Below are positions 1-46,703 of a stretch of 46,703 bases of DNA, in pieces. Every line of letters starts with the position of its first letter. Positions within the stretch are counted from its first letter, which is position 1. The position numbers were made by a program, and so were the translations under genes. The stretch comes from an uncultured Eubacteriales bacterium (lineage in GTDB: Bacteria > Bacillota_I > Bacilli_A > RF39 > UBA660), in contig OMST01000015.1 of NCBI GenBank assembly GCA_900313815.1, forward strand, positions 1 to 46,703, given 5' to 3'. The notes below the pieces were generated by a model. It saw only the letters and a list, made by a program, of their open reading frames with translations, was not told the DNA's origin and did not search any database.

Positions 1-507
<507 letters not shown>

Positions 508-508
<1 letters not shown>

Positions 509-1080
509 TATTTATTAACCTTAACCATTGCTGGTCTAATTAATTTGTCCTTATAAGTATACCCTTTAGTCAATACTTCAAGAACTACATTTTCAGGTTT
601 AGTATCATCATGTTCAGTAAGTACTGCTTCTTCAAAATGAGGATCAAATTCTTTTCCTAAGCAATCTACTTCACGAACTTCATATTTATCAAATAATCCA
701 GTAAGTGCTCCAAGTATCATTTTGAATCCACTTAAGAATTTACTAACTTCATCTGACAAATCATTATCATCCATCATAACTGCTCTTTCTAAGTTGTCTT
801 TAATAACAAGCATTTCTTTTATAAAATTTTCTCCTTCATATTGAAGCATTCTACTTACTTCTCCTTGAGTTCTAGTCTTAAAGTTTAGATATTCTGCTTG
901 TAAACGCATATATTTTTCTTCTAATTCTTTATTTCTAGAATCAAGTATTTGAATAACCATTTCGGGATCTAACTGTGGTTCACATCCAGCACATCCTTCA
1001 CATGACCCAGCACATCCTCCTTGATTATCTTTTATTTCTTCTTTAACTTCTTCTTTTTTATCATGCTTTTCTTTTGCCAT
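508..1080 (-). CDS. grpE: Nucleotide exchange factor GrpE
   Basis: GrpE (190 residues, normal length) releases ADP from DnaK. After a charged Lys/Glu N-terminus come the long dimer helix (about residues 40-105, with the typical YLNFKTRTQGE) and the C-terminal beta domain ending in GYTYKDKLIRPAMVKV. The start ATG has GAAAGGATG upstream. The odd part is a glycine-rich cysteine cluster at residues 23-33 (C-x3-C-x2-C-x2-C), which I do not know from ordinary GrpE and which could bind metal or sense redox. It lies directly downstream of hrcA, in the CIRCE-controlled operon. Confidence 0.96.
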
Positions 1081-1111
1081 TTATCTCATCCTTTCAAAAT
1101 GGTTTTTTATA

Positions 1112-2119
1112 TCATTTACCATTGTTTAATTTGCTTTCAATATTTTCTTTTAAATATTCAAGCATATTAACAACTCTTTCATATTCCATTCTTTTTGGTC
1201 CAATTACAGCAATAGTACCTTCTCTACCATTTGCTTTATATTTTGTTTTAACTATGGTTACATTATCATCAATTTCTGATTCGCTACCAATATATACCTT
1301 AACCTCATCATCAGTTTCTTCAATTTTACTCACCATATCTTTGCTTTCAAATTTACTAATAATGTTTTTAACATCATCAACTGTATTGAATTCCGGTTGT
1401 TTTAATATATTAGTTTTACCTGTAAATTTAACATCCCTATCAGTAGTAAAGTTTGAAAGTGCATTGTAAAATGCATTGTAAACAACTTCATAATTTTGAA
1501 TATAGTTTCTAATTATTGGCTTTATTTCAAACTCTAGTTTACTAGGAACATCATCTATAGGCGTCCCAATTAACATTTTATTGAGTAACTCTGTAGTTTT
1601 AGAAATCTCACTTGCAGGAATGTTTTCTTCAAGATTAATACTCTTGTTTTCAACATGTCCAGTGTTAGTAATAACAATTGCTATTAGTTGTCTTTCACTG
1701 AGAGGAATTACTTCTACTTTTTGTAATTTGTTATCACTTGATTCCTTACCTAAAATAACTGAAGTATAATTAGTCATATCGCTAATTATTTCTAAGCTTT
1801 TACTAATTGCATCATTTAATTCAAGTTCATTATTATTGAATATTGTTTGCAATTTAAGCATATCTTCTCCACTTATTTTCTTAGGTTCCATTAAGTTATC
1901 AACATAATATCTGTACCCACTTTCAGATGGAATCCTTCCCGAAGATATATGTGTCTTTTCTAAATATCCCAAATCTTCTAATAACGCCATATCATTTCTA
2001 ATAGTTGCACTAGAACATTTGAACTTCTTACATAAAGACTTACTACCTACAGGTCTTGCTGATTTAACATATTCTTCAACTATAGATCTTAATAATTCTT
2101 TTTGTCTACTTCCTAACAC
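1112..2119 (-). CDS. hrcA: Heat-inducible transcription repressor HrcA
   Basis: HrcA (335 residues) represses heat-shock genes by binding CIRCE and is kept active by GroEL. The N-terminal winged helix (about 1-80) reads RQKELLRSIVEEY then GSKSL and SSATIRNDM, and the C-terminal half contains the GAF-like domain with IAVIGPKRMEYERV near the end. The start is GTG, chosen because AGGAGG sits 6 bases upstream. It is the first gene of hrcA-grpE-x-dnaK and lies just behind two CIRCE operators, so it represses itself. Confidence 0.97.
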   Translation of the reverse strand: MLGSRQKELLRSIVEEYVKSARPVGSKSLCKKFKCSSATIRNDMALLEDLGYLEKTHISSGRIPSESGYRYYVDNLMEPKKISGEDMLKLQTIFNNNELELNDAISKSLEIISDMTNYTSVILGKESSDNKLQKVEVIPLSERQLIAIVITNTGHVENKSINLEENIPASEISKTTELLNKMLIGTPIDDVPSKLEFEIKPIIRNYIQNYEVVYNAFYNALSNFTTDRDVKFTGKTNILKQPEFNTVDDVKNIISKFESKDMVSKIEETDDEVKVYIGSESEIDDNVTIVKTKYKANGREGTIAVIGPKRMEYERVVNMLEYLKENIESKLNNGK

Positions 2120-2131
2120 AATATACCTCCT

Positions 2132-2158
2132 TTAGCACTCTTTTCAACTAAGTGCTAG
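2132..2158. promoter_or_regulatory. CIRCE operator 1 (proximal)
   Basis: Inverted repeat TTAGCACTC-N9-AAGTGCTAG. The left arm matches the CIRCE consensus exactly and the right arm in 7 of 9 positions. It covers the predicted transcription start and lies just upstream of the hrcA ribosome site, so bound HrcA would block initiation. Confidence 0.93.
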
Positions 2159-2162
2159 TACT

Positions 2163-2191
2163 ATTATATTATTATATGTTAGCATTGTCAA
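2163..2191 (-). promoter_or_regulatory. SigA promoter of the hrcA operon
   Basis: On the minus strand TTGACA (2186-2191) and TATAAT (2163-2168) are separated by exactly 17 bases: a perfect sigma-A promoter. Transcription would start near 2156, inside CIRCE 1. The -35 box lies inside CIRCE 2. A promoter this strong makes sense only under tight repression. Confidence 0.93.
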
Positions 2192-2205
2192 TATATGAGT
2201 GCTAA
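2179..2205. promoter_or_regulatory. CIRCE operator 2 (distal)
   Basis: Inverted repeat TTAGCATTG-N9-GAGTGCTAA. The right arm is perfect and the left arm matches in 7 of 9 positions. It overlaps the -35 box of the hrcA promoter. The imperfect arms of the two operators lie on opposite sides. Confidence 0.9.
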
Positions 2206-2255
2206 TTTTTAAAAAATAATTTTTGTTATGTTATTATTAATATTTAATTGCAATT

Positions 2256-2287
2256 TAAAAGACTTGTTTTTCATTCCAAGTCTTTTA
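2256..2287 (-). terminator. Terminator at the end of recO
   Basis: Stem AAAAGACTTG / CAAGTCTTTT with a ten-base loop that contains the recO stop codon. The stem ends in a short T run on the minus strand. It closes the yqfC-to-recO operon ahead of the hrcA promoter. Confidence 0.75.
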
Positions 2288-2996
2288 AGAATTTCTTACT
2301 TTTTGTTGATATACCCGAATATGTATCATAATATTCACTTATTATCAGATTAATATGATCGCTAACATTTTTATCTATATCTAAATTAGATATCTTAGAT
2401 ATATCAACATAATTATATAATCTTAATAGTTTTAAAACTTTTTCATCTATTAAAGGCTCGTTAGTTCTACAATTAGAACAAACATATCCACCCTTTTCCA
2501 TTGATAAAGTTACTACCTTTTTAGATCCACATTTAACACACTCATCTAGATTTAAATCTATTCCTATATATTTTAAGTATTGAAGTTCTAATATATTAGT
2601 TATTATTTTAGGATCAAACCCCTCTTCTATTTTTAAAATAGAAGCTTCTAACAATGGGTATATATCTTCGCTTAAGCTTTCTTTATATACATTTACGGAT
2701 AACTCACATATATATGATAAATAACCCATTTTAGTAATATCACCTTTAGAATTAATAAGATAATCTTTTATATCGCCATCTATTAATGTAGAAAGTTTAT
2801 CTTCTTTATAATATAAGTGAAATGTTCCATAAGCAAAATTTTCACTAACAAGTCTTAGTGAACTTTTTAATTTTCTACAACCCTTAGATATGCATCCAAT
2901 AATACCTTTTTCTTTAGTAAATATATTAATTATTTTACTATTCTCTTTAAAAGGTGTACCACTTACTACTATTCCTTCTACACTAATTATTTCCAC
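2271..2996 (-). CDS. recO: DNA repair protein RecO
   Basis: RecO (241 residues) loads RecA onto SSB-coated single strands with RecR. An N-terminal OB fold (about 1-80, with TKEKGIIGCISKGCRK) is followed by a helical domain and a zinc finger whose ligands are visible as C153-x2-C156 and C173-x2-C176. It is the last gene of the era cluster, the same place as in B. subtilis. Its ribosome site is weak (GAAGTGG) and a terminator-like hairpin lies just upstream, so its expression may be reduced relative to era. Confidence 0.95.
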   Translation of the reverse strand: MEIISVEGIVVSGTPFKENSKIINIFTKEKGIIGCISKGCRKLKSSLRLVSENFAYGTFHLYYKEDKLSTLIDGDIKDYLINSKGDITKMGYLSYICELSVNVYKESLSEDIYPLLEASILKIEEGFDPKIITNILELQYLKYIGIDLNLDECVKCGSKKVVTLSMEKGGYVCSNCRTNEPLIDEKVLKLLRLYNYVDISKISNLDIDKNVSDHINLIISEYYDTYSGISTKSKKFLKDLE

Positions 2997-3010
2997 TTCT
3001 TTTAACTAAA

Positions 3011-3034
3011 AGCACAAAGATAAATCTTTATGCT
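3011..3034 (-). terminator. Hairpin between yqzL and recO
   Basis: AGCATAAAGA-TTTA-TCTTTGTGCT followed by TTTT on the minus strand. One pair is a G-U wobble on the minus strand but a C-A mismatch on the plus strand, so the structure belongs to the minus transcript. It ends at the first base of the yqzL stop codon and probably attenuates recO. Confidence 0.65.
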
Positions 3035-3114
3035 TATTTTCCTTTCTTATATTCTAAATAATATTCTATTTTTCCTGTTTGTTTAAACTTATTCCAAGCT
3101 TCACTTTTTTTCAT
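3034..3114 (-). CDS. yqzL: YqzL-like miniprotein
   Basis: A 26-residue protein beginning MKKSEAWNKFKQTGKIE and ending in a Lys-rich tail. The pattern W-x2-F-x2-T-G-x-I-x2-Y resembles the small YqzL family, and the gene sits exactly where B. subtilis has yqzL, between era and recO. AAGGAG stands 6 bases before the ATG. It is shorter than the about 47 residues I recall for YqzL. Function unknown in all species known to me. The call rests on motif plus synteny. Confidence 0.8.
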   Translation of the reverse strand: MKKSEAWNKFKQTGKIEYYLEYKKGK

Positions 3115-3157
3115 ATTTATCTCCTTACAATATTATATTGCAGGAAATAATAATTAT

Positions 3158-4045
3158 TTATTCATCTTTTAATAAATAACCTAAATCTTTTATATATTTT
3201 TCTTTTTCTCTCCATTTTTTTATTGTTTTACAATATAACTCTAAATATACTTTTTTACCAAGTAATTTTTCCATATCTAGTCTTGCTTCATGACCAATAG
3301 TTTTAATCATATTACCAGAAGCTCCAATTATTATTTTACGAAGAGAATCTCTATCAACAATAATATCTACATATACATATGCTATGTCATTCTTTTCCTC
3401 ATAACCAATTAGTTTACATGATATTGAATGAGGTACTTCATCATTAGTATGAATAAATATTTTTTCACGTACTATTTCAGATAATCTAAAATTCATATCC
3501 ACGGTAGTAACTTCATTATCATAGAAATATTTAACACTATCAGGTAAATAATCTTTTAATACTTTAATTATTCTATCTACATTATCATCATTTAATGCTG
3601 ATACCGGTATTATTTCAGCAAACTCATATAAATCTTTATATTCATTTATTTTTAATAATATTTGTTCTTCAGTTAATTTATCTATTTTATTAAGTATTAA
3701 AAATACTGGCTTGTTTACATCTTTTAATTTATCAATTATAAATTGATCACCTTTACCATAAGGTACAGATGCATCTACTACTAAAAGTAATATATCTACA
3801 TCATTAATAGAATAATATGCTTGACTATTAAGCGCATGTCCTAGTTTATCTATTGGTTTATGAATACCAGGAGTATCTACAAATACTATTTGAGTATCTT
3901 CTTCATTATAAATACCTTCAATTAAATTTCTTGTTGTCTGTGGTTTTGGGGAAATTATAGCTACATGCTCTTTTAATATTTGATTTAATAGTGTGCTTTT
4001 TCCAGTATTAGGTCTACCTATCAAGCTAACAAAGCCACTTTTCAT
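3158..4045 (-). CDS. era: GTPase Era
   Basis: Era (295 residues) is an essential GTPase that binds the 3' end of 16S rRNA during 30S assembly. Visible parts: G1 GRPNTGKS (10-17), G3 DTPG, G4 NKID and G5 SAL in the GTPase domain, then a C-terminal KH domain (about 200-290) with the GASGNMIKTIG loop. Length is normal. Its ATG overlaps the cdd stop as ATGA, so the two are coupled. Confidence 0.97.
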   Translation of the reverse strand: MKSGFVSLIGRPNTGKSTLLNQILKEHVAIISPKPQTTRNLIEGIYNEEDTQIVFVDTPGIHKPIDKLGHALNSQAYYSINDVDILLLVVDASVPYGKGDQFIIDKLKDVNKPVFLILNKIDKLTEEQILLKINEYKDLYEFAEIIPVSALNDDNVDRIIKVLKDYLPDSVKYFYDNEVTTVDMNFRLSEIVREKIFIHTNDEVPHSISCKLIGYEEKNDIAYVYVDIIVDRDSLRKIIIGASGNMIKTIGHEARLDMEKLLGKKVYLELYCKTIKKWREKEKYIKDLGYLLKDE

Positions 4046-4422
4046 ACTAAATCCTCCTTAGTAAATGTAGTATTCATTACTTTTTCAAAAGACATAACTT
4101 CCATCTTTCCACTTTTAGTCATAATATTAAATATTACATCTTTATCAAAAAATTCTAAAAATACTTGTTTACATAAGTTACATGGATAACATATTTCAGG
4201 ACTGCTTGTCATTAAATATAACGCTTTAAATTCTTTTTCTCCATGACTAACTGCATTGTTTATTGCATTTCTTTCAGCACATATAGTTGCGCCATATGAA
4301 GCATTTTCAATATTAACACCCTCATAAAAGTTACCATCTTTAGTTTCAACTATGCAAGCAAAATGCATTCCCGAATATGGGGCATAACTATTATCTAATA
4401 ATTTTTCTAATTTTTCTTTCAT
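4042..4422 (-). CDS. cdd: Cytidine deaminase
   Basis: Tetrameric-type cytidine deaminase (126 residues) converting cytidine and deoxycytidine to uridine forms in pyrimidine salvage. The zinc ligands C48, C81 and C84 and the proton shuttle E50 are present in CAERNA and PCNLC. It lies between dgkA and era, as in B. subtilis, with a 4-base overlap onto era. Confidence 0.96.
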   Translation of the reverse strand: MKEKLEKLLDNSYAPYSGMHFACIVETKDGNFYEGVNIENASYGATICAERNAINNAVSHGEKEFKALYLMTSSPEICYPCNLCKQVFLEFFDKDVIFNIMTKSGKMEVMSFEKVMNTTFTKEDLV

Positions 4423-4431
4423 ACTACTCCT

Positions 4432-4830
4432 TTAAAATAAACTGATTAATTTAGGTAAGAAAATTATAATCCCAACAACTGCAGCCATTATAGCTAATAC
4501 AAATACTGCTGCGGCAGAAGTGTCTTTTGCAACCTTAGCAAGAGGATGATATTCTTCAGTAACTAAATCTACTACTGCTTCTATAGCAGTATTAATAAGT
4601 TCTCCTGCTATAACAACTGCGATAGTCATAACTATTATAATCCATTCATAATGTTCTAATTGAAATATAAAACCAGCAATTAGAACTAATAATGAAACTC
4701 CAACATCAACTGCAAGATTTTGTTCATTTCTATAAGCATACTTTAATCCTTTAATAGGATAACTAAAACTTAATAAAAACTTCTTAATCCCTTTTTGACG
4801 TTTTCTTTCATCTCTTGATATCATATTCAT
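4432..4830 (-). CDS. dgkA: Diacylglycerol/undecaprenol kinase DgkA
   Basis: Small integral membrane lipid kinase (132 residues). In Gram-positives this family mainly phosphorylates undecaprenol, recycling the carrier for cell-wall synthesis. Three membrane helices follow a basic N-terminus, with the family signature ELINTAIEAVVDL and then EYHPLAKVAKDTSAAAV around residues 75-105. The start lies 23 bases inside ybeY. Alternative start: the second methionine (M3). Confidence 0.94.
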   Translation of the reverse strand: MNMISRDERKRQKGIKKFLLSFSYPIKGLKYAYRNEQNLAVDVGVSLLVLIAGFIFQLEHYEWIIIVMTIAVVIAGELINTAIEAVVDLVTEEYHPLAKVAKDTSAAAVFVLAIMAAVVGIIIFLPKLISLF

Positions 4831-5248
4831 CTAATATCTCCTCCTCAAGAGCTCTCATAATTTTTTTATCTTCTTCTTTAATATGATCATATCCTAATAA
4901 ATGTAATAAACCATGTACTGCTAAATAACAGAATTCACGTTTTATACTGTGGCCATATTCCTTTGCTTGCTCAACACATTTATCATATGAAATATATATT
5001 TCCCCAAGAAACCTCATATTATCATACTTTAAATTATCGCTTTCTTCAAATGCAAATGATATTACATCAGTTACTGCATCTTTATCTCTATATATTTTAT
5101 TTAATTCTTGAATCTTTTTATTATCTACAATAACAATATTTAATAAAGGATTAACCACATTTAATTTAGAACATGCAAATTTAATAACTTTATCCACATC
5201 TTCTACTTCTACAAATTCATCAGTTGTATTGAAAATATAATCTTCCAT
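4808..5248 (-). CDS. ybeY: Endoribonuclease YbeY
   Basis: YbeY (146 residues) is a metal-dependent RNase needed for 16S rRNA 3'-end maturation and ribosome quality control. The zinc motif HGLLHLLGYDH supplies H112, H116 and H122; upstream DVISFAFEE is also typical. It overlaps dgkA by 23 bases. In B. subtilis it follows phoH and yqfF, which are absent here. Confidence 0.95.
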   Translation of the reverse strand: MEDYIFNTTDEFVEVEDVDKVIKFACSKLNVVNPLLNIVIVDNKKIQELNKIYRDKDAVTDVISFAFEESDNLKYDNMRFLGEIYISYDKCVEQAKEYGHSIKREFCYLAVHGLLHLLGYDHIKEEDKKIMRALEEEILDEYDIKR

Positions 5249-5256
5249 TTTGCCTC

Positions 5257-5856
5257 CTAATAAACTTTTACTATATATAAAACAATTAATGCTATTATGG
5301 CTAAACTAAGTATGTTATATATCCAATCTTTTTGCATAAATCTTGGTAAATGCTTCTTTATAGCAGAAAGACTAATATATAATACAAAACCTATAATACC
5401 ACCTACAACATTTAATATTATATCATCTATATCAAAAGTTCTTCCTATAAAATGCTGTACTGTTTCAATTACAGAACTAGCAAGTAATGAAATGATTGTT
5501 ATTGTTCCTAAATTCTTTATTTTACAATAACTAGTAGCATAATATCCAAGAGGAACAAACATTAGCATATTTCCAAATACTTGTTTATAAAATGACTTGG
5601 TTCCATAATCATATCTAAGTATTTCTTTAAAAGGCATAAAATTAGTCCCACCACCAGGTAAATCTTGGCTGGTTACTAATTGGAATAATACTATTAAATA
5701 TGCTAAGAATAATAAATCAAATAATTCTTCATGTAAAACTACACTTCTTCTTTCATTCTTAAAAATGTAAGTCACTCTTAAAATAATTATAATAGATAAT
5801 ACTATAACTAATGTTGGCCAAGTCATATTAATTACATTTTTAATCTCATACTCCAT
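5257..5856 (-). CDS. VanZ-family membrane protein
   Basis: A 199-residue polytopic protein with about five hydrophobic segments (near 10-27, 45-63, 90-108, 115-160, 178-196). The family signatures NFMPFKEILRY, GNMLMFVPLGYY and GRTFDIDDIILNVVGGIIGF are clear. VanZ proteins alter sensitivity to lipoglycopeptides by an unclear mechanism. It is coupled to yqfD (11-base overlap) and occupies the place held by phoH and yqfF in related clusters. Confidence 0.9.
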   Translation of the reverse strand: MEYEIKNVINMTWPTLVIVLSIIIILRVTYIFKNERRSVVLHEELFDLLFLAYLIVLFQLVTSQDLPGGGTNFMPFKEILRYDYGTKSFYKQVFGNMLMFVPLGYYATSYCKIKNLGTITIISLLASSVIETVQHFIGRTFDIDDIILNVVGGIIGFVLYISLSAIKKHLPRFMQKDWIYNILSLAIIALIVLYIVKVY

Positions 5857-6994
5857 TATTTTCTTCCTTTTCTTCTATTCTTTTATTTATTCCAATATTC
5901 TCATATGTTTTAAAAAATACTTCTAACATTATTTTACTACGAAACACCTCTTTTTTCAAAACATTTTTGTAAATGATATATTCATCATCTTTAAGATTTC
6001 TATTTATTATTTCCTCACTTTTTTTAAGAGCTTTTTTATAAGCTTCTTCTAAAGTTAAAATATATTCTTTATATTCATATATTTTCTTTTCTTCTTTATA
6101 TAATTTAAATGGTAAATATGGTTTATCTAATACTACTTTCTTACTCTTTATTACATTAGGATTATCATACTTTCCCATAATAGTAAATTTATAATTAAAA
6201 ATATCTAAATAATAATGATTTACTTTTCTACCAGTATAAATATATTCAGTATAATTAAATGGCATTGTTATATGAACACTACTCCATACTTCAGCATATA
6301 TTTTTCCTTTACTATTAGTTTTATAAATTATATCTTCGCCTTTTATTATATTTCCGCTTATTAACACTTCGCCTTTTTTAACATAGTCATTTATATCTTT
6401 AACTTTAACACCATTTTCAGATACTATATAAAGAATTTTACCATCTTTTTTAGCAATTATATTACTTGGTTCATTATTCAAAGTATCCTCTTCTTTTTTT
6501 ATCCTTGGAGTCACATCCACATTATAAGTACAACCCTTTTCCTTTATTTCAATCCATTCTAAATAATCTTTATTATCAGATAATATTTTTTCTTTTATAT
6601 TTAATAACTCATTAAAACTTTTCTTTCTTTTATAAATATATATACCATTATCTTTTAAAGACTCTGTTAATAAATTTTTAATATTCTCATCATTAGTATT
6701 AATATTTATTTTAAATATGGTGGATGTTAATAAATATAATATAAATAAACCTATTATTAAAGACATAATCATATATTTATTATTAACAAAACAATTAATA
6801 ATAAAATTCTTACCATAATATCTAATAATATAACATTGAAATCTCCTGTTAAGCTTCTTATAATTATCTATACTAGTAGTTATAATATATTTATCTTTTT
6901 CTCTTACTAAATCATAATAATAAATATTATGATTAACTAAATATTGTATAAGATTAATTCCTTCACCATTAACAATTATTCTTATATTATTCAT
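5846..6994 (-). CDS. yqfD: YqfD-like sporulation-type membrane protein
   Basis: A 382-residue protein of the YqfD family, a membrane protein tied to forespore function in spore formers. The N-terminal domain (about 1-75) is followed by one membrane helix (about 74-94), then a long extracytoplasmic region with the recognisable segments WIEIKEKGCTYNVDV, IIAKKDGKILYIVSENGVKV and KGEVLISGNIIKG. It overlaps yqfC by 8 bases. YqfC-YqfD pairing and the cluster around it match B. subtilis. The role here is open: no other clear spore gene lies nearby. Confidence 0.85.
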   Translation of the reverse strand: MNNIRIIVNGEGINLIQYLVNHNIYYYDLVREKDKYIITTSIDNYKKLNRRFQCYIIRYYGKNFIINCFVNNKYMIMSLIIGLFILYLLTSTIFKININTNDENIKNLLTESLKDNGIYIYKRKKSFNELLNIKEKILSDNKDYLEWIEIKEKGCTYNVDVTPRIKKEEDTLNNEPSNIIAKKDGKILYIVSENGVKVKDINDYVKKGEVLISGNIIKGEDIIYKTNSKGKIYAEVWSSVHITMPFNYTEYIYTGRKVNHYYLDIFNYKFTIMGKYDNPNVIKSKKVVLDKPYLPFKLYKEEKKIYEYKEYILTLEEAYKKALKKSEEIINRNLKDDEYIIYKNVLKKEVFRSKIMLEVFFKTYENIGINKRIEEKEENNGV

Positions 6995-7205
6995 CTATAA
7001 AATCAATTCCTTTAATAGTACCTTTTATTAATAATTCATATTTATCTAATTTAACTATTATTAAATTATTTCCTCTAATAGATAGTTTATTATCTTTTAA
7101 GCAAATTAATATATTATTATTACATATATTTTCAAGGTTAAAATAATTCTTTATATAAATATAATTATTCTTGATAACTATTTCATATTGTTCTTTATTT
7201 ATCAT
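6987..7205 (-). CDS. yqfC: YqfC/YabP-like protein
   Basis: A 72-residue, beta-rich protein with the YqfC/YabP pattern (NNILICLKDNKLSIRGNNL then LDKYELLIKGTIKGIDF). It is immediately upstream of yqfD, as in spore formers. No Shine-Dalgarno site precedes the ATG; a TATAAT box lies 14 bases upstream, so the mRNA leader would be only a few bases long. Confidence 0.8.
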   Translation of the reverse strand: MINKEQYEIVIKNNYIYIKNYFNLENICNNNILICLKDNKLSIRGNNLIIVKLDKYELLIKGTIKGIDFIDE

Positions 7206-7243
7206 AATAAATTTTATTAATTATAAATTATCTTTATACTAAT

Positions 7244-7271
7244 AAAATAGTTAGCAAAAGCTAACTATTTT
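7244..7271. terminator. Terminator after the peptide cassette
   Basis: Perfect 12-base stem AAAATAGTTAGC / GCTAACTATTTT with an AAAA loop, working in either direction. It lies three bases past the second peptide gene and separates the cassette from yqfC. Confidence 0.85.
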
Positions 7272-7274
7272 ATA

Positions 7275-7427
7275 TTAACAATAACTTCCATCTTGTTGTC
7301 TTCTAAGAGCACTTCCTAAAGATCTTCCTAGTTCTAAAGCAAAAGAAAGAGCCCTAACTACTCCATTAAGAATAGTTCCAGATATTGATCCTCCTCCTTT
7401 TATTTCTATTAATTCATTATCTGTCAT
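7275..7427 (-). CDS. Double-glycine leader peptide 2 (bacteriocin-like)
   Basis: A 50-residue peptide. The leader MTDNELIEIKGG follows the double-glycine pattern (L at -7, I at -4, GG at -2/-1). The predicted mature part is 38 residues, starts GSISGTILNG with a GxxxG motif, holds an amphipathic helix with four Arg, and ends in DGSYC with a single Cys. The ATG shares one base with the stop of the peptide upstream (TAATG), so the two are coupled. A C39 exporter is encoded just upstream. Class IIb bacteriocin subunit or secreted signal are both possible; no immunity gene is evident. Confidence 0.8.
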   Translation of the reverse strand: MTDNELIEIKGGGSISGTILNGVVRALSFALELGRSLGSALRRQQDGSYC

Positions 7428-7561
7428 TATCTTCTACATGCAACTGGATTAACATACCCATCAAATAAACCTATCAAGAATGCCGCAATAGCTCCTCCTA
7501 CTCCTACTGCTACCCAGTTAAAGCCTCCTTTCACTTCTAATAATTCACTTTTTTCTAACAT
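7427..7561 (-). CDS. Double-glycine leader peptide 1 (bacteriocin-like)
   Basis: A 44-residue peptide with leader MLEKSELLEVKGG, an excellent double-glycine leader (L at -7, V at -4). The predicted 31-residue mature peptide begins FNWVAVGVGG, continues with a Gly/Ala-rich hydrophobic helix (GGAIAAFLIG) and ends NPVACRR with one Cys. AAAGGAG precedes the ATG, which lies inside the last codons of the exporter gene, so translation is coupled to it. Its partner peptide follows with a one-base overlap. Each mature peptide has one C-terminal Cys, so a linked pair or homodimers are possible. Confidence 0.82.
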   Translation of the reverse strand: MLEKSELLEVKGGFNWVAVGVGGAIAAFLIGLFDGYVNPVACRR

Positions 7562-9618
7562 ACATTCTCCTTTCTCACTTCATATTTTTCATTAAACAAA
7601 TCAATTATTTCTTTCTTATGAGAAACATATATAATTGTTTTATCGTGATAAATATTTAGTATTTTATTTAATATCTCTTTTTCTTCATCTATATCAACTT
7701 CTGATAAAGCCTCATCTAAAATAATATAATTACTATTTTTAAGTAAACTTCTAGCTAATATTATTTTTTGCCTTTCTCCTCCTGATATATTGAAGCCATT
7801 ATCTTCTATCACAAAGTTATCTCTAAATTTATTTCTATCTCTTAATTTATCTAAATTACATAAATGAATTATTTTCTCATAATCTTCATCACTTATATCT
7901 CTATAATAAATAATATTATTTTTTAAAGTATTATTATTTATATAACTATTTTGAGATACATAAGTAAAACTATTAGATATTATATTTCTATTAATATCTT
8001 TTAAATTAATATTATTAATAAAAATATTTCCATTATATTCTTCATTATATTTTAGAATAGTTTTTATTATAGTACTCTTACCAAAACCACTCTGACCATA
8101 TATTAAAAATTTACTGCCATATTTAATACTTATATTTATATTATTAAATAATTTATCTATTCCATTATAACTATAAGATAAACTATTAATTTGAATGTCT
8201 CCTTTAATACATTTGTTAGTTTGATCATATGTTTTACTTTTATATATTAGTAAATCATTTATTCTATTATAAATATTCTTTAAATGATTTATTTTAGGTT
8301 CAAAATCTAATATATCTTTTAAAGGTTCAGTGAAATAATATACTATTGAATTAAATAATATAAACTCACCTATAGTAATATTATTTTTATATATAAATAT
8401 AGCACTTACAAACATAGAAATAATATATGAAACATTAACTATTAAATCTTTTAGAAAGTTTTGATTATTCATCGTATTAGAATAATTTTTTAACTTAAAA
8501 GAATTATCAATATTTTTAATATCTAATTCTCTTAATACTCTATTAGTAATATTTATATTCAAATTACTCTCGTAACTATAAATACTTTCATTTAAACATT
8601 TATTATATACTGAATCGCTCACCAATATGTTCTCACTTTCTATAATATATTTCTTTCTATATACTAGAACTATTATTAAGTATAAAATCATTTCTATAAA
8701 ATAAATAATAAATAGTTTAACATTAATAAATAATAGAATAATAACGCTTATAACGATTAAAATAATATCAGAAGATATATTTACCATTAAATTGGATATT
8801 ATCTCTTTAAAAGTCTTTAAATCGTTTATACGATTTAATACATCAGCACTTGATTTAGATTTAAAAAATTGATATGGAAGATTAAATAACTTTCTAGTAA
8901 CACCATTTATAAATTTAACTGATATATTATGTATAATATCAATTAAATATTTACCTCTAATTAAAGATAAAATATTTTTAACCAAAACTGATATTAAAAA
9001 CATAACACTAACGATAAATAAATATTTAATATTATAATTAGGAATAATATAGTCAATTATTATCATGGAGAAATAATTAAGACCTATTCCAATAAAAAGA
9101 ATTATTAAAGATAATACTATTAATTTAAGTATTCTGCTCCTTTCTTCTAATATAAACGGTTTTAAACAATTATAAATATTCTCTTTAGATAAATTATTAC
9201 CTACATATTTAATTGGATATATAAATATAGCTGTATCTAAATAGATTTTATTAAACTCATCTATAGTTATTTTATCTACTTTAGAAGAAGGATCCATTAT
9301 GAATAGTTTATCTTTATCTACTTTATATACCACTATAAAGTGATACATATTATCTTTTAATACATGACATATAATAGGGAAAGATATTTTTTTAGTTACT
9401 ATGTCATCACAAGATAAATGTATCCCATAACCATCAAAACCATATAATTTAGAACCATTAATAATATTAAAAGCATTAGTTCCATCCCTATCGGTTTTTA
9501 AATTGTAAGTTACTTCTTCATGTGAGGCCTCACATCCATAATATTTCATTATAGATAATAAACATGAAGGACCACAATCTTTAAAACCATTTTGTGCTAC
9601 AAAGTATTTATTAGTCAT
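7555..9618 (-). CDS. Peptidase C39 / ABC exporter for double-glycine peptides
   Basis: A 687-residue bifunctional processing exporter. The N-terminal C39 peptidase shows Q9, C15 (in DCGPSC), H93 and D109, the full catalytic set that cuts after Gly-Gly. Six membrane helices occupy about residues 160-450, and the ATPase has Walker A GQSGFGKST, signature ISGGERQ, Walker B IILDEA and an H-loop SHK. It exports the two leader peptides encoded directly downstream. No separate HlyD-type accessory protein is encoded next to it. AGGAGG precedes the ATG. It is isoleucine- and asparagine-rich, even more AT-biased than most neighbours. Confidence 0.95.
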   Translation of the reverse strand: MTNKYFVAQNGFKDCGPSCLLSIMKYYGCEASHEEVTYNLKTDRDGTNAFNIINGSKLYGFDGYGIHLSCDDIVTKKISFPIICHVLKDNMYHFIVVYKVDKDKLFIMDPSSKVDKITIDEFNKIYLDTAIFIYPIKYVGNNLSKENIYNCLKPFILEERSRILKLIVLSLIILFIGIGLNYFSMIIIDYIIPNYNIKYLFIVSVMFLISVLVKNILSLIRGKYLIDIIHNISVKFINGVTRKLFNLPYQFFKSKSSADVLNRINDLKTFKEIISNLMVNISSDIILIVISVIILLFINVKLFIIYFIEMILYLIIVLVYRKKYIIESENILVSDSVYNKCLNESIYSYESNLNINITNRVLRELDIKNIDNSFKLKNYSNTMNNQNFLKDLIVNVSYIISMFVSAIFIYKNNITIGEFILFNSIVYYFTEPLKDILDFEPKINHLKNIYNRINDLLIYKSKTYDQTNKCIKGDIQINSLSYSYNGIDKLFNNINISIKYGSKFLIYGQSGFGKSTIIKTILKYNEEYNGNIFINNINLKDINRNIISNSFTYVSQNSYINNNTLKNNIIYYRDISDEDYEKIIHLCNLDKLRDRNKFRDNFVIEDNGFNISGGERQKIILARSLLKNSNYIILDEALSEVDIDEEKEILNKILNIYHDKTIIYVSHKKEIIDLFNEKYEVRKENVC

Positions 9619-9679
9619 TTAACCCTCCTATTATTATAATTAGAGTTAAATTATAAAAACACTACTTTTGCAAATAAAA

Positions 9680-9700
9680 AGAATACTTTTTAAGTATTCT
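9680..9700 (-). terminator. Terminator of prepilin gene 1
   Basis: Stem AGAATACTT / AAGTATTCT followed by TTTTTATTT on the minus strand. The stem includes part of the stop codon. Confidence 0.8.
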
Positions 9701-10823
9701 AATTTGGCATTGAACTTGTTGGTACTACTATAACAGGACGAATTGAAGCACTAGATACTGGAAAGCCCGTATCATAGGCAAAGAAGGCAAGTTCACCCTC
9801 TGAATCAACAAACCATAAAGCTGCTATACCGCAAAGGCCTGGTTCTGGAGCAGAATCTCCTCTAACTATTCTAGCCTCTAAATTGTTTGTTGATAAAAGA
9901 ACTATATTACTTTTAGGAATATAAGTATTCTGACAGCTATACCCTGGCATGAAATTTGATGATCCAAGCCAATAATAATCAATATTTAAGTTTCTGCGCA
10001 TATTTGTGCTTAAACTATTTGCTTCCTCATATGACATCAATCTTCCAGTTATATTTATTCCTGTGGAATTAGACAATTGCTCTACATAAGAATTTACATA
10101 TGGATAAAGATTACTGTTTTGATCATACACATAAGGATAAGGATTACCATCATGACTTGCTCCATTCGCGTTGTAAGGGCTAATAAGCGTTCCGTGTCCA
10201 GATCCATCTGTCCAATAAACAGTATCAGTAAAATTCATTTGTGTTGAACCACTTTGTACTTGTGAATTAAGAGTAGTATTTAATGAATACTTAGCTAACA
10301 ATAAAGTTTCATTCAAATTACTACTTATTACATAAAAATGCTCTGTATCTATTGCCACTTCATCCCCAACAGATATTGAATTTGAATTGGCTCTATTAAT
10401 AAATGCTATTGAACTATTACTTCCTAGCTCTAAAACATTTTCTTCTGTTACATCTTCTACATCAGAGCTTTCTGCTACATCTATAATACCTGTTTTATTA
10501 TATTGATAATCTCCATTACTTACTTGAAGCTTAGTTATCTTTCCCTCATTATTCATTTGTACATAATATCTTAAATTACTATTACCTGTAAGACTTAATG
10601 TATTTGTTGATCCACTTGCATTTGACCATGTTGTTTTAGTTCCTCCACTTAATAAATATTCTTGTCTTGCTGTTCTTATTACTGCATTTACTTCATTTGT
10701 AAATGAATCTTTTCTTGCAGAATTAAACATCCTTAATACTGCTGGTAGTGCCATTATTACTAATATAGCAAGAATAGCTATTACTGCTAGTAATTCTACT
10801 AATGTAAATCCTTTTTTCTTCAT
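9699..10823 (-). CDS. Prepilin-like surface protein 1
   Basis: A 374-residue protein with a textbook type IV prepilin N-terminus, KKKG^FTLVELLAVIAILA, where cleavage would follow Gly and Glu5 is kept. After a shared pilin-core segment (to about residue 120) comes a passenger with IDTEHFYVISS, ITGRLMSYEEA and YWLGSS, ending IRPVIVVPTSSMPN. The passenger resembles the DUF6273-type surface domain (from memory). I start at the ATG at 10821-10823 with AGGTGAT upstream; a longer frame with 12 more residues lacks a start site and would bury the prepilin signal. Two relatives lie at 25264-26790 and 40360-41562. No pilus assembly gene is nearby. Confidence 0.88.
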   Translation of the reverse strand: MKKKGFTLVELLAVIAILAILVIMALPAVLRMFNSARKDSFTNEVNAVIRTARQEYLLSGGTKTTWSNASGSTNTLSLTGNSNLRYYVQMNNEGKITKLQVSNGDYQYNKTGIIDVAESSDVEDVTEENVLELGSNSSIAFINRANSNSISVGDEVAIDTEHFYVISSNLNETLLLAKYSLNTTLNSQVQSGSTQMNFTDTVYWTDGSGHGTLISPYNANGASHDGNPYPYVYDQNSNLYPYVNSYVEQLSNSTGINITGRLMSYEEANSLSTNMRRNLNIDYYWLGSSNFMPGYSCQNTYIPKSNIVLLSTNNLEARIVRGDSAPEPGLCGIAALWFVDSEGELAFFAYDTGFPVSSASIRPVIVVPTSSMPN

Positions 10824-10852
10824 ATTATCACCTAGTATAAGTATAACATAAA

Positions 10853-10876
10853 AAAACATACTTTTAAGTATGTTTT
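10853..10876 (-). terminator. Terminator of the alaS-to-rpe operon
   Basis: AAAACATACTT / AAGTATGTTTT followed by a T run on the minus strand, immediately after rpe and before the prepilin promoter (TATACT box nearby). Confidence 0.8.
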
Positions 10877-11510
10877 ATAAATTTTTTAATATTTCTATGT
10901 TATTAATAATGTCTTGATGTATATATGATGCTGATACTAACATATCAACTCCTGCTTCTTTACATAAAAGCGCTGTTTCATTATTAACTCCACCATCTAC
11001 AGAAATAATAGTTTTTACATTTTGATTAATAATTTCTTCTTTTAATTCTTTTATTCTATCAGGAGTATTTTCTATAAATGATTGTCCACTTGCTCCTGGA
11101 AATACACTCATTATTAATACTAAATCTAAATCTTTTAAATATGGAAATAATACTTTAACATCAGTATCTGGATTAATTGCTATACCTGCTTTTAATCCAT
11201 ATCCTTTTATTAAATTAATCATTTCATTTACATCTTTAACTGCTTCATAATGAAATATAATATCATTTGTATTTAAAAGAGCATAATCTTCTATATATTT
11301 AGATGGTTTATCTACCATCAAGTGAACATCTAATGGTCTATGTGAATAACTAGTAATCTTTTTTATTTCAGAAAACGTCCATGTTTTATTTTCTACAAAT
11401 TTACCATCCATTATATCAATATGTATAAAATCTGCTTTAGTTTTATCCAATTCTTTAACTATATCTTGTCCTTTTATAGTTTTAGATAAAATAGATACAC
11501 TTACTTTCAT
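10875..11510 (-). CDS. rpe: Ribulose-phosphate 3-epimerase
   Basis: Interconverts ribulose 5-phosphate and xylulose 5-phosphate in the pentose phosphate pathway. The 211-residue TIM barrel shows DFIHIDIMDGKFVENKT, LDVHLMVDKP, the metal/active-site motif VLIMSVFPGASGQSF and SVDGGVN. Its ATG overlaps the rsgA stop as ATGA. It ends the rlmN-stp-prkC-rsgA-rpe order also known from B. subtilis. Confidence 0.96.
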   Translation of the reverse strand: MKVSVSILSKTIKGQDIVKELDKTKADFIHIDIMDGKFVENKTWTFSEIKKITSYSHRPLDVHLMVDKPSKYIEDYALLNTNDIIFHYEAVKDVNEMINLIKGYGLKAGIAINPDTDVKVLFPYLKDLDLVLIMSVFPGASGQSFIENTPDRIKELKEEIINQNVKTIISVDGGVNNETALLCKEAGVDMLVSASYIHQDIINNIEILKNL

Positions 11511-12337
11511 TTATCCACTTCCTCCATAAATTTTACATAATTTTCATATCTCCATATAGGTATTTTACCTTTATTCACTAATTCTTTTATAGCGCATCCA
11601 TCTTCTTTTATATGAGTACAGCTTCTATATTTACATGATTTATTAAATTCAGGATAATATTTTCTAATATCTTTTTTATCAATATTTATTTGTAAAGAAC
11701 TAAATCCTGGAGTATCAGCAATTAATCCATCATTCACTTCTAATAATTCTACTAATCTAGTTGTATGTTTACCTCTTCCTAGTGATAAAGATACTTCTCC
11801 AGTTTTTAATTTTAATGATGCATCTATTTTATTTAATAAACTAGATTTACCACTACCTGTTTGTCCACATAAAGCAACAACAGAATCTTTAAACTCACTT
11901 CTAATTTTTTTAACACTTGTATTAATATATACTTTAATACCTAATTTTCTATAATAACTAATATATTTTTTAATATCTAATTTTTCTTTAACACTAATCA
12001 TATCAGTCTTAGTTATTATAATAATTGGTTCTATATTATTAGACCAAGCTATTAAAAGAAATTTATCAATTAAGTAACTAGAAAAAACTGGAATTGAAGT
12101 ACTCATAACAATAAGTAATTTATCTATATTTGCTATGAGAGGTCTTTCCAGATAATTCTTTCTTGGTAGTACTTTTTCTATAGTTTTATTTTCTATATCA
12201 ACTTCTACATTATCCCCTACAACTGGGTTTATATTATTATTTCTAAGTTTCCCCCTAGTTCTAGTATCCATTATTGTATTATTTGAAAGAACTACTTTGT
12301 GTATAAATTTATTAATACATATAATTTTACCATTCAT
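11507..12337 (-). CDS. rsgA: Ribosome small-subunit GTPase RsgA
   Basis: RsgA/YloQ (276 residues) is a circularly permuted GTPase that helps 30S maturation. Order of parts: OB fold (1-60), G4 TKTD (109-112), G1 GQTGSGKSS (158-166), G3 DTPGFSSL, then a zinc finger C-x4-C-x-H-x5-C near residue 240. It sits between prkC and rpe and can be a PrkC target in other Bacilli. Confidence 0.96.
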   Translation of the reverse strand: MNGKIICINKFIHKVVLSNNTIMDTRTRGKLRNNNINPVVGDNVEVDIENKTIEKVLPRKNYLERPLIANIDKLLIVMSTSIPVFSSYLIDKFLLIAWSNNIEPIIIITKTDMISVKEKLDIKKYISYYRKLGIKVYINTSVKKIRSEFKDSVVALCGQTGSGKSSLLNKIDASLKLKTGEVSLSLGRGKHTTRLVELLEVNDGLIADTPGFSSLQINIDKKDIRKYYPEFNKSCKYRSCTHIKEDGCAIKELVNKGKIPIWRYENYVKFMEEVDK

Positions 12338-12339
12338 AT

Positions 12340-14112
12340 TTATTCTCCAGTATTTTCTGTATTATTCCCTGTATTATTTTCTTCTGGCTTTGGTTCTTCT
12401 ACTACCGCAGGAGCTTTAGCTATTGTTATTTTTAATGTTGCTCCTGGAGTTACTACAGATTTAGCAGCTCTACTTTGTTTTAAGATTGTACCTTCTTTAG
12501 AAGAAGTTGTTTCTTGATATGCATATTCTAATTTTAATTCATGCTTTTTAGCAAATTCCTCTATTTGAGCTATAGTATATCCTTTAGTAAAATCAGGATA
12601 TTTATATTCTACACTTGGAATAATTATTTTAATTTGACTTCCTAATTTAACAGATTCTCCTGCAGCAGGTTCTGTTCTTAAAACAGTATCTTCTTTAACT
12701 TTCTTTTCTTCATCTACTACTTCACTTTCTACAGTAACATTACATTCACATTGAGCCTCTATTTTACCTTTAGCAACTAAATAGTTTTCTCCAGTAACAT
12801 CTTCTATTATATATTTTCCTTCTCCAGAAGATACATATAATGTTATAGGAGCAGTAGTTTTAACTTTTCTATTAACTTCTGGACTAGTTTTAACTACTTT
12901 TCCTTCAGGTATTGTATCACTAGATACATACTCATAATCAGTATTAACAGTAAATCCTAAATTAGTAAGTTTATTTGATGCTTTAACAGGATCAATACCT
13001 ATTACTTCTTCAGGAATTACTACTTCTTTAACTTTTCCTTGTTCTAGAAGTACATATAATCCAACCGCTACTGCGATAGCTATTGCAGTAAATATACTAA
13101 TTAAAACTATTAATGTTCTATTAGTCTTTTTATTTTCTTCTTTTATTTCTTCTACTTTAGGAGCATCATTTTTTTCTTCTACTTTTTTAATAACAGCCAC
13201 TTCTTTATCTAATGCTTTTGTTTCTTCTAAATCATTTTCAGGATATGGATATACATATCTTCTTTCATCTTTTCTAGAATCATCCAAAGCTGTTTTTAAA
13301 TCTTCATGCATCATTCTAGCATCTGTATATCTATTCTTAGGATTTTTAGCAGTTGCTTTTATGATAACGTTTTCTATAGATTGAGGTATTGAAGGATTAG
13401 TTTTTCTTATACTAGGAAGTGGTTCTTTTAAATGCTTTAAAGCTATTTCAACTGCACTTTCTCCTTTATAAGGAACTAGACCTGTTAATAATTCATACAT
13501 CATAATTCCCATAGAATATATATCACTACGTATTGTAGAACCTTTACCATTGGCTTGTTCTGGCGGTAAGTAATGAACTGTTCCCATAACTGAATTTGTT
13601 TGAGTTAATTGAGTAGAATTTAAAGCAGTTGCTACTCCAAAATCAGTTATTTTAATCATACCATTTGAAAGCATCATAATATTTTGAGGTTTAATATCTC
13701 TATGAATAATATAAGCATCATGGGCATGAGCCATACCATCAGTAACTTGTAGCATAATATCAACAACTTCAGTAACAGATAAATGTCCTCTCTGTTTTAA
13801 AACTTGTTTTAAAGTTTTACCATCAACATATTCCATTACAATATAGTATTGACCATCATCTTCTCCAACATCATACATCTCAACTATATTTGGATGAGAT
13901 AAACTAGATGCAGATAATGCTTCTCTTTGAAATCTTCTAACAAATTTTTCATCACTAGCAAGATCTCCTCTTAAAACTTTTACTGCTACATTTCTATCTA
14001 AAATATTATCATGGGCTAAATATACATTAGCCATACCACCTTCACCTAAGGTTTTTATAATTTGGTATCTATCATTAATTTTAGATCCCTTGACTATCAC
14101 ACTACTCACCAC
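12340..14112 (-). CDS. prkC: PASTA-domain Ser/Thr kinase PrkC
   Basis: A 590-residue Hanks-type kinase that senses cell-wall fragments. The cytoplasmic kinase domain (about 14-275) has the glycine loop GEGGMANV, catalytic K45, HRDIKPQN and DFGVA. A membrane helix near 335-355 is followed by three or so extracellular PASTA repeats with ending patterns such as KTSPEVNRKVK and LRTEPAAGESVK, then a Glu/Asn/Pro tail. It overlaps stp by 11 bases, the usual kinase-phosphatase pair. The start is GTG at 14110-14112; nearby in-frame GTG codons (14109, 14100) are equally possible because no clear ribosome site decides. Confidence 0.95.
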   Translation of the reverse strand: MVSSVIVKGSKINDRYQIIKTLGEGGMANVYLAHDNILDRNVAVKVLRGDLASDEKFVRRFQREALSASSLSHPNIVEMYDVGEDDGQYYIVMEYVDGKTLKQVLKQRGHLSVTEVVDIMLQVTDGMAHAHDAYIIHRDIKPQNIMMLSNGMIKITDFGVATALNSTQLTQTNSVMGTVHYLPPEQANGKGSTIRSDIYSMGIMMYELLTGLVPYKGESAVEIALKHLKEPLPSIRKTNPSIPQSIENVIIKATAKNPKNRYTDARMMHEDLKTALDDSRKDERRYVYPYPENDLEETKALDKEVAVIKKVEEKNDAPKVEEIKEENKKTNRTLIVLISIFTAIAIAVAVGLYVLLEQGKVKEVVIPEEVIGIDPVKASNKLTNLGFTVNTDYEYVSSDTIPEGKVVKTSPEVNRKVKTTAPITLYVSSGEGKYIIEDVTGENYLVAKGKIEAQCECNVTVESEVVDEEKKVKEDTVLRTEPAAGESVKLGSQIKIIIPSVEYKYPDFTKGYTIAQIEEFAKKHELKLEYAYQETTSSKEGTILKQSRAAKSVVTPGATLKITIAKAPAVVEEPKPEENNTGNNTENTGE

Positions 14113-14854
14113 TCAATCTAGCATAAGCTATTGTAATATTATCCGTACCCCCACGCATATTAGCTTTCATTATCATTTTTTCCACTTGTTCTTCTATATC
14201 TAAATCTTTATCATTTAATACTTTTTCCATTTGTTCTACAGTTAACATATTTGAAAGCCCATCACTACATAAGAAAATTCCATCAATTTTATCTTCTTCA
14301 TTATTAATGATAACTTCAAAAATATCTACATCTATTATTTCAGCAGCACCCAATGCTTTCATTAAAACATTTTTTTGCGGATGTGTTTTAGCATCATTTT
14401 CAGTAATTTCACCACTCTCAAGTAATATATTTACAAGAGTATGATCTTTTGTAACTTTATATAATTTACCTTTTTTAAATACAAAACCCGATGAATCTCC
14501 TACATTACCAAACAATAAGAAATCCTTTGTAAGTATAGAACAAACACATGTAGTTCCAAGTCCACTAGCATCTATATGTTCTTCAGCATATCTTAATATT
14601 TTAACATTTATTTCATCAATTATTTCTTTAAGCCATACTACAGCTTCTTCTTTTGTTCCTATACTTGAAAGTTCAGAAAATCTTTTACTAAGTTCATTTA
14701 CAGCTAAAGAACTAGCTACTTCTCCAGCTTTATGACCACCCATTCCATCTGCTACTACAAGTAAATATTCTGAGTTTAAATTCTTTACTATTGTAACGGA
14801 ATCTTCATTATGACTTCTTACCTTTCCAGGATCTGTTTGATAATATGTTAACAT
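14102..14854 (-). CDS. stp: PP2C-type protein phosphatase Stp/PrpC
   Basis: Metal-dependent Ser/Thr phosphatase (250 residues) that reverses PrkC action. The eleven-motif PP2C fold is evident from VRSHNEDS (12-19), VADGMGGHKAGEVAS (35-48), GTTC, DHTLV, CSDGLSNML and GGTDNITI with the metal-binding aspartates kept. It overlaps rlmN by 7 bases and prkC by 11. Confidence 0.96.
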   Translation of the reverse strand: MLTYYQTDPGKVRSHNEDSVTIVKNLNSEYLLVVADGMGGHKAGEVASSLAVNELSKRFSELSSIGTKEEAVVWLKEIIDEINVKILRYAEEHIDASGLGTTCVCSILTKDFLLFGNVGDSSGFVFKKGKLYKVTKDHTLVNILLESGEITENDAKTHPQKNVLMKALGAAEIIDVDIFEVIINNEEDKIDGIFLCSDGLSNMLTVEQMEKVLNDKDLDIEEQVEKMIMKANMRGGTDNITIAYARLSGE

Positions 14855-15876
14855 GTTTCACTTCCCTCTTCCAAAGCTCTAAGTTGTCCACAGGCAGCAG
14901 ATAAATTACCACCCATTTCTTTTCTTATTGTCACATTAATGTTATTCGATTTAAGTATATCATAAAAAGACTTTATTTTAAAGTCATTACTTCTTTTCAT
15001 ATTAAAATTTGATGTTTCATTATATGGTATTAAGTTTACATACATAAGCTTACCTTCTATTAATTTAGAAAGTTCTAATGCACATTTATCACTATCATTA
15101 ATACCTGCAAGCATTATATATTCAATAGTTACTCTTCTATTAGTCTTTTTAATATAGTAATCTAATGCTTTCATAACATCTTCTATTTTATATGCATGAT
15201 TTACTTTCATAATTTTATCTCTTATTTCATTATTAGGTGCATGTAAACTAATTGCTAAGTTTACTCCAGTTTCTAAATCAGCAAATTCATATATTTTAGG
15301 AACCAATCCACAAGTAGATATTGTTAAATGTCTTTGTCCTATATTAATCATTTTATTATTAGTAACTACACTAATGAATCTTTTAATATTTTCAAAGTTA
15401 TCAAAAGGTTCTCCAATTCCCATAACTACTATAGAATCTATTCTTACTTGTTCATAATCACTTACAGATATTACTTGTCCTACAAGTTCACCTAATGTTA
15501 AGTCTCTAACTTTTTTAAGTCTACCACTTTCACAAAAAGAACAACCCATATTACATCCTACTTGACTAGATACACATAATGAATATCCATAATCATGATT
15601 CATTAAAACACATTCTATTTTATTATGATCATTAAGTTCTAATAAATATTTATTTGCTAAAGGGCTCTTTTCTACTTTAATAATATTTAGTTTATCTATA
15701 TTTAAATTTTCATCACAAAAAGATATAAGCTTTTTACTCAAATTTGTCATCTTATCAAATTCATAAACTTTATGTTCATAAATCCATTCAATTATTTGAG
15801 TAGCATTATATTTTTTGAATCCATTATCTATTAAATAATTTTCTAATTCTTCTTGTGTAAAATTATATATATTCAT
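14848..15876 (-). CDS. rlmN: Dual-specificity rRNA/tRNA methyltransferase RlmN
   Basis: Radical SAM enzyme (342 residues) that methylates C2 of adenine in 23S rRNA (A2503) and some tRNAs. The cluster ligands are C108, C112 and C115 (CNMGCSFC), and the resolving Cys is in SAACGQL close to the end. Signature segments VMGIGEPFDNFEN and SLHAPN are present. It lies 10 bases after alaS and overlaps stp. Confidence 0.96.
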   Translation of the reverse strand: MNIYNFTQEELENYLIDNGFKKYNATQIIEWIYEHKVYEFDKMTNLSKKLISFCDENLNIDKLNIIKVEKSPLANKYLLELNDHNKIECVLMNHDYGYSLCVSSQVGCNMGCSFCESGRLKKVRDLTLGELVGQVISVSDYEQVRIDSIVVMGIGEPFDNFENIKRFISVVTNNKMINIGQRHLTISTCGLVPKIYEFADLETGVNLAISLHAPNNEIRDKIMKVNHAYKIEDVMKALDYYIKKTNRRVTIEYIMLAGINDSDKCALELSKLIEGKLMYVNLIPYNETSNFNMKRSNDFKIKSFYDILKSNNINVTIRKEMGGNLSAACGQLRALEEGSETC

Positions 15877-15886
15877 AAACTCTCCA

Positions 15887-17620
15887 TTATTCTAATATAG
15901 CTTTTATTCTTCTTACACCAGCACTTGATGCTTCTTCTTTAACAATTTTAAATGTTCCAAGTTCATTAGTATTTTTTACATGCGGACCTCCGCATAATTC
16001 TTTTGAAACATTACCAATACTATAAACAGTTACTATATCAGGATATTTTTCTATAAACATACATTCAGCTCCACTCTTAATAGCTTCTTCTTTTTTCATT
16101 TCGTCGCATCTAACTTCTAATCCTTCTTGAATCCATTTATTAACTAACTCTTCTGTTTTAGTTTTTTCTTCATCACTTAATTTATGATCACAACTAAAAT
16201 CAAATCTCATTCTTTCGCTAGTGATATTACTTCCTTTTTGATGAACATCTTTAGATACTACTTCTTTTAAAGCAGCATTTAATAAATGAGTCGCTGTATG
16301 ATATTTAGTTTCTATTTCACCATTACCAGCTAGTCCACCTTTAAATTTACCAGCAGAAGCTGTTCTAGATAATTCTTGATGCTCTTTAAATTTATTTTTA
16401 AATCCTTCAATATCAACATTTAGATTTCTTTCTCGAGCTAACTCTTCTGTTAATTCTATTGGGAAACCATATGTATCAAATAAATGGAATGCAGTAACTC
16501 CATCTATATCTTTTGTAGCTACCTTTTCAAATTCACGTAATCCTTTTTCTAAAGTTCTATTAAATTTAACTTTTTCATTTCTTAATACATCTAATACTAT
16601 ATTATAATTATCTTCTAATTCTTTATAATATACTTTATATTTATCAAGTATTACTCTTGCTATTTGTTCTTCCCAATCACTATTAATATCAATGTTTAAC
16701 TTTTTAGCATGTCTTATTGCTCTTCTAATAAGTCTTCTAAGTATATATCCTTGATCAGTATTACTTGGTTTAATACCAGCTGGATCAGCAGAAATAAATA
16801 CTGCCGTTCTTAAATGATCAGCTATTACTCTCATGCTAAGTTCATTTCCTTCATATGGAAGATTAGATATTTTGCATATTAAATCTATAACATCTTTCCA
16901 TATAGAAGATTTATAGTTATCATTAACACCTTCAAGTATAGCAGTTGTTCTTTCAACTCCCATACCTGTATCAACATTCTTTTTAGGTAAATCAGTTATA
17001 TTGCCATCTTTGTCTTTATAATATTGCATGAATACATTATTCCATATTTCAACCCACATATTATCTTCTGGATCGAAAACATCTGGTACATTTTCACCTT
17101 TATAATAGAATATTTCTGTATCTGGTCCACAAGGCCCACTTTCTCCTGCTATCCAGAAATTGTCTTTTACAGTTTTAGCAATTCTAGATTCTTTAATACC
17201 TAAACTTAACCATTTTTGATAACTAGTTTCATCAAACGGTACATTTCCTTCTCCTTCAAATACAGTAACAGCAAGTTTCTCTACTGGAATATTTAATACT
17301 TTAGTAAGAAATTCAAAGCTCCAACTTATACTTTCTTCTTTAAAATAATCTCCTAAACTCCAGTTACCTAGCATTTCAAAGAAAGTATGATGCGTAGTAT
17401 CTCCAATAGACTCTAAATCATTAGTTCTAACACATTTTTGATAGTCACATAATCTAGTACCATATGGATGAGTTTCTCCCATTAAATATGGTATAAGTGG
17501 TTGCATACCAGCAGTATTAAATAGAACACTTGGATCATTTTCTGGTACAACTGGTGCACTAGGTATTTGTTTGTGTCCTTTACTAACAAAAAAATTAATA
17601 AACATATCTTTTAAATTCAT
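15887..17620 (-). CDS. alaS: Alanine--tRNA ligase, short form
   Basis: Charges tRNA-Ala. The 577 residues hold the class II catalytic core (FFVSKGH, TFFEMLGNWSLGDYF, GVERTTAIL) and an editing domain with zinc ligands in HTATH (441-445) and C543/H547 of CGGPH. The protein stops right after SAGVRRIKAI, so the roughly 300-residue C-Ala/dimer region of the usual about 870-residue enzyme is missing. The next gene follows in 10 bases without remnants, so this is a settled short form. I start at the ATG at 17618-17620 with GGAGG 6 bases upstream, rather than at a TTG that overlaps the ribosome site. An alanine T-box precedes it. Confidence 0.93.
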   Translation of the reverse strand: MNLKDMFINFFVSKGHKQIPSAPVVPENDPSVLFNTAGMQPLIPYLMGETHPYGTRLCDYQKCVRTNDLESIGDTTHHTFFEMLGNWSLGDYFKEESISWSFEFLTKVLNIPVEKLAVTVFEGEGNVPFDETSYQKWLSLGIKESRIAKTVKDNFWIAGESGPCGPDTEIFYYKGENVPDVFDPEDNMWVEIWNNVFMQYYKDKDGNITDLPKKNVDTGMGVERTTAILEGVNDNYKSSIWKDVIDLICKISNLPYEGNELSMRVIADHLRTAVFISADPAGIKPSNTDQGYILRRLIRRAIRHAKKLNIDINSDWEEQIARVILDKYKVYYKELEDNYNIVLDVLRNEKVKFNRTLEKGLREFEKVATKDIDGVTAFHLFDTYGFPIELTEELARERNLNVDIEGFKNKFKEHQELSRTASAGKFKGGLAGNGEIETKYHTATHLLNAALKEVVSKDVHQKGSNITSERMRFDFSCDHKLSDEEKTKTEELVNKWIQEGLEVRCDEMKKEEAIKSGAECMFIEKYPDIVTVYSIGNVSKELCGGPHVKNTNELGTFKIVKEEASSAGVRRIKAILE

Positions 17621-17632
17621 ATGAACCTCCAA

Positions 17633-17817
17633 ATAAAAAAGAATGGCTTAAGGAGTCATAAAGACGGTACCATCCTCTATTTAACTTATTTAATTATAAC
17701 GTAATTAACGTGAATTATTAATTCATAAGAGAAAGTAGCTTCAAATAAATATTATTATTAGTTTACACCAACCACTAATTCTCTGTAAAAAATATTTACT
17801 TTACTCGTCTTTCAATG
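17633..17817 (-). promoter_or_regulatory. T-box riboswitch, alanine specifier
   Basis: Minus-strand leader of alaS. The T-box core GATGGTACCG is at about 17664-17674. Stem I has the AGAGAA / TTCTCT pairing, the GTGGTTGGTG loop, and the specifier GAA-GCT-ACT in which GCT codes Ala. The terminator pairs GGATGG with CCATTC and ends in a T run at 17633-17640. Uncharged tRNA-Ala would favour the antiterminator and switch on alaS together with rlmN, stp, prkC, rsgA and rpe. Confidence 0.93.
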
Positions 17818-17822
17818 CATTC

Positions 17823-17851
17823 ATTTTATCAAATTATATATTTTTTTTCAA
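17823..17851 (-). promoter_or_regulatory. SigA promoter of the alaS T-box operon
   Basis: TTGAAA (17846-17851), 17 bases, TAAAAT (17823-17828) on the minus strand. Transcription would begin near 17816, just before stem I of the T-box. Confidence 0.85.
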
Positions 17852-17874
17852 TAATATATTTAAAAGTTATCAAA

Positions 17875-17945
17875 TAAAAGATTCATCAGCCCCTTTAAGA
17901 TAGTAATAGTTAGGACCTCTCTTTATCCCAATATAAGTATAACAC
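17875..17945. other. Unassigned structured-looking intergenic segment
   Basis: Part of a gene-free stretch of about 350 bases, lying between the terminator at 17971 and the alaS promoter. It is markedly less AT-rich than its surroundings, with G-runs on the minus strand (GGGATAAAGAGAGGTCC and AAAGGGGCTGATGAATC). A TATACT box stands upstream on the minus strand. No open frame or known RNA family is convincing. Possible small RNA or a degenerate element. Confidence 0.35.
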
Positions 17946-17970
17946 TTTTACATTCTTAACAAAATAAAAA

Positions 17971-17986
17971 AGCAGTAATTACTGCT
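17971..17986 (-). terminator. Terminator of the Pro/Ala/Gln-rich protein gene
   Basis: AGCAG-TAATTA-CTGCT followed by TTTTTTATTTT on the minus strand. The stem touches the stop codon. Confidence 0.85.
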
Positions 17987-18759
17987 TATTGTTGAATTGT
18001 ATTTTGATATACTGGTTGTGGCGCTACTGGTTGTGCAGGTGCTACCGGCTCTGGTTGTGCAGGTGCTACTGGAGCAGGTGCAGCAGGCTCTGGTGTCATT
18101 GACACAGGCATTGGTTCTGCAGGCGCAGCAGGCATTTCAGGAGCTGCCATAGTAGGTTCCATTGACATTTCAGGAGCCGCCATTACAGGTGAAGGTCCTG
18201 ATTCTTGTATAGGTATTTGATTTGCTTGAGATGGCATAGAAGATTCAACACCTACAGCTTGTTCTATTGTTAATGGTGCACTTTCTTGTGGTGCAGCTTC
18301 AACTGGTTGTTGTGGTATACCAGGAGCACTTTCTAATACCTCTTCAGATAATGAACCATTAGGCATTTCTATTACTAATTTTTCTTCTTCCTCAGCTGCA
18401 GGCTCTGCAGGTGCAGAAGCATCTACTGGTCCAAAAGTTAGTGCTTCTCCAGTAGGATTTGCTTGAGGAACTTGTGCATCCAATCCTTCTAAAGTTGGTT
18501 GAGCTGGAGCAGTTGGAACACCGGTTACTGGTTGTGCAGGTGCTACTGGTTGTCCTTGTACAGCTTGTTGTTGCATAGCTTGAGCATTTAAATTTTGAAC
18601 AGTATTAACTTGTCCTCCTTGAGGCAATTGAGCATTGCCCTCTTCTTTCTTTTTCTTTCTTCCATCAAATATGAATCCAAGCAATGCTAATAACAATATT
18701 CCAGCACCAATCATAAACCATAAATAATTATCCGCTAAAAAATTTAATACAGTTTCCAT
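17986..18759 (-). CDS. Membrane-anchored Pro/Ala/Gln-rich protein
   Basis: A 257-residue protein with an N-terminal membrane helix (about 13-30), a stop-transfer cluster RKKKKEE, then about 220 residues of low-complexity sequence. That region alternates APAQPV, AAPE and EEEEK blocks with short imperfect repeats (MAAPEMS/MAAPEMP; PVAPAQPEPVAPAQPV). The DNA is clearly richer in GC than its neighbours because of Ala and Pro codons. AGGAGG precedes the ATG. It probably forms an extended cytoplasmic or cell-wall-spanning arm; topology and function are unknown. Confidence 0.8.
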   Translation of the reverse strand: METVLNFLADNYLWFMIGAGILLLALLGFIFDGRKKKKEEGNAQLPQGGQVNTVQNLNAQAMQQQAVQGQPVAPAQPVTGVPTAPAQPTLEGLDAQVPQANPTGEALTFGPVDASAPAEPAAEEEEKLVIEMPNGSLSEEVLESAPGIPQQPVEAAPQESAPLTIEQAVGVESSMPSQANQIPIQESGPSPVMAAPEMSMEPTMAAPEMPAAPAEPMPVSMTPEPAAPAPVAPAQPEPVAPAQPVAPQPVYQNTIQQ

Positions 18760-18786
18760 AACGTCCTCCTTATTCTATACATTACC

Positions 18787-18815
18787 ATTCTAACATGTAA
18801 ACTAATTTATTTCAA
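18787..18815 (-). promoter_or_regulatory. Promoter of the Pro/Ala/Gln-rich protein gene
   Basis: TTGAAA (18810-18815), 17 bases, TAGAAT (18787-18792), with an extended -10 TGT in front. Confidence 0.75.
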
Positions 18816-18849
18816 TATTTTTTATAAATTATATTCTTTAAAAAATTAT

Positions 18850-19902
18850 TTATTCTATTTTTAATGTTTGATTTACTGGTTGTATATGAATCCATGTATT
18901 TCCATCATTAACAACTAACTCTTCACCATTCATTAACATATATTTAGTTTTTTCGCTTCTACTAGTTTTACTCCATTTAATTTTAATTGCTTCTCCATTA
19001 GATATATAATATCCCTCTCCAGTGCCAATGTTTTTTAAATCTTGTCTTCCTTTATCATCGTTTAAATCTATGTTTTTAACTTGATAAGTGATAATATTTT
19101 TAACTGTATATTGTTTATTTGTATCTAAATCATTATGCTCTTTTCCACCCATATATAATTTATAAACCATTTTATCACTATCATATTCATATGAAGTTGT
19201 TTGATATGATGAATATTTAATAGTTACTTTATTAGCTTTTTTTAATGTTTCATCTTTACTATGATCAACTTTTATAGGACTATATTTTAATAATTGAGTA
19301 TTACTAGTATTTCTATATCCTTTTGATTTTATTCCTTTTTGAATTTTTTCCATTGTACTAAAAGCAGTATGTTCATATGCTCTATTTAACGTTTTATCTC
19401 TATAAAATACACTATTATCATATAATCCATTTAAATTATTTATCTTTAATGATTTTATATCTTCTTGTGCTTGAGGAGAATAACCTACATGTACAAATAT
19501 CGCATCATTTTCTAATATGTAATCTAAAAAGTAATGTCTAGCACTACGTATAGACCCTATTTTAGCGGTATTAGTATCTTTATAAAAAGCAAGTAATCTT
19601 GTAATTCCTCCCTCTGATATTAGTTCATATACTATATGTGCATCTTGAAGTCCAGCATGTGGCCATGCTGCATGATTATTATTTATAGAGACACCAATTA
19701 AACGAGAATTACTTTCTTCATCTATTATTTTTACTTTAGGTTTTTCTACATATATATTCCCTATTTTAACAATAGATTCATGTAACATACTTTCTATTTT
19801 TTCCCATAAATCAAAATAACCAAATATAAAACTGGCAACTAATGCAAAAACAATAAAATATAGAATATTTCTTATTCCTTTTCTTAATCTTCTTCTCTTC
19901 AT
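18850..19902 (-). CDS. DUF3048 (YerB-like) membrane-anchored protein
   Basis: A 350-residue protein with a very basic N-terminus (MKRRRLRKGIR), one membrane helix (about 12-29) and an extracellular DUF3048 domain. Typical segments are LIGVSINNNHAAWPHAGLQDAHIVYELISEGGITR (in shorter pieces), IGSIRSARHYFLD and GYSPQAQ. In B. subtilis the relative YerB is a lipoprotein of unknown function. No ribosome site precedes the ATG: an extended -10 (TTGCTATAAT) lies six bases upstream, so the mRNA may be leaderless. Confidence 0.9.
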   Translation of the reverse strand: MKRRRLRKGIRNILYFIVFALVASFIFGYFDLWEKIESMLHESIVKIGNIYVEKPKVKIIDEESNSRLIGVSINNNHAAWPHAGLQDAHIVYELISEGGITRLLAFYKDTNTAKIGSIRSARHYFLDYILENDAIFVHVGYSPQAQEDIKSLKINNLNGLYDNSVFYRDKTLNRAYEHTAFSTMEKIQKGIKSKGYRNTSNTQLLKYSPIKVDHSKDETLKKANKVTIKYSSYQTTSYEYDSDKMVYKLYMGGKEHNDLDTNKQYTVKNIITYQVKNIDLNDDKGRQDLKNIGTGEGYYISNGEAIKIKWSKTSRSEKTKYMLMNGEELVVNDGNTWIHIQPVNQTLKIE

Positions 19903-19922
19903 ATTATAATTATAGCAATTAA

Positions 19923-19955
19923 AAAGTTTACATATTACTCCAATATGTAAACTTT
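19923..19955 (-). terminator. Terminator after the 114-residue unknown gene
   Basis: 14-base stem AAAGTTTACATATT / AATATGTAAACTTT with a five-base loop and a T run on the minus strand. It stands directly upstream of the DUF3048 promoter. Confidence 0.8.
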
Positions 19956-19972
19956 ACGTCTATATGACAATC

Positions 19973-20317
19973 TTATTTTTGAACTAATTCACAAACCATA
20001 GGTTTTGATTCGCTATTTCTAGCTGCTATTTTATATCTCATGATTGATGCATATATTCTATTATCATCCATAAGTTTAACCAAAACATTTCTTTTTCTAT
20101 AAAAATCATCAATTGCAAGTGGACTTAAATGTTTTAAATCAGATTCAATACGACTTTTTAATATAGATACATTGTCATATAGAGATACAAGTGAACCAAT
20201 TATAGATTCTATAGGTGCTTTTTCAAAATTAATACCCAATAAATATTCTGAATCATATAATTCCTCATTAGTAAGTTTCTTTAAAAAACTTCTTATTTTA
20301 AACTCCTCATATGGCAT
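19973..20317 (-). CDS. Unknown small helical protein
   Basis: A 114-residue protein I do not recognise. It looks mostly helical, has no signal or membrane segment, and carries a mixed-charge C-terminal half (LAIDDFYRKRNVLVKLMDD, SIMRYKIAARN). I start at the second ATG (20315-20317), eight bases after GGGGG, because the first ATG abuts that site. It has its own promoter and terminator, so it is a single-gene unit between the gat operon and the DUF3048 gene. Confidence 0.75.
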   Translation of the reverse strand: MPYEEFKIRSFLKKLTNEELYDSEYLLGINFEKAPIESIIGSLVSLYDNVSILKSRIESDLKHLSPLAIDDFYRKRNVLVKLMDDNRIYASIMRYKIAARNSESKPMVCELVQK

Positions 20318-20349
20318 AATTAACATCCCCCTTTTTGTTAATGCCGTAT

Positions 20350-20378
20350 ATTATACCATAAAACATAGATTTTAGCAA
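20350..20378 (-). promoter_or_regulatory. Promoter of the 114-residue unknown gene
   Basis: TTGCTA (20373-20378), 17 bases, TATAAT (20350-20355). The -35 box touches the end of the gatB terminator. Confidence 0.75.
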
Positions 20379-20414
20379 ATTAAAATAGTTTTATTTCTAA
20401 AACTATTTTAATTT
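20377..20414 (-). terminator. Terminator of the asnS-gatCAB operon
   Basis: Perfect 17-base stem (20377-20393 with 20398-20414) around TTTC. It overlaps the gatB stop codon and last codons and is rich in A and T; it could work in both directions. Confidence 0.8.
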
Positions 20415-21833
20415 TTCTAATAATTTTTCCTTTGCTTCTACAGGATTTGCTTTTCCTCTAGACTTCCTCATTACTTGTCCAACTAAATAATCAAGCATAT
20501 TAGTTCTACCATTCTTATAGTCTTCAATTGCCTTAGTATTTTCATTTAATACTTCATCAATTAATGAATTTATTAAATTACTATCTTCAATTACTTCCAT
20601 ACCATATTTTTTAACTATTTCTAAAGGAGTGATTTCTTCTTCTAACATTTTACTAAATACTTCTTTTCCTTGATTGTTAGTTATTTTTTTATCTTCTATT
20701 AATTTTATTAATTCCGCTAACATAGATGGAGTAATAAATATATCTTTAATAGAAGTATCATCCTTTTTATTAACTTCTGCTAAAACTCTAGTTGTTATCC
20801 AATTACATGCACTCTTAGGATCACTTCCAAGACTTACACATTCTTCAAAATAATCAGAAACATCTTTATTCTTAACAAGTACTTTAGCATCATATAAAGA
20901 TAAATTATATTCATTAATGTATTTTTCTTTTCTTTCATGAGCTAACATTGGAATATTTTTTCTAATATCATCTAATAATTCAGAAGTAATTTTATATCTT
21001 GGAATATTAGGTTCAGTAAAATATTTATAGTCTATTGCATCAGCTTTACTTCTCATATGAATAGTTGTACCGCTTTCATCATCCCAACGTCTAGTTTCTT
21101 GAACAACTTCATCATAATGACCAGATTCTTTTAGTTTAGTTTGTCTTTCTATTTCATAATTAATAGTTTTACGAATAGAATCAAAACTATTAACATTTTT
21201 AACTTCTACTTTAGTTCCAAGTTCTTTAGAATCTTCATCCATTATAGAAACATTTACATCAGCCCTTATTTGTCCTTTTTTAGTATCACATTCAGATATA
21301 TCAGTATATTCATATATTCTTTTAATATGTTCTAAAAACTCTATTGCTTCATCAGCTGAATTTAAGCAAGGTTCTGTAACAAGTTCAAGTAAAGGAACAC
21401 CAGAACGATTATAATCAATATTTGATGTATCATATAAATGATCTAAAGATGCAGAATCTTCTTCTAAATGTATATCATGAATTAATACTTCTTTTTCTTC
21501 ACCGTTAACTTCTATTATAACTTTTCCATTAGTACCCACTGGATTAAAGAATTGAGTTAATTGATATCCTTTAGGTAAATCAGGATAGAAATAATTTTTT
21601 CTATCAAATTCCATATATTCAGGAATTTTACAATTTAATATCATAGCCATCTCTATAGCTTTTTTAACACATTCTTTATTAAGAACAGGAAGAGTCCCTG
21701 GAAATCCCATATCAAGTGGTGAAACTAATTGATTTGGTTTTTTAGAAAATCCATTAATTGCCCCTGAAAAAACTTTAGTATGTGATTTCATTTCACAATG
21801 GAATTCTAGTCCAATAACTGCTTTGTAGGCCAT
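20403..21833 (-). CDS. gatB: Asp/Glu-tRNA amidotransferase subunit B
   Basis: GatB (476 residues, normal length) binds the mischarged tRNA and activates its acyl side chain with ATP. Hallmarks are GLEFHCEM, KNYFYPDLPKGYQLTQ, the RSGVPLLELVTEP segment and the C-terminal tRNA-binding YqeY-like tail (GQVMRKSRGKANP). It shares one base with the gatA stop. With asnS in the same operon, the complex is most likely needed for Gln-tRNA(Gln). Confidence 0.97.
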   Translation of the reverse strand: MAYKAVIGLEFHCEMKSHTKVFSGAINGFSKKPNQLVSPLDMGFPGTLPVLNKECVKKAIEMAMILNCKIPEYMEFDRKNYFYPDLPKGYQLTQFFNPVGTNGKVIIEVNGEEKEVLIHDIHLEEDSASLDHLYDTSNIDYNRSGVPLLELVTEPCLNSADEAIEFLEHIKRIYEYTDISECDTKKGQIRADVNVSIMDEDSKELGTKVEVKNVNSFDSIRKTINYEIERQTKLKESGHYDEVVQETRRWDDESGTTIHMRSKADAIDYKYFTEPNIPRYKITSELLDDIRKNIPMLAHERKEKYINEYNLSLYDAKVLVKNKDVSDYFEECVSLGSDPKSACNWITTRVLAEVNKKDDTSIKDIFITPSMLAELIKLIEDKKITNNQGKEVFSKMLEEEITPLEIVKKYGMEVIEDSNLINSLIDEVLNENTKAIEDYKNGRTNMLDYLVGQVMRKSRGKANPVEAKEKLLEKLK

Positions 21834-23284
21834 TATTTCACCTCCTTAGCAATTTGATTTTTAAAGCCCATCTCTTCTTCAAGTGCATATGCCATATTTA
21901 ATACATTAACATCATCTTTTACTTTTCCAGTTATATTAACACCTACTGGTAAATTGTTTATAAATCCATTTGGTATTGTTATTGATGGATATCCACCAAA
22001 ATTACCTATTTGTAATATTTCTTCGAGAACTGTATTTTCTTTATTATGTTCGTTTTTACTATCATCTAAATATTTAGCAGGACCAGTTCCAACAGGACAT
22101 ATCATACCATCATATTTCTCAAATAAACTATTCATTTTATCAACTATTAATCTTCTTACTCTTTTTGCATTTAAGAAGAACTTTTCTTGATTTTCTCTTT
22201 GTAATACAAATGAACCTATAACAAATCTTCTTTTAATTAATGGACTAAATCCTTTAGTCCTATGATCTTTAATCATTTCATCAGGAGTACTTCCTTCTCC
22301 TCTTGGGCCAAATGAAATACCAGTAAGATTAGCCATATTGCTAGATGCTTCAGCACCATATATAACCATGTATGTAGGATATAGCGCATTAAGTAGATTT
22401 CTATCTATACTTACTCCCTCTACACTAATACCAACGCTTTCACATTTCTTAATTGTATCTTTAAAATTATTTAAGTGTTCTTTTAATTCTTCACTAGGAT
22501 TTTTATAGTTTTCTATATCACATATTTCTTTAATATAGAATAATTTCTTACCTTTAACATCCTTATTTAATGATTCATATAGATGAATATTACTTGAATC
22601 CCATGTTGTCATATCATGTTTATCAAGACCTTTCATACCATCTACTACTATAGCAGCATCTTCAACGCTTCTTGATAGAACCCCAACTGTATCTAAAGAA
22701 CTTGCAAATTGGAACATACCATATCTTGATACCATTCCATATGTTGGTTTATATCCAACAATTCCACAATATCCAGCAGGTTTACGAACAGAGTCTCCTG
22801 TATCACTTCCAAGTGCATAAGGATATACACCACAAGCTACAGAAGCTGCACTTCCGGCTGAAGAACCTGCAGTTTGACGTTCTAGATCCCATGGATTATG
22901 AACAATACCTGTGTGTCCAGTAGTACCTGTTCCACCCATACCAAGTTCATCTAAAACTGTTTTAGCTACTCCTACTGCTCCATGTTTCTTTAAATTCGCA
23001 ACACATGTTGCATCAAAGAATGGAACATAGTTATTTAATGTATTAGAACTACCTGTTGATAGTATATCTTTTGTGGAAAATATATCTTTAATTCCATAAG
23101 GTATACCAGATAATAAATCATCTGTTACTTCAGTACCAGTAGCATCATCAATAATGGTTACAAAAGAATTTGTTTTTTCTTGAATATCATGACAAGCTTT
23201 AATAGATTCTTTAACAAGCTCATTACTTGTTATTTTTTTACTTTTAAGTTCATCATGTAATTCTTTAATTCCTTTTTCTAACAT
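21833..23284 (-). CDS. gatA: Asp/Glu-tRNA amidotransferase subunit A
   Basis: GatA (483 residues) is the amidase subunit releasing ammonia from glutamine. The Ser-cisSer-Lys set is visible: the Lys in GIKDIF, the cis-Ser in TAGSSAGSA and the nucleophile Ser in GSDTGDSVRKPA. The usual Gly before the nucleophile is Asp here, a variation I recall from Mollicutes-type GatA. The rest of the amidase signature is intact, so it should be active. It overlaps gatC and gatB by one base each. Confidence 0.96.
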   Translation of the reverse strand: MLEKGIKELHDELKSKKITSNELVKESIKACHDIQEKTNSFVTIIDDATGTEVTDDLLSGIPYGIKDIFSTKDILSTGSSNTLNNYVPFFDATCVANLKKHGAVGVAKTVLDELGMGGTGTTGHTGIVHNPWDLERQTAGSSAGSAASVACGVYPYALGSDTGDSVRKPAGYCGIVGYKPTYGMVSRYGMFQFASSLDTVGVLSRSVEDAAIVVDGMKGLDKHDMTTWDSSNIHLYESLNKDVKGKKLFYIKEICDIENYKNPSEELKEHLNNFKDTIKKCESVGISVEGVSIDRNLLNALYPTYMVIYGAEASSNMANLTGISFGPRGEGSTPDEMIKDHRTKGFSPLIKRRFVIGSFVLQRENQEKFFLNAKRVRRLIVDKMNSLFEKYDGMICPVGTGPAKYLDDSKNEHNKENTVLEEILQIGNFGGYPSITIPNGFINNLPVGVNITGKVKDDVNVLNMAYALEEEMGFKNQIAKEVK

Positions 23285-23583
23285 TATCCCACCACCTTTG
23301 GTACTTCTACTTCTCTGCCATCTACACTACCAGCATTTCTAAGAAGAACATCAATTGGGATTTCTTCATCAACATCATCATCACTTCTTAAATCAGTAAC
23401 TTCCATTTCAAAAGGATAACTTTGAGGTTCTACATCTTTAATACCATCAATTTTATTAATTAATTCCATACTATGCTCTATATCATCAAACTCTTGTTGA
23501 ATCATTTTTCTTTCTTCTAAAGTCAAACCAATAAGTAATTTATTAGCATAATCATCAATCATTTCTTCTGTAAAATTACTCAT
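23284..23583 (-). CDS. gatC: Asp/Glu-tRNA amidotransferase subunit C
   Basis: GatC (99 residues) is the small belt that holds GatA and GatB together. It shows the typical first helices (DYANKLLIGLTLEERKMIQQEF), the linker with PFEMEVTDLRSDD and the C-terminal DVLLRNAGSVDGREVEVPKVV. The order gatC-gatA-gatB is standard. It starts 12 bases after asnS. Confidence 0.95.
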   Translation of the reverse strand: MSNFTEEMIDDYANKLLIGLTLEERKMIQQEFDDIEHSMELINKIDGIKDVEPQSYPFEMEVTDLRSDDDVDEEIPIDVLLRNAGSVDGREVEVPKVVG

Positions 23584-23595
23584 AAATCCTCCTTA

Positions 23596-24975
23596 CTAAT
23601 AATCACAGTTATTTGGTGTTCTAGGATAAGGTATTACATCTCTTATATTATCTACACCTGTTAGATACATAATTAATCTTTCAAATCCAAGACCAAATCC
23701 TCCATGATAACATCCACCAAAACGTCTAAGGTTAGTATACCAATCTAAGTTTTCAAGTGGAATATTCATTTCTTTCATTCTTTGAATTAATTTATCATAA
23801 TCATCTTCTCTTTGACTACCGCCAATTAGTTCACCCGCTCCTGGAACTTCTAAATCAACTGCAGCAACTGTCTTACCATCATCATTTAATTTCATATAGA
23901 ACGCTTTAATATCTTTTGGCCAATCAGTTATAAATACAGGTCCATTAAAGTATTCAGTAATATATTTTTCATGCTCTTTTGCTATATCTTCACCATATTC
24001 AGGAGTAAATTCCCAATCAACTTTAGCTTCTTTTAATAAAGTAATCGCATCATGATGAGTTATTCTAACAAATTCACTATTTAATACTTTATTTAATTTA
24101 TCTTTTAATCCTTTTTCAACAAATTGATCAAAGAAATCTATTTCTAAAGGACATTTATCCATTACATATTTTACTATATATTTAAGCATTTCCTCTTCTA
24201 TATCCATAATACCATTTAAATCACAAAATGCAATTTCTGGCTCAATCATCCAGAATTCATTAGCATGTGTTTTAGTATTAGAGTTTTCAGTTCTCATAGT
24301 TGGTCCAAAAGTATAGATTTTCTTATATGCAAGAGCAAATGTCTCACCATGCAACTGACCACTACCTGTAATATATGCTTTCTTACCAAATAAATCTTTT
24401 TTATAGTCAACTTTCTTATCTTCAGTAAGAGGCAGATTATCCATATCAAGTGTAGTCAACTTAAACATTTGACCACTACCCTCACAATCAGCTCCAGTTA
24501 TAATTGGGCTATGAAAATATACATAGTTATGACTTTGAAAATATTCGTGTATAGCATGAGCAGCTACACTACGTACTCTAAATACAGCATTAAATAAATT
24601 TGTTCTTGGCCTAAGATAAGCAACTTCTCTTAAAAATTCACGAGTATGTCTCTTAGGTTGAATTGGATAATCATCAGTACAATCACCTAATACCTCTACT
24701 TCACTTACTTTTACTTCATGAGATTGTCCACTACCTTGACTCTTAACCAGAGTACCTTTAACTCTTAAAGCAGATCCGACTTTTATTTTACTTATCTTAT
24801 CAAAATCTTTTAATTCTTTATCATATACAAGTTGTAAACTCTTAAAATATGTCCCATCATTAAAATCGATGAACCCAAAATTAGATTGATTTCTATTATT
24901 ACGAACCCAACCTTCTAATACAATTTCTTTGTTTTCATAATCTTTAATGTCTTTAAATAAGTCTTTAATATCCAT
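23596..24975 (-). CDS. asnS: Asparagine--tRNA ligase
   Basis: Class IIb synthetase (459 residues). The N-terminal OB anticodon domain (about 1-105: WVRNNRNQSNFGFIDFNDG) precedes the catalytic core with motif 2 (FGPTMRTENSNT) and motif 3 (GFGLGFERLIMYLTG). The Asn type is supported by the asparagine codon in its T-box leader and by the QLHGE and FWMIEPE segments. It begins the operon asnS-gatCAB; GGAAGG lies upstream of the ATG. Confidence 0.96.
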   Translation of the reverse strand: MDIKDLFKDIKDYENKEIVLEGWVRNNRNQSNFGFIDFNDGTYFKSLQLVYDKELKDFDKISKIKVGSALRVKGTLVKSQGSGQSHEVKVSEVEVLGDCTDDYPIQPKRHTREFLREVAYLRPRTNLFNAVFRVRSVAAHAIHEYFQSHNYVYFHSPIITGADCEGSGQMFKLTTLDMDNLPLTEDKKVDYKKDLFGKKAYITGSGQLHGETFALAYKKIYTFGPTMRTENSNTKTHANEFWMIEPEIAFCDLNGIMDIEEEMLKYIVKYVMDKCPLEIDFFDQFVEKGLKDKLNKVLNSEFVRITHHDAITLLKEAKVDWEFTPEYGEDIAKEHEKYITEYFNGPVFITDWPKDIKAFYMKLNDDGKTVAAVDLEVPGAGELIGGSQREDDYDKLIQRMKEMNIPLENLDWYTNLRRFGGCYHGGFGLGFERLIMYLTGVDNIRDVIPYPRTPNNCDY

Positions 24976-24997
24976 ATTTCATCTTCCTTTCCAAAAA

Positions 24998-25201
24998 TAA
25001 AAAGGAATAGTAAGGAGTCTATTATAGACGATACCATCCCTTTATTTAACTTAATTTACATAACGGTTTTACCCGAGAATATTTACTAAGTTTCAATATT
25101 CCACTCCGTGGTGTTCTTTCATATAACAACTTTATTAGTTTTCACCAGCCACTAACTCTCTTAAAAATTAATTATATTACTTTTCCACATCAAAGATTTA
25201 C
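24998..25201 (-). promoter_or_regulatory. T-box riboswitch, asparagine specifier
   Basis: Leader of asnS. The T-box core GGGATGGTATCG lies at about 25029-25042. Stem I has AGTGGCTGGTG, and the specifier region reads AAG-AAC-ACC, AAC being an Asn codon in the same register as the Ala specifier of the other leader. The terminator pairs GGGATGGTA with TTACTATTCC and GTCT with AGAC, followed by TTTTT. It would control both AsnRS and the amidotransferase. It accounts for this gene-free stretch. Confidence 0.92.
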
Positions 25202-25207
25202 TAATAA

Positions 25208-25236
25208 AGTATAACATTTAAATCAATTGTTTACAA
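25208..25236 (-). promoter_or_regulatory. Promoter of the asnS-gatCAB operon
   Basis: TTGTAA (25231-25236), 17 bases, TATACT (25208-25213) with TGT in front as an extended -10. Confidence 0.8.
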
Positions 25237-25263
25237 GTGGTTATTAATATTAATTCATTAGAT

Positions 25264-26790
25264 TTAATCTAGTTGAGCGCCTAATAAAACATTGGAGTCT
25301 GCGCTTTTAGTATTCATAATACTAGTAAGGTAAGTTACATTACTAGAATAATTAACAGTTATTTGACTTCCTTGTTGTGTAGCGCTACCAGTAAATGCAT
25401 CCTTATATGCAGACGAACCATAAGGATTATTATATAAATTAATTATTGCTTTCGCTGATGCTACATTATTAAATATTTGAGGAATATTCTGAGCATATAC
25501 ATTTAATATACCGATACTATCCCACACTTCTGCATTCGCACCAGCATTCAAGAACATATTAGTCATATTCGTTACGTTTGAGGTGTCCCAATTAGACAAG
25601 TCTCCAATTCCCCAATGATGAGCATTACTACCAGCATTTTGCATAAATTGTCCCATATTTGTTACATTCGACACATCCCATCTAGATAAATCTAGCACAA
25701 AACTTTCAGCTTTATTTGCTGTGCCGTGAAACATTAAGGTCATATTCGTTACGTTTGAGGTATTCCAATTGGACAATCCTAATAATTCTAGTGTATTAGA
25801 TTTGCTGGCAGTATGTGCGAAAGCACTATACATATTACTGATATTAGCGGTATTCCAACCGGAAACATTGATTTTACAAGATGATGATTCCTGACAAGCA
25901 TACTCAAACATGGACCTGATTGAAGTTACTTTTGACATATCAAATCCAGATAAATCTAATTCAAAATTATTAACTTTTTTACCAGTATACTGAAACATTC
26001 CTTCCATTGTTTCTACATTACTTGTATTTATTATTTCCCAGTCAACATCCGACAATTTGTAGCAAAATGAAAACATATAATTCATATTTTTAATGTGGGA
26101 AGTATCAAATGTACTTAAATTAATCTTTTTCAAAGCTTGATAATTATTAAACATATTCTCGGCGGAAACTATTGGCTTATTATTTATTGTAGTACATATT
26201 TCATCATTTTCCTCTTGTATAACGCGATTTGTTGTTGTTAATTTAACACCCCATCCATCATCACTTTCAATATATTTATAAGTATAATCTCCATTAACGT
26301 ATTCAGCGTCTTGCACTAATTCACCATCATAAGTGCAGGATTTGATTTTTATTGGAATAAAAACTCCACTGCCATCGATTACTAAAATTTCATAATCTTG
26401 TAATTCACTAGTTGATTTTATTTCTTTGGTATCAACAACATCTATTCCTGCATTATTTGTTACATTATACTGAAAATCTCCATTACTTACTTGTAACTTT
26501 GTTATCTTTCCTTCATTATTCATTTTTACATAATATTGTAAATGTGAATTACCTGTTAAATCTAATGTGTTTGTTGATCCAGATGCATTAGACCACGTTG
26601 TATCTTGTCCTCCACTCAAAAGATATTGTTGTCTTGCTGTTCTTATTACTGTATTTACTTCATTTGTAAATGAATCTTTTCTTGCATTATTAAACATTCT
26701 TAGTACTGCTGGTAAAGCCATTATTACTAAGATTGCTAATATTGCTATTACAGCTAATAATTCTACTAAAGTGAATCCCTTTTTCTTCAT
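25264..26790 (-). CDS. Prepilin-like surface protein 2 with BspA-type repeats
   Basis: A 508-residue protein whose first 120 residues are almost the same as the other two prepilin-like proteins (KKKG^FTLVELLAVIAILA, Glu5 kept, then the SGGQDTTWSNASGST and LTGNS core). The passenger is different: from about residue 205 it has about eight BspA/DUF285-type units of the form L-S-x-W-D-T-S-N-V-T-N-M-x2-M-F, a surface fold known from lipoproteins and adhesins. The C-terminal PTSSMPN end of the other two is missing. AGGTGATAATAG precedes the ATG, and TATAAT sits close behind. Confidence 0.88.
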   Translation of the reverse strand: MKKKGFTLVELLAVIAILAILVIMALPAVLRMFNNARKDSFTNEVNTVIRTARQQYLLSGGQDTTWSNASGSTNTLDLTGNSHLQYYVKMNNEGKITKLQVSNGDFQYNVTNNAGIDVVDTKEIKSTSELQDYEILVIDGSGVFIPIKIKSCTYDGELVQDAEYVNGDYTYKYIESDDGWGVKLTTTNRVIQEENDEICTTINNKPIVSAENMFNNYQALKKINLSTFDTSHIKNMNYMFSFCYKLSDVDWEIINTSNVETMEGMFQYTGKKVNNFELDLSGFDMSKVTSIRSMFEYACQESSSCKINVSGWNTANISNMYSAFAHTASKSNTLELLGLSNWNTSNVTNMTLMFHGTANKAESFVLDLSRWDVSNVTNMGQFMQNAGSNAHHWGIGDLSNWDTSNVTNMTNMFLNAGANAEVWDSIGILNVYAQNIPQIFNNVASAKAIINLYNNPYGSSAYKDAFTGSATQQGSQITVNYSSNVTYLTSIMNTKSADSNVLLGAQLD

Positions 26791-26816
26791 CTATTATCAC
26801 CTACTTTATTATATTA

Positions 26817-27536
26817 TTACTTACTTATATATTTCAATAGTATTAATAAAACTATAACAATTAATATTAACCATATAATCCACTTATGAATAAGTATTGA
26901 ATCCCTAATTACATTGAAATGAGATCCTTTATTATTATCTTCATATATTGTTTTAATACTAACAGTATGAATCTTAATTTTATTTTTAGCAAGATTAGTT
27001 AAGAAATTCATTTCATATTCATATCTATTACCTTCTGTTTTTAATGCTAAATCTTTATATTTAATATTAATTCCTCTAAGACCAGTCTGAGTATCTTTAA
27101 GATTAATACCTGTTTCCATTTTAAAAGCCATTGATGATATTTTGTTACCAAATTTACTTCTTAATGGAACATTTTTTAATTTAAAGTTTCTTGTTCCAAG
27201 AACAACATCATATTTCAATAATGCTTCTTTAATTTTTAAAACATCTTCTACACTATGTTGACCATCACTATCTACTGTAATAAATGCATCAGTATTTTTA
27301 AGTTCTTTTAGAGCAGTCTTTATAGCAGCTCCTTTACCTTTGTTAACATCATGCTTTAATAGTTTTACTTGTTTGGGTAAAACATTGTATATTGCATCAT
27401 ATTCAGGAACACTACCATCATTAACCACTATGATATCTTTAAAACCAGATTCTAATAGATTATTAACTAATTCTAATAATTTATTATTTGGATTTAAACT
27501 TGGAATTATAATTGTACATCTAATATTATCTTTCAT
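26817..27536 (-). CDS. Family 2 glycosyltransferase, membrane-anchored
   Basis: A 239-residue dolichol-phosphate-mannose-synthase-like GT-A enzyme. It shows TIIPSLNPNN, VVNDGS, the KGAAIKTAL segment, the metal-binding VDSDGQH motif (DxD) and LRGINI, plus one C-terminal membrane helix (about 218-236). It probably transfers a sugar to a lipid carrier for a wall or surface glycan; the substrate is unknown. No ribosome site precedes the ATG, and an extended -10 (TGTTATAAT) lies six bases upstream, so the message may be leaderless. Confidence 0.88.
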   Translation of the reverse strand: MKDNIRCTIIIPSLNPNNKLLELVNNLLESGFKDIIVVNDGSVPEYDAIYNVLPKQVKLLKHDVNKGKGAAIKTALKELKNTDAFITVDSDGQHSVEDVLKIKEALLKYDVVLGTRNFKLKNVPLRSKFGNKISSMAFKMETGINLKDTQTGLRGINIKYKDLALKTEGNRYEYEMNFLTNLAKNKIKIHTVSIKTIYEDNNKGSHFNVIRDSILIHKWIIWLILIVIVLLILLKYISK

Positions 27537-27586
27537 AATTAAATTATAACATATATTACTATTTAATAAATTATTTTTTCAATATA

Positions 27587-27619
27587 AAATCACTTATAAA
27601 AATCATTTATAAGTGATTT
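27587..27619 (-). terminator. Palindrome between the toxin-like unit and the glycosyltransferase
   Basis: 14-base stem AAATCACTTATAAA / TTTATAAGTGATTT with loop AATCA. On the minus strand it would stop read-through from the antisense RNA into the glycosyltransferase. Its end overlaps the -35 box of the plus-strand promoter by two bases. Confidence 0.7.
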
Positions 27620-27645
27620 GACACATTTTTGAAAATAAATATAAT
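27618..27645 (+). promoter_or_regulatory. Promoter of toxin-like mRNA 1
   Basis: TTGACA (27618-27623), 16 bases, TATAAT (27640-27645): both hexamers match consensus. Transcription would start near 27652, at the 5' hairpin AACAA-CTGA-TTGTT. Confidence 0.88.
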
Positions 27646-27703
27646 TGATTTTGAACAACTGATTGTTAGGTGTTATCACTTTTCTTTAAAGGAGGTGATA
27701 TAT

Positions 27704-27787
27704 ATGAATAAAAAAGAATCTTTGATATTATCACTGATCCTTATTATCATATTACAAATTATTCTACTTTTTGTAGTTTTAATATAA
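27704..27787 (+). CDS. 27-residue hydrophobic peptide, type I toxin-like (copy 1)
   Basis: MNKKESLILSLILIIILQII followed by LLFVVLI: a short basic head and one membrane helix, with a strong GGAGGTG site. The leader can fold ATCAC onto GTGAT and CTTT onto AAAG, hiding that site. GTTAGGTGTT (27665-27674) in the leader is complementary to AACACCTAAC (27791-27800) just after the stop. An antisense promoter faces it from the right. This layout is that of type I toxin genes (Fst, TxpA and holin-like toxin types); I cannot place it in one family. The paralogue at 28101 has the same length, start site and ending. Confidence 0.8.
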   Translation: MNKKESLILSLILIIILQIILLFVVLI

Positions 27788-27858
27788 AGAAACACCTAAC
27801 TAAGAATAGTTAGGTTTACCCATATGGTAACACCTGACATCTGAAAGTCAGTTGTTCC
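27788..27858 (-). ncRNA. Putative antisense antitoxin RNA 1
   Basis: Minus-strand promoter TTTACA (27889-27894), 17 bases, TATTAT (27866-27871) would start RNA near 27858. The RNA begins with a hairpin built on CTGAC / GTCAG and GGAACA / TGTTACC and ends at the shared terminator, overlapping the 3' end of the peptide mRNA. Its ACCTAAC arm could also pair with GTTAGGT in the peptide leader. Predicted from sequence only. Confidence 0.65.
27794..27815. terminator. Two-way terminator of toxin-like unit 1
   Basis: ACCTAACT-AAGAAT-AGTTAGGT, flanked by T-rich sequence on both strands. It serves both converging transcripts, as in par/Fst-type loci. Confidence 0.82.
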
Positions 27859-28015
27859 TATAAAAATAATAACATATTTTAAAAATTTTGTAAATTATTT
27901 GATATTTATAATTTAAGCTATTAATTTTTTAAATAATTTAAATTTAATAATATGTATCTTTAATATTCTATTATTTTATTCATATTTTACTATCAATATT
28001 TAACCTTTTATTGAT

Positions 28016-28043
28016 TTGACATAATTTTTAGAATATATATAAT
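28016..28043 (+). promoter_or_regulatory. Promoter of toxin-like mRNA 2
   Basis: TTGACA (28016-28021), 16 bases, TATAAT (28038-28043), identical in boxes and spacing to the promoter of copy 1. Confidence 0.88.
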
Positions 28044-28100
28044 TACTTTTGAACAACTGATTGTTAGGCGTTACTTCCTATTTAAAGGAGGTGGTAATAG

Positions 28101-28184
28101 ATGACAAAAAAAGATTACTTGATATCATCATTAGTCTTTATAATTATATCACTTATTACTCTACTATTTATAGCTTTAATATAA
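28101..28184 (+). CDS. 27-residue hydrophobic peptide, type I toxin-like (copy 2)
   Basis: MTKKDYLISSLVFIIISLIT followed by LLFIALI: the same design as copy 1 with about half the residues changed. GGAGGTGG precedes the ATG and can be masked by the leader (CTTCC on GGAGG, TTA on TAA). The leader element reads GTTAGGCGTT (28063-28072) and the 3' element AACGCCTAAC (28188-28197); relative to copy 1 both arms changed so that pairing is kept. An antisense promoter lies downstream. Function is predicted from layout. Confidence 0.8.
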   Translation: MTKKDYLISSLVFIIISLITLLFIALI

Positions 28185-28254
28185 AAAAACGCCTAACTAT
28201 AAGTTAGGCAAAAACCAAAAAGGTAACGTCTGACATTATATATCAGTTGTTCCT
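28185..28254 (-). ncRNA. Putative antisense antitoxin RNA 2
   Basis: Minus-strand promoter TTTACT (28285-28290), 17 bases, TATTAT (28262-28267). The RNA would start near 28254 with a GGAACAACTGA hairpin (CTGA / TCAG) and end at the shared terminator, overlapping the peptide mRNA 3' end. Same plan as RNA 1. Confidence 0.62.
28191..28209. terminator. Two-way terminator of toxin-like unit 2
   Basis: GCCTAACT-ATA-AGTTAGGC with A/T runs on both sides. Compared with copy 1, the outer pair changed from A-T to G-C, keeping the stem. Confidence 0.82.
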
Positions 28255-28291
28255 TAAATATATAATATCATAATAAGATGTATAAGTAAAG

Positions 28292-28317
28292 AAGATGCTA
28301 AATTAATTCAGCATCTT
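28292..28317 (-). terminator. Terminator of the DUF1846 gene
   Basis: AAGATGCT / AGCATCTT with a ten-base loop that overlaps the stop codon; a weak CTTCTTT tail follows on the minus strand and coincides with the antitoxin-2 -35 region. Confidence 0.65.
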
Positions 28318-29770
28318 CATCTCTTAAATATTCTGGTTCACATGTAACATTTATTTTTAAATTTTTTAATGTTTTTTTATCTCCATTATCTACAATATAA
28401 GTTGCATGTGCTTCTGCATCTTTTAATTTACTTAAATTAGATAATGCTTTTTCTATCATTGGATTAGTAACAGAACAAATACTAAGAGCAGTCAATACTT
28501 CCGGAAGTGTTAGTCTATTTCCACTATCTAATTCTCCTTTTAGTTTAAGCATTGGATCTAATACTTTAGGAGATAATAAATTTATATCATCTGGTATTTT
28601 ACTTAAATATTTAATTGCATTTAATATAACACTACAAGCAGGAGTTAATAAATCAGTTTGTTTACCAGTTAGTATTTTCTTACCAATCTTTAATGAAATA
28701 ACTGGAGCGTTAACTTTATCTCTCTTGTCAAGCGCTGGTTTAATTACATCTAAATAGTTTTCATCAACACCTACTTCATTCATTAAAAGTTTTACTTTTT
28801 CACATGTATCAGCATCACTAAGGCCTAATTTGTAATTATTTGTTTCTTGATAATATCTTCTAACAATCTCTTTTTTAGCAGCTTCTTCTACTACGTCGTT
28901 ATCAATAATACAAGAGCCTATTACATTAACACCCATATCAGTGGGTGATTTATATACTTCTTTACCTGTTGCTTTTAATAATATGCTTTTTAATATTGGA
29001 AATGTTTCTATATCTCTATTGTAATTTACAGCAGTTACTCCATATGCTTCTAAATGGAAAGGATCTATCATATTAACATCTTTTAAATCTGCAGTTGCTG
29101 CTTCATACGCAAGATTAACTGGATGTTTTAATGGCAAATCCCAAACAGGAAACGTTTCAAATTTAGCATATCCTGCATTAACTCCTCTTAAATGTTCATG
29201 ATAAACTTGCGATAAACTAGTTGCTAATTTACCACTTCCTGGTCCTGGTGCATTTACAAGTATTAATGGTTTAGTAGTTTCTATATATGGATTTGCTCCA
29301 TATCCTTCCTCACTTACTATTGTATCTACATCAGTAGGATATCCTTTTGTAAATGTATGTATATATGTTTTAATTCCATTTCTATTTAATTTTTTAATAA
29401 ATTTATCCACTATTGGTTGATTTTCATATAATGTTATTACAACACTATTGACTGAAAATCCCATCTTTTTAGATTTATTTATTAATTTTAATACTTCAGT
29501 GTCATATGTTATACCATATTCACCACGAGTTTTATTCTTTTCAATTGCACCTGCACTAATGCAAAAAATAATTTCTAAGTCATCTTTTAATTCTTTGAAC
29601 ATATTTATTTTTGCATCACTTTTAAATCCAGGCAATACCCTTGCTGCATGAGAATCGTCAAATAATTTTCCCCCTACTTCAAGATATAGTTTATCAAATA
29701 AACCAAACCTCTCCCTGATCTTAGCGCTTTGCATTTTTACATACTTAGCGTTATCAAAACCTTTCTTCAT
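28298..29770 (-). CDS. DUF1846 family protein
   Basis: A 490-residue cytoplasmic protein of the DUF1846 (UPF0371) family, full length. The N-terminus KKGFDNAKYVKMQSAKIRER and the segments LEVGGKLFDDSHAARVLPGF, NAPGPGSGKLATSLSQVYHE and FPVWDLPLKHPVNLAYEAAT are characteristic. The NAPGPGSGKLAT loop looks like a nucleotide-binding loop. Biochemical role not established as far as I know. AGGTGAGGAAAAT precedes the ATG, with TATAAT directly upstream. Confidence 0.92.
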   Translation of the reverse strand: MKKGFDNAKYVKMQSAKIRERFGLFDKLYLEVGGKLFDDSHAARVLPGFKSDAKINMFKELKDDLEIIFCISAGAIEKNKTRGEYGITYDTEVLKLINKSKKMGFSVNSVVITLYENQPIVDKFIKKLNRNGIKTYIHTFTKGYPTDVDTIVSEEGYGANPYIETTKPLILVNAPGPGSGKLATSLSQVYHEHLRGVNAGYAKFETFPVWDLPLKHPVNLAYEAATADLKDVNMIDPFHLEAYGVTAVNYNRDIETFPILKSILLKATGKEVYKSPTDMGVNVIGSCIIDNDVVEEAAKKEIVRRYYQETNNYKLGLSDADTCEKVKLLMNEVGVDENYLDVIKPALDKRDKVNAPVISLKIGKKILTGKQTDLLTPACSVILNAIKYLSKIPDDINLLSPKVLDPMLKLKGELDSGNRLTLPEVLTALSICSVTNPMIEKALSNLSKLKDAEAHATYIVDNGDKKTLKNLKINVTCEPEYLRDEDAELI

Positions 29771-29891
29771 ATTTTCCTCACCTATTATAAATTATATCAA
29801 TAAGGAAAATATCTAAACAAGCGAACAAAAATATTTTTTTCTTTTTTTATATAATTTTACACAATTTTATGTAAAGAAAAAAGATATATTT

Positions 29892-32444
29892 CTATATCTT
29901 AAATTCTTCAAAGAAATCACTCATTGTTAATTGTTGTTCTCTTGGCTTTTCTTCTTTTTTATCTTCTTTTACTACTTCTTCTTTAACTTCTTCAGTAGAT
30001 ACTTTTTCTACTGAATTTTTTGTTTGAGATGTAATATCTGTATATTTAGATAAAACAAATATATCTTCAACATTCTTTTTAGTATATGTTGTTCCAGTAG
30101 ATGTTTTATCAAAAATACCTATATCACTTGATTTAATATATCCTATTTCTTTATCTATAATTCCAAATATACTTTTACTTCCAACATTGAATGCTTTAAT
30201 AATTGAATAATTCTTTGATTTAGGACTCTTAATAATTGAAGTACCTTTTTTAGCTCTAGTAGTCTTATCAATATCATTTACATGCATTCTCTTAGCGGTA
30301 TTTCTATCTGTAAATATACCTAAATATTCTTTAAATTCACTTACTACAAAAGCAGATACTACCTCACTACCAGAATTTAATTTTATTAGTCTAACACCAC
30401 TAGCTTTTACACCTAGTACTGGTATTTCATTAGTACTAAATCTAAGAGCATATCCATCTTTTGATACTACAATTGTATCTTCAGAATCACATCTACTTAC
30501 ACTAACTATCTCATCATGATCTTTTAATTTCATACAAGTTACAGGTTTAGTATAACGACTTACTTCTAGCTCTTTAAGAGGTACTCTTTTTACCATACCT
30601 TGTTTAGTAAATAATGTAATTGGACTATTGTCAAACTTATTTACAGCAATAGATTTAATAATCTTTTCTCCATCACTAACTTTAATTAAATTAGATATAT
30701 GGTTCCCAATTTCTTTAAATTTAACTTCACTTATTTCTCTTACTGGTACATATAAATAATTACCTAATGATGTAAACATTAATATAGTATCTAAATTATT
30801 TACTTTATATAACCCTTCAATATAGTCTCCTTCTTTAACAGTAGGGTATTCTGTTTTATTAGCTTCAAATGCTTTAATTGAATGCTTCTTAACATATCCT
30901 GCATGAGATATACATACAATAAAGTCTTCTTTACTTACCATATCTAGTTCATCTATTTTTATTTCAGTAATTTCATCTTTGATAACTGTTTTTCTTGGTG
31001 ATGGATAATTTTTCTTAATTTCACGAAGTTCACTCTTCATTACATTCTTAAGTTCATTTTCATCACTTAATATTTTTTCACATTCTTTAATTAATTCTTG
31101 TAATGTTTTACTTCTTTCTTCTAAAGTAACTATATCTGTATTAGTTAGTTTATATAATTGTAACATTACAATTGCTTCTGCTTGTTCTTCAGTAAATTTA
31201 TATTTATCTACTAAATTATATTTAGCATCTATTTTATTTTTACTAGCTCTAATAGTTTTAATTACTTCATCCAAAATAGATATTGCTTTTATAAGACCAG
31301 AAACAATATTATATTCTTTTTTATATGCAGCTAGATTAAACTCCGTTCTTTTAGTAATTACTTCTTTAAAGTGATCAATATATGCATCTAGTATTGGAAT
31401 AATACCTAATGTTTTAGGTGTCCTATTTACTATTGCAACCATATTATAATTATATGCTACTTGTAAATCAGTATTTTTAAGTAAATAATTTAATACTAAT
31501 TCTTTATTAGCTCCACTCTTTAAATCAATTGCAATTCTTAATCCTTCTCTATCAGTTTCATCTCTAACTTCACTAATACCATCTATTTTTTTATCTATTC
31601 TAAGAGCATCTATTTTTTGTACAAGTAAAGCTTTATTAACTTCAAAAGGTATTTCAGTTATTATTATTTGTTCTTTACCTTTTTCTTTTTTAAATTCTGT
31701 TTTACTTTTTACAATTACTTTGCCACGTCCTGTAGTAAATGCATCTATTATTCCTTGTCTGCCTTCAACTATACCACCTGTTGGAAAATCTGGACCTTTT
31801 ACTATTTCTAAAATTGTATCTAATCTACAATTAGGAGAATCTATTCTTTTAATAGTTGCATCTATTATTTCACCTAAATTATGAGGTGGTATATTAGTGG
31901 CATATCCAGCAGAAATACCATTTGTTCCATTTACTAATAAATTTGGGAATTTAGCAGGTAATACAGTTGGTTCTAAGAATCTATCATCAAAGTTTGGCGC
32001 CCATTTAACTGTATCTTTATCTAAATCACACAATAATTCACTACTTATTTTAGCAAGTCTTGCTTCTGTATAACGATAAGCAGCAGCTGAATCTCCATCT
32101 ATTGAACCATTGTTTCCTTGAATATCAACAAGGATAGCATTTTGTTTCCACCATTGGCTCATACGAACCATCGCATCATATACACTTGAATCTCCATGTG
32201 GATGGAATTTACCAAGTACATCTCCTACTGTAGCGGCACATTTAATATATCCTTTATCCCATGTATTATTTGCTTTATACATAGCATATAGTATTCTTCT
32301 TTGAACAGGTTTTAATCCATCTCTTACATCAGGTATTGCTCTATCTAAAATAATTTCTTTAGCATAAGAACCAAATCTATCACCCATTATTTCTTCTAGA
32401 GCATAATCTTGTATTCTTTTTAATAAATCACTTGTATTTTTCAT
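29892..32444 (-). CDS. parC: DNA topoisomerase IV subunit A
   Basis: ParC (850 residues) is the DNA-cutting subunit that unlinks daughter chromosomes. The catalytic Tyr is in AAAYRYTEARL (Tyr125) and the quinolone-determining region reads HPHGDSSVYDAM. Beta-pinwheel repeats fill the C-terminal third, followed by a Lys/Glu linker and the tail QQLTMSDFFEEF. No GyrA box is seen, favouring ParC over GyrA. I start at the ATG at 32442-32444, eight bases after AGGGG; an upstream GTG lies within that site. parE is directly upstream. Confidence 0.94.
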   Translation of the reverse strand: MKNTSDLLKRIQDYALEEIMGDRFGSYAKEIILDRAIPDVRDGLKPVQRRILYAMYKANNTWDKGYIKCAATVGDVLGKFHPHGDSSVYDAMVRMSQWWKQNAILVDIQGNNGSIDGDSAAAYRYTEARLAKISSELLCDLDKDTVKWAPNFDDRFLEPTVLPAKFPNLLVNGTNGISAGYATNIPPHNLGEIIDATIKRIDSPNCRLDTILEIVKGPDFPTGGIVEGRQGIIDAFTTGRGKVIVKSKTEFKKEKGKEQIIITEIPFEVNKALLVQKIDALRIDKKIDGISEVRDETDREGLRIAIDLKSGANKELVLNYLLKNTDLQVAYNYNMVAIVNRTPKTLGIIPILDAYIDHFKEVITKRTEFNLAAYKKEYNIVSGLIKAISILDEVIKTIRASKNKIDAKYNLVDKYKFTEEQAEAIVMLQLYKLTNTDIVTLEERSKTLQELIKECEKILSDENELKNVMKSELREIKKNYPSPRKTVIKDEITEIKIDELDMVSKEDFIVCISHAGYVKKHSIKAFEANKTEYPTVKEGDYIEGLYKVNNLDTILMFTSLGNYLYVPVREISEVKFKEIGNHISNLIKVSDGEKIIKSIAVNKFDNSPITLFTKQGMVKRVPLKELEVSRYTKPVTCMKLKDHDEIVSVSRCDSEDTIVVSKDGYALRFSTNEIPVLGVKASGVRLIKLNSGSEVVSAFVVSEFKEYLGIFTDRNTAKRMHVNDIDKTTRAKKGTSIIKSPKSKNYSIIKAFNVGSKSIFGIIDKEIGYIKSSDIGIFDKTSTGTTYTKKNVEDIFVLSKYTDITSQTKNSVEKVSTEEVKEEVVKEDKKEEKPREQQLTMSDFFEEFKI

Positions 32445-32455
32445 GTATTTCACCC

Positions 32456-34360
32456 CTAGTTTCTATAATCGTCTTCCATGGTGAATTCTACATTCTCATT
32501 TATCCAATCTTTTCTAGGTTCAACTTTATCACCCATAAGAACACTTACTCTTCTTTCTGCTAAAGCAGCATCAGTAATATTTACTCTAATTAAGCTTCTA
32601 GAATCAGGATTCATAGTTGTTTCCCATAACTGATCAGCATTCATTTCACCAAGACCTTTATATCTTTGAATACTACATTTACCAGTATTCTGTGTTTTTA
32701 AATCATTTAATTCTTCATCTGTATAAGCATAAAATTTTTTGCCTTTTCCATAATCTAATTTATATAATGGTGGAAGCGCTATATATAGTTTTCCATTTTC
32801 AATTAATGGTCGCATATAATGATAGAAGAATGTTAATAGTAATATTTGAATATGAGCTCCATCAACATCAGCATCTGTCATAATAATTACTTTATCATAA
32901 TTAGACTCATTCACATCAAAGCTCTGACCCACGCCAGCACCTATAGTATATATTAAAGTATTTAATTCTTCATTTTTATATACCTCATCCATACTAGCCT
33001 TACTAGTATTTAATACTTTTCCTCTTAAAGGTAATATTGCCTGAAATTTTCTATCTCTACCACTTTTAGCAGAACCACCGGCACTATCTCCCTCAACAAT
33101 GAATAGTTCATTTACTTTAGGATTCTTACTACCAGCAGGAGCTAATTTACCTGATAGATTCTTCTCTATTTTAGATTTATTCTTTCCATTTCTAATATCA
33201 GCTCTAGCTTTTCTGGCAGCTTCACGAGCTAATTTACTCTTTAATGCTTTATCCATTACAGTAGTAGCTGTTTCTTTATTTTCTTCTAAATAATAACTTA
33301 ATTTTTCATATACTAAACTTTCTACAACTGTCTTGGCTTGAGGAGTTCCAAGTTTACCTTTAGTTTGACCTTCAAATTGAAGTAATGATTCAGGTATTTT
33401 TAAACTAATTATTGCGCTTAATCCTTCTCTAGCATCACTACCATCTAAAGTATCATTTCCTTTTAATAAATTATTCTTTTTAACATATTCATTAAATGCT
33501 TTTGTAAGACCTGTCTTAAATCCAACTTCATGAGTACCACCATCTATTGTTTTAACATTATTTACAAAAGACATAATATTTTCATTATAAGTATCTGTAT
33601 ACTGCATTGCGATATCAACAAGTATGCCATTCTTTTCACCACTAAAGTTTATAATTTTATGTAATGGATTTTTTCCATCATTAATATATTCTATAAATGA
33701 AACAAGACCATTTTCATAGAAGAATACACTTTTTTTATCATCTTCTTCATCTACTACTTCCATAGTAAGACCATTAATTAAGAAAGCACTTTCTTGCATT
33801 CTTTCACATATAGTTGTATAACTAAATCTTGCATTTCCAAATATTTCTGGATCAGGATAAAACTCAACTGTTGTTCCAGTTGCTCTAGAAGTTCCTATTT
33901 GTTTTAAAGGGCTGTCAACATGTCCACCATTTTTAAATGTTATTTCACTTATTTTGCCTTCTCTATATATAGTTACTTTCATCCATTTAGATAAGGCATT
34001 TACAACAGATGAACCAACTCCATGTAGACCACCAGATACCTTATATCCATCTTGTTCAAATTTACCACCCGCATGTAATACAGTATAAATAACTTCAGGA
34101 GTAGATTTACCAGATGAATGTTTTCCAATTGGTACTCCACGACCTTCATCACTTACTTTAACACTACCTTCTTTTGTTAAAGTAACAACTATTTTATTAC
34201 CATATCCATTTATTGCTTCATCTATAGAGTTATCAACAATTTCCCATATTAAATGATGTAGACCTCTTTTATCAGTAGATCCTATATACATACCAGGTCT
34301 TTTTCTAACTGCTTCTAAACCTTCTAATATTTTAATTGATTTTTCATTATATTCTGCCAT
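32456..34360 (-). CDS. parE: DNA topoisomerase IV subunit B
   Basis: ParE (634 residues) is the ATPase subunit. The GHKL domain shows EIVDNSIDEA, DEGRGVPIG and GLHGVGSSVVNALS; the TOPRIM part shows FIVEGDSAGGSAKSGRDRKFQAILPLRGK, DADVDGAHI and the C-terminal QRYKGLGEMNADQLWETTM. A GGAGATAAGATAG site precedes the ATG. It is followed by parC after 11 bases; the linkage and GyrB/ParE length class fit topoisomerase IV. Confidence 0.94.
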   Translation of the reverse strand: MAEYNEKSIKILEGLEAVRKRPGMYIGSTDKRGLHHLIWEIVDNSIDEAINGYGNKIVVTLTKEGSVKVSDEGRGVPIGKHSSGKSTPEVIYTVLHAGGKFEQDGYKVSGGLHGVGSSVVNALSKWMKVTIYREGKISEITFKNGGHVDSPLKQIGTSRATGTTVEFYPDPEIFGNARFSYTTICERMQESAFLINGLTMEVVDEEDDKKSVFFYENGLVSFIEYINDGKNPLHKIINFSGEKNGILVDIAMQYTDTYNENIMSFVNNVKTIDGGTHEVGFKTGLTKAFNEYVKKNNLLKGNDTLDGSDAREGLSAIISLKIPESLLQFEGQTKGKLGTPQAKTVVESLVYEKLSYYLEENKETATTVMDKALKSKLAREAARKARADIRNGKNKSKIEKNLSGKLAPAGSKNPKVNELFIVEGDSAGGSAKSGRDRKFQAILPLRGKVLNTSKASMDEVYKNEELNTLIYTIGAGVGQSFDVNESNYDKVIIMTDADVDGAHIQILLLTFFYHYMRPLIENGKLYIALPPLYKLDYGKGKKFYAYTDEELNDLKTQNTGKCSIQRYKGLGEMNADQLWETTMNPDSRSLIRVNITDAALAERRVSVLMGDKVEPRKDWINENVEFTMEDDYRN

Positions 34361-34399
34361 ATCTATCTTATCTCCAAATTAATTATACGAAAAAAAATA

Positions 34400-34428
34400 A
34401 AAAGTGTAAACACATACTTTACACTTTT
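34400..34428 (-). terminator. Terminator of the DUF5684-like gene
   Basis: AAAAGTGTAAA / TTTACACTTTT with a seven-base loop and a long T run on the minus strand. It overlaps the stop codon and lies ahead of the parE promoter. Confidence 0.85.
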
Positions 34429-35140
34429 ATAAGTCAACAAACTCTATATTGTCTTTCTTTTTATCTTTTTCTTCATTTAGTTCTTTCATTTCTAAACTAT
34501 TTTTCTTTTCAGGAGAAGCATTATTATTTACTTCTTCTTTAGGATTTAATTTTTCATCTATATTAGCTTCTTTTAATTTATTCATGCCTATTAAATCTAT
34601 TCTAACCGCTTTATATGGTTGTATATCTTCTTCCATGGGTTTAACATCTTTAAATATTGAATCTACTTTAGGTTCTTCAGGCATAGGCTCTTTATTTAAT
34701 TCTTGAATATCCTTTTCAGTCATTAGATTTAAATCTTTTTTTCTAGTATTTACTAACATTTTAAAATATTCTTGATCTGCCACTTTATATTGTTTATCAC
34801 TAAAAGCAAGCATTGGATAAAATATTACTGGTAATATAGCAAGCCCTAGTTTATAGAATAGCTTGCACCCAAATACACTACCTAATTTATAAAACATTGC
34901 CATTATTACTAATACATTTAAACCAGGTACAAAAAATAATATACCCCAAAATATAGAAATTTCAGTTATTTCTAGCATAGTGAATAAATTAACTATTGGA
35001 TATAACACTGTATTTGGTTTTTTAGAGGCTTTTTTATATATATTTTTACCACCAAGCATCAACAATATAGATACACACAATGTTAATGACATCAAAATTA
35101 ATAATATTTCTGCTATTATATTTAATGTAGATGCTTCCAT
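34427..35140 (-). CDS. DUF5684-like membrane protein
   Basis: A 237-residue protein with four hydrophobic segments (about 8-28, 44-60, 66-84 and 93-112) and a cytoplasmic, Lys/Glu-rich tail of about 120 residues. The motif pattern YPIVNLFTMLEITEISIFWGILFFVPGLN (in pieces) and FGCKLFYKLGLAILPVIFYPMLAF resembles the DUF5684 membrane domain. The charged tail contains repeated MPEEPK/MEEDIQ and LKEANIDEKLNPKEEVNN blocks. Function unknown. AAGGAGATC precedes the ATG. Confidence 0.75.
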   Translation of the reverse strand: MEASTLNIIAEILLILMSLTLCVSILLMLGGKNIYKKASKKPNTVLYPIVNLFTMLEITEISIFWGILFFVPGLNVLVIMAMFYKLGSVFGCKLFYKLGLAILPVIFYPMLAFSDKQYKVADQEYFKMLVNTRKKDLNLMTEKDIQELNKEPMPEEPKVDSIFKDVKPMEEDIQPYKAVRIDLIGMNKLKEANIDEKLNPKEEVNNNASPEKKNSLEMKELNEEKDKKKDNIEFVDL

Positions 35141-35223
35141 ATCATGATCTCCTTATTATTCTCTTTAATCATACAATAATTTTTATGTTTTTTCAATATT
35201 TTGGCAATTTTTTTAAAAAAATG

Positions 35224-35252
35224 TTGCAATTTCAGTAAAAATAGTATAGAAT
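35224..35252 (+). promoter_or_regulatory. Promoter of the tRNA pair
   Basis: TTGCAA (35224-35229), 17 bases, TAGAAT (35247-35252), about 30 bases before tRNA-Ile. Confidence 0.78.
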
Positions 35253-35283
35253 TAAGTAGTCGATGCAGAAATCGCCTAAAAAT

Positions 35284-35360
35284 GGGCTTGTAGCTCAGCT
35301 GGTTAGAGTGTTCGTCTGATAAGCGAAAGGTCGATGGTTCAAGTCCATCCAGGCCCACCA
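35284..35360 (+). tRNA. tRNA-Ile (GAT)
   Basis: Complete cloverleaf with encoded CCA. Acceptor GGGCTTG, D arm GCTC-AGCTGGTTA-GAG, anticodon stem TTCGT/GCGAA around CTGATAA (anticodon GAT), T loop GGTTCAAGTCC. Co-transcribed with tRNA-Glu eight bases downstream. Confidence 0.97.
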
Positions 35361-35368
35361 TATAATAT

Positions 35369-35444
35369 GGCCCGTTGGTGAAACGGTTAACACACACGCC
35401 TTTCACGCGTGCATTTATGGGTTCAAATCCCGTACGGGTCACCA
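35369..35444 (+). tRNA. tRNA-Glu (TTC)
   Basis: Complete cloverleaf with encoded CCA. Acceptor GGCCCGT pairs with ACGGGTC, the anticodon stem CACGC/GCGTG encloses CTTTCAC (anticodon TTC), and the T loop reads GGTTCAAATCC. This tRNA also serves as the substrate for Gln-tRNA-type pathways only if GatCAB misacylation applies. Confidence 0.97.
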
Positions 35445-35455
35445 TTTTTGAAAAT

Positions 35456-35473
35456 AACTAACTATTGTTAGTT
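35456..35473 (+). terminator. Terminator of the tRNA pair
   Basis: AACTAAC-TATT-GTTAGTT followed by TTTTT on the plus strand. Confidence 0.87.
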
Positions 35474-35513
35474 TTTTTATTTATATTATGTTATAATCAT
35501 TATAGGTGATTAT

Positions 35514-36029
35514 ATGGAAGATGATGAAAAGAAGAAATATATTGTTTTAGGAATAGGAATAGTTATTATGATAGTAGTAATAATTATACTATTGTTAATA
35601 AAACCTAAAAATGTTGCTACTATAAGAATAGAATGTACTCCAGAGAAAATATCTAATGTTAAAAAATGGACATTTGATATTGGAAAAAATAAAATAGTAT
35701 CTAGTAAAATAGAAATAATGGAAGATTACATGAATTATGATTATGAATTAGTAGACACTGTAACAGATGAAGTTAAAAATGAAATTAAATCCCTTATTCT
35801 TCAAGACTTGGGACTTGAAAAAGAAAAAGAAGATGGAATTAAAGTTTCATTTGAATTTGATAATAATATAAATGTAACTATAGAAGTTGATTATTCAAAA
35901 GCAGATAAACATAAACTTGATTATATGGGACTTAATATTGATGATAATGTTGATATAGATAACTTTATTGATGAAGTAGAAAAATATGGTAATGAAACAT
36001 TTACATGCAAAAAATCTCTAATTAAATAG
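35514..36029 (+). CDS. Unknown single-pass membrane protein
   Basis: A 171-residue protein with a short charged N-terminus (MEDDEKKK), one strongly hydrophobic helix (about 10-29) and an acidic outer domain of about 140 residues with alternating strands (VATIRIECTPEKIS, IKVSFEFDNNINVTIEVDYS) and two Cys (about 44 and 165) that could pair. No family recognised. It is one of few plus-strand genes, with an extended -10 TGTTATAAT and AGGTGATTAT right before the ATG. Confidence 0.75.
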   Translation: MEDDEKKKYIVLGIGIVIMIVVIIILLLIKPKNVATIRIECTPEKISNVKKWTFDIGKNKIVSSKIEIMEDYMNYDYELVDTVTDEVKNEIKSLILQDLGLEKEKEDGIKVSFEFDNNINVTIEVDYSKADKHKLDYMGLNIDDNVDIDNFIDEVEKYGNETFTCKKSLIK

Positions 36030-36038
36030 AGATTTTTT
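36011..36038. terminator. Shared terminator of converging genes
   Basis: AAAAATCTCT / AGAGATTTTT with an eight-base loop that contains part of the plus-strand stop region. T runs flank it on both strands, so it ends the plus-strand gene and the hisS operon. Confidence 0.85.
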
Positions 36039-36040
36039 TA

Positions 36041-37330
36041 TTATATAGTATCAATTCTATCTATTAATTTATCAATTAATACTTTTTCTTGATTACCTGT
36101 TTCCATATTTTTAATCATTACAGAATTTTCCTTTAATTCATCTTCACCAAGAATAATTACTTTATTAATTCTTTCACGATTAGCTATATTCATAGCTTTT
36201 TTTAATTTTATATTATTTAATTCTGTTAATACTTTATATCCGGCTTTCCTTAACATATCTGATATTTTAAATAAATTATAATCATTGTCAAAAGCATATA
36301 CATATACATCATATTTATTTAAATTTTCTTTTTCTTTATCTTTTAATAATTCATATATAGGTTCAAGTCCAAATGAACAACCTATTGCTGGATAAACATT
36401 ACCATCATTTAAGAAGTTAGTTATGATTTTATCATATCTGCCTCCTCCTCCTAAAGCTGATTTGAAATTTAATGAAGAATCAAACACTTCCCATACTGTT
36501 CCAGTATATATTTCGAGTCCTCTAGCTAAGAAAGGGGTAAATATACATAACTCATTTAATCCTAAATCACTAATTAATTTATTAAGTTCATTTAATTCAT
36601 ATAATCCTTCTTCCAGATTATCATTCAAATTATCAAATGAAGCATTTAATTCTTCTAATGATTTATCAAAATATTCAAATACTTTATCAATTATATCTTT
36701 ACTTGTATGATTAGATAATTCTTTTTCTATATCTTCCCTACTTATCTTATCTAATTTATCAACTGATAATATAAATGAACTAATATTATCTTTATCAACA
36801 CCACAATATTCAAGTAAACCACTTAAGAATTTTCTATTATTGTATCTTATCTCAACATTAATATTTAATTTCTTAAATACATCACGAGTCATCATAAAGT
36901 ATTCAACTTCAGCATATGGACTTTCAGTACCACAAGCATCTACATCACATTGATAGAACTCACGAGCGCGTCCTAGTTTAACTGGGCCATCTCTAAATAC
37001 TTTACCAATTTCATATCTTTTGAATGGTAAGATTAACCCTTTATTCATACCAATTACTTTAGAAAATGGAACTGTTAAATCATATCTAAGACCTATTTCT
37101 CTATCCCCTTGATCAGTTAGTTTATATACTTCTTTTAATATTTCAGCTCCACCAGCATATTTACTAGCCAGTAAATCATAATAACATAATACAGGTGTTT
37201 CAAGAGGTAAAAAACCATATAGTTCAAATATATCTCTTAAAGTATTCATTATTTTATTTCTAATAATTTGTTCTTCTGGTAAATAATCATTAGTTCCCTT
37301 TAAATTCATTAATTTAAATTCTTCTTTCAT
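36041..37330 (-). CDS. hisS: Histidine--tRNA ligase
   Basis: Class II synthetase (429 residues, normal). Motif 1 region LKGTNDYLPEEQ, motif 2 FKRYEIGKVFRDGPVKLGRAREFYQCD, the His-specific LGGGGRYDKI, and the C-terminal anticodon domain (about 330-429) are present. GGAGTAGATA lies before the ATG and the start overlaps the preceding stop by one base. Here it ends the trmD-type operon instead of pairing with aspS. Confidence 0.97.
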   Translation of the reverse strand: MKEEFKLMNLKGTNDYLPEEQIIRNKIMNTLRDIFELYGFLPLETPVLCYYDLLASKYAGGAEILKEVYKLTDQGDREIGLRYDLTVPFSKVIGMNKGLILPFKRYEIGKVFRDGPVKLGRAREFYQCDVDACGTESPYAEVEYFMMTRDVFKKLNINVEIRYNNRKFLSGLLEYCGVDKDNISSFILSVDKLDKISREDIEKELSNHTSKDIIDKVFEYFDKSLEELNASFDNLNDNLEEGLYELNELNKLISDLGLNELCIFTPFLARGLEIYTGTVWEVFDSSLNFKSALGGGGRYDKIITNFLNDGNVYPAIGCSFGLEPIYELLKDKEKENLNKYDVYVYAFDNDYNLFKISDMLRKAGYKVLTELNNIKLKKAMNIANRERINKVIILGEDELKENSVMIKNMETGNQEKVLIDKLIDRIDTI

Positions 37331-37788
37331 TATCTACTCCTTCCTTCTTCCTTTATTCCATCATATATTGCATTTTGAATATAACTTGTAAACATTTTAT
37401 TATTATAATTCTTCTTGAACTCATCTTCAATCATTATTAACTTACTTAATAAACTCTTATATTCAGAAGCATTAATATATTCTTTATATTTATTAACAAT
37501 TATTCCTTTTAATCTATTCATTTCATCAAGCACTATACCTACATCATCTTCAGATGTATCATCATCATTAATTATTCTCATCATAAAACTAATTATTTTA
37601 TCTATTTTTTTATTAATTCTTTGTTTAATATATGATTCACGTAATTTCTTATCAATAAGTTTTACTTTTTTAGCTTTAATATTAAGATTTTTTACATTAT
37701 TTATTGGTTCAACATCTAAACCATCCATCTTAACATCATAATACATTAATTTCATCTTTTCTTGTTTCTTATCAATTACGTACTTCAT
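37330..37788 (-). CDS. Unknown protein between trmD and hisS
   Basis: A 152-residue, Lys-rich protein, probably all helical (about 50-135 reads as three helices). No signal or membrane segment, no recognised family. AGGAGG precedes the ATG. It lies 12 bases after trmD and shares a base with hisS, so it is translated with tRNA-modifying and charging enzymes; a link to RNA metabolism is only a guess. Confidence 0.78.
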   Translation of the reverse strand: MKYVIDKKQEKMKLMYYDVKMDGLDVEPINNVKNLNIKAKKVKLIDKKLRESYIKQRINKKIDKIISFMMRIINDDDTSEDDVGIVLDEMNRLKGIIVNKYKEYINASEYKSLLSKLIMIEDEFKKNYNNKMFTSYIQNAIYDGIKEEGRSR

Positions 37789-37800
37789 ATTTAAACCCTC

Positions 37801-38460
37801 CTATAACAAATCATCCCTATATTCTTTTGTAATTCTTTTTCTTTCACTATCTCTATATTCATTTATTAATTTATGATTACCATTTACAAGTACTTCAGGA
37901 ACTTCCATTCCTCTAAATACTCTTGGTTTAGTATATACAGGATAATCAAGTAATCCATCATTAAAACTTTCAGTTTCTAAACTTTCTTTAGTAATTACTC
38001 CATCAATTAATCTTACTACTGAATCAGTTATCATCATTGATGGAAGTTCACCACCTGTTAATATAAAATCTCCTATAGAAACAAGCTCATCAGCTAAAGA
38101 ATATATTCTTTCATCAAATCCCTCATAATGACCACATATTATAATTAAATGTTTTTTATCTTTTAATTCATATGCTTTCTTTTCATTATAAGTTTTACCA
38201 CGAGGTGTTAATAATATTACATGTGATTCATCAGTCTTAACACTTTCAACAGCATTAAATACTGGTTCACACATCATTATCATTCCTCCACCTCCACCAA
38301 ATTGATAATCATCAACTTGATTATTTTTATATGGAGTATAATCTCTTATATCTATTATGTTTATTTGAACTTTATCTTTTTCAATTGCTCTTTTAATAAT
38401 ACTTTCTGTTAAAAAGCCGTCAAACATATGTGGAAACAATGTCAATATATCTATTCTCAT
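37801..38460 (-). CDS. trmD: tRNA (guanine-37-N1) methyltransferase TrmD
   Basis: TrmD (219 residues) makes m1G37, preventing frameshifts. The N-terminal LFPHMFDGFLTESIIKRA, YQFGGGGGMIM and the trefoil-knot segments ICGHYEGFDERI and SIGDFILTGGELPSM are all present. It overlaps rimM by 4 bases, the usual rimM-trmD pairing. It ends slightly short of some homologues but the C-terminal helix domain is there. Confidence 0.96.
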   Translation of the reverse strand: MRIDILTLFPHMFDGFLTESIIKRAIEKDKVQINIIDIRDYTPYKNNQVDDYQFGGGGGMIMMCEPVFNAVESVKTDESHVILLTPRGKTYNEKKAYELKDKKHLIIICGHYEGFDERIYSLADELVSIGDFILTGGELPSMMITDSVVRLIDGVITKESLETESFNDGLLDYPVYTKPRVFRGMEVPEVLVNGNHKLINEYRDSERKRITKEYRDDLL

Positions 38461-38936
38461 AAAAACACTCCTATGTCATGAAAATATATTCTATTATTTA
38501 TTTTATCATACTTTGTAATAAAATTATCATTATATGGAATATATTTATCATTAACTTTAATTAATTTATTTCCATTGTCATTTCTATAATCAGTTATTCT
38601 ACCAACTAATTTATCATCATTATATACATCATAGTTTATTAAATCACTTATAAGTATTTCATTATTATTTAGTTTTAAAGATGCTTCATCAACATATACA
38701 TTAGATCCCTTATATTTAAGTACATCATTTATATAATCTATTCCATAAAACTTAACCATATCAAATTGTTTATGAACTCTATATGTCTCTATCTTAAGTT
38801 CATCTTTAGAAGAACCAATATATAATATATTATCTTTTTTAAATACTCTATCTTTATATTCAAAAGAACTAATTATTCTAACCTCTCCCTTTAAAGCATG
38901 AGTATTAACTATTTTACCTACACATATATATTTCAT
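38457..38936 (-). CDS. rimM: 16S rRNA processing protein RimM
   Basis: RimM (159 residues) binds S19 and aids 30S head maturation. The N-terminal beta barrel (VGKIVNTHALKGEVRIISSFEY) is followed by the PRC-barrel (about 85-158). A GAGGAATTAAT site precedes the ATG. It is coupled to trmD by an ATGA overlap. Confidence 0.94.
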   Translation of the reverse strand: MKYICVGKIVNTHALKGEVRIISSFEYKDRVFKKDNILYIGSSKDELKIETYRVHKQFDMVKFYGIDYINDVLKYKGSNVYVDEASLKLNNNEILISDLINYDVYNDDKLVGRITDYRNDNGNKLIKVNDKYIPYNDNFITKYDKINNRIYFHDIGVFL

Positions 38937-38937
38937 A

Positions 38938-39669
38938 TTAATTCCTCTTATATAAATGATATAAGACTATACCACTAGATACACCAACATTTAAGCTTTC
39001 ACAAGAAGACTTCATATCTATTTTAACTAATTTATCACATTTATTTAAAATACTCTGAGATACTCCATTACCTTCATTTCCAAATACAACTGCATATTTA
39101 TCTAATTTATCTAAATCTTCTAAATTATTATCAGTATGAAGAGATGTTCCGATTACTGGAATATTTTTAGATTTAATTACATCTATTATATTATTTAAAT
39201 CACTAATTATTATATTAGTATTAAATATCATACCACCAGTACTTCTTAATACTTTTTCATTATAAGGACTAACACTATCCCTAGAAAATATAATTGTATC
39301 TACATTAAATGCAACACAATTTCTTATAATTGTTCCAGCATTACCAGGATCTTGAACTCCATCTAGAATTACTATTCTATCTCCTACTATAGAATTATTA
39401 CTTATTTTAGATACACCAAGTATTCTAGGAGTACTCTTTAAATCACTAATACTTTTCATAACATCTAAAGTTACATTATCATAAGAAAAACCATAGTTGC
39501 ATCCATATCCATCAAGAACATATAATTCAACTAACAAATTATTCTTTAATGCTTCTTCAACAAGATTTTCACCTTCAATAACAAATAATCCTTTTTCTAA
39601 AGAATATTTCTTATTTAATAATTTACGAATTTCTTTAATTCTATTATTATCTTTAGATGTTATTAACAT
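38938..39669 (-). CDS. TrmH/SpoU-family RNA 2'-O-methyltransferase
   Basis: A 243-residue SPOUT enzyme like YsgA/RlmB-type proteins. The N-terminal substrate-binding domain (NNRIKEIRKLLNKKYSLEKGLFVIEGENLVEEAL in pieces, about 1-75) precedes the knot domain with ILDGVQDPGNAGTIIRN, VFGNEGNGVS and IDMKSSCESLNVGVSSGI. It probably methylates ribose in rRNA or tRNA; target unknown. It abuts rimM by one base. Confidence 0.92.
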   Translation of the reverse strand: MLITSKDNNRIKEIRKLLNKKYSLEKGLFVIEGENLVEEALKNNLLVELYVLDGYGCNYGFSYDNVTLDVMKSISDLKSTPRILGVSKISNNSIVGDRIVILDGVQDPGNAGTIIRNCVAFNVDTIIFSRDSVSPYNEKVLRSTGGMIFNTNIIISDLNNIIDVIKSKNIPVIGTSLHTDNNLEDLDKLDKYAVVFGNEGNGVSQSILNKCDKLVKIDMKSSCESLNVGVSSGIVLYHLYKRN

Positions 39670-39670
39670 A

Positions 39671-40306
39671 TTAATCCTCCTTTAATACTTTTTTAGCCTC
39701 TTTATAATCTGGTTTATATTTAGTAACATATTTCCAGAAATTCTTAGAATGATTAAATTCTAAAAAATGACAAAGTTCATGTATTATAACATAATCTATC
39801 TCATTAATACTATATTTTATAAGTTCAGAATTTAATTTAATTAACTTAGCTCTTTTATTACAATAACCCCATTTTCTTCTCATCTTCCCTATCATAACTT
39901 TAGGATAAGGAATATCTTCCTCAAATAAATTATAACATACTTTTACTCTATCATTAAACACTCTTTCACACTCATTTTTCAAGAATGTTTTTAAATATGT
40001 TTTATTCTTAACAAATACCTGATCACCAATAAATTCTATTTTACTAATTGTATTTAAAACCACTACATCATATCTATTACCAAGATAATAAAAAGATTCC
40101 TCTTTTTCTTTCTTCTTTTGTACATGATTATCCATTTTAACAATAGATGATATATTACTCTCAATAAAAGACTTTATTAAACTTTTAGGAGTTAAATAAT
40201 TACATGTAATATATATACCGTCCTCTTTAACTCTTAAATACATATTCTTATTATTTTTACGAGTTATATATACATTATAAAGTTTTCCATTAATCTCAAT
40301 CTGCAT
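39671..40306 (-). CDS. YgjP-like zinc metalloprotease (DUF45)
   Basis: A 211-residue YgjP/SprT-like protein. The zinc motif HELCHFLEFNHSKNFW gives H-E-x2-H and a third His; the preceding KRAKLIKLNSELIKYS and RKWGYCN are typical of DUF45. No membrane segment. It heads the operon that runs to hisS. No ribosome site precedes the ATG and a TGTTATAAT box lies some 15-20 bases upstream. Confidence 0.9.
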   Translation of the reverse strand: MQIEINGKLYNVYITRKNNKNMYLRVKEDGIYITCNYLTPKSLIKSFIESNISSIVKMDNHVQKKKEKEESFYYLGNRYDVVVLNTISKIEFIGDQVFVKNKTYLKTFLKNECERVFNDRVKVCYNLFEEDIPYPKVMIGKMRRKWGYCNKRAKLIKLNSELIKYSINEIDYVIIHELCHFLEFNHSKNFWKYVTKYKPDYKEAKKVLKED

Positions 40307-40335
40307 AATAAATCACAAGAATATTATAACATAAA

Positions 40336-40361
40336 AATAAACTTGATTTCTCAAGTTTATT
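40336..40361 (-). terminator. Terminator of prepilin gene 3
   Basis: AATAAACTTGA / TCAAGTTTATT around TTTC, with a T run on the minus strand. It reaches into the stop codon. Confidence 0.85.
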
Positions 40362-41562
40362 AATTTGGCATTGAACTTGTTGGTATTACTATTACTGGAC
40401 GAACGCCGGGTGCGCCATCAGTCCATAACGTAGAACTACTATGTAGACTACCACGTGAAATATCCCAAACTTTCGTATAATCAATAGCTGATCCTAGCCA
40501 ATATGACCCAGTTCCTTTAATTGCGGTTGTTAATGAACTTACTTCTTCATATTTTAATAATCGTCCAGTTATATTATTTGGTGCTCCCAAACTTTTTAAT
40601 GTGTTTACATATCCTTCTACATAATATGCTATTGTATAGCCATTATTTTCAGCATCACCATAAGGATAATTATATATATAGCTAGGAGCTGTACTTGACA
40701 TTGAACTATTATATATATATGGATATGGTGATGAGTAATTGCTGGTTTTTCCTTCTTCGTTCGCTGCATTAGCATATTCACTCTTAAGACCTAGACTTCC
40801 TGAACAAGAATGAATTCCTTGTTGAATAATTCCACACTCTTTAACATCCCAATAACCACTCCCTGAAAATGCTACTGTTCCTATTCTATGTGTGCTATCA
40901 GTAGTATTATATCCTCTTGCTGTTTCATTTTGTAAACCGTATCCAGGGGTACTTGAACTAATAGTTCCAGTTTTTGCCCATCTGCCATCAATTTCTTCAA
41001 ATATATCGCCTACAAATAAATTGTATTTTGCTAGCAATACAGTTTCTGTTGAATTAGTACTTATTACATAGAAATGTTCGGAATCTATTGCTATTTCATC
41101 GCGAACTGTTATACTTCCTGAATTTTGTCTTGTTACAAATACAACTGGATTTTGTATAGTTAATGTTTCTCCTTCAGATAAATCACTGACAACTTGTATA
41201 TCATTTTTATCTACTATATCTATTATTCCAATTCTTGAATATTGAAAATCTCCATTTGTTGCTTGAAATCTTGTTATCTGTCCTTGACCATTCATTGTTA
41301 CTGAATATTTAAAATTTGAGTTTCCTGTTAAATCTAATCTATTAGTGCTCCCTTCTGCATTAGTCCATGTCTGGGGCTCTCCTCCACCCAATAAATATTG
41401 TTGCTTTGCTGTTCTTAACACTGAATTTAATTCATTATTAAATGAATCTACTCTTGCTTGGTTAAACATTCTAAGTACTGCTGGTAATGCCATTATTACT
41501 AGTATCGCTAGTATTGCTATTACTGCTAATAATTCTACTAATGTAAATCCTTTTTTCTTCAT
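40360..41562 (-). CDS. Prepilin-like surface protein 3
   Basis: A 400-residue protein with the same prepilin N-terminus (KKKG^FTLVELLAVIAILA, Glu5) and the same core (GGGEPQTWTNAEGST, LTGNSNFKY) as the other two. The passenger shares IDSEHFYVIST, NNITGRLLKYEEV, SYWLGSA and the end GVRPVIVIPTSSMPN with protein 1, but the middle, rich in Ser, Tyr, Asn and Gly, is unique. Four Cys in that middle could form disulphides. AGGTGATAATAG precedes the ATG. Confidence 0.88.
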   Translation of the reverse strand: MKKKGFTLVELLAVIAILAILVIMALPAVLRMFNQARVDSFNNELNSVLRTAKQQYLLGGGEPQTWTNAEGSTNRLDLTGNSNFKYSVTMNGQGQITRFQATNGDFQYSRIGIIDIVDKNDIQVVSDLSEGETLTIQNPVVFVTRQNSGSITVRDEIAIDSEHFYVISTNSTETVLLAKYNLFVGDIFEEIDGRWAKTGTISSSTPGYGLQNETARGYNTTDSTHRIGTVAFSGSGYWDVKECGIIQQGIHSCSGSLGLKSEYANAANEEGKTSNYSSPYPYIYNSSMSSTAPSYIYNYPYGDAENNGYTIAYYVEGYVNTLKSLGAPNNITGRLLKYEEVSSLTTAIKGTGSYWLGSAIDYTKVWDISRGSLHSSSTLWTDGAPGVRPVIVIPTSSMPN

Positions 41563-41607
41563 CTATTATCACCTATTATGATTATAACACATTCTATTAC
41601 AATAAAA

Positions 41608-41627
41608 AAGAACTATTTCTAGTTCTT
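41608..41627 (-). terminator. Terminator of ftsA-ftsZ
   Basis: AAGAACTA / TAGTTCTT around TTTC, followed by TTTTTTATTG on the minus strand; the stem overlaps the ftsZ stop. Confidence 0.85.
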
Positions 41628-42687
41628 AAAAATCTCTATTTCTTAGAAATGCTGGCATCTCTAATTCTTCATCTTCTTCAGGAATTTCTTCTACTGGTTT
41701 CTTTTCTCCTTCAATTGATCTATATAATGGTTCAGTTGAATCTTCAAAACCAGTTGCTATAACTGTTACTACTATTTCATCAGTTAATGCTTCATTGATA
41801 ACAGCACCGAATATAATGTTAACATCTGTATTAGCAACAGCTCTTACAACTTCTACAGCATCTTCTGCTTCGAATAATGTCATTGAGTTACCACCAGTTA
41901 TATTAACGATACAATCAGTAGCTCCGTTAATTGTTTGTTCTAATAATGGACTATTAACTGCTTGTTTTGCAGCTTCTACAGCTCTATTATCTCCAAATCC
42001 TACACCAATACCAATTAATGCATCTCCTCTATCTTCCATGATAGTTCTTACATCAGCAAAGTCTAAGTTTACTAGTCCAGGAACTGAAATTAAATCAGAT
42101 ATTGATTGAACTCCTAATCTTAAAACATTATCTACTTCTTTAAATGCAGCATTTAATGGTGTAGATCTATCAATTAGATCTCTTAATCTATCATTAGGAA
42201 TAACAACTATTGTATCAACATGTTTTCTTAATTCATCTAAACCTACTAAAGCATAATCCATTCTTTTTTTACCTTCAAATTTGAATGGTTTAGTTACTAT
42301 AGCAACAGTTAAGCATCCTAAATTTTGAGCTATTTCTGCTACTACAGGTGCAGCTCCAGTACCAGTTCCACCACCAAGTCCACATGTAACGAATACCATA
42401 TCAGCACCTCTTAAAGCATCTTCTATTTCTTCTTTTGTTTCTAGTGCAGCTTCACGTCCTACTTCTGGTTTAGTTCCTGCTCCTCTTCCTTTTGTGATTG
42501 TTTTTCCTAATTGGATTTTATGTTCAGCATTTGATGCATTTAATACTTGTTGATCTGTATTCGCAACAATAAATTCTACTCCACGAAGACCAGAATCAAT
42601 CATTCTGTTAACTGCATTACATCCACCACCACCGATACCAATTACTTTAATATCAGCGATTTGATCCATTTCTAACTTATTATTCAT
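41626..42687 (-). CDS. ftsZ: Cell division protein FtsZ
   Basis: The tubulin-like GTPase that forms the division ring. About 353 residues: [15 protein letters not shown] loop, the tubulin signature [10 protein letters not shown] and the T7 loop [11 protein letters not shown] are intact. The C-terminal linker is very short and acidic, and the protein ends with the FtsA-binding peptide [11 protein letters not shown] without a basic extension. I start at the ATG at 42685-42687, seven bases after AAGGAG; a GTG two codons upstream is too close. ftsA is 11 bases upstream. Confidence 0.96.
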
Positions 42688-42698
42688 AGGCACACTCC

Positions 42699-43934
42699 TT
42701 AATTATTGAAAAAATAACCATATATTTTTCCGAGTATCGTATTATTATTTGTCTTTTTAACATTAATTAGCTCTTCTTGTTTGTCTGAAGACACTGTATA
42801 TGCTACTCTATTTCTGAAAGCAAGTTTATCATGATAGTATTTAATAAGCCCTATTACGCTAGAATACTTATTGTGTCTACATCCTATCTCATTAACTTTG
42901 TATCTTTCCATCTCTTTTCCAAATGATTCATCTACTACTAAATCAAAATCATTTAACTCAGTTATTCCCCCTGTAAATATTATATAACTAATTTCTAGTT
43001 TTGTTAAGAGATTTATTTGCTTTTTAGAAAGTTCTAATATTTCTTTTATTCTAGAGCAAATAATTTCACTTATTTCATATTGATTTATCTTTATATTTTC
43101 ATTCTTATTATTAACTACATCTTCACTCCATGAAGTTGATGCATTTCTTTTACTAGCAAGTGCAAATTTTTCTTTTAAATCTCTTGCCTTACTTCTAGGT
43201 ATATCATATATATAACAAATATCCCTATCTATATTTCTACTTCCAATATCAATATTTTCTGTTTCTATTAATATTCCTTTTTTAAATACACTTACTTCAG
43301 TTTTTTCATCTCCAATATTAATTATAGCAGTATTCTTTTTATCCATTTGCGAATTTTTAAATTCATAATAATCTCCTACACTACCAAAATTAATATCTAC
43401 TATTCCTACTCCTATATTTTCAAGTAATGAAACTGAATTATATACATTCTTTTTAGGAACTAAACTCATAACTGCTTTACATTTTAATGTAGATGATTCC
43501 ATTCCATTTGGATTATGAGTTTTTTTATTATTATCTAGTGTCCAATCAACAGGTGTAATACTTACAAATTCTTTATTACTAGGTATTTTATTATATACAC
43601 ATGCTTGTAATGCATTTATAATATCATTACTAGTAATAATTTTATCTTCTCCTTTGACATCAACTGTTCCATCTACCAAACTAAATTCAGCATAATATGA
43701 TGGTATCGTTAATACAACTTTATCTATCTTAATATTAAGCATTTCTTCACATCTGGAAAATACTTCTTTTAATGATATAAGTGCTTCTTCAGAGTCAACT
43801 ATTATTCCTTTTTTAACTCCCTTAGATTTAACTTCGGATACAGCAAGAATATGAACTTCACCTTTGTAAACTTCACCAACTACTAATTTAACAGTTGAAC
43901 TACCAATATCTAAACTTGATATTATTTCTTTCAT
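42699..43934 (-). CDS. ftsA: Cell division protein FtsA
   Basis: Actin-fold membrane tether for FtsZ (411 residues). Phosphate loops [15 protein letters not shown] and [15 protein letters not shown], the 1C domain (about 80-165) and a C-terminal amphipathic helix ([13 protein letters not shown]) that targets the membrane are visible. It forms a two-gene unit with ftsZ; other cell-division and wall genes are not nearby. Confidence 0.94.
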
Positions 43935-44044
43935 GTATCCTCCTAATATGATAATATTATATCAAAAATATTTTTAGTTTTAAAGAATATTATCTATAAT
44001 ACCTCATTCTAAAATGATTATAACATAATTATTATAAATAAAAA

Positions 44045-44065
44045 AGTACCAGAATCACTGATACT
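44045..44065 (-). terminator. Terminator of the lipoprotein gene
   Basis: AGTATCAG-TGATT-CTGGTACT plus TTTTTTATTT on the minus strand; a G-U wobble marks it as a minus-strand element. It overlaps the stop codon. Confidence 0.82.
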
Positions 44066-45014
44066 ATTTTGTTAATGAAACTACCGCTGTAGAAGATGCT
44101 ACTTTTAATAGTTCTTCATTAGTTAAATTATCACTTATAATATAATAATCTTTACCATCCATAGTCCAATTTAATGATGTTCCAGTTAAATTACCTAATA
44201 CATTTTCATAAAATACTAATTCTCCCGATGTAGCAGTTACTTCAAATTCTTCAGGTGCTTTACTTGCTTCTTCTATTAATGTAAAGCTCTTTTCTCCAGT
44301 AAATGTTAATATTACTCTTTCAGAATTATCTGTTTTAATAGTTTCTTCATTTTTAAATAAAGTTCCTTCAGGTAAATACATTGGATATACTATATCAGTT
44401 ATTTTACTTACAGAACAACAATTATCAGATACAGTATTCTTAATATCAAAAATTTCTTTATCAAAATTAGGTTTAAAATCTATATTAGAAATGTTAACTG
44501 TTATATTAACTATTCCTTCTTTATTAAAGACTTCTACTTTTTTAGGTAAATACTCTTTTGAAAATGTAATCTTTTGACTTATAAGTGAACTATTGTTAGG
44601 ATAATTAACACTTGATGATAAATAATATTCTTCGTCTTTAGAATCAAATACAACATTTGGATCACTTTCTAAATCTTTTAATAAGGATTCTAATATATAA
44701 GCTTGACTACCATTATAAGGCCATTCACTTTGAAATTTAAAACTCTTATTTAAATCAGGTGTTATAACATATACTCCATCATCATTCTTTAATATTATTT
44801 GTTCATGTCCATTATCTTTATTGACTAATGTTGCTTTATAATAATCTCCTTCTAAATAATCAACAACTACATCATAATGATATAAATCTTCATTACTAAT
44901 AATATCCATTTGTCCAGTTAATTCATATTTATCAGTATTTAATAATTTTTTATATTCTGATATTACTGTATTAGAATTATTTCTAGAACAACCTAGTAAT
45001 AAAAAACATGTCAT
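44064..45014 (-). CDS. GerS/YdcC-like lipoprotein with LolA-type fold
   Basis: A 316-residue protein (from the ATG) with a lipobox LLLGC close to the start, then a LolA-like beta domain. The segments YELTGQMDI, GDYYKATLVN, HEQIILKNDDGVYVITPDLNKSFKFQSEWP are typical of the YdcC/GerS family, linked in spore formers to germination or cortex modification. From the ATG at 45014 the signal lacks basic residues and no ribosome site precedes it. The in-frame ATT at 45036-45038, seven bases after GGGGG, would give KKVILVLMTCFLLLGC, an ideal lipoprotein signal, so the real start may be AUU. Confidence 0.85.
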   Translation of the reverse strand: MTCFLLLGCSRNNSNTVISEYKKLLNTDKYELTGQMDIISNEDLYHYDVVVDYLEGDYYKATLVNKDNGHEQIILKNDDGVYVITPDLNKSFKFQSEWPYNGSQAYILESLLKDLESDPNVVFDSKDEEYYLSSSVNYPNNSSLISQKITFSKEYLPKKVEVFNKEGIVNITVNISNIDFKPNFDKEIFDIKNTVSDNCCSVSKITDIVYPMYLPEGTLFKNEETIKTDNSERVILTFTGEKSFTLIEEASKAPEEFEVTATSGELVFYENVLGNLTGTSLNWTMDGKDYYIISDNLTNEELLKVASSTAVVSLTK

Positions 45015-45132
45015 TAAAACTAAAATAACTTTTTTAATATTAATTCCCCCTCTTCAATTAATTATATTAATATATAATTTTTTTATGTATAAATATAAAA
45101 TTATTGTTAAAAATATTAATAAAGGAGGACAA

Positions 45133-45363
45133 ATGAATACACTATATAAAATAGCATTATCTCTCATAATAATCGGTGCTTTAAACTGGGGAATGATAGG
45201 CATCTTTGATGTTAATTTAGTTTCATTAATATTTGGTACTGATACATTTATGACTAATTTAGTTTATGCATTAGTAGGTATTTCAGGATTAATATCATGT
45301 GGAATCCTTATGCAGCCTTTAGATGAATATAGTCGTCAAAGAATAGTTAGAGAAAATAGATAA
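45133..45363 (+). CDS. DUF378 membrane protein
   Basis: A 76-residue protein with two membrane helices (about 4-24 and 38-60) and the family signature IIGALNWGMIGIFDVNLVSLIFG. YuzA of B. subtilis is a relative; function unknown. I start at the ATG at 45133 with AAAGGAGG upstream rather than 16 codons earlier. Lone plus-strand gene. Confidence 0.9.
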   Translation: MNTLYKIALSLIIIGALNWGMIGIFDVNLVSLIFGTDTFMTNLVYALVGISGLISCGILMQPLDEYSRQRIVRENR

Positions 45364-45375
45364 TTTAAATATAAA

Positions 45376-45402
45376 AAATATCACTTCATTGAAGTGATAT
45401 TT
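45376..45402. terminator. Shared terminator of DUF378 gene and rplA
   Basis: AAATATCACTTC-ATT-GAAGTGATATTT, a 12-base stem with A/T runs on both sides, between converging genes. Confidence 0.87.
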
Positions 45403-45410
45403 ATTTTAAA

Positions 45411-46100
45411 TTATAAACCTAAAGAAGCTTTATCAATTTTGAATCCAGGGCTCATAGTTGATGATAAGCTAATATTCTTAATGAATGCTCCTTTAACACC
45501 AGTAGGTTTATTCTTAACTATTTCAGCTACTATAGCTCTTAAGTTTTCTTCTAATTTCTTTTCATCAAAAGATAACTTACCAATAGAGAATTGAACATTT
45601 CCATAAGAATCATTCTTATATTCAACCATACCTTTTTTAATGTTAGATATAGCATCTTTAACATTAGTTGTTACAGTTCCTAATTTTGGGTTTGGCATTA
45701 ATCCTTTAGGACCTAAAACCTTACCTAATTTACCTAAAGCAGGCATCATTTCTGGAGTTGCAACAATAGTATCAAAATCGAACCAATTTTCTTTTTCAAT
45801 TTTTTCTAACATATCTTCAGCTCCACAATAATCTGCTTCTTTAGCTTCATCAGCTTTAGTCTTAGTAACTACTAATACTTTTTTAGTCTTACCTGTTCCA
45901 TTTGGAAGAACAAAACTACCTCTAATGTTCATATCTGTTTTCTTAGCGTCAATATTTAAACTTAATACTAAATCTACAGATTCATCAAATTTTCTAGTTT
46001 TAAGACTTTTTAGAACCTTGATCGCTTCAGTAACATCATAATTTTTAGTTTTATCAACGTTACCTAATGCTTCCACGTACATCTTACTATGTTTTTTCAT
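45411..46100 (-). CDS. rplA: 50S ribosomal protein L1
   Basis: L1 (229 residues) binds 23S rRNA at the L1 stalk and often represses its own operon. MPALGKLGKVLGPKGLMPNPK and the GTVTTNVKDAI segment are diagnostic. AGGAGG precedes the ATG. It follows rplK by 47 bases, the normal rplK-rplA order. Confidence 0.97.
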   Translation of the reverse strand: MKKHSKMYVEALGNVDKTKNYDVTEAIKVLKSLKTRKFDESVDLVLSLNIDAKKTDMNIRGSFVLPNGTGKTKKVLVVTKTKADEAKEADYCGAEDMLEKIEKENWFDFDTIVATPEMMPALGKLGKVLGPKGLMPNPKLGTVTTNVKDAISNIKKGMVEYKNDSYGNVQFSIGKLSFDEKKLEENLRAIVAEIVKNKPTGVKGAFIKNISLSSTMSPGFKIDKASLGL

Positions 46101-46147
46101 ATTTACCTCCTTATGTAGTGGTGCGGATTATCTTATATTCTTACGAA

Positions 46148-46703
46148 TTACTCTTCGCTTTCGTTATTTTCTGTTTCTTCTTTAGCTTGTTCTGTTGATT
46201 CTACTTCAACATTAGCAGAACCTTCAGCCATTGCTTTAGCACTTTCTTCCATTTCTTCTAGTTCTGCTTCTAATTTTTGAGCTTGAGCTTCTGCTTCATG
46301 AGCTTCACGAGCTTGTTCTTGAAGTTCTTTATCATTTAAGCCTTTAACAGCTATAACCATATTTCTAGCAGTACCAGCAACAATATTAACAGCAGCATCT
46401 AAATCATATGCATTTAAATCTGGCATTTTTGTTTCTGCTATCTTATTAATATCATCTTTAGAAATAGTTGCAACAACATCATTAGCACCTTTTTTACCAG
46501 CTTTATCTATTCCAGCTGCTTTCTTGATTAGTGATGCTGTTGGTGGAGTTTTTAGTATAAAGTCAAATGTTCTATCTTCATAAATAGAAATTTCAACTGG
46601 AACTATATCTCCCATTTTTTCTCTAGTTGCTTCATTATACTTAGTACAAAATTCTTGTAGATTAATTCCTGCAGGTCCTAAAACAGTTCCAACTGGTGGA
46701 GCT
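46148..46703 (-). CDS. rplK: 50S ribosomal protein L11, N-terminus cut, with acidic tail
   Basis: L11 forms the GTPase-associated centre. The window edge cuts the start; the visible part begins within APPVGTVLGPAGINLQEFC and runs through PPTASLIKKAAGI and the KKGAN and VATISKDDINKIAETKMPDLNAYDLDAAVNIVAGTARNM segments (given in pieces). Bacterial L11 usually ends there. Here about 60 more residues follow, rich in Glu and Ala with heptad-like spacing (AREAHEAEAQAQKLEAELEE) and an acidic end. The extra region is in frame with no break. Confidence 0.95.
   Translation of the reverse strand, partial: APPVGTVLGPAGINLQEFCTKYNEATREKMGDIVPVEISIYEDRTFDFILKTPPTASLIKKAAGIDKAGKKGANDVVATISKDDINKIAETKMPDLNAYDLDAAVNIVAGTARNMVIAVKGLNDKELQEQAREAHEAEAQAQKLEAELEEMEESAKAMAEGSANVEVESTEQAKEETENNESEE

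Follow-up and report, generated by a model that had tools for sequence, protein, structure and literature searches.

A double-glycine peptide pair of class IIb-like anatomy, conserved behind a C39 exporter across one order of gut bacteria

Two-peptide systems and the cassette in the window

Bacteriocins usually show a patchy and diversifying distribution, and are seen as accessory, fast-changing weapons. In the systems known so far, C39 exporters and the double-glycine (GG) leaders of their substrates serve the release of bacteriocins or pheromones, and the usual partners of these exporters are membrane-fusion or adaptor proteins. The described systems that come closest to the locus studied here are the class IIb bacteriocins, e.g. 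lactococcin G, plantaricin EF/JK and carnobacteriocin XY (PMC8538875), in which two adjacent GG precursors are found with a C39 ABC exporter and an accessory fusion protein, and the mature helical peptides, of about 30-40 aa, nearly all carry a GxxxG motif. The immunity proteins of this class are membrane proteins, the smallest of which, CbnZ of carnobacteriocin XY, has 42 aa and one transmembrane (TM) segment (PMC8538875). In gallocin A (GllA1/GllA2/GIP), two GG peptides with two cysteines each form intramolecular bonds, and GIP is a proposed structural mimic of the toxin (PMC10100652).

By comparison, the window, i.e. the whole stretch of 46,703 nucleotides that was analyzed, has on its minus strand a C39 peptidase/ABC exporter gene followed by two small genes for GG peptides of 44 and 50 aa (Table 1). 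The sequence-only reading had claimed that these genes overlap each other and the exporter gene, and the open reading frames (ORFs) are exactly as it described: the exporter and peptide 1 genes overlap by seven bases, and those of peptides 1 and 2 by one (TAATG). The leader pattern common to both peptides, ..EL..[IV]xGG, was matched by two of the 131 small ORFs of the window, which are exactly peptides 1 and 2; in 150 Markov-1 random windows with the window's own dinucleotide composition, not one of some 30,000 small ORFs matched it. Both peptides are also conserved across the whole order (see below). Small size is what speaks for the view that the ORFs are chance readings beside an exporter of something else; this view is contradicted by the conservation of leaders and mature parts in hundreds of genomes, by the clean random windows and by the low dN/dS in close pairs, and we give it practically no credence.

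Table 1. Positions of the cassette, its flanking elements and two further proteins of the window.
Feature	Position	Strand	Basis or remark
C39 peptidase-containing ABC exporter, 687 aa	7555..9618	-	Pfam, structure matches, genus survey
Peptide 1 precursor, 44 aa	7427..7561	-	leader MLEKSELLEVKGG at 7523-7561
Peptide 2 precursor, 50 aa	7275..7427	-	leader MTDNELIEIKGG at 7392-7427
Perfect 12-bp inverted repeat AAAATAGTTAGC-AAAA-GCTAACTATTTT	7244..7271	.	read directly from sequence; just 3' of peptide 2
Intergenic region 5' of exporter, TATAAT-like boxes and GGAGG ribosome-binding site	9619..9698	-	from sequence
Type IV prepilin-like protein, 386 aa	9699..10859		
Protein with low-complexity tail, 257 aa	17986..18759		

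To judge from the boxes upstream of the exporter gene, the cassette probably has its own promoter; promoter-like matches in that region were no commoner than in shuffled sequences. The inverted repeat probably marks the end of the transcript, and was not called in a terminator scan. Directly upstream of the exporter is the prepilin-like protein, whose N-terminus bears a methylation motif and whose long C-terminal region matches no Pfam family. Elsewhere in the window, the 257-aa protein combines one N-terminal TM segment with a long Pro/Gln/Ala-rich low-complexity tail.

Mature peptide 1, FNWVAVGVGGAIAAFLIGLFDGYVNPVACRR (FNW...ACRR; calculated 3253.8 Da, reduced), is hydrophobic with one likely transmembrane stretch and one Cys, and its conserved end is GxxDGYxRPxxC. 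Mature peptide 2, GSISGTILNGVVRALSFALELGRSLGSALRRQQDGSYC (GSI...GSYC; calculated 3953.4 Da, reduced), carries [DE]LGRxLG[ST]xxRR and a C-terminal Cys, and was modelled as one long helix over precursor residues 14-46. The GxxxG motif that had been pointed out in peptide 2 is there (GRSLG); it is not confined to that peptide, as peptide 1 has GLFDG, so that both mature peptides have the motif typical of class IIb, (near-)invariant in each. The observation of one Cys near each C-terminus also held. Among sequences gathered without reference to Cys, this single residue is present in all 65 of peptide 1 and in 72 of the 73 of peptide 2, the only exception being a second-copy peptide 2 in genus g46; the most divergent pair (G024) keeps both cysteines. 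The near-invariance of the Cys in both peptides makes a thiol function likely, and it is attractive to infer a bond between the cysteines of the two peptides. Most class IIb peptides, in contrast, have no Cys, while the gallocin type, with its two cysteines per peptide and disulphide hairpin, differs from a pair with one Cys each whose peptide 2 is one long helix.

Certain genera show variants of the pair. A second peptide pair is present in genus g46 (L159, L175, L176, L177 and L178), as if the two peptides duplicate together. In its peptide 1' the Cys is shifted into the GxxxG motif (FCG), and in peptide 2' of L176 and L177 a Cys sits within the motif (IGCQxG), the other peptide 2' copies being without the C-terminal Cys. 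An extra, Cys-less GG peptide of 39-44 aa lies between peptides 1 and 2 in L166 and L169 (genus g74). The peptide 2 leaders of L014/L030 and L015 end in Ala-Gly rather than Gly-Gly, with normal mature parts.

No solved structure was found for either peptide, and searches of the curated bacteriocin families of Pfam and NCBIfam gave no match over the cut-off, the sub-threshold scores being 15.8 against 27.1 bits for PF10439, 14.8 against 21.5 for TIGR03949 and 13.7 against 37 for NF038034. The PMC literature yielded no paper containing the peptide motifs, and nothing relevant on RF39 in combination with bacteriocin.

Distribution, inheritance and selection

Of the 386 genomes of the family, 356, from 144 of 150 genera, had peptide 2 by profile search, nearly always as a single copy; in the order sample, which contains only this one family, 183 of 193 genomes had it. 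For peptide 1 the count was 177 of 193 family genomes, and the genomes without it essentially coincide with those without peptide 2, i.e. the adjacent leader-peptide genes are kept together. No other family of the class or phylum samples had peptide 2 by profile search, bar three borderline hits that mostly cover just the leader, in small, mycoplasma-like genomes (G432:C1:578356, G760:C6:4531 and G758:C1:519605), which are possibly substrates of Mbov_0121-type exporters. When 84,980 species were scanned for the core motif of peptide 2, 37 relatives came up, all of them MAGs, labelled Bacilli, Bacillales, Tenericutes, Mollicutes, Erysipelotrichaceae, Firmicutes or Mycoplasmatota. To judge from genome size, the labels as uncultured Bacilli and the presence of sporulation genes, the order carrying the cassette is probably GTDB RF39, whose members are predicted to be walled and spore-forming (PMC10868615).

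Repeated loss of the cassette was considered and mostly withdrawn. Among ten peptide-negative genomes, the downstream neighbor YqeY was missing too in six, and contig breaks lay just upstream of rpsU/yqeY in two. Because the neighbor is also missing or the contig ends at the locus, most of the checked negatives are assembly gaps, with G082 and G169 alone remaining as possible losses.

Conserved neighbors, which the sequence-only reading had proposed to look for in relatives, turned out to be a fixed set of housekeeping genes. In many genera the order is rsmD, exporter, gene X (see below), peptide 1, peptide 2, rpsU and yqeY, and yqfC-yqfD come next in some genomes. The peptide 2 gene of the window is followed directly by yqfC-yqfD, a VanZ-like gene and ybeY-dgkA-cdd-era (yqfC, yqfD and VanZ identified by Pfam, the other four read by eye). 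As yqfC-yqfD adjoin peptide 2 here, the window copy appears to occupy the ancestral site and to have lost the intervening rpsU-yqeY.

Distances between exporters follow those between RsmD proteins (Mantel r 0.87, 0/2000 permutations), dN/dS is well below 1 for both peptides in close pairs, and the mature peptides retain about 50% identity even where that of the exporters is down to 35-40%. Plasmid and phage searches found no copy of the cassette, and on this and the tracking of RsmD a mobile or horizontally spread locus was rejected. Inheritance of the cassette is vertical, and purifying selection acts on it throughout the one order. Two findings that had been named in advance as fatal to the peptide genes, leaders not kept in relatives and peptide frames broken beside an intact exporter, were not made: the leaders are kept, and no such broken frame was seen in the relatives examined. 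An ordinary class IIb bacteriocin cassette, recently acquired by the strain, would have the anatomy observed; this reading is contradicted by the near-universal vertical distribution over the order, and with neither plasmid or phage copies nor diversification found, we hold it to be very improbable.

The exporter and the genes X and M of relatives

The exporter has Peptidase_C39 (99.6 bits), ABC_membrane and ABC_tran domains in one chain, all over the Pfam gathering cut-offs, and a putative catalytic triad, C15/H93/D109, assigned by motif. The three domains in one chain place it among the PCATs, as do its predicted cognate GG substrates, whose genes lie next to that of the exporter or overlap it and are retained by relatives. 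Its closest solved structures, both aligned over the full length, are ComA (8hf4, 1.1e-80) and PCAT1 (4ry2, 1.3e-76), with which it shares the domain order and clear homology, but not the cargo. Its score against NCBIfam TIGR01193 is 343 bits with a cut-off of 524, and it is therefore a divergent member of the broad PCAT kind. The second-best NCBIfam match is NF045998, the Mbov_0121-family peptidase ABC transporter of mollicutes, which the exporter resembles, but below the cut-off (297 against 500 bits); no homologue of peptide 2 was found in other families of the phylum.

Within the genus, 17 of 18 genomes have the exporter in one copy each, and both peptides lie directly 3' of it wherever the contig continues. 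Each of the 16 peptide-positive genomes tested has a single strong C39 exporter domain, which lies at the locus; in most of the negatives there is none. In L020 (G007:C5:56491-58539) both peptides are intact and the exporter gene has one in-frame TGA near its N-terminus, for which a sequencing error, decay or another cause may be responsible. Only seven of about 258 genomes from other families of the class have a comparable exporter. The peptides were also considered as cargo of C39 exporters in other families, and this was rejected: those exporters carry unrelated GG peptides, mostly together with full-length HlyD-type partners.

The likeness to ComA, which exports a competence pheromone, raises the alternative that one or both peptides are cell-cell signals with a receptor encoded elsewhere, and pneumococcal GG peptides without a neighboring receptor are known (PMC7595303). 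Against this, a receptor kinase and regulator such as accompany CSP/ComC are not among the conserved neighbors in the 37 named loci, nor do two-component genes lie beside the window cassette. Furthermore, both peptides are long and hydrophobic, a signal so similar across about 150 genera would convey no species identity, and gene M (see below) would be left unexplained. A signaling role accordingly appears distinctly unlikely to us.

The description of the cassette as two peptides and an exporter holds for the window, whereas relatives have a larger set. In many of them (e.g. L042, L135 and L141) a gene for a protein of about 140 aa, here called X, lies between exporter and peptide 1. Pfam searches gave no match for X. 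It was modelled as one TM helix and a beta domain (pLDDT 84.8), and in a fold search its top 16 VIA matches were all membrane-fusion or adaptor proteins, including Spr0693, BesA, MacA, CusB, AcrA and EmrA, with a middling best Z of 8.3 (Spr0693). Given that these matches are all of the adaptor kind, X is best read as a minimal accessory, or mini membrane-fusion, protein of the exporter, and a role in immunity, also considered, was rejected in favor of this. Its predicted beta domain matches the adaptor beta-barrel of HlyD/LcnD/MacA-type proteins, but X is much reduced by comparison, with only about 140 aa and a model without the coiled-coil hairpin. X is absent from the locus in the window genus.

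Among 81 non-redundant peptide 2 loci, 32 (e.g. L042, L032, L141 and L199) have a second additional gene, M, which is situated 3' of peptide 2 and encodes a leaderless protein of 42-62 aa. In all 32, its start codon lies at offset -1 from the Cys codon of peptide 2, being formed by A or G and the TG of that codon. That this overlap alone accounts for the conservation of the peptide 2 Cys was considered and rejected, as loci lacking M, those of the window genus among them, retain the residue too. M combines a basic N-terminus and a TM segment with a tail in which the invariant G..G..R of peptide 2 recurs; the tail aligns with peptide 2 profiles (hhalign probability 93.6%, E 2e-7), and M gave no match to the peptide 1 profile.

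As small one-TM immunity proteins and mimic-type ones are both known for two-peptide bacteriocins, M is a good candidate for a mimic-type immunity protein. It is similar to CbnZ in size and in its single TM segment (PMC8538875), and gallocin shares with the cassette a proposed immunity peptide of the mimic type (PMC10100652), but M, unlike GIP, has no leader, includes a TM helix and copies the C-terminal helix of peptide 2 alone. As remarked on from the sequence, no immunity gene was recognized in the window, where M is missing from the locus as in the rest of the genus, and the candidate was found in relatives. An M profile search of the genus returned only peptide 2 tails and unrelated TM segments, the window genome being 67.5% complete.

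Possible roles of the pair

In its anatomy the locus is a class IIb system, and in its population genetics a core gene set. Of the two roles suggested from the sequence, class IIb bacteriocin or secreted signal, what stands is an exported GG pair of class IIb-like anatomy; near-universal, mostly single-copy, vertical and under purifying selection, it does not look like an ordinary bacteriocin locus. It departs from class IIb also in its mini rather than full-length accessory protein.

The explanation we prefer, held with about even confidence, is that of a conserved, class IIb-like, membrane-active pair aimed at other bacteria and fixed as core equipment. The locus would be the form taken in the window genus by an ancestral cassette that comprises the C39 exporter, X (in many genera), peptide 1, peptide 2 and M (in about 40% of loci). 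The exporter would cleave both leaders after GG and release the hydrophobic peptide 1 and the long helical peptide 2, which may pair in the membrane through their GxxxG faces and possibly be locked by a disulphide between the C-terminal cysteines. The pair would then act on other bacteria as a membrane-permeabilizing unit of the class IIb type, and M, where present, may occupy the place of peptide 2 and so protect the producer. In favor of this are the two adjacent GG precursors behind a C39 exporter that co-occurs with them, the invariant GxxxG of each peptide, the adaptor-like fold of X, the homology of M to peptide 2, as in mimic immunity, and the second peptide pairs in g46. The near-universal, single-copy and conserved presence is atypical of bacteriocins, on the other hand, the window genus has neither M nor another recognizable immunity gene beside the cassette, and no curated bacteriocin family was matched over its cut-off.

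More tentatively, and in our estimate rather unlikely, the pair is, whether from the outset or through later change, a core cellular component, namely a C39-exported and possibly disulphide-locked two-helix membrane unit, whose peptide 2 helix would be re-presented on a membrane anchor by M, with the M start codon read from the Cys codon. A related possibility, to be regarded as unlikely as well, is an endogenous envelope component, where the pair would insert in the producer's own membrane as a small complex of two helices, serving as a channel, scaffold or part of the spore or envelope, and M would be an anchored partner with the same helix instead of an immunity protein. Core distribution and purifying selection would suit such a component, and so would the fixed place among housekeeping genes (rsmD...rpsU-yqeY, and yqfC-yqfD in the window), the lack of an immunity gene in the window genus, the G..G..R face shared by M and peptide 2, and the walled, spore-forming nature predicted for RF39 (PMC10868615). 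It is harder to reconcile with the released bacteriocins and pheromones for which C39/GG systems are otherwise known, with leader cleavage and export, which endogenous membrane peptides do not obviously need, and with the absence of M from more than half of the loci.

On present grounds, classing the pair as a bacteriocin would be premature. What sets the cassette apart is its unusual distribution, the invariant single Cys of each peptide and the coupled mimic gene in relatives. A cassette of bacteriocin-like build is in this case conserved, and almost universally present, throughout a large order of gut bacteria with reduced genomes, RF39 being without cultured representatives (PMC10868615). 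An antibacterial pair would amount to a constitutive weapon shared by the whole order, possibly with mimic immunity; otherwise, C39-exported peptides would be found in a new core role. In both cases they offer a testable handle on organisms whose interactions are little known, and their length allows synthesis.
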